The notes beneath the pieces are model-generated. The model saw only the letters and a program-made list of their open reading frames with translations. It was not told the origin of the DNA and searched no databases. Both the position numbers and the translations under genes were made by a program. This document shows positions 1-21,413 of a stretch of DNA of 21,413 bases, in pieces. How positions within the stretch are numbered: position 1 is the stretch's first letter; every line of letters starts with the position of its first letter. Where the stretch lies: IMG/VR virus record IMGVR_UViG_3300040751_001544, positions 1 through 21,413 of that record. One strand, given 5' to 3'. This stretch comes from a virus.

Positions 1-1448
1 TCATTTTCCAACTCCTTAAGTTGTTTGTTTACTTCTTCAAGTTCTTTCTGTGCTTCGATCATTTTTTGTTTGTAAAGCACTCGTTCATCATACATCAACT
101 GCATCATCTCTGGCAAAAACCCCTGACGATTACGGACATAATGATGTCCATTTGCTGTCAAAATAGAGTCATTTGGACACTCTGGTATCCGTTTTGCGAC
201 CAACTGATCAACAGATGTGTCGGTGTATTCTCCTTCAACAAATGTGTCTGGACTTATATTATACTGCATAATCAAGTGTGGGTAAAGAGAATTCAAATCA
301 AAACTCATCACCCAATTGTGCATTCCTACCTGCGGATCTTTTACATAGGCACCCGCAAACTTAGAATCCTTGCTATGTGTGTCTTTCTGCGGTACTACAA
401 TGTTACGATCATACAAGTAGTTGTGTATCAGCACATCCCACATCCGTACCTGTGTGAAGACATCCCCGTAGTTCACTTTTGCATCGTATGCGATTGTCAG
501 TGCCTGTTCAATCAGACGCATCTTATCTTCAAGTTTGTCTACCAACTCAACGTCCTTGATGTTGTAGTCAATGAACTTCTGATAGTCCAGTTTGTATAAC
601 TGATGGAGTGTCTCCATCTCAGAGTAGTCGAGTTTCTTCTCACCAAGTTCAACAAACCCAATGTGATCGAGACGGTAACTCTCTTGTTGCGTGTATGTAA
701 ACTTACGATATAGTTGCAAGTAATCGAGAACTGCAAGACCCACCAACGTATACTCTGTTGTCTCTTTGCCATATGCACCTTTGAAGGTACGTGACTGAAT
801 CCATTTTGCAGGTGATAATCGCCGTGCTTCTTTTTCACCAATCAGTTTTGTGATGCGGTTGATCAAGTATGGGATATCGAAACCATCAACATTCCATCCA
901 GTCACAATATCCGCATCAATACGTTCCCAGAAATCTAGGAACATATCTAGGAGCCGTCTTTCACCACGGCAATCCATATAAGATACATCATCACTAGTAT
1001 TGTTATAAATCCCGACACCAAAAACAAAATATCTGCCATTGACCGAAACCGTGATTGCAGTTACAGGTTGATTCGCATCTTCAGGGTTAGGAAACCCTTC
1101 CTCAGATCCCACTTCAATATCTATGTTTGCAATCTTGACCATATCAGGATCAAAATCTTTTCCATAGTTTTCATGCACACACGTGTATGCAAAGTTTGTC
1201 AATCCATAGATAGGAAAGTTATCGACATCCTCATAACGTCTGACAAAATCCCTTGCTTCTTTGATACTCCCCTGCTCAATCGGTTCGACAGGTTCACCGT
1301 GAATTGTCTTCCAAGTAGTGTTTGCCTTGCGAGAAGGAACAAATAGAGTGGGTGAATACTCGATACGGTCTACAATTCGTTTGCCATTATTGTACCCACG
1401 AATGAAAACCGTATCACCTTTGCTGTAGAAGTTCGTATAAAATCTCAT
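1..1448 (-). CDS. 43: DNA polymerase gp43, family B (N-terminal 482 residues; 3' end outside window)
   Basis: Replicative T4-type DNA polymerase with 3'-5' proofreading exonuclease. The frame opens at the ATG at 1448 and runs off the window edge at base 1, giving 482 residues. Visible motifs fit T4/RB69 polymerase spacing: exonuclease I NIDIE with D110 and E112, exonuclease II GWNVDGFD with D191, exonuclease III YNIKD with Y295 and D299, and polymerase motif A SFDLNSLYP with D384. The palm motif C (DTDS-type) and thumb lie beyond the window. The start overlaps the upstream HAD gene stop by four bases (ATGA), so translation is probably coupled. In T4 this enzyme works with gp45 and gp44/gp62, all encoded here. 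It appears to be in the transcription unit served by the sigma70-like promoter near 2423-2450. Confidence 0.97.
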   Translation of the reverse strand, partial: MRFYTNFYSKGDTVFIRGYNNGKRIVDRIEYSPTLFVPSRKANTTWKTIHGEPVEPIEQGSIKEARDFVRRYEDVDNFPIYGLTNFAYTCVHENYGKDFDPDMVKIANIDIEVGSEEGFPNPEDANQPVTAITVSVNGRYFVFGVGIYNNTSDDVSYMDCRGERRLLDMFLDFWERIDADIVTGWNVDGFDIPYLINRITKLIGEKEARRLSPAKWIQSRTFKGAYGKETTEYTLVGLAVLDYLQLYRKFTYTQQESYRLDHIGFVELGEKKLDYSEMETLHQLYKLDYQKFIDYNIKDVELVDKLEDKMRLIEQALTIAYDAKVNYGDVFTQVRMWDVLIHNYLYDRNIVVPQKDTHSKDSKFAGAYVKDPQVGMHNWVMSFDLNSLYPHLIMQYNISPDTFVEGEYTDTSVDQLVAKRIPECPNDSILTANGHHYVRNRQGFLPEMMQLMYDERVLYKQKMIEAQKELEEVNKQLKELEN

Positions 1449-2044
1449 GCAGTAATTATATCATAGATTTCTTTCCAGTTCAAGACCCGTGTGACATCTT
1501 CACGAGTGATAACATCTGCGTTGTGTTCGTGGGCAACTAACAGTGCATCCAATCCTAACCGATCACCAACATCTGCGTTTTCTGGTTTGTCTTCAACCCA
1601 GTAGCAATCAGTGCCACGGTACTCTTCCAATGCTTCATCTTTATCAGCACCAGTATCAAGGTAGACATACCGTTCGAACACTGTAGGACCAAACAACTCA
1701 ATCAAGTTCTTTGTCCGTAGATGCTGACTGTATGGGTCATCACTAAGACTGGTAATCGCATGGAATACATACCCATGCTCTTCGTGCAACTTTTTCACAT
1801 ACTTGATTGCGTCACGCAGTGGGGGGAGTTTCCGTATCCACGCAGACTCGTTGAACATCCGTGTGAGACGTTTTCCTTCAGCACGTTCAATGCCGTAACG
1901 TTCGTTGATCTTGTAAACTGTTTCTTTACCTTCAACGACTGTGTAACCATGTCGTGTCATCCAACCGTTGAATGCGTATTCCCAATCAAGTAGTACCCCG
2001 TCGCAGTCGACGAGGATTGTTTTTTCTTTAGTTGCGTATGTCAT
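1445..2044 (-). CDS. HAD-superfamily phosphatase, 5'(3')-deoxyribonucleotidase-like
   Basis: Predicted 199-residue hydrolase of the haloacid dehalogenase superfamily. Motif I is LVDCDGVLLD (residues 11-20), with the two aspartates expected for the phosphoaspartyl nucleophile and general acid. A Ser/Thr motif II region follows (ITSLSDD), then an acidic motif IV (WVEDKPENAD). The small size and phage replication context favour a nucleotidase or another small-molecule phosphatase; the substrate is not shown by the sequence. I chose the ATG at 2044 because AAGGAG lies six bases upstream and overlaps the stop codon of the preceding gene; the frame can extend 11 codons further upstream without a good ribosome site. 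The end overlaps the polymerase start by four bases. A role in dNTP balance next to gp43 is inference. Confidence 0.8.
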   Translation of the reverse strand: MTYATKEKTILVDCDGVLLDWEYAFNGWMTRHGYTVVEGKETVYKINERYGIERAEGKRLTRMFNESAWIRKLPPLRDAIKYVKKLHEEHGYVFHAITSLSDDPYSQHLRTKNLIELFGPTVFERYVYLDTGADKDEALEEYRGTDCYWVEDKPENADVGDRLGLDALLVAHEHNADVITREDVTRVLNWKEIYDIITA

Positions 2045-2052
2045 AGATCTCC

Positions 2053-2391
2053 TTAAAGATAGTTGGCACCTGTCCACTGGACACGTGTGTTGTCTAGGTC
2101 AAAGATGTTACCCCGTGCTTTGTTACGTGCAGGTTTTGCCCAACCCGCTGCCATGAGGATGTCACCTTTCTTGAATTTCGTATCGTTGTCGGTTGCGACA
2201 ATGAACCCCCAAGCACTGCGGTTCTGAAGGACTTTGATGTACTTACTACCGAAAGTGAATTCGACACCTTCTTCGTACTCTTCCATCATTCGCAGATTGG
2301 TCTCACTCAACTCACCTTTGGCAAGTTGGTTTGTCCAATTGTTGTAGTCTTCGATCATTCTTGCTTTAAGGTTTTGAAGTGCTTCGTTCAT
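2053..2391 (-). CDS. Conserved-looking hypothetical protein, 112 residues
   Basis: I do not recognise a family. The protein begins MNEALQNLKARMIED, with a charged, helix-prone N-terminal half (to about residue 45), followed by a more beta-like region with GSKYIKVLQN and a lysine/glycine turn KFKKGDILMAAGW near residues 74-86. No signal peptide or membrane segment is visible. The ATG at 2391 is preferred over an upstream in-frame codon at 2418 because AGAGG sits just ahead of it. It is the first gene of a three-gene unit with the HAD phosphatase and DNA polymerase: its TAA stop is part of the HAD gene's ribosome site (TAAGGAG). A sigma70-like promoter directly upstream predicts early or middle expression. 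Confidence 0.8.
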   Translation of the reverse strand: MNEALQNLKARMIEDYNNWTNQLAKGELSETNLRMMEEYEEGVEFTFGSKYIKVLQNRSAWGFIVATDNDTKFKKGDILMAAGWAKPARNKARGNIFDLDNTRVQWTGANYL

Positions 2392-2422
2392 AATGTTACC
2401 TCTTCTCTCAATCAACATATGT

Positions 2423-2450
2423 ATTATAGCAAACTGAGAGAAGAAGTCAA
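2423..2450 (-). promoter_or_regulatory. Sigma70-like promoter upstream of the 112-residue gene, HAD gene and gp43
   Basis: On the minus strand, TTGACT (2450-2445) is separated by 16 bases from a perfect TATAAT (2428-2423). The predicted start of transcription falls near 2416, giving a leader of roughly 25 bases before the ATG at 2391. This is the best host-type promoter in the window and would let gp43 be expressed without read-through from the tail-fibre gene. The ten bases ending in the -35 core (AAGTGTTGAC) recur exactly at the promoter in front of the VWA gene at 15971-15980. Confidence 0.8.
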
Positions 2451-2467
2451 CACTTTTTTGAATTTAT

Positions 2468-2479
2468 TTTCACGTGAAA
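2468..2479. repeat. Perfect 12-base palindrome upstream of the -35 box
   Basis: TTTCACGTGAAA reads the same on both strands. It lies 17 bases upstream of the -35 hexamer of the promoter at 2423-2450, in the AT-rich gap between the tail-fibre gene and the 112-residue gene. It could be a binding site for a dimeric regulator or chance in AT-rich DNA; nothing else in the sequence decides this. Confidence 0.35.
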
Positions 2480-2511
2480 TAACAAAGGGTTATATAAATA
2501 TTTTAAAAAAA

Positions 2512-5500
2512 TTATATTACTCTGAATTTATAATTTGATCCTGCATCTTCAAGAACTGTAATTTCAATCTCTGTATTCGATTCTTTTACCCACGTATAGT
2601 GTGTACCAAGAATAGCACCACGTTCTCTGATAGCAGAGTCATAGTTAATAGAGATTGCATCGGATGTTGGAATTGAAGATTCTTGTATTCCCGGTTTCAT
2701 CATAATTGCAAGATCAAATGTGTTTGCAAAGAAAGAAGAATTTGCTGATGGGAAGTTATTCTCATCCGTTACAATTGATATTTGAGTATTACTCCACCTA
2801 TTACTCAGTCCTTCCCATTCAACTGCTTCTTTTAATGCCATAAACATATTGTTTGAGGATGCAACTGCGAATGAATTTGCTGAATATACATTTGCTTGAT
2901 TATATTTCCATACGGTATCTAATAATGCAATAGTGCGCACACCACCAGATTCAGTGACAATTTCAAATGATTGTTTATTGTCTCTAGACATAGCATAATA
3001 AACAGCAGATCCAGAAGGAACCGACTCATCAGGTGTAAATGTATTTAAATCAGTCCAAGTTGAAGTGTCAATTTGACCAGCCGCATTTGTTACTGCAATT
3101 GCCCAATCTTCAGTTCTTTTATCATCAATAAAAGAGTATCTTACAATTTTATCCAGTCCGTTATCATGCCAGTAAAAATATAAAGGTTCACCATCACCAT
3201 CAAAGGTTATTGAAAAACTAGTTCCAATATTAGTATCTACTCTAAACCATCGTGATTCTTGAGGTTGCCCATTGGTTATGAGTGTAAGAGAAGACAAGTC
3301 CCACGGAGTTGTTAATGTACGTTCGATAACAACCTGCGCATCGTTACTATGGTAGTAAAACTTATATCCATCAGGACTAAAGTCAAATCCATAGTGATCG
3401 ACTTGACCTCCTGTGTCTATCCAATAATCTGAAGAAGATGATGTTCCCGCGAAAGTTAATGTCGACAAATCCCAAGCAGTCGACATGACCCCCCTATAAT
3501 ATTGTTCTCCAGTTTCATCTTGCATGAATAGATAAAGTCCATTAGACGAAAATGTTAATCCGTTTAATCCAGTGTCACCAAAAAGGGTTTCTATTCCAGT
3601 ATGTCCTGCAGTATATGTAGCAGTTGTCAAATCAAACGCTGTAGTCAAAGTGTATTCATGTATTGTTCCTGCGTTTGAGGTAAGATCATAAACATATAAT
3701 CTAGTTCCATCTGGTTTCCATGTATGACTTTCTTGAACAATCGTGTAAGTTCCACCTTCGGTCAAATCGAACTCACTGAGAGATGCAATTCCACTTAAAT
3801 CATATGGAGTTGATAAATAAGAATAATACAAAATTCCATTGTTATCATTATCTATCGTAATTAACCCCCCACTGTCTACAACATTATGTTTTTTGACGGA
3901 CGCTGTAGTTGAATATGAACCCACATATGCCCTCTCATGCCCTAATCTGTTAGTAAAAGGAGGTCTATGATAAACATATGAATTTGTGGTAATGCCTCTT
4001 GTTGCATTAACACTTCCTGCAGTGACTGACCAATTTCCTGCAGACACATCAGAATATGATGCTAATGGTGTTGTCGCATAGTAATATCCACTTGGAGTTA
4101 AAATATTAGCAACACCAGAGTTTGCCAATATTCTTTTATGCAAATCCGATGTGCTCCAACTACCAGAAGATTTCCTCAATCCCGGTCCTGCAGAATAAGT
4201 GTAAATTTTGTCATCACTTGAAGACAGAGCAAATATTTTTGCTCCATCAGATCTAAATGCTAGGTTTGAGTACGTGGTTCGTCCAACATGAGGTATCGAT
4301 GATGCAATATGAGAACTTTCGATAAGAGTTTCCAGATCACCCGGAGTAGACATGCTATATGATATAAGTCCTTGTAACCCATACCTATAACTAGTGGTTG
4401 TGTGAACTAAAAATATTTCTGACCCATCGTCATTAAAAAACCAATCAGCATCTCTGGCAGTGCTTGAAAATATTCGATCATCTTCCCAATAATTCGTGAT
4501 TGATGTTTTCGCACCACTGTTTGTTGCACTTGTAGGATCCCAAGCAGTTGTCAATTCCCATTTATAAATTGCCGCAGTATCTTTAACGTAAACAAATTTT
4601 CCATCTGGAGAAACCAGTACAAGATCACCGGGTGCGGAAATAGTGACAGCAGGATCTAAAGATCCAATTGATGTTGCAGTAGTCAAGTCCCAAGGAGTGG
4701 ACAATTCGTAAAAATAAACGTCATCTGTCGTTGTGTCTAGTGTAGCAATATACGAACCATTAGCAGAAAAATGAAAATCCGACAGTTGGTCCGCATCGAC
4801 AAATGCTCCACCAACACTTGTGTTTGATCCAATTTCATATGGAGTAGGAAGTTTCCAATAGTTTAAATCATATGTGTTTGTACTAAAAAGATAGAAGTAT
4901 GTTCCATCATCATTAAACTGAAATCTTAATGGACCCGTGTGAGAAGGATTAAGTGATGCGGTTGTTCCAGTAGTGGGGGTATTATCATCTATCATTTCAT
5001 GCGGTTGCCAAGGGCAGTTATTTGCATATACTTTTAAAATATCTGTAGGAGGAGCTTCGTTCCAAAGATCGTAGTTACTTGCAGTTGAGTTAACATCCCA
5101 ATTGTCTTTACCAACAGTTCCAACTCCACCACCAAGTCGAGTCGCACCAACAATAGGAGCACCTTCAATTGCATTGTCGAGGGTCATCGTGTACACTTCA
5201 CTGTTTGCAAATGTCTTTGTTAGTGTTGTTGCAGAGACACCACCACCACCACTACCAATCTCAGTTCCTCCTACTGTAGAACCTGCAGGAAGAGTTACTG
5301 TATTTCCTGTTGCAGTGATCGTTGCGTCACCTAAATTTATTGATGAACCACTAAGGTATAAATCTCGAAATGCATTATCTGCAGTACCTAAGTCATATGT
5401 GACATTTGCAGAAGGAACAATTGATTCGTCAAGTGCGGCAAGATTTTTTGTAGTTGTACTAGCAACTGATTGCCAAATACCTTTTGTTGAATTGTATTTC

Positions 5501-5568
5501 CAACTCTTTCCACCACTACTAAAGATTTGTCCATTGGTAGGACTGTTTGGGAAATCGATTGATGCCAT
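2512..5568 (-). CDS. Tail-fibre-like or adhesin protein with beta-propeller-type repeats, 1018 residues
   Basis: A large virion-type protein, probably a tail fibre or receptor-binding component. The N-terminus (FPNSPTNGQIF...GKSWKYNSTKGIWQSV, residues 6-35) resembles the attachment motif at the start of many marine phage fibre proteins. Residues 105-111 form a glycine linker. Two blocks of repeats follow, about 215-460 and 576-815. Each unit pairs an 'F-S-x-D/N-G-x-x-F/Y' strand (SPDGKFVYV at 320-328, SPDGYKFYY at 731-739) with a 'Y-x-L-S/T-T-P/A-W/Y-D-L' strand (289-295, 340-344, 585-591, 640-647, 695-701, 752-758). This resembles WD40/LVIVD-type propellers. Residues 820-1018 form a distinct C-terminal region with no repeat. 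There is no catalytic motif. A late-type promoter box lies 27 bases upstream of the ATG, as expected for a structural gene. Receptor binding is inference. Confidence 0.8.
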   Translation of the reverse strand: MASIDFPNSPTNGQIFSSGGKSWKYNSTKGIWQSVASTTTKNLAALDESIVPSANVTYDLGTADNAFRDLYLSGSSINLGDATITATGNTVTLPAGSTVGGTEIGSGGGGVSATTLTKTFANSEVYTMTLDNAIEGAPIVGATRLGGGVGTVGKDNWDVNSTASNYDLWNEAPPTDILKVYANNCPWQPHEMIDDNTPTTGTTASLNPSHTGPLRFQFNDDGTYFYLFSTNTYDLNYWKLPTPYEIGSNTSVGGAFVDADQLSDFHFSANGSYIATLDTTTDDVYFYELSTPWDLTTATSIGSLDPAVTISAPGDLVLVSPDGKFVYVKDTAAIYKWELTTAWDPTSATNSGAKTSITNYWEDDRIFSSTARDADWFFNDDGSEIFLVHTTTSYRYGLQGLISYSMSTPGDLETLIESSHIASSIPHVGRTTYSNLAFRSDGAKIFALSSSDDKIYTYSAGPGLRKSSGSWSTSDLHKRILANSGVANILTPSGYYYATTPLASYSDVSAGNWSVTAGSVNATRGITTNSYVYHRPPFTNRLGHERAYVGSYSTTASVKKHNVVDSGGLITIDNDNNGILYYSYLSTPYDLSGIASLSEFDLTEGGTYTIVQESHTWKPDGTRLYVYDLTSNAGTIHEYTLTTAFDLTTATYTAGHTGIETLFGDTGLNGLTFSSNGLYLFMQDETGEQYYRGVMSTAWDLSTLTFAGTSSSSDYWIDTGGQVDHYGFDFSPDGYKFYYHSNDAQVVIERTLTTPWDLSSLTLITNGQPQESRWFRVDTNIGTSFSITFDGDGEPLYFYWHDNGLDKIVRYSFIDDKRTEDWAIAVTNAAGQIDTSTWTDLNTFTPDESVPSGSAVYYAMSRDNKQSFEIVTESGGVRTIALLDTVWKYNQANVYSANSFAVASSNNMFMALKEAVEWEGLSNRWSNTQISIVTDENNFPSANSSFFANTFDLAIMMKPGIQESSIPTSDAISINYDSAIRERGAILGTHYTWVKESNTEIEITVLEDAGSNYKFRVI

Positions 5569-5594
5569 ATCAAGGTCTCTTTATTTGTTTACAC

Positions 5595-5602
5595 TATTTA
5601 TA
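5595..5602 (-). promoter_or_regulatory. T4-type late promoter box TATAAATA
   Basis: The minus strand reads TATAAATA exactly, the T4 gp55-type late promoter core, 27 bases upstream of the tail-fibre ATG at 5568 and just after the stop codon of the 33-residue membrane protein gene. With T4 spacing, transcription would start near 5589. Confidence 0.75.
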
Positions 5603-5609
5603 ATCAGTG

Positions 5610-5711
5610 TTACTTTCCAAATTTCTTCACAAAGTCAATAATGCCATCGAGTTTCCATCTGACAACCCAACCAAGTGCAAATCCTAATACAAATCCAAGT
5701 GTCATAAACAT
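5610..5711 (-). CDS. 33-residue single-pass membrane protein next to the M15 peptidase
   Basis: A very short frame with strong contextual support. It encodes about 17 hydrophobic or small residues with glycines (MTLGFVLGFALGWVV, residues 3-17), followed by a basic tail (RWKLDGIIDFVKKFGK). It would form one transmembrane helix with a positively charged cytoplasmic end. The ATG at 5711 overlaps the stop of the upstream peptidase gene as TAATG, which suggests coupled translation. A second in-frame ATG lies two codons in. Being directly downstream of the probable endolysin, it could be a holin, pinholin-like or lysis-accessory protein, but nothing in the sequence proves that and no family is recognised. 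Confidence 0.65.
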   Translation of the reverse strand: MFMTLGFVLGFALGWVVRWKLDGIIDFVKKFGK

Positions 5712-6175
5712 TACGCATTAATCCCTTCAGAGTAAACAGTTTTACCGTCAACACGTGACGCAGTTAAAATAGACTTTCGATTAGATCCATCAGTTTTGTA
5801 TGATACATGAACCCAACCACTATCAGGTATACCAGAAGTGTAAAACTCCAGAATGAGCTGATCAAATTCAAGATTATCTCTAATCCATTCAGCAAGTTCC
5901 GCATTAGGAGTCCCCGGCACTTCGATGTCTGCCGCTTCACCCTTGCAATGCTGAGATCGAGAAGATCCTCCCACAGCATCATTAAGAGCAGGACTACGAT
6001 ACCCGGAGTTAATAACAGTAGGACCAAAAAAGTCACGAACTGGTTGAACCACGTTTTCAAAAAGTGCAACTGCCGCATCCATATGTTCTCCTTCTGGAGT
6101 GTTATCGATACCTTTACGTTCCGCAGTTTGGGACTTAGTAAATTCTGCAAGACTGAAATTTTTAGATAGTTTCAT
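5711..6175 (-). CDS. Peptidase M15-family peptidase, probable endolysin
   Basis: Predicted 154-residue zinc D-Ala-D-Ala carboxypeptidase/endopeptidase of the M15 (M15_3-like) type, acting on peptidoglycan. Expected zinc ligands are visible: H76 and D83 in SQHCKGEAADIE, and H123 in WVHVSY. The N-terminal KNFSLAEFTKS and the INSGYRSPALN segment (residues 55-65) are also typical of the family. No signal peptide is seen, so export to the cell wall would need a holin or another route; a 33-residue membrane protein follows immediately. I chose the ATG at 6175 because GAGAGG precedes it by seven bases; the frame extends upstream inside the dioxygenase gene without support. It overlaps the upstream gene by 14 bases. 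Lysis is the likely role; a virion-associated peptidase is an alternative. Confidence 0.85.
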   Translation of the reverse strand: MKLSKNFSLAEFTKSQTAERKGIDNTPEGEHMDAAVALFENVVQPVRDFFGPTVINSGYRSPALNDAVGGSSRSQHCKGEAADIEVPGTPNAELAEWIRDNLEFDQLILEFYTSGIPDSGWVHVSYKTDGSNRKSILTASRVDGKTVYSEGINA

Positions 6176-7250
6176 AGTAATCCTCTCTTTTTGGTAGTTT
6201 AAAATCAGAATCATTTAACGAGTTTACAACAAACTCAATTCTATCAATATACTTATCAACAAATGGTTGCTGTAAGTATGGCATCCATGGTGAATCTTGA
6301 AGATGCGTATAGTCATATTGGTATCTATAACATAGTCTATCTTCAGTAACACCTAATCTTCTATGTTGTGTAATACTGTTATCAAAAAGACAGAGATCAC
6401 CTTCTTGCTGATACCAATGATCATAACGATATTTATCAACATCTAATTCTTTTTTAATTTTAGACAAAACTTTTTCTGCTTCAGAATCAGACATCCCTTT
6501 AATTCCTGTCACGGTATTGAAACTATAATGTAACCCCTTATGCCCATAAGGACTTCGAATAACCATAGGAATTTCTGCATTGACATCCGGTGCCATGTTT
6601 TTATACAACAGGTTATCTTGTTCATTGTTTAGACCGGGGTTGATTCTGCCTTCAGTAAAATTATGAATTAGTATCATTTCGTCTAATTCAGTTCTAAAAC
6701 TCTCACTAACATCATGATAGTAATCAACAGTTGTCAAAAACCCAGTTGCAGATTTTGTTGTATTCTCAGCACCCAATAATGCAACGGCAGGTGCAAATGC
6801 AATATTTCCTGACTCGTTTGAATGCCAAAGCAATTCACCGTCAGCAAAAAGACCTTTTGGGTTGCCTTGCTCATTAAATCCACCGCATACCCTGATCAGT
6901 TTTCCTTTTTCTAAAAGGTCATGTTCTAATACATTGAGATATCCATATACAGATTTTCGATCACTTTCTTCCCATTTTTCTTTTTGTTGGAAAAATGATT
7001 CCCATCTTCCATCCCATTGTGGATATTTCTGATGTAGCATCCCTTCATACGTCAACCTATCCCGTCCCCACTTTTGCATCCAATCAAAATAACTGATTTT
7101 ATCAAGTTTAGTGTTTCGGATAATAGTGACCATCTCTTTTAAATGAATCTTTCCGATTTCCATCCACTCATCATCAGACAATGTGCTGAAGTCTACATCA
7201 TCAATGATAACACCGAAACTACCACAACCGGGAATTTTTGAAACTTTCAT
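6162..7250 (-). CDS. TauD/TfdA-like Fe(II)/2-oxoglutarate oxygenase homologue with atypical HxN motif
   Basis: A 362-residue protein with the layout of the TauD/TfdA family: a proximal metal motif at LLWHSNESG (H143-S-N145), a distal histidine H296 in SITQHRRLG, and a basic residue for 2-oxoglutarate about 10-13 positions later (R305 or R309). The usual motif is H-x-D/E; here the third position reads asparagine, so metal binding may be altered, replaced by E146 or lost. Length is slightly above the usual 280-320. The ATG at 7250 is chosen because GGAG lies eight bases upstream; a TTG six codons earlier is the only alternative. The gene sits between hsp20 and the peptidase, with a terminator-like hairpin and late-type box just upstream. 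Substrate unknown. Confidence 0.75.
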   Translation of the reverse strand: MKVSKIPGCGSFGVIIDDVDFSTLSDDEWMEIGKIHLKEMVTIIRNTKLDKISYFDWMQKWGRDRLTYEGMLHQKYPQWDGRWESFFQQKEKWEESDRKSVYGYLNVLEHDLLEKGKLIRVCGGFNEQGNPKGLFADGELLWHSNESGNIAFAPAVALLGAENTTKSATGFLTTVDYYHDVSESFRTELDEMILIHNFTEGRINPGLNNEQDNLLYKNMAPDVNAEIPMVIRSPYGHKGLHYSFNTVTGIKGMSDSEAEKVLSKIKKELDVDKYRYDHWYQQEGDLCLFDNSITQHRRLGVTEDRLCYRYQYDYTHLQDSPWMPYLQQPFVDKYIDRIEFVVNSLNDSDFKLPKREDYYETI

Positions 7251-7266
7251 AATATAATCTCCAATC

Positions 7267-7289
7267 AAAAAGGGGACATTGCGTCCCCT
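7267..7289 (-). terminator. Rho-independent terminator after hsp20
   Basis: On the minus strand a 7-base-pair stem AGGGGAC / GTCCCCT with a GCAAT loop (7289-7271) is followed by a run of five T. It begins seven bases after the hsp20 stop codon, with the TauD-like gene's ribosome site just downstream. It should end hsp20 transcripts. Confidence 0.75.
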
Positions 7290-7290
7290 C

Positions 7291-7298
7291 TATTTATT
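7291..7298 (-). promoter_or_regulatory. Late-promoter-like box AATAAATA abutting the terminator
   Basis: The minus strand reads AATAAATA, one base from the T4 late core TATAAATA, overlapping the hsp20 stop codon and lying one base before the terminator stem. With T4 spacing, transcription would begin near 7285, inside the first arm of the stem. It would serve the TauD-like gene. The assignment rests on the motif and position only. Confidence 0.45.
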
Positions 7299-7731
7299 AC
7301 TTAATCTCGACCTTTGTCCGTTGAGATTTGGGAACTAACCGTTCCAATGTAATCTTTAACAGTCCATTGATCATCTCTGCATTGTCTACTACAACTTGAT
7401 CGTTGAGAGTGAACATGCGTGTGAATGGACGTAATGCAAGACCTTGATACAATGTATCATTATCGTCTTCTGATTGCTCTGCATTGCCTTTGATAACTAA
7501 CTTATCACCCTCTGTTTCGATTTCAATATCTTGTTTACCGAAACCTGCGACTGCCATTTCGATGACATACGTATTATCGTCTGTCTTCTTGATATTGTAT
7601 GGAGGATAGTTAGGAATGTTCTTTGTTGCGGTATCGTGGAATTCACGCAAACGATCAAAGATCTGATCGTATCCAACAAAGAATTTATCGAGGTCTTTCG
7701 ACGCGAAATGTAGTGTAGGAAATGTTGTCAT
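7297..7731 (-). CDS. hsp20: Small heat-shock protein Hsp20 (alpha-crystallin domain)
   Basis: A 144-residue small heat-shock protein. The alpha-crystallin core is visible from YPPYNIKK through YVIEMAVAGFGKQDIEIETEGDKLVI (roughly residues 42-80) to the signature GLLKITLERLVP near the end. The family acts as ATP-independent holdases that keep unfolding proteins soluble. Hsp20 is a common gene of marine T4-like phages, where a role in virion assembly or stress has been suggested. The ATG at 7731 is chosen because AAGGAG lies seven bases upstream; an in-frame ATG 12 codons earlier has no spacing for a ribosome site. A late promoter box lies 54 bases upstream and a terminator follows, so the gene can form its own late transcript. 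Confidence 0.93.
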   Translation of the reverse strand: MTTFPTLHFASKDLDKFFVGYDQIFDRLREFHDTATKNIPNYPPYNIKKTDDNTYVIEMAVAGFGKQDIEIETEGDKLVIKGNAEQSEDDNDTLYQGLALRPFTRMFTLNDQVVVDNAEMINGLLKITLERLVPKSQRTKVEIK

Positions 7732-7763
7732 ATTTGACTCCTTATTAAGCAAGTTTAAATTGT

Positions 7764-7780
7764 GCATCCTTTCGGCATGC
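7764..7780 (-). other. Leader hairpin with GAAA loop upstream of hsp20
   Basis: On the minus strand GCAT-G-CC, a GAAA loop and GG-ATGC fold into six base pairs with one bulged G. It would lie at the very 5' end of a late transcript from the box at 7785-7792. It may protect the RNA end or be incidental. Confidence 0.35.
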
Positions 7781-7784
7781 GTTT

Positions 7785-7792
7785 TATTTATA
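7785..7792 (-). promoter_or_regulatory. T4-type late promoter box TATAAATA upstream of hsp20
   Basis: An exact TATAAATA on the minus strand, overlapping the stop codon of the MazG-like gene and lying 54 bases before the hsp20 ATG. With T4 spacing, transcription would start near 7779. Confidence 0.75.
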
Positions 7793-8159
7793 CGAACTGT
7801 TTCAAATCTGGTTGAAAAAAGTTCGGTCCTTTCAGGACTTTACCGTCTTCACGGTAAATCGGTTTTCCGTCCGTTCCCAACTTTGACATATTGGATGCTT
7901 GGACTTCTTCAAAACATTTGTCGAGATCGATGCCAAAAGCATGACCTGCCCCATAGGTAACATATAAGATATCTGTGAGTGCATCAGCAACCTCTACCAT
8001 ATCAGCATTACCGATCGCCTCACGCAATTCGTTCAATTCTTCTTGAATCAATTCTAGTCTGAGTGCTATCGTATCGTTATCTGGAAATTCTGCTTGTTCT
8101 TTCACTTCTTGTCCAAACTTTTCCATAAAAGTTCCGACCATTTCAAAATTGCTATACAT
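7788..8159 (-). CDS. mazG: MazG-like nucleotide pyrophosphohydrolase
   Basis: A 123-residue all-alpha NTP pyrophosphohydrolase-type protein. The metal-binding pattern of the MazG/phosphoribosyl-ATP pyrophosphatase superfamily is visible: EELNELREAI (residues about 36-45), then EVADALTDILYVTYGAG (about 56-72), supplying the E-x-x-E and E/D-x-x-D acidic residues for Mg2+. Proteins of this type hydrolyse nucleotides such as dNTPs or alarmone-like molecules to monophosphate and pyrophosphate; MazG genes are common in marine cyanophages. The substrate cannot be read from sequence. The start codon overlaps the RegA stop as TAATG, implying coupled translation, and the gene closes the clamp-loader/RegA unit. 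An ATG six codons later is a possible alternative start. Confidence 0.85.
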   Translation of the reverse strand: MYSNFEMVGTFMEKFGQEVKEQAEFPDNDTIALRLELIQEELNELREAIGNADMVEVADALTDILYVTYGAGHAFGIDLDKCFEEVQASNMSKLGTDGKPIYREDGKVLKGPNFFQPDLKQFV

Positions 8160-8557
8160 TATTCAAAATTACCTTTTTTTCCAATATTATATTTTGCTAC
8201 TAAATTCCAATCATTCTTCTCACGATGAGGGAGAATCTTTATTTGCGATAGGGGTGCCAGTGGTTCTTTCGTTTTTGTTTCATCGACTAATTCAATTAAC
8301 TGCCACTCAGATAAGAGATTCGAAATTGCATTTCTTCTCCCACGGTCTTCGTCCCCAAAGTTAGATGGTTTACCATCTAATGCAAAAAGTTCTTTAAAGT
8401 GGACGATATAGTATCGTCCCTGTTTATGTAAAATATGACACGATTGATATATTGTTTTATCTTTTCTTGACGCAACACCGATACGTGTCAATGTCTCCCT
8501 GACCTTTAAAAAATCATCTTCATGTTTCAGTCGCACTTCTACTAATGTGTGAAGCAT
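8159..8557 (-). CDS. regA: Translational repressor RegA
   Basis: A 132-residue homologue of T4 RegA, which binds near start codons of early phage mRNAs and blocks ribosome access. The match to T4 RegA is clear along the first two thirds: EDDFLKVRETLTRIGVAS, then KDKTIYQSCHILHKQGRYYIVHFKELFALDG (residues about 33-63), then RRNAISNLLSEWQLIELV. The C-terminal part is less similar and ends in a lysine-rich AKYNIGKKGNFE. The position after gp62 is as in T4. AGGA precedes the ATG at 8557, which lies inside the gp62 gene: the two frames overlap by 38 bases. Its own leader is therefore coding sequence of gp62. Several early genes in this window are plausible targets, but no target site can be assigned. 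Confidence 0.95.
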   Translation of the reverse strand: MLHTLVEVRLKHEDDFLKVRETLTRIGVASRKDKTIYQSCHILHKQGRYYIVHFKELFALDGKPSNFGDEDRGRRNAISNLLSEWQLIELVDETKTKEPLAPLSQIKILPHREKNDWNLVAKYNIGKKGNFE

Positions 8558-8942
8558 TGTTCCTACCCTTTTCGAGTTTTTTTCTTATTAGAATCAATTG
8601 ATCTGAGGTGAGAACATTATATGCTTGCAATGCTTTCGAGTCACTGCAATTATAGTATTCTTTGATAGCATTAATATCACCATGATCTTCTTTCTTTTCC
8701 CACTTTGAGAATCTTTTTTTAGATCTCACACTATTTAGTAAAAATTCATATTGCAATAGAAAGTCTATACTAGATCTCTGATTCATTTCGTTTGCAAGTG
8801 CAACAGTGTCGTGGTGATATGATAATGCACGATTTGTCAGAAACGGGTTATATCCTTTCTCTGCCAATTGATCATTTTCAGTTCCACGCATAAGATTCTT
8901 TTTTGTTTGATTAATCGAGTTTACATAATCAAAGGGATTCAT
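8520..8942 (-). CDS. 62: Clamp-loader small subunit gp62
   Basis: A 140-residue protein assigned to the T4 gp62 family, the small subunit that joins four gp44 ATPases to load the gp45 clamp. It is recognised by position between gp44 and regA and by the weakly conserved core RSKKRFSKWEKKEDHGDINAIKEYYNCSD (positions about 73-101, resembling GKRYGKWAK in T4) followed by KALQAYNVLTSDQL. T4 gp62 has 187 residues, so this is a short version, as is usual in marine T4-like phages. AAGGAG precedes the ATG by four bases. It overlaps the upstream oxygenase gene by 14 bases and regA by 38 bases. There is no ATPase motif, as expected. Confidence 0.87.
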   Translation of the reverse strand: MNPFDYVNSINQTKKNLMRGTENDQLAEKGYNPFLTNRALSYHHDTVALANEMNQRSSIDFLLQYEFLLNSVRSKKRFSKWEKKEDHGDINAIKEYYNCSDSKALQAYNVLTSDQLILIRKKLEKGRNNASHISRSATET

Positions 8943-9453
8943 AATACTCCTTGACTTGATAGTAATCTATTTCATCTTTATTCTGTTTAAACTTCATGAT
9001 AAATGTATACCTGTCACCTTCATAATTAGATATTGTATGCTCTTCTTGTGTATTGAACAAATAAAATTTGTTAGGTTCATAGTTTACCTCATGAATTCTC
9101 TGACACCCAACAATTTTCTGATCATAGTATGGGTCTGGGTACCTAAACAGAACATGACTTCTTTGATGCTCTAAAAGCATGTTAATGGAAAGTCCTCTAT
9201 CGGTATCTTTGTGCCATCGATGATTTGTGTAAGGAAAGAATTTAGATATTCCCATACCCTCTATCGGAAACCTATTGTGTATTCTCTTTAGGATAGGTTC
9301 TTCTTCGATCAATTCCAACGGTAGTGGAGATAGAAAAAAATGATAGTAATTGAAGTACTCCATATTATCCCGATTTTGAATTAAGTAGTTATACACTGCA
9401 CCACTCGACTGTCCTAAAAGTGTGACACAATCATTCATAGTGACATTCTTCAT
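8929..9453 (-). CDS. 2-oxoglutarate/Fe(II) oxygenase-like protein inserted between gp44 and gp62
   Basis: A 174-residue protein with the double-stranded beta-helix pattern of 2OG-Fe(II) oxygenases. The metal triad and cosubstrate residue are visible: H81-x-D83 in HRWHKDTDRG, H139 in QEEHTISN, and R148 in GDRYTFIMKF. The intervening SINMLLEHQRSHVLFRYP fits the core strands. Such enzymes hydroxylate small molecules, proteins or nucleic acid bases; the substrate is unknown. Start: the ATG at 9453 overlaps the gp44 stop as ATGA with GAGGTGG seven bases upstream; an ATG two codons earlier (9459) is closer to that site. It overlaps gp62 by 14 bases. Its place splits two subunits of one complex and implies co-expression with replication proteins. 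Confidence 0.75.
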   Translation of the reverse strand: MKNVTMNDCVTLLGQSSGAVYNYLIQNRDNMEYFNYYHFFLSPLPLELIEEEPILKRIHNRFPIEGMGISKFFPYTNHRWHKDTDRGLSINMLLEHQRSHVLFRYPDPYYDQKIVGCQRIHEVNYEPNKFYLFNTQEEHTISNYEGDRYTFIMKFKQNKDEIDYYQVKEYYESL

Positions 9454-10391
9454 TTCCATTCCACCTCTACCATTAGTTCAGTTAGCATTGCCATCAGATT
9501 GATCTCTTGATCAACAACAAACGCAGACTTATATTGATAGTCTGCAAGTGTGACTACCACCTGTGGAATAGAGGAAGGAGCAACATACTCACTCATCGAG
9601 TCGTAGAGTTTGCGAAAGATTTGTGCGGTATCACCGTCAACATTCTGTGCGACCCATTTGCGGACATTGGTAAACTCTTTCTTTCTGATCCCATCAATGA
9701 GTTGCTTAATATTCACATCTTCAAAATTGACTAGGATACCTGCATCAATCTTCCCCGTAACAGAGTAACGTTGCAACTCGTTTAACACACGACGATTGTC
9801 CGGAAAGAACTTATTGATGACAGATGCTACTGCCTTGTTATCATACTCGATATTTTCTAGTTCAAGAATCTCTTTACATCTCTTATACAAGTCTGCCGCC
9901 ATTCTAGCACGTTCTTCTTTTGGAAGTTTAAACTCGATGACAGAACACCGTGAGTGTAATGGTGCGATGATCTTATTAACAAAGTTGCACGTTAGAATGA
10001 AACCACAATTTCTGGAATACTCTTCCATAAAGTTACGCAACGCAGGTTGCACTGTGTCGGCATTCAGATAGTCTGCCTCATCAAGAATCACATACTTACG
10101 TCCACCAGAAAGTGAAACAGACGATGCAAAGTTCTTGATCTTTGTGCGCAGTGTGTCGATCAGTCGTCCTTCGTCAGATCCATTGATGACAATGTAGTCG
10201 CAACCAAGTTCTTCTAATATTGCCTTTGCAACAGTCGTCTTACCAATACCTGCACTGCCAGACAAAAGTAAGTTTGGTACGTTGTCTTGGTTGACAAACT
10301 CTTTGAATGTTCGTTGCAAATCGGTTGGCAAAATAGTCGTTGCAATCTTTTTAGGACGGTATTTTTCAACCCAGAGAAAATCTTCACGCAT
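9450..10391 (-). CDS. 44: Clamp-loader large subunit gp44 (AAA+ ATPase)
   Basis: A 313-residue AAA+ ATPase, the motor subunit of the T4-type clamp loader that opens the gp45 ring and places it on primed DNA. It starts MREDFLWVEKYRP, the typical clamp-loader WVEKYRP motif. Walker A is GSAGIGKTT (residues 45-53), Walker B is VILDEADYL (101-109), and the SRC arginine-finger motif is HSRCSVIEF (146-154), followed by sensor-type and helical domains. The ATG at 10391 is preceded by GAGGT four bases away. The open frame continues 18 codons upstream, but that stretch is the tRNA-Trp gene. It is followed directly by the inserted oxygenase gene and then by its partner gp62. Confidence 0.97.
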   Translation of the reverse strand: MREDFLWVEKYRPKKIATTILPTDLQRTFKEFVNQDNVPNLLLSGSAGIGKTTVAKAILEELGCDYIVINGSDEGRLIDTLRTKIKNFASSVSLSGGRKYVILDEADYLNADTVQPALRNFMEEYSRNCGFILTCNFVNKIIAPLHSRCSVIEFKLPKEERARMAADLYKRCKEILELENIEYDNKAVASVINKFFPDNRRVLNELQRYSVTGKIDAGILVNFEDVNIKQLIDGIRKKEFTNVRKWVAQNVDGDTAQIFRKLYDSMSEYVAPSSIPQVVVTLADYQYKSAFVVDQEINLMAMLTELMVEVEWK

Positions 10392-10412
10392 GTAAACCTC
10401 ATAATAAAAAAA

Positions 10413-10486
10413 TGGCACAGGGTGAGGGAATCGAACCCCCGTCAAGGGTTTTGGAGACCCCTGTCATACCACTAGACCAACCCTGC
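10413..10486 (-). tRNA. tRNA-Trp (anticodon CCA)
   Basis: A 74-base cloverleaf including an encoded CCA end. Acceptor stem GCAGGGT pairs with ACCCTGT (one G-U pair at the top), discriminator base G as expected for bacterial tRNA-Trp. The anticodon arm is GGGGT-CTCCAAA-ACCCT, so the anticodon at positions 34-36 is CCA, and its loop is the same as in E. coli tRNA-Trp. The T arm is GGGGG-TTCGATT-CCCTC. The D stem is short (three pairs) and the variable loop has four bases. It begins five bases after the gp45 stop and ends 21 bases before the gp44 start, so it must be cut from, or read as part of, the replication mRNA. Confidence 0.93.
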
Positions 10487-10491
10487 TTGGA

Positions 10492-11151
10492 TCAACTATT
10501 ATACTCTGATCCTGCTTCAGTTGCAACCCAATACTCAACATTTTCACTCTTAAAGTGTGCGATGCCTTGCGATGAAATCTGGACTTGATAGTCATTCATA
10601 ATAAACTTTAGGTTCTCAGTTTTGAAAATGAATCTGAATTCAGAACCATGCTCACCGACTGTACGTGAAAACTCATTTGACGTTGGATTTTTAGTATCAG
10701 TAGCAACCAGAGAAATAACCCCGTCTCTTCCTCGCACTACAACTTCAGGTAGACCTAATTGATTTGCTCCGTTCTGAACTGCTTTATAGTCTTCCTTAGA
10801 CATATTGAATTGCACTTCAACAGATGGAAGTTCAATATTTTTCTCAGGAGGTCTGGTAATCATTGATGGATCTGCATACGTGTAATTCGCACGGGCGGTA
10901 CCTTCTTTTAAGGTAACCTGAGAATCACCAAAGTCAAAGTCTGCTGTGTCAAACAAAGAAGACAGTCCAAGAAATTGATTGAGTTCGTAGATAGCAAAGT
11001 CTACAGGGAATGCTTCTTCCACCTTTGCTTGAGCAAGGATAGTTTTTTGCTCCGATACTGTTCGGATAATATTACCCTTTTTAAATGCTAATGATTGATT
11101 AATAGTACTAAAATTTTTGAGCACATCAAATGTGCCATCACTGATCTTCAT
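10492..11151 (-). CDS. 45: Sliding clamp gp45 (DNA polymerase processivity factor)
   Basis: A 219-residue T4-type sliding clamp, a trimeric PCNA-like ring that tethers gp43 and, in T4, also activates late transcription with gp33 and gp55. It is recognised from MKISDGTFDVLKNFSTINQSL at the start (T4: MKLSKDTTALLKNFATIN), FPVDFAIYELNQFLGLSSLF (about residues 49-68) and YADPSMI, and the C-terminal NVEYWVATEAGSEY. I chose the ATG at 11151 by analogy with T4; another ATG directly before it (11154) and one at 11169 are possible, with GGGGA between them. It overlaps the DUF3310 gene by 14 bases. The late promoters in this window would depend on the clamp if the T4 mechanism applies. Confidence 0.95.
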   Translation of the reverse strand: MKISDGTFDVLKNFSTINQSLAFKKGNIIRTVSEQKTILAQAKVEEAFPVDFAIYELNQFLGLSSLFDTADFDFGDSQVTLKEGTARANYTYADPSMITRPPEKNIELPSVEVQFNMSKEDYKAVQNGANQLGLPEVVVRGRDGVISLVATDTKNPTSNEFSRTVGEHGSEFRFIFKTENLKFIMNDYQVQISSQGIAHFKSENVEYWVATEAGSEYNS

Positions 11152-11434
11152 CATGTAGTTCCCCATCACGGTTATTTAAATCATGTACGTGCAACTCTAT
11201 GATAGCATAGTGCAACACTTTGAGCAAGTCGGCACGATTGTATCCTGCTTTCTTACCATATCTCTGTGCATACTTGAGTATGTTTCCGATACAAAACCCA
11301 TCACCATGCCCACTGTCGATAATAAACTCTGTTGCTTGAAACTTATTCTTGCTATAGTGCTCACCATAGGTATTTTCAATATACTTGTAGAGTTCCTTCA
11401 AGTATTTGTCTTCATTATAACGAAACTTGTTCAC
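11138..11434 (-). CDS. DUF3310-family protein
   Basis: A 98-residue protein with the DUF3310 signature FCIGNILKYAQRYGKKAGYN followed by a helical segment (DLLKVLHYAIIELHVHD). The family is frequent in phage replication regions; some members are fused to nucleotide-kinase-type phage proteins, but the function of this short version is not established. The start is a GTG at 11434 directly after the TAA of the glycosyltransferase gene (TAAGTG), with only a weak ribosome site. Translation is probably coupled to the gene ahead. The end overlaps gp45 by 14 bases, so gp45 ribosome recruitment occurs inside this gene. Confidence 0.8.
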   Translation of the reverse strand: MNKFRYNEDKYLKELYKYIENTYGEHYSKNKFQATEFIIDSGHGDGFCIGNILKYAQRYGKKAGYNRADLLKVLHYAIIELHVHDLNNRDGELHDEDQ

Positions 11435-12283
11435 TTACTTTTTCCCGATCAAACTCGGATCTGCTGTTGCACTGGCACCAAGACTTGCAAGGTCTGCAAG
11501 TGATCCACCAAACGTATACGAACCAGTATGTAATAATTTCATCCATGGACACATCCATGTCTCAACCCCAATCTCTCGCATCCATTGACAGAACATGTAG
11601 TCTTCTGAGAGGTATCGTTTTGACTTCTCATCAATCAATGCTTGGAAGAACATCATAATCTCACGTGTTCCATCAAAATGCTTAGTACGAATGTGATCTG
11701 GTTTATATGAATAATCTGGATATGATTCCGCAAACTTATCAAATGCAGAACGAGAAACCATCATAAATCCTGTTCCACCTTCTAGAACTGAGCATGGTTC
11801 GTCGATCCGAATCTGTGAAGTTCCTTGAGAAGGATTGAATACAAAGTCACCAACAAACTTTTCAAGATCATTTGGATTATCGTCCGCATATCCTTTTTCT
11901 ACTGCTTGTTTGATCTTTTCCCAAGAGATTGCTTTTTTAGGATAAGGACCGCACATAATCTCTTTCGGATTTTCTTCATCCGGATCCATTAATGCGGCAA
12001 GAGTGAGTACGTCATTCGGATCGAACCCAATGTCAGAGTCAATAAACATCAAATGCGTATAGTCGGAACGCATGAACTCATCTACACAATAGTTACGTGC
12101 ACGTGTAATCAACGACTCATTGAATAGGTAGAAAAACTTAACATCAATTCCATAGTGTGTTGCAAGTTTTGCAAGATCTGCAGTCGACTTAGTATACATA
12201 CCATGACAGTTACCACCATACATTGGTGTTGCTACAAAGATTTTGCGTTTTTTTAATTCTGATATTTCAACTTGAATTTCCAT
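11435..12283 (-). CDS. Glycosyltransferase, GT-A fold
   Basis: A 282-residue predicted glycosyltransferase. The N-terminal part has the nucleotide-sugar binding Rossmann-like start RKIFVATPMYGG (residues 13-24) and the metal-binding D-x-D motif HLMFIDSDIGF (D82, D84). A downstream VLEGGTGFMMVSRSAFDKF segment and SEDYMFCQWMREIG near residue 230 match the acceptor/acidic region of GT-A enzymes found in marine phages. The substrate could be DNA bases, host surface sugars or a virion protein. The ATG at 12283 has AAAGGTGA four bases upstream. A terminator and late-promoter-like boxes lie between it and the CobS-like gene. It is followed without a gap by the DUF3310 gene. Confidence 0.8.
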   Translation of the reverse strand: MEIQVEISELKKRKIFVATPMYGGNCHGMYTKSTADLAKLATHYGIDVKFFYLFNESLITRARNYCVDEFMRSDYTHLMFIDSDIGFDPNDVLTLAALMDPDEENPKEIMCGPYPKKAISWEKIKQAVEKGYADDNPNDLEKFVGDFVFNPSQGTSQIRIDEPCSVLEGGTGFMMVSRSAFDKFAESYPDYSYKPDHIRTKHFDGTREIMMFFQALIDEKSKRYLSEDYMFCQWMREIGVETWMCPWMKLLHTGSYTFGGSLADLASLGASATADPSLIGKK

Positions 12284-12309
12284 TCATTCACCTTTTATAA
12301 TGAAACAAT

Positions 12310-12322
12310 AATTTATATTATA
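12310..12322 (-). promoter_or_regulatory. AT-rich promoter-like box upstream of the glycosyltransferase
   Basis: The minus strand reads TATAATATAAATT just downstream of the terminator. It contains both a TATAAT -10-type hexamer (12322-12317) and an ATAAAT late-like core. No -35 box is visible because the terminator stem occupies that place, so a late-type promoter is the likelier reading. Its distance to the ATG is 27 bases, close to the spacing of the tail-fibre late promoter. Confidence 0.4.
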
Positions 12323-12324
12323 CT

Positions 12325-12350
12325 AAAAAAGTGGGGGTTTTACAACCCCC
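12325..12350 (-). terminator. Rho-independent terminator after the CobS-like gene
   Basis: On the minus strand the stem GGGGGTT / AACCCCC (12350-12344 with 12339-12333) closes a four-base loop, then two bases and a run of six T (12330-12325). It lies 23 bases beyond the CobS-like stop codon and should end the CobT-SH3-CobS transcript. Confidence 0.85.
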
Positions 12351-12361
12351 TGAGAGAAACT

Positions 12362-12369
12362 ATTTATAC
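12362..12369 (-). promoter_or_regulatory. T4-type late promoter box TATAAATA just before the terminator
   Basis: An exact TATAAATA on the minus strand, three bases after the CobS-like stop codon and 11 bases ahead of the terminator stem. With T4 spacing, transcripts would start near 12356 and carry the hairpin at their 5' end before reading the glycosyltransferase gene. Confidence 0.55.
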
Positions 12370-12372
12370 TCC

Positions 12373-13485
12373 TTAATAAGGAACGTTATCATCTTCATTC
12401 ATAACACCAGAGTCAATCTTTGCGTAGAGGTCACGGAAAGATGTCTTGGTGTCTTCATCGAAACGATTGATACACATGTCAATGGCAGTCATACGATCCT
12501 CAAAGATGCTGTATGCTTTTGCGATGTGCACTAGACGACGAGTCGAGATTACCTCATCAACACCACCATCGTAGAATGTCTTACGGATGATGTCTGCCCA
12601 ATCGACTAACTTCTCACAATACTCAGTATCAGTGACTTCAAGGTCAGCAAACACTTTACCAAGAATCTTCTTCTCGATTGTTGGTGTTGGGTAGTCTTGC
12701 TCGCAAGTGATTGGGAAACGTTCTAGGAATGCTTCGTTCATCACGTTAGTTCCAATGAAACGTCCATCGTCAGAACCTTTACCCTTGGTGTTACCAGTTG
12801 CGACAACTGTGAAACCATCCGCAGGAGTAATGAACTCACCAGTCTTCTTGATGAAGTATCCCTTGCCTTCAAGGATTGATTGAAGACACATAATCTTTGC
12901 AGGGTTTGCAAGGTCAATCTCGTCGAGGAGTAGGACAGCACCCTTCTCCATTGCAGCGATCACTGGACCTTTGAAGAACTTGGTTTCACCTGCAACCAGA
13001 CGGAAACCACCGATCAAGTCGTCTTCGTCAGTCTCAAGTGTGAAGTTCACACGGATCACTTCACGACGAGTCTTTGCGCATGCTTGCTCAACAGAGAACG
13101 TCTTACCGTTACCAGACAGACCAGTCACATACACTGGGTAGAACATGCCAGACTTGATGATCTTCTCAACTGTCTTGTAGTTGCCGAATGGAACGAACAG
13201 GGGATCGACTGAAGGAACTAGGTTCTCTTTGAACCCATCAAACTCTGCAGTCAGAGTCGCAGAAGTATTTGCAACTGGTTCATCAACTTGTGGTTTAAAC
13301 TTCAAGAGCATTGGAACCTCGTAAAGACCACGACCAACACGCATGTCTTTGTTATTGAAAATAAAGGATGGTTTGCGGAAACCTTTTTCTTCGCAGAGAT
13401 CTGTGATCTGTGCCTTAGTAGCAGTGGTGCCAAACTTCTCATTGATTGCCTCGATCAAGGCAGTTTGTGGACGATTCAAATTCAT
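12373..13485 (-). CDS. cobS: CobS/MoxR-type AAA+ ATPase
   Basis: A 370-residue AAA+ ATPase of the MoxR/CobS type, the class that works with VWA-domain partners in metal chelatases and in protein remodelling. Walker A is GLSGNGKT (residues 122-129), Walker B is VLLLDEID (184-191), a sensor 1 region VVATGNTKGKG (227-237) and an arginine region FLERFP (253-258) are seen. The N-terminal 95 residues carry a winged-helix-like stretch and a linker. Genes named cobS are widespread in marine T4-like phages. The natural partner is the VWA protein encoded two genes upstream. GAGG lies eight bases ahead of the ATG at 13485. A terminator follows. Cobalt insertion into a corrin ring is known for bacterial CobNST; whether this phage protein does that is unproven. 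Confidence 0.88.
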   Translation of the reverse strand: MNLNRPQTALIEAINEKFGTTATKAQITDLCEEKGFRKPSFIFNNKDMRVGRGLYEVPMLLKFKPQVDEPVANTSATLTAEFDGFKENLVPSVDPLFVPFGNYKTVEKIIKSGMFYPVYVTGLSGNGKTFSVEQACAKTRREVIRVNFTLETDEDDLIGGFRLVAGETKFFKGPVIAAMEKGAVLLLDEIDLANPAKIMCLQSILEGKGYFIKKTGEFITPADGFTVVATGNTKGKGSDDGRFIGTNVMNEAFLERFPITCEQDYPTPTIEKKILGKVFADLEVTDTEYCEKLVDWADIIRKTFYDGGVDEVISTRRLVHIAKAYSIFEDRMTAIDMCINRFDEDTKTSFRDLYAKIDSGVMNEDDNVPY

Positions 13486-13507
13486 AATATATTCCTCTCT
13501 CAATTTC

Positions 13508-13684
13508 TCAAACTAACTCTTGGATTTTTGCCCAAGGATAAGGGTGTGCTCTTTTTCGTGTTTCTGTGTAGACCTTGAGACCTTGTGCAGTCTCTCCAAT
13601 GACCTTGCCTTCAACCCACACAAGACTGAACTTGTCACCGAATTCTTTTGGGAGTTTCACTAGAACTTTATCACCGATTTTCAT
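13508..13684 (-). CDS. Small SH3/KOW-like basic protein, 58 residues
   Basis: A short protein, MKIGDKVLVKLPKEFGDKF... with a VWVEGKVIGETAQGLKVYTE middle and a basic ARG/LYS/HIS-rich end RKRAHPYPWAKIQELV. The 'GDKV-V ... GKVIG ... GLKVYT' pattern suggests a small beta-barrel of SH3 or KOW type; this is inference from pattern only. AGGTGA sits just before the ATG at 13684. It lies between the VWA protein and the CobS-like ATPase with gaps of about 70 and 22 bases, so it belongs to the same transcript. It could be an adaptor for that pair or unrelated. A 16-base leader element shared with the gene at 2391 precedes it. Confidence 0.7.
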   Translation of the reverse strand: MKIGDKVLVKLPKEFGDKFSLVWVEGKVIGETAQGLKVYTETRKRAHPYPWAKIQELV

Positions 13685-13691
13685 ACTCACC

Positions 13692-13707
13692 TCTCTCAAT
13701 CAACATA
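13692..13707 (-). repeat. 16-base leader element, copy 2 (copy 1 at 2404-2419)
   Basis: On the minus strand TATGTTGATTGAGAGA occurs exactly here and at 2419-2404. In both places it lies directly upstream of the ribosome site and start codon. The TTGAGAGAGG end also occurs before the CobS-like gene at 13503-13494. It is the longest exact leader match I found. Confidence 0.6.
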
Positions 13708-13733
13708 GGTAGTGTCTCATATCTGACACCACC
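13708..13733 (-). other. Nine-pair hairpin between the VWA gene and the SH3-like gene
   Basis: On the minus strand GGTGGTGTC and GACACTACC pair over nine positions (one G-U) around an eight-base loop. No T-run follows in the direction of transcription, so it does not look like a terminator. It sits directly before the shared 16-base leader element and may be an mRNA processing or stability element. Confidence 0.5.
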
Positions 13734-13754
13734 TGTATAATGGTATTTTTCTAT

Positions 13755-15920
13755 TTAAGCAACCATTTCGATAAACTGTGACAATAACACTCGTGATGTC
13801 TTACGCTGTGCATTTGCCTTCTTGAATGCGGTACGGATTGCACCAACCTTTGCATCATCCGCAACTTCAATCGACGTGTTTGAAACCTCAAGGTTCTTGC
13901 CACCCTGAATCGCAAAGAACTTGCTATAACCACAGTTAGGAATCGTGGTGAACTTGTTCTTCTTGAGTTCTTCAGTGAACTTGTTGAACTGTTCGTAAGA
14001 AAGACCTGCACTACGGAGATCAGACATTATCGAACGTTTGTTCTGTGGAAGGATACGGTATCCAATCGCATTCGAACCAGTGTGGTCTTGAAACATTTCA
14101 AGCAGTGCCTTAGTGTATCCGTTACGATCTTGAAGACGATACTGTTTCTTGGTCACTGGGTCAATAAACTTGACGATATTGTCACGACCAGTTAGGTGCC
14201 ATGTCGGAACGTTGGTATTAATCTTTCCTTCTTTGTAAGTAGAAGGAATGCTACACTCGATTGGGTGACTATCACCATCTGTTAGGAACACATTGTTCAC
14301 GATATCGAGACGGTTAGACTTCCGGAACTCTTTGGTGATCTGCATACCTGCCATGATTGCATCGTCCAGAGGTGTTCCCCCAAGGAAGAATTGATATGGC
14401 AAGTGGTAAGACACATCTTTTGAGTAGTTCTGTCCGATTGCAAGAAGCATCTGTGCCATCTTGGTGAACTCAGAACGGTTCATCTTGTTATTGAAGAACT
14501 CCATCAAACGGAACCCTGTCTTGTATTGGAGTGTGTTCACACTAACAGTATTTGCTAAAGTATTTGCCATTTCGGTGAAACGATCAGAGAACGCATACAC
14601 ACGGTATGGGATGTTGACTTGACGACAGAACATCACAAGGTTCAACAACTGATCAATCGTAGGTTTCATGTGCTTGTGCATTGAACCAGACCAATCGAGG
14701 TACAGTACCATACCGTGGTTCTTACCTTCTGGAGTCACAGACATCTTGCGGAAGATGTCGTCAGAGAACTTGTAGTTGTTCATCTTTACTGGACAGATAA
14801 CACCAGTCTTTGCGAGAGTCGTGCGAGCATACTCAGATGCTTTCTTCTTCATCTCGAACTCTTTGACCATGTAGTTCACAGACTTCTTGTTGTTTACTTG
14901 GAACTCTTTCCACAGTTTCTCACCATATTCTGCAAGGTGTGCTTTGGGTGTTCCGTAACAAGATGGGTTTGCACCATAACCCATAACTGTTTTGTAATCG
15001 ATAATCAAGTCATCAATCTTGTTTGTGTTTAGACGCAGGTTAAACACCTTGGTGTCACCATCATCACCAAACTCTTTGCGGATGTTATTGTGAAGTGCTT
15101 CTTCAGTCTTAGAGATTGGATCAGTTGAATCTAGTTGATCTTCAATCTCTCCCTCACCCTCTTCTTCAGAAGGATCAAACTCATCCTCTTCTTCATCGGC
15201 ATCTTCATCAGTGTCTGCGCTTTGCGACTCGTTGCTTTCTTGCTCCTCATCACCATCGTTATCCATCTCCCAATCATTCTGATTGTAACCGTCAGTCTCG
15301 ACCTCTTCGGTTTGATCTTGACCTTCTTCCATCATTTGTTGTTGTTCTTCTTCTTGCTTCTCAAGTTCTTCTTCTTTCTTTGCTTTCTCTTGAGCAAACA
15401 AACGATCAGCAATATCTACCACTTCTTCCCAAGTAGCACAATCACGAATTTCGTTGATCCATGGAAGTTCGTCTTTCTCAATACGGACTCCAGAAGTTTC
15501 ACCTAACTTGAAGTAAGTATTTATGCGGTCAATCAGATCGAACTCATTGATCTCATCGAGGTTCGCACCAAAGAAACCATCTGCAAATAGTTTGCGATAA
15601 CTCTTGATAAAGTTTCGACGCAGACCGGGGTACTTGTTCTGAATCATACGTTCGATACGTGCATCTTCGATTACGTTAAGGAAAGACTTATACGCACGTC
15701 CACGGTCACACACAGCATCGTGCCAACCGTCTTCTGGAGTGTAGAGTGCGTGACCAACCTCGTGACCGATGAAGTGATCGTAGTTGTCACCTGTAAGGTC
15801 TTCCCACAGTGGCAGTGTTAAAACACGGTCACGGACGTTGAAAGACGCAGTAGGTGCATTCTCGTGCACAACAGTAATGTTCTCTGTTGCGAGTAGTTTT
15901 GCTAGAATGTCTTTTTGCAT
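13755..15920 (-). CDS. CobT-like zincin plus VWA-domain protein
   Basis: A 721-residue protein in three parts. The N-terminal domain has a zinc-peptidase signature HEVGH (residues 53-57) and NVIEDARIE (82-90), which supplies a possible third ligand and resembles the equivalent part of CobT. Residues about 176-265 are a very acidic, low-complexity linker. The C-terminal VWA domain has a complete MIDAS: DWSGS (409-413), GGTP (514-517, Thr516) and TDGD (547-550). This layout fits the VWA subunits that pair with MoxR/CobS AAA ATPases, and the CobS-like partner is encoded downstream. Bacterial CobT is part of cobaltochelatase; here an intact HExxH raises the option of real proteolysis. GAGAGG precedes the ATG. 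A sigma70-like promoter lies upstream. Confidence 0.85.
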   Translation of the reverse strand: MQKDILAKLLATENITVVHENAPTASFNVRDRVLTLPLWEDLTGDNYDHFIGHEVGHALYTPEDGWHDAVCDRGRAYKSFLNVIEDARIERMIQNKYPGLRRNFIKSYRKLFADGFFGANLDEINEFDLIDRINTYFKLGETSGVRIEKDELPWINEIRDCATWEEVVDIADRLFAQEKAKKEEELEKQEEEQQQMMEEGQDQTEEVETDGYNQNDWEMDNDGDEEQESNESQSADTDEDADEEEDEFDPSEEEGEGEIEDQLDSTDPISKTEEALHNNIRKEFGDDGDTKVFNLRLNTNKIDDLIIDYKTVMGYGANPSCYGTPKAHLAEYGEKLWKEFQVNNKKSVNYMVKEFEMKKKASEYARTTLAKTGVICPVKMNNYKFSDDIFRKMSVTPEGKNHGMVLYLDWSGSMHKHMKPTIDQLLNLVMFCRQVNIPYRVYAFSDRFTEMANTLANTVSVNTLQYKTGFRLMEFFNNKMNRSEFTKMAQMLLAIGQNYSKDVSYHLPYQFFLGGTPLDDAIMAGMQITKEFRKSNRLDIVNNVFLTDGDSHPIECSIPSTYKEGKINTNVPTWHLTGRDNIVKFIDPVTKKQYRLQDRNGYTKALLEMFQDHTGSNAIGYRILPQNKRSIMSDLRSAGLSYEQFNKFTEELKKNKFTTIPNCGYSKFFAIQGGKNLEVSNTSIEVADDAKVGAIRTAFKKANAQRKTSRVLLSQFIEMVA

Positions 15921-15946
15921 AGGTGTTACCTCTCATTTACAGAACC

Positions 15947-15975
15947 AGTGTAATCGATTCTTTGGAGTAGGTCAA
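15947..15975 (-). promoter_or_regulatory. Sigma70-like promoter upstream of the CobT-like/SH3/CobS-like unit
   Basis: On the minus strand TTGACC (15975-15970) is followed after 17 bases by TACACT (15952-15947). The -10 hexamer is poor, but the ten bases AAGTGTTGAC ending in the -35 core are identical to those of the promoter at 2445-2455. It lies in the 108-base gap between the methyltransferase and the CobT-like gene. I saw no clear GC-rich terminator in that gap. Confidence 0.6.
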
Positions 15976-16028
15976 CACTTAAATGCAAAAAAGTTAAGAT
16001 TATTTTGTTATAAACATAGAACTAAAAG

Positions 16029-17159
16029 TTATAAGGGCAGGGTAGCACCAAGTGTTCTCTTGCCTTCAATGATACCTTCAATACGACTCTCAACCAGTTT
16101 CACATACTCTGAATTGAGTTCGCACAGAATCGAGTTACGATCATGTAGATACGCAACACCTGCTGTCGTACCCGAACCACCAAATGGATCAAGCACTGTC
16201 CCACCCTCTGGACAACCTGCGAGAATACAGGGTTCGATCAGTTCTGGAGGGAATGTCGCAAAGTGAGCACCCTTGAATGCCTTTGGTGGTACAGTCCACA
16301 CACTACGCTTATTTGCTGTCTCATAGGACTTCTGGAGTCCACTGTGCGGTTGTAGTCCTGTACCTGCGTTATGGTACTTACCATTCGTTCTATCACGAGT
16401 TCCCCAATCCTGCTTGACAGGAACTTTGATTGCCTCATGATCGTAGTAGTAACTCTTTGATTTACTTAGCAAAAAAATGTACTCGTGTGCTTTCGTACAA
16501 CGATCACGGACTGACTCTGGCATCGGGTTTGGTTTGTTCCAGATGATGTCCTGTCGTAGATACCAACCGTCTGCTTGTAATGCGAATGCTACTCTCCAAG
16601 GAATGCCAATCAAGTCCTTTGGTTTGAGTCCGATTTCATTTGCCTTAACAGGTCTCAGATTGCCTTCAGTCGTCCCCTGACTTGTAGACTGTTTGGTATT
16701 CTCACCTGCATTTGATGTACCGTCTGCATTACGATTCTTACCAGAACCTGCATACGAATCACCAAGGTTCAACCAGACTGTGCCATCATCCTTGAGCACA
16801 CGACGAATCTCACGAAACAGTTTGACCAGATTGTCACAGAACTCTTCTGGCGTTTCTTCCAATCCGAACTGCGAGTCCTCACGAACTGCACCGCACTTCT
16901 TACACTCGTCCTTGTAGATAGCATCACCGACTGCGTGACCCTTGTCATCCATTCCCTTGTGACCAGTTGATGTTGAGTCACCAACCTTAGAGTCTCGCAT
17001 GTGATTACATTCTGGATCACCACCTACCCACTTGCCAGTGCCGTAGTCTCGTAATCCAAAGTATGGTGGTGATGTCACCACCGTGTTCACACTCTGATCG
17101 GGGAGAGACTTGATCGTCTCACGATTATCCCCAACCAGAACATCATAAGTTACTTTCAC
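16029..17159 (-). CDS. DNA methyltransferase, N4/N6 beta-class
   Basis: A 376-residue amino-methyltransferase of the N6_N4 family. The catalytic motif IV comes first, TSPPYFGLRDYG (residues 29-40), and the AdoMet motif I comes late, DPFGGSGTTAG (324-334), the permuted order of the beta class. TSPPY is most often seen in N4-cytosine enzymes, but N6-adenine cannot be excluded. An insert at about 45-95 carries C51, H53, C86 and C89, which could bind zinc. It starts with GTG at 17159, overlapping the HNH gene stop as GTGA with AGGA seven bases upstream. No restriction enzyme of the classical type is next to it, although a small HNH protein is. Self-protection of phage DNA is a likely role. Confidence 0.88.
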   Translation of the reverse strand: MKVTYDVLVGDNRETIKSLPDQSVNTVVTSPPYFGLRDYGTGKWVGGDPECNHMRDSKVGDSTSTGHKGMDDKGHAVGDAIYKDECKKCGAVREDSQFGLEETPEEFCDNLVKLFREIRRVLKDDGTVWLNLGDSYAGSGKNRNADGTSNAGENTKQSTSQGTTEGNLRPVKANEIGLKPKDLIGIPWRVAFALQADGWYLRQDIIWNKPNPMPESVRDRCTKAHEYIFLLSKSKSYYYDHEAIKVPVKQDWGTRDRTNGKYHNAGTGLQPHSGLQKSYETANKRSVWTVPPKAFKGAHFATFPPELIEPCILAGCPEGGTVLDPFGGSGTTAGVAYLHDRNSILCELNSEYVKLVESRIEGIIEGKRTLGATLPL

Positions 17160-17473
17160 TTCTTTTTCCTGTTTTTGTTTCTGCGAACTCTTTTAGTTGC
17201 AGACCAAAGTTGCATTCCAGATTTTTCAAGTTCATGTATTTTTTCGTGACACCCTCTACACACTGGAATCAAATCGGTGGAAATGTTTTCCTTTCCCAAT
17301 CTTTTATAGGTGCGATGGTGCAAATCTAAACTTTCATTCGCACCACAACAATAACAAACCCATTTCCCCTCTTTAGTGTATGTTTTGTAAAGAGAAGAAC
17401 TGTAAAACTTTCTTCTCTTTCTTTGCCATGCCTCAGATTTTATGTAAGCATAGTAATCAACATACGAACTCAC
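17156..17473 (-). CDS. HNH endonuclease-like protein, 105 residues
   Basis: A small basic HNH nuclease. The motif is well formed: CYCCGA (two zinc cysteines, about residues 40-43), LDLHHRTYKRLG with the catalytic His pair (about 49-60), and PVCRGCHEKIH (about 70-80), in which the second zinc pair and the last His fall. The C-terminus is rich in Arg and Lys, consistent with DNA binding. HNH proteins in phages act as homing nucleases, packaging nucleases or restriction-type enzymes. Its start is a GTG overlapping the upstream stop as GTGA, and it overlaps the downstream methyltransferase in the same way. This coupling argues that it is part of the cassette and not a free-standing homing gene inserted by chance, but both remain open. 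Confidence 0.87.
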   Translation of the reverse strand: MSSYVDYYAYIKSEAWQRKRRKFYSSSLYKTYTKEGKWVCYCCGANESLDLHHRTYKRLGKENISTDLIPVCRGCHEKIHELEKSGMQLWSATKRVRRNKNRKKK

Positions 17474-18246
17474 TTATCGTATCCCATTTCCTTACGAATC
17501 TTAGTTGCTGAGATATCATGAATCTCATCAGTGAATACTTCTTGCTCGATCTTGTATCCTACATCGCGTCCATAAGTAATGTTAACGACATTCGGCACGA
17601 GCATGATTGTGTACTCATTGTTATAAGTATACCCATACTCACTCAACTTTTCAATGATTTTTTCTTTCACAAACTCGAAATCAAATGGGTTAGAATCGTT
17701 CCAACCTTGACAATCTCGTACTTGGATTGCAACTTGCCCTGTCTTGGCAAGTGCACGTTCAAATAGTGCAAGGTGTCCATCATGGAATGGTTGCCACCGT
17801 CCAAGCATCTGAGTCGTTTCCTTTCTCCAACTGAATGGTTGTAGATGCTCAGAGATCAACTGTGATTGTCCATCAGATTCCATCACCTCAAAACGAAAAT
17901 CAATGCCATCTAGATCTGGATATTCAAACACTTTGTTTGTATCTTCATACCTCCCTTCTTCAATAGTATCCATAAACACAACTACATTTGCATCCACAAT
18001 TTCCCGCAGTGCTTGTGTAGGACAAACAAAGTCAAGGATTGCCCACTGCTTCTTAGAGTCCTTTCCAAGTTGCTTCATGCGTTCTGCTTGCCGACGACGG
18101 CCCATCTCAGAGAAATCCCAATCGTTGAACATCTCACGTACTTGATCTGCATTATAGTGATCTGCATCCAACTTCTTAGACAGTTTGTTTGCAATAGTCG
18201 ACTTTCCCGAACCGGGTAGTCCAAATATAAGTATAGTCTTTGCCAT
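17470..18246 (-). CDS. Bifunctional P-loop kinase / HxGH nucleotidylyltransferase fusion
   Basis: A 258-residue fusion of two nucleotide enzymes. The N-terminal half has a Walker A GLPGSGKST (residues 9-17) and a DADHYNADQVREMF pattern that resembles adenylylsulfate-kinase (CysC) and related small kinases. The C-terminal half has the nucleotidylyltransferase signature GRWQPFHDGH (149-158, with H155 and H158) and the second motif ISATKIR (245-251), close to the GRFQPxHxGH and ISSTxIR motifs of NadM/NMN adenylyltransferases. Together it could phosphorylate a small molecule and then join it to a nucleotide, as in NAD salvage or activated-sugar synthesis. The substrate is not determined. AAGGA precedes the ATG by five bases; the TAA stop of the upstream methyltransferase is nine bases before the ATG. 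Confidence 0.82.
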   Translation of the reverse strand: MAKTILIFGLPGSGKSTIANKLSKKLDADHYNADQVREMFNDWDFSEMGRRRQAERMKQLGKDSKKQWAILDFVCPTQALREIVDANVVVFMDTIEEGRYEDTNKVFEYPDLDGIDFRFEVMESDGQSQLISEHLQPFSWRKETTQMLGRWQPFHDGHLALFERALAKTGQVAIQVRDCQGWNDSNPFDFEFVKEKIIEKLSEYGYTYNNEYTIMLVPNVVNITYGRDVGYKIEQEVFTDEIHDISATKIRKEMGYDK

Positions 18247-18254
18247 AAAATTCC

Positions 18255-19505
18255 TTAACCTAATTTATAAATCGGTTCAATAAAGTTTAACTTCTTACCA
18301 TTGATACGATACTGATCAGATTCTTTCTGACCAGAAGGTCTACGTGCTAACTTCATACCAACAATCGAATCAATTCCATAACGTGCACGGATATCATCTT
18401 CAATGCGATATCGTTTGTTTTTGACAACAGGGTCTACGATATTCACCATCACACTATCACACACGTCTTTCATCGAGTCCATTACTGGGTAGAAAAAATT
18501 GTCTCTCCAACCGTCATACTCACCATAACGTTTCCATGACTGATTACCTTCACATGACTGCCCCTCTGCATATTTCTCAATACCAAAGTATGGTGGTGAT
18601 GTAAACATCAAATCATATTGCTGACCAGTCACCACTTTCCAATCAATATCTTCAGCAGGTTTGTTGTAGATACGCACACGTTTATTACCAACTACTTCAA
18701 ACCAATCACCGTGGTCTTCAAACTTCACTTCTACAGGAAATAGATTCTGATTAAGAATTTCTTCATATGCAAGGCATTGCTTTTTGTACAATTCATAAGA
18801 CGCAGTATTAGGGTCACACCCAAGATAATCGTTTGCCTTTGATGTGTAGAACCCTGCAAGACGGTCCCCCCAACCACAAGAGATGTCAATCACTTTCTTG
18901 ACAGCATAGTGGTCATACACAACCTTTGCGACAACAGGTTTAAATTGAGTAGCAACATAACCACTTAGTCGAAACATCGCACGATATTTGTGCTGATCAA
19001 TAGGATCTTGTTCGTTTACAAAATCCCTCCACATATAAAGAAATAATGATCTGAATTGTTTTCCGTGTGGGTCATTCCATATTTCATAATTTGATGGTTT
19101 GCTATGGTAACCACAAGTATATCTGTTATCACAGTGAAAGTGATTACTCACATCATTCAGTGCATGTCCGGCATTAATGATGTATTCAACATCAACTTCT
19201 TCAGAAAATTTGTTACGAACTGTTTCTCTTATAAAATCAGTCGTAATGCTTTTATTAATATCATATTGCTGTAGTTTCTGAAAAGACGACACCATATCTT
19301 CATGCGTAGGTCTTGCAATAGGAATCTTTGGTTTGAATCTATCAATGTACCTAGCAAACGCAGGGATAATTTTATCAACTCCAGGCTTTAACTCACCTTC
19401 TTTTGTGTGTTCTGCGCATAAAGATTTCCATTCGTCATATCCAAACATAGGAATGCCAAATTCATTATTTGCATGCTCTGAAATGATATCATCAATTTTT
19501 TTCAT
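18255..19505 (-). CDS. Second DNA methyltransferase-like protein, 416 residues
   Basis: A 416-residue protein with an AdoMet-binding motif I, DISCGWGDRLAG (residues 207-218), followed by D231 in LGCDPNT and a later catalytic motif IV, FTSPPYFGIEKY (301-312). The order, motif I before motif IV, differs from the other methyltransferase in this window. About 200 N-terminal residues precede the catalytic core; they include a Cys/His-rich stretch CDNRYTCGYH (125-134) and may recognise the target. The region after motif IV (YGEYDGW...F) resembles other phage N-methyltransferases. AAGGTGA lies four bases ahead of the ATG at 19505, and the PLP gene ends three bases before. The base modified cannot be told from sequence. 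Confidence 0.8.
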   Translation of the reverse strand: MKKIDDIISEHANNEFGIPMFGYDEWKSLCAEHTKEGELKPGVDKIIPAFARYIDRFKPKIPIARPTHEDMVSSFQKLQQYDINKSITTDFIRETVRNKFSEEVDVEYIINAGHALNDVSNHFHCDNRYTCGYHSKPSNYEIWNDPHGKQFRSLFLYMWRDFVNEQDPIDQHKYRAMFRLSGYVATQFKPVVAKVVYDHYAVKKVIDISCGWGDRLAGFYTSKANDYLGCDPNTASYELYKKQCLAYEEILNQNLFPVEVKFEDHGDWFEVVGNKRVRIYNKPAEDIDWKVVTGQQYDLMFTSPPYFGIEKYAEGQSCEGNQSWKRYGEYDGWRDNFFYPVMDSMKDVCDSVMVNIVDPVVKNKRYRIEDDIRARYGIDSIVGMKLARRPSGQKESDQYRINGKKLNFIEPIYKLG

Positions 19506-19508
19506 TGA

Positions 19509-20330
19509 TCACCTTATGTAATTACTATTCCCTACCACCCAAAAACAAGAAGTCTCATTTGGATCTAGAATTTGTTCCATCATTTCATACGATTTTGATT
19601 CATAGATCATATCCAATTCGAACCCCACATTTTTCCTCAACAGTTTGTTGTATGCATAGTTTCCGGTGCGATATTCATATCTGTACTCCCATACTGGAAG
19701 TTCTAGATTTTTATGCACATCCTTTGTTCTATCATATCCAAAAGGTTGAAGTGCCACGATTTTGAATTTCTTATCATATAGTTTAACACCTTCCAGTATT
19801 CCTGTCAATGTAACACCACTTCCTACGGGGATATACAATGTATCACAATCAACGTTCTGCACTTGTTCTGCTATTTTTCCAATAATTGAAGAACGATATT
19901 TTTGTGCGGCATAACCAAACAACACTTTGAACATAGGTCTAGTATCTGCAAGTTTGTTTAAGTTTGAGTATAACACATTGTTGAACCCCTGAGTCTCACT
20001 TAAAACCACCATCTCAGATCCAAGATCGTGGCACATTTTCATTGCCTTTCTTTTGAGTGCTTTTTCAACAGTGGTGTTTCCAAAACCAATAATTGAATTT
20101 AGACCAAATTCCTCTGCGACTTTAGATACAATTACTGCCTGTGGTGAATGGATCGAGCTTGCGGTTGAGATTGTCGAATCGCATTCATTTTTAATATAAT
20201 CTAAATTAGTTTCAATTAGATCACGGCATTGTCGAATTTTTCCACCTGTAACAAAGTCAGACCCGTAGGGTGCGTACAGATCTTCCCTCTTAAACAGGAT
20301 AGAATTATATTCTTCTACAGGTGTAATCAT
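19509..20330 (-). CDS. Fold-type II PLP-dependent enzyme, ACC deaminase/cysteine desulfhydrase-like
   Basis: A 273-residue PLP enzyme of the tryptophan-synthase-beta fold. The N-terminal FKREDLY...GGKIRQCRD (residues 13-37) carries K31 in a 'GGK-x-R' context where related enzymes bind PLP. STASSIHSPQAVIVSKVAEEFGL (55-77) matches the substrate-binding 'SNHxxQ..A.A...LGL' region, and PVGSGVTLTGILEG (168-181) is the glycine loop for the PLP phosphate. The ending FWVVGNS resembles the C-terminal strand of ACC deaminases and D-cysteine desulfhydrases, and the protein is a little short (families are usually 320-340). It may act on an amino acid or an amino-acid-like group. No clear ribosome site is seen before the ATG; the Api92-like stop is nine bases upstream. 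Confidence 0.75.
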   Translation of the reverse strand: MITPVEEYNSILFKREDLYAPYGSDFVTGGKIRQCRDLIETNLDYIKNECDSTISTASSIHSPQAVIVSKVAEEFGLNSIIGFGNTTVEKALKRKAMKMCHDLGSEMVVLSETQGFNNVLYSNLNKLADTRPMFKVLFGYAAQKYRSSIIGKIAEQVQNVDCDTLYIPVGSGVTLTGILEGVKLYDKKFKIVALQPFGYDRTKDVHKNLELPVWEYRYEYRTGNYAYNKLLRKNVGFELDMIYESKSYEMMEQILDPNETSCFWVVGNSNYIR

Positions 20331-20339
20331 ATATCAACA

Positions 20340-20993
20340 TTATGCCTCTTCTCTACTTTCCTTAATAAATTTAATTGCTTCACTAACACCATCATCATTC
20401 ATTTCTGAAATGTACTCATACAAAAACTCACGGTACTCTTCTTCTGCTTCATATGACTCGTCTAGCATGTCCCCATCTTCATCACATTTCCACTCATCAT
20501 TACTTTCGTCCCAATGTTCTTTGAGATGGGGATACTTAGCAAACATACCTTCACGGATCTCTTCATCGTCATCTTCACAACCATCTTCCAGTTCAGAACC
20601 CGAATATACAGACCAACCAATAAAGTTTGGCATTTCGTCTTCGTATCTAATAGATGTTATCATATTTGGGTCCAGTTCCGCAAGTGTTTCTAGCAATTTA
20701 ACTAAACCACTTTCTGGAGGTGACCATGCTGAGTCTGTCATTAAGTGCGGGGTTTCTGTTTCTAGACTAATATCACTATCTTCGATGTAACACCATTTAG
20801 GGCCTACATGCTCAGTTGTCCAACTGTATTGTTTCACATCTTCGTATGTAGTATCACCTTCTACAAACATGTCTGCGAACCACCGTCGACCATAGTCCAT
20901 TTCTTCGCAACGATTAAACATTTCTACTAACTTTGCTTTTGCGGCATCGTTGATCTCAACAAACTCAATATATGAGTGTACATTATTTGCCAT
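20340..20993 (-). CDS. Acidic Api92/YubB-like ferredoxin-fold protein
   Basis: A 217-residue protein. The start MANNVHSYIEFVEIND, the WTTEHVGPKWCYIED segment (about residues 58-72) and TDSAWSPPESGLVKLLETLAE (about 86-106) resemble the YubB/Api92 'ferredoxin-like' family found in phages and plasmids, whose function is unknown. The C-terminal half is strongly acidic (ELEDGCEDDDEEIREG at 133-148 and a second run near 165-190), which may mimic nucleic acid or bind a basic partner. AGGAG sits seven bases before the ATG, inside the last codons of gp46; the two genes are one base apart. Membership in the family is from pattern only. Confidence 0.7.
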   Translation of the reverse strand: MANNVHSYIEFVEINDAAKAKLVEMFNRCEEMDYGRRWFADMFVEGDTTYEDVKQYSWTTEHVGPKWCYIEDSDISLETETPHLMTDSAWSPPESGLVKLLETLAELDPNMITSIRYEDEMPNFIGWSVYSGSELEDGCEDDDEEIREGMFAKYPHLKEHWDESNDEWKCDEDGDMLDESYEAEEEYREFLYEYISEMNDDGVSEAIKFIKESREEA

Positions 20994-20994
20994 G

Positions 20995-21413
20995 CTATAC
21001 TCCTGCTATTCTACTGAAATTTTTTACTTTTTCGAACCGGATTTGACTCCGAAACTTATCTGTTAATATGTCACCTTTGTGACTAATGACGAATACATTC
21101 GTACCCGATCCCAAGTCTTGCAATAACTTGAGAAACTCATCGCATCCTCCTGTATCAAGTGAGGCATCAAACACTTCATCCAATATAAGAAGATTGGTAT
21201 TCGTAGAGTTTTTGAGTTTTGCAACTGCTCTCCATGTAAAAAGAAGTGCGAGGTCAATACGCATCTTTTCTCCCTCGGAAAAAGAAGCATAAGAAAACTC
21301 ATCACGATAACGACTCTTAATAATTTCATTGAATTCCTCGTCCAGTTCAAAGTTTACAAAGAAGTCTAGTGCAGACAGATACTTGTTGACTAACTTGTTG
21401 ATGATTGGAATGT
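20995..21413 (-). CDS. 46: Recombination endonuclease subunit gp46 (C-terminal 138 residues; 5' part outside window)
   Basis: C-terminal ATPase half of the Rad50/SbcC-like subunit that works with gp47 in DNA end resection and recombination-dependent replication in T4. The frame is open at the window edge (base 21413). The ABC signature is SFSEGEKMRIDLALLFTWR (matching T4 'SQGEKARIDLALLFTWR'), Walker B with the D-loop is LLILDEVFDASLD, and the H-loop histidine is VISHKGD. The N-terminal Walker A and coiled coil are outside the window. It is the gene furthest upstream in the window; its stop lies one base before the acidic Api92-like gene, which suggests that the cassette downstream is transcribed together with it. 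The T4 order is 46, then 45, 44, 62, regA and 43. Confidence 0.95.
   Translation of the reverse strand, partial: IPIINKLVNKYLSALDFFVNFELDEEFNEIIKSRYRDEFSYASFSEGEKMRIDLALLFTWRAVAKLKNSTNTNLLILDEVFDASLDTGGCDEFLKLLQDLGSGTNVFVISHKGDILTDKFRSQIRFEKVKNFSRIAGV

Follow-up and report, generated by a model that had tools for sequence, protein, structure and literature searches.

A phage gene pair resembling CobS and CobT: a MoxR-type ATPase and a VWA protein with a conserved zinc-peptidase motif

Gene module and transcription signals

The window, that is, the whole stretch of 21,413 nucleotides that was analysed, is a 21 kb fragment of a phage genome, and its minus strand carries a CobS/CobT-like module in which an AAA_5 ATPase adjoins a VWA protein with a MIDAS. 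The features of the module are listed below, where rows stand for relatives' proteins with identical ones merged.

12373–15920, minus strand: CobS/CobT-like module, MoxR-type AAA+ ATPase and VWA protein
15947–15975, minus strand: putative sigma-70-type promoter, TTGACC-17-TACACT
13755–15920, minus strand: VWA–zincin protein ('peptidase', phage 'CobT'), 721 aa; AF2 model pLDDT 75
15366–15920, minus strand: N-terminal zincin-like domain, residues 1–185; domain model pLDDT 86.7
15750–15764, minus strand: HEVGH, residues 53–57; H53 and H57 putative zinc ligands, Glu54 putatively catalytic; conserved in 71/71 covering rows
15651–15677, minus strand: NVIEDARIE, residues 82–90; Glu85 putative third zinc ligand
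15111–15365, minus strand: acidic disordered linker, residues 186–270; 40 D/E and 1 K/R among 85 residues
13755–14723, minus strand: VWA domain, about residues 400–721; full MIDAS D409, S411, S413, T516, D548
13508–13684, minus strand: 58-aa protein between the VWA and ATPase genes, ATG at 13684; optional, not core
12373–13485, minus strand: MoxR-type AAA+ ATPase ('CobS'), 370 aa counted from the ATG
13099–13122, minus strand: Walker A of the ATPase; G128, G131, G133 and K134 invariant in covering rows
12919–12936, minus strand: Walker B of the ATPase; D194 and E195 invariant (67/67)
12333–12350, minus strand: intrinsic terminator after the ATPase gene, GGGGGTT-GTAA-AACCCCC, 7-pair stem, then a T-run, ACTTTTTT

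The pair is already known as phrog_249/phrog_459 and is core in T4-like cyanophages. Both window proteins give near full-length profile matches, the ATPase to phrog_249 (E 1.1e-122) and the VWA–zincin protein, which databases already call 'peptidase', to phrog_459 (E 1e-195). The ATPase ORF, 12373–13503 on the minus strand, scores 66.6 bits against AAA_5 (cut-off 22); its start is likely the ATG at 13485 and not the TTG at 13503, since a GAGAGAGG box lies ahead of the ATG, as in the relatives L002 and L004. The ATPase, the VWA protein with its full MIDAS and the acidic linker, all described in an earlier sequence-only reading of this DNA, are present where that reading had placed them. Its claim that the module has its own promoter and terminator is likewise borne out, with counterparts of both in close relatives. 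A scan for promoters alone does no better than chance (9 found against 6.7 expected from shuffling), while counterparts of this site lie upstream of the VWA gene in L002, L004, L005, L018 and L019. The same terminator arrangement recurs in L002, L005 and L018, and L004 has a different gene at that position.

The 58-residue protein, labelled SH3-like in the earlier reading, had been proposed there as an adaptor between the two partners. Among 79 relatives it was found in L005 only (97% identical), and it therefore does not qualify as a core adaptor; no PHROG or NCBIfam family matched it, and from Pfam only a sub-cut-off model.

Zinc site, N-terminal domain and VWA domain

The conservation of the predicted zinc site is a new observation of this analysis. 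After merging of identical proteins the relatives make up 74 rows, three of which (L006, L038, L040) end before the HExxH, and in all 71 rows covering the site the HExxH and Glu85 are invariant, as are the remaining positions of the motif N82-x-x-E85-D86-x-R88. The MIDAS residues are conserved in 74/74 rows, and HExxH, Glu motif and MIDAS all remain invariant in relatives' proteins down to 19% identity, which is more than chance. Among relatives taken from genome contigs, 17 of 18 have the HExxH and the eighteenth is cut before the motif. The sequence-only reading, which had pointed to an intact HEVGH with a downstream glutamate motif and had counted a lack of conservation of the HEVGH residues in relatives as evidence against itself, is upheld on this point, since the zinc-peptidase motif is invariant. 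The metallopeptidase site is probably active; in the literature searched, a metallopeptidase reading of the pair was not found argued in print.

The predicted structure of the N-terminal domain resembles zincins. The best 20 structural rows for the model are all metallopeptidases or known zincin-fold proteins, among them ZMPSTE24 (Z 7.3), ArdC (6.4), BlaR1 (6.2), abylysin (6.0) and IrrE (5.5), Z scores of 5–7 being in the range that the structural tool calls common. Foldseek gave no PDB match for the domain better than E 0.17, and a phmmer search of PDB sequences gave no match. For the VWA domain, the best folds are the human MDN1-MIDAS (Z 16.7) and the NorD VWA (Z 16.6). The linker between the two domains has pLDDT values below 50 at residues 199–264 of the AF2 model, and its sequence is divergent among relatives.

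Distribution of the pair and its relation to cobaltochelatase

In 73 of the 79 relatives the CobS gene lies directly behind the VWA gene, and the other six run off the contig. Beyond cyanophages, the pair is present in phages whose hosts are E. coli, Salmonella, Vibrio cholerae and Pelagibacter, none of which is known to have CobN. Replication, recombination or polymerase genes are found near the pair, within the stretch examined around it, in 14 of 16 named phages, which were picked from the matches for diversity and are not independent; that the pair adjoins replication genes in several unrelated lineages is a further new observation. The HExxH is kept in 13 of these 16 phages. In the other three, nickie, hairong and ANB28, both of its histidines are lost, yet ATPase, VWA domain and MIDAS are retained, which suggests that catalysis is not needed everywhere for the role of the family.

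The pair had also been termed chelatase-like, and this description holds for the architecture only, as the window proteins fall far below the curated CobS and CobT models. The ATPase scores 80.7 bits against the CobS model TIGR01650 (cut-off 558.55), and the VWA protein matches neither of the CobT models TIGR01651 (NCBIfam, E 0.1) and PF06213 (Pfam, E 1), whereas a true CobT (L129), included as a positive control, scores 902.5 against the TIGR01651 cut-off of 759.05. CobN (PF02514) was matched in none of 12 complete phage records, namely S-PM2 and 11 others, consistent with the earlier remark that the window has no CobN; both cyanobacterial genomes searched do carry PF02514 proteins, with Synechococcus elongatus among the controls. 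These model scores and the absence of CobN from all 12 phage genomes are likewise new here. The zinc site differs as well. In 52 of 52 cellular CobT ORFs, comprising the 40 best-scoring loci and 12 weak or chosen ones out of 109 genome matches (one genome counted in both sets), the first His and the catalytic Glu of the HExxH are gone, and the third-ligand Glu is retained in 51; the window protein, in contrast, keeps H53, E54 and H57.

A relationship to CobT is nevertheless indicated by profile comparisons. When T4-like sequences are compared directly with CobT by hhalign, the probability is 25% for the N-domains and 8% for the VWA parts; the N-domain link becomes strong only with SSU5-like phage sequences as a bridge. 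The window N-domain itself matches the SSU5-like phrog_1576 (E 3.5e-8; hhalign 98%). By this sequence evidence, and as a further new result, the N-domain is homologous to the bacterial CobT N-domain through the SSU5-like phage proteins.

Possible function and comparison with known systems

What is observed, namely the domains with their invariant catalytic residues, the pairing of the two genes, a promoter-like site and replication genes in the neighbourhood, is best explained by a phage remodelling machine, similar to NorQD, with an attached and probably active metallopeptidase that is not part of a cobaltochelatase, a reading that we consider somewhat favoured overall. The module would be transcribed from a host-type promoter, and by analogy with NorQD the ATPase may assemble into a ring, with the VWA domain of the partner docking in its pore; the docking is modelled on the VWA finger in the ATPase pore of NorQD, as described in PMC9976466. 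As in NorQ/NorD, the MIDAS metal would then grip an acidic residue of the target protein, ATP hydrolysis would pull on the target or open it, and the zincin domain on its flexible acidic linker would cut what has been exposed. Likely targets would be proteins of phage DNA replication, or proteins obstructing it; metal binding and proteolysis, together with their timing and target, are what we infer.

A pure remodelling chaperone, whose zincin fold would bind metal or protein without cutting and whose activity would come entirely from the ATPase, as it does in NorQD or RavA–ViaA, appears rather unlikely, although several observations agree with it. The zinc site would in that case serve a structural purpose or sense the substrate, and the nearest VWA folds are indeed from remodelling machines; cellular CobT functions despite the loss of its first His and catalytic Glu, and nickie, hairong and ANB28 retain the rest of the pair without the histidines. 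However, Glu54 is as invariant as the ligands. In zincins the HExxH glutamate is catalytic and not a ligand, and for a structural site it would be dispensable. The pair has also been described as 'cobST' taking over the host CobN, by Liu et al. 2021 (PMC8651126), which would make both proteins chelatase subunits that raise cobalamin. The homology to CobS/CobT is real and cyanobacterial hosts carry PF02514 proteins, but the distance from the CobS and CobT models, the HExxH kept in phages and lost from CobT, the hosts of the other phages and the missing phage CobN all argue against this role, which we regard as improbable. That the genes form a decaying host-derived cassette without a role is close to inconceivable; nothing beyond the divergence of the linker sequence speaks for it, and lone decaying ORFs are rejected because the motifs do not vary in the 71–74 rows and the gene order is maintained.

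The wider meaning concerns viral cobS, which is read as B12 synthesis. According to PMC9301287, it is one of the auxiliary metabolic genes reported most frequently; in water samples from the Baltic Sea it ranks second in frequency, and it belongs to a globally conserved set. For the phrog_249/phrog_459 family this 'B12 auxiliary gene' label is poorly supported, and in the literature searched nothing was found on misannotation of phage cobS. Only tentatively can it be proposed that tailed viruses of both bacteria and archaea have in this pair a metalloprotease driven by ATP and linked to replication, that CobT is its catalytically dead relative and that the frequent 'vitamin B12' reading of viral cobS in ocean surveys is a misassignment; the phage 'cobST' would then work like a machine of the FtsH or Spartan type, with MoxR, VWA and zincin components as its building blocks. 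If the pair is a remodelling protease, the ecological B12 inference from viral cobS falls, the retention of the pair as a core gene in T4-like marine phages would be explained and CobT would be related to an active enzyme, which raises the question of which phage or host protein needs cutting or opening at replication.

Parts of this arrangement are found in several known systems. NorQ/NorD, RavA/ViaA and midasin likewise combine a MoxR-type or midasin AAA+ ATPase with a VWA/MIDAS partner, although they are not known to have an HExxH zincin N-domain. Proteins of the DUF2201 type, in which the 'putative metallopeptidase' PF13203 is joined to the VWA-like PF09967, also adjoin a MoxR-like ATPase (L171, L172), but those examined have about 400 aa compared with 721 in the window protein. 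The latter does not match PF13203 (DUF2201_N) at E 1, and a relative (L095/L173) reaches 18.6 bits, below the cut-off of 23.2; in two genome sets PF13203 was matched in 0/12 and 4/12, three over the cut-off. The aerobic cobaltochelatase CobS/CobT of Alphaproteobacteria shares the homologous N-domain, the MoxR–VWA architecture and the acidic linker. Closer to the window are the SSU5-like phage 'CobT/CobS' proteins (phrog_1576), which have the HExxH, the Glu motif, the VWA domain and an adjoining ATPase and lie next to DNA polymerase III alpha, although the SSU5-like protein, unlike that of the window, passes two Pfam models, CobT with 129.6 bits and CobT_C with 374.4 bits. The T4-like cyanophage S-PM2 has the same families in the same order (S-PM2p119/p120; phrog_459 'peptidase' and phrog_249 'porphyrin biosynthesis'), and its VWA protein shares about 33% identity with the one in the window; the window differs in the additional 58-aa ORF between the two genes and shares the S-PM2 neighbourhood gp46–VWA–CobS–gp45–gp44.

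The putative zinc site of the VWA protein and its relation to CobT

The sequence-only reading of HEVGH as an intact zinc-peptidase motif is borne out by the relatives of the VWA protein. A scan of IMG/VR with the protein gave 79 loci, and these were aligned together with the window protein, S-PM2 and Ochrobactrum phage OC in 74 rows, with identical proteins merged. His53, Glu54, His57, Asn82, Glu85, Asp86 and Arg88 are invariant in all 71 rows that cover them, and the five MIDAS residues (Asp409, Ser411, Ser413, Thr516 and Asp548) in 74 of 74; the linker diverges freely, with the most distant aligned row at 19% identity. The HExxH motif is likewise present in 17 of 18 relatives on prokaryote genome contigs, many of which are probably phage contigs binned into MAGs, the 18th (L098) being truncated before the motif. 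The invariance of Glu54, the putative catalytic residue, argues for chemistry beyond mere metal binding, and the phage VWA protein is likely to act as a protease. Both HExxH histidines are lost in nickie (locus L164, 1828–3912), hairong (L180, 1741–3819) and ANB28 (L176, 2358–4343), which otherwise retain the VWA protein and the ATPase gene, so some members of the family function without catalysis, and these proteins are useful natural controls.

The N-domain also links the phage protein to cellular CobT. Residues 50–124 match phrog_1576, the SSU5/RHEph10/nickie family (E 3.5e-8), and hhalign gives 98% for window-type versus phrog_1576 N-domains and 96.7% (E 3.8e-10) for the SSU5-like versus the cellular CobT N-domain; the SSU5 protein passes Pfam CobT (129.6 bits), yet retains HExxH. 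When 52 cellular CobT ORFs are aligned, the first His and the Glu of HExxH are missing from all of them and the second His occurs in two, whereas the presumptive third-ligand Glu is retained in 51 and the Arg after it in all 52; a HEPAH in the long N-extension of a single ORF is unrelated to the aligned motif. Given this homology via SSU5-like proteins, the missing HExxH residues and the kept third-ligand Glu, CobT is, on sequence grounds, a relative whose zinc site is dead; the live-looking site is that of the phage protein.

Comparison with cobaltochelatase, and other partners of the ATPase

The window pair is probably not part of a chelatase. The ATPase scores 80.7 bits against the CobS equivalog model, below its cut-off of 558.55; the CobT model does not match the window VWA protein, and a true CobT control passes it; PF02514 (CobN/ChlH) was found in none of the 12 phage records searched. 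Among the hosts of relatives are E. coli, Salmonella, Vibrio cholerae, Klebsiella and Pelagibacter (the host of Cyrano being taken from the phage name), none of which is known to have CobN.

Cellular CobT is not tied to CobN either. Of 96 alphaproteobacterial genomes, 68 have CobT, 39 PF02514 and 37 both, which leaves CobT without PF02514 in 31 of 68 (overlap counted by hand, genome completeness unstated); among the control genomes, Caulobacter vibrioides has a CobT match and no PF02514. Altered fitness under EDTA is reported upon Caulobacter cobT disruption (PMC12004947), and cellular CobS/CobT may have a role independent of CobN. Liu et al. 2021 (PMC8651126) proposed that the phage proteins work with the host's CobN and so raise cobalamin production. 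According to Sullivan et al. 2010 (PMC3037559), cobS is one of 25 cyanophage core genes. The 'peptidase' label of the phage VWA protein, these data suggest, has substance.

In Staphylococcus G1, Listeria 20422-1 and Acinetobacter R2096 phages, CobS-like ATPases (phrog_249 matches) adjoin not a VWA protein but a DUF7192 protein (L083 5038–5883, L084 4797–5642 and L085 4901–5794), in which neither MIDAS nor HExxH was seen by eye. Pairing with this protein again sets the ATPase family apart from cobalamin.

Gene neighbourhood and transcription signals

In 73 of 79 loci the next gene after that of the VWA protein is the ATPase gene, and in the remaining six the contig ends at most 111 bases away; in annotated phage records the two are matched equally (Synechococcus 365, 'Cyanophage' 61, Prochlorococcus 24). 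In the 21,413-base virus record, the module lies in a T4-like phage replication region, with a gene order broadly as in S-PM2, HTVC008M and Ochrobactrum phage OC.

Genes of the module and its surroundings
16029–17159: DNA methyltransferase, upstream
15920→13755, minus strand: VWA protein, first gene of the module
13684→13508, minus strand: 58-residue protein, between the VWA protein and ATPase genes
13485→12373, minus strand: ATPase, last gene of the module
Downstream: glycosyltransferase-like gene (weak Pfam matches)
10492–11169: gp45 sliding clamp, downstream
9450–10445: gp44 clamp loader, downstream
8520–8942: gp62, downstream
8159–8557: regA, downstream
Downstream: MazG and Hsp20 genes
Downstream: family-B DNA polymerase, truncated by the left window edge

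Elsewhere in the window, an ORF of 1018 residues (2512–5568, minus strand) has no PHROG or Pfam match, and a PLP-enzyme-like protein (19509–20330, minus strand; PF00291 33.1 bits, slightly below the cut-off of 35) has DNA methyltransferase and kinase genes nearby.

In 14 of 16 named phages, the fetched stretch contains a gene for replication, recombination or a polymerase; these stretches are of unequal length, and such genes are common in phages generally. DNA polymerase III alpha is found in SSU5, Cyrano, Klebsiella ST13, nickie, hairong, RHEph10, V1VFA-S and ANB28, a polymerase with primase/helicase in T5S1, a primase in ICP2, a RecA-family ATPase in Mae-Yong1326-1, and gp46-type and gp45/gp44-type genes in S-PM2, OC and HTVC008M; the other two have a DNA-repair enzyme (CRP-810) and an HNH endonuclease only (Hotorobo).

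The proposal that the module has its own promoter and terminator holds: a sigma-70-type promoter-like site lies 27–55 bases ahead of the VWA start, five close relatives (L002, L004, L005, L018 and L019) have a corresponding site, whose sequence is identical in L004 and L019, and the unit ends in a stem followed by a T-run. In L002 and similar relatives the terminator, as judged by eye, overlaps a TTGACT…TATAAT pair of the next unit; in the window (12317–12350, minus strand), L002, L005 and L018 the -35 box of that promoter apparently lies inside the terminator. A 10-pair inverted repeat without a T-run (13707–13734, minus strand) lies in the intergenic gap that follows the VWA stop codon; it is also kept in L002, L004, L005 and L018 and is possibly a processing or attenuation element.

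The 58-residue protein, earlier taken for a possible adaptor of the pair, is instead an optional insert and no part of the module. It occurs in L005 only (97% identical; VWA protein 65% identical to that of the window), and is absent, with the flanks closed up, from L002, L004 and L018, though their VWA proteins are nearer to the window's.

Predicted fold and comparison with AAA+ partners

In the full VWA-protein model (pLDDT 75), a mixed N-domain is followed by a disordered acidic stretch and then by the VWA domain. For the N-domain modelled alone (pLDDT 86.7), the best 20 VIA matches are all metallopeptidases or zincin-fold proteins with modest Z-scores of 4.8–7.3. In a comparison with viral models, the domain matches VWA proteins from many tailed phages and from the haloarchaeal tailed viruses HHTV-2, HCTV-2 and HVTV-1; SprT-like and IrrE-like proteins match less strongly. 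The best structural matches of the predicted VWA domain are human MDN1-MIDAS (Z 16.7, rmsd 3.5, 223 aligned) and, from the NorQD complex, NorD (Z 16.6, rmsd 4.8, 248 aligned), and both of these nearest folds partner AAA+ motors. By analogy with NorQD (PMC9976466), the ATPase would form a ring with the VWA domain seated in the pore and the MIDAS would grip the target protein.
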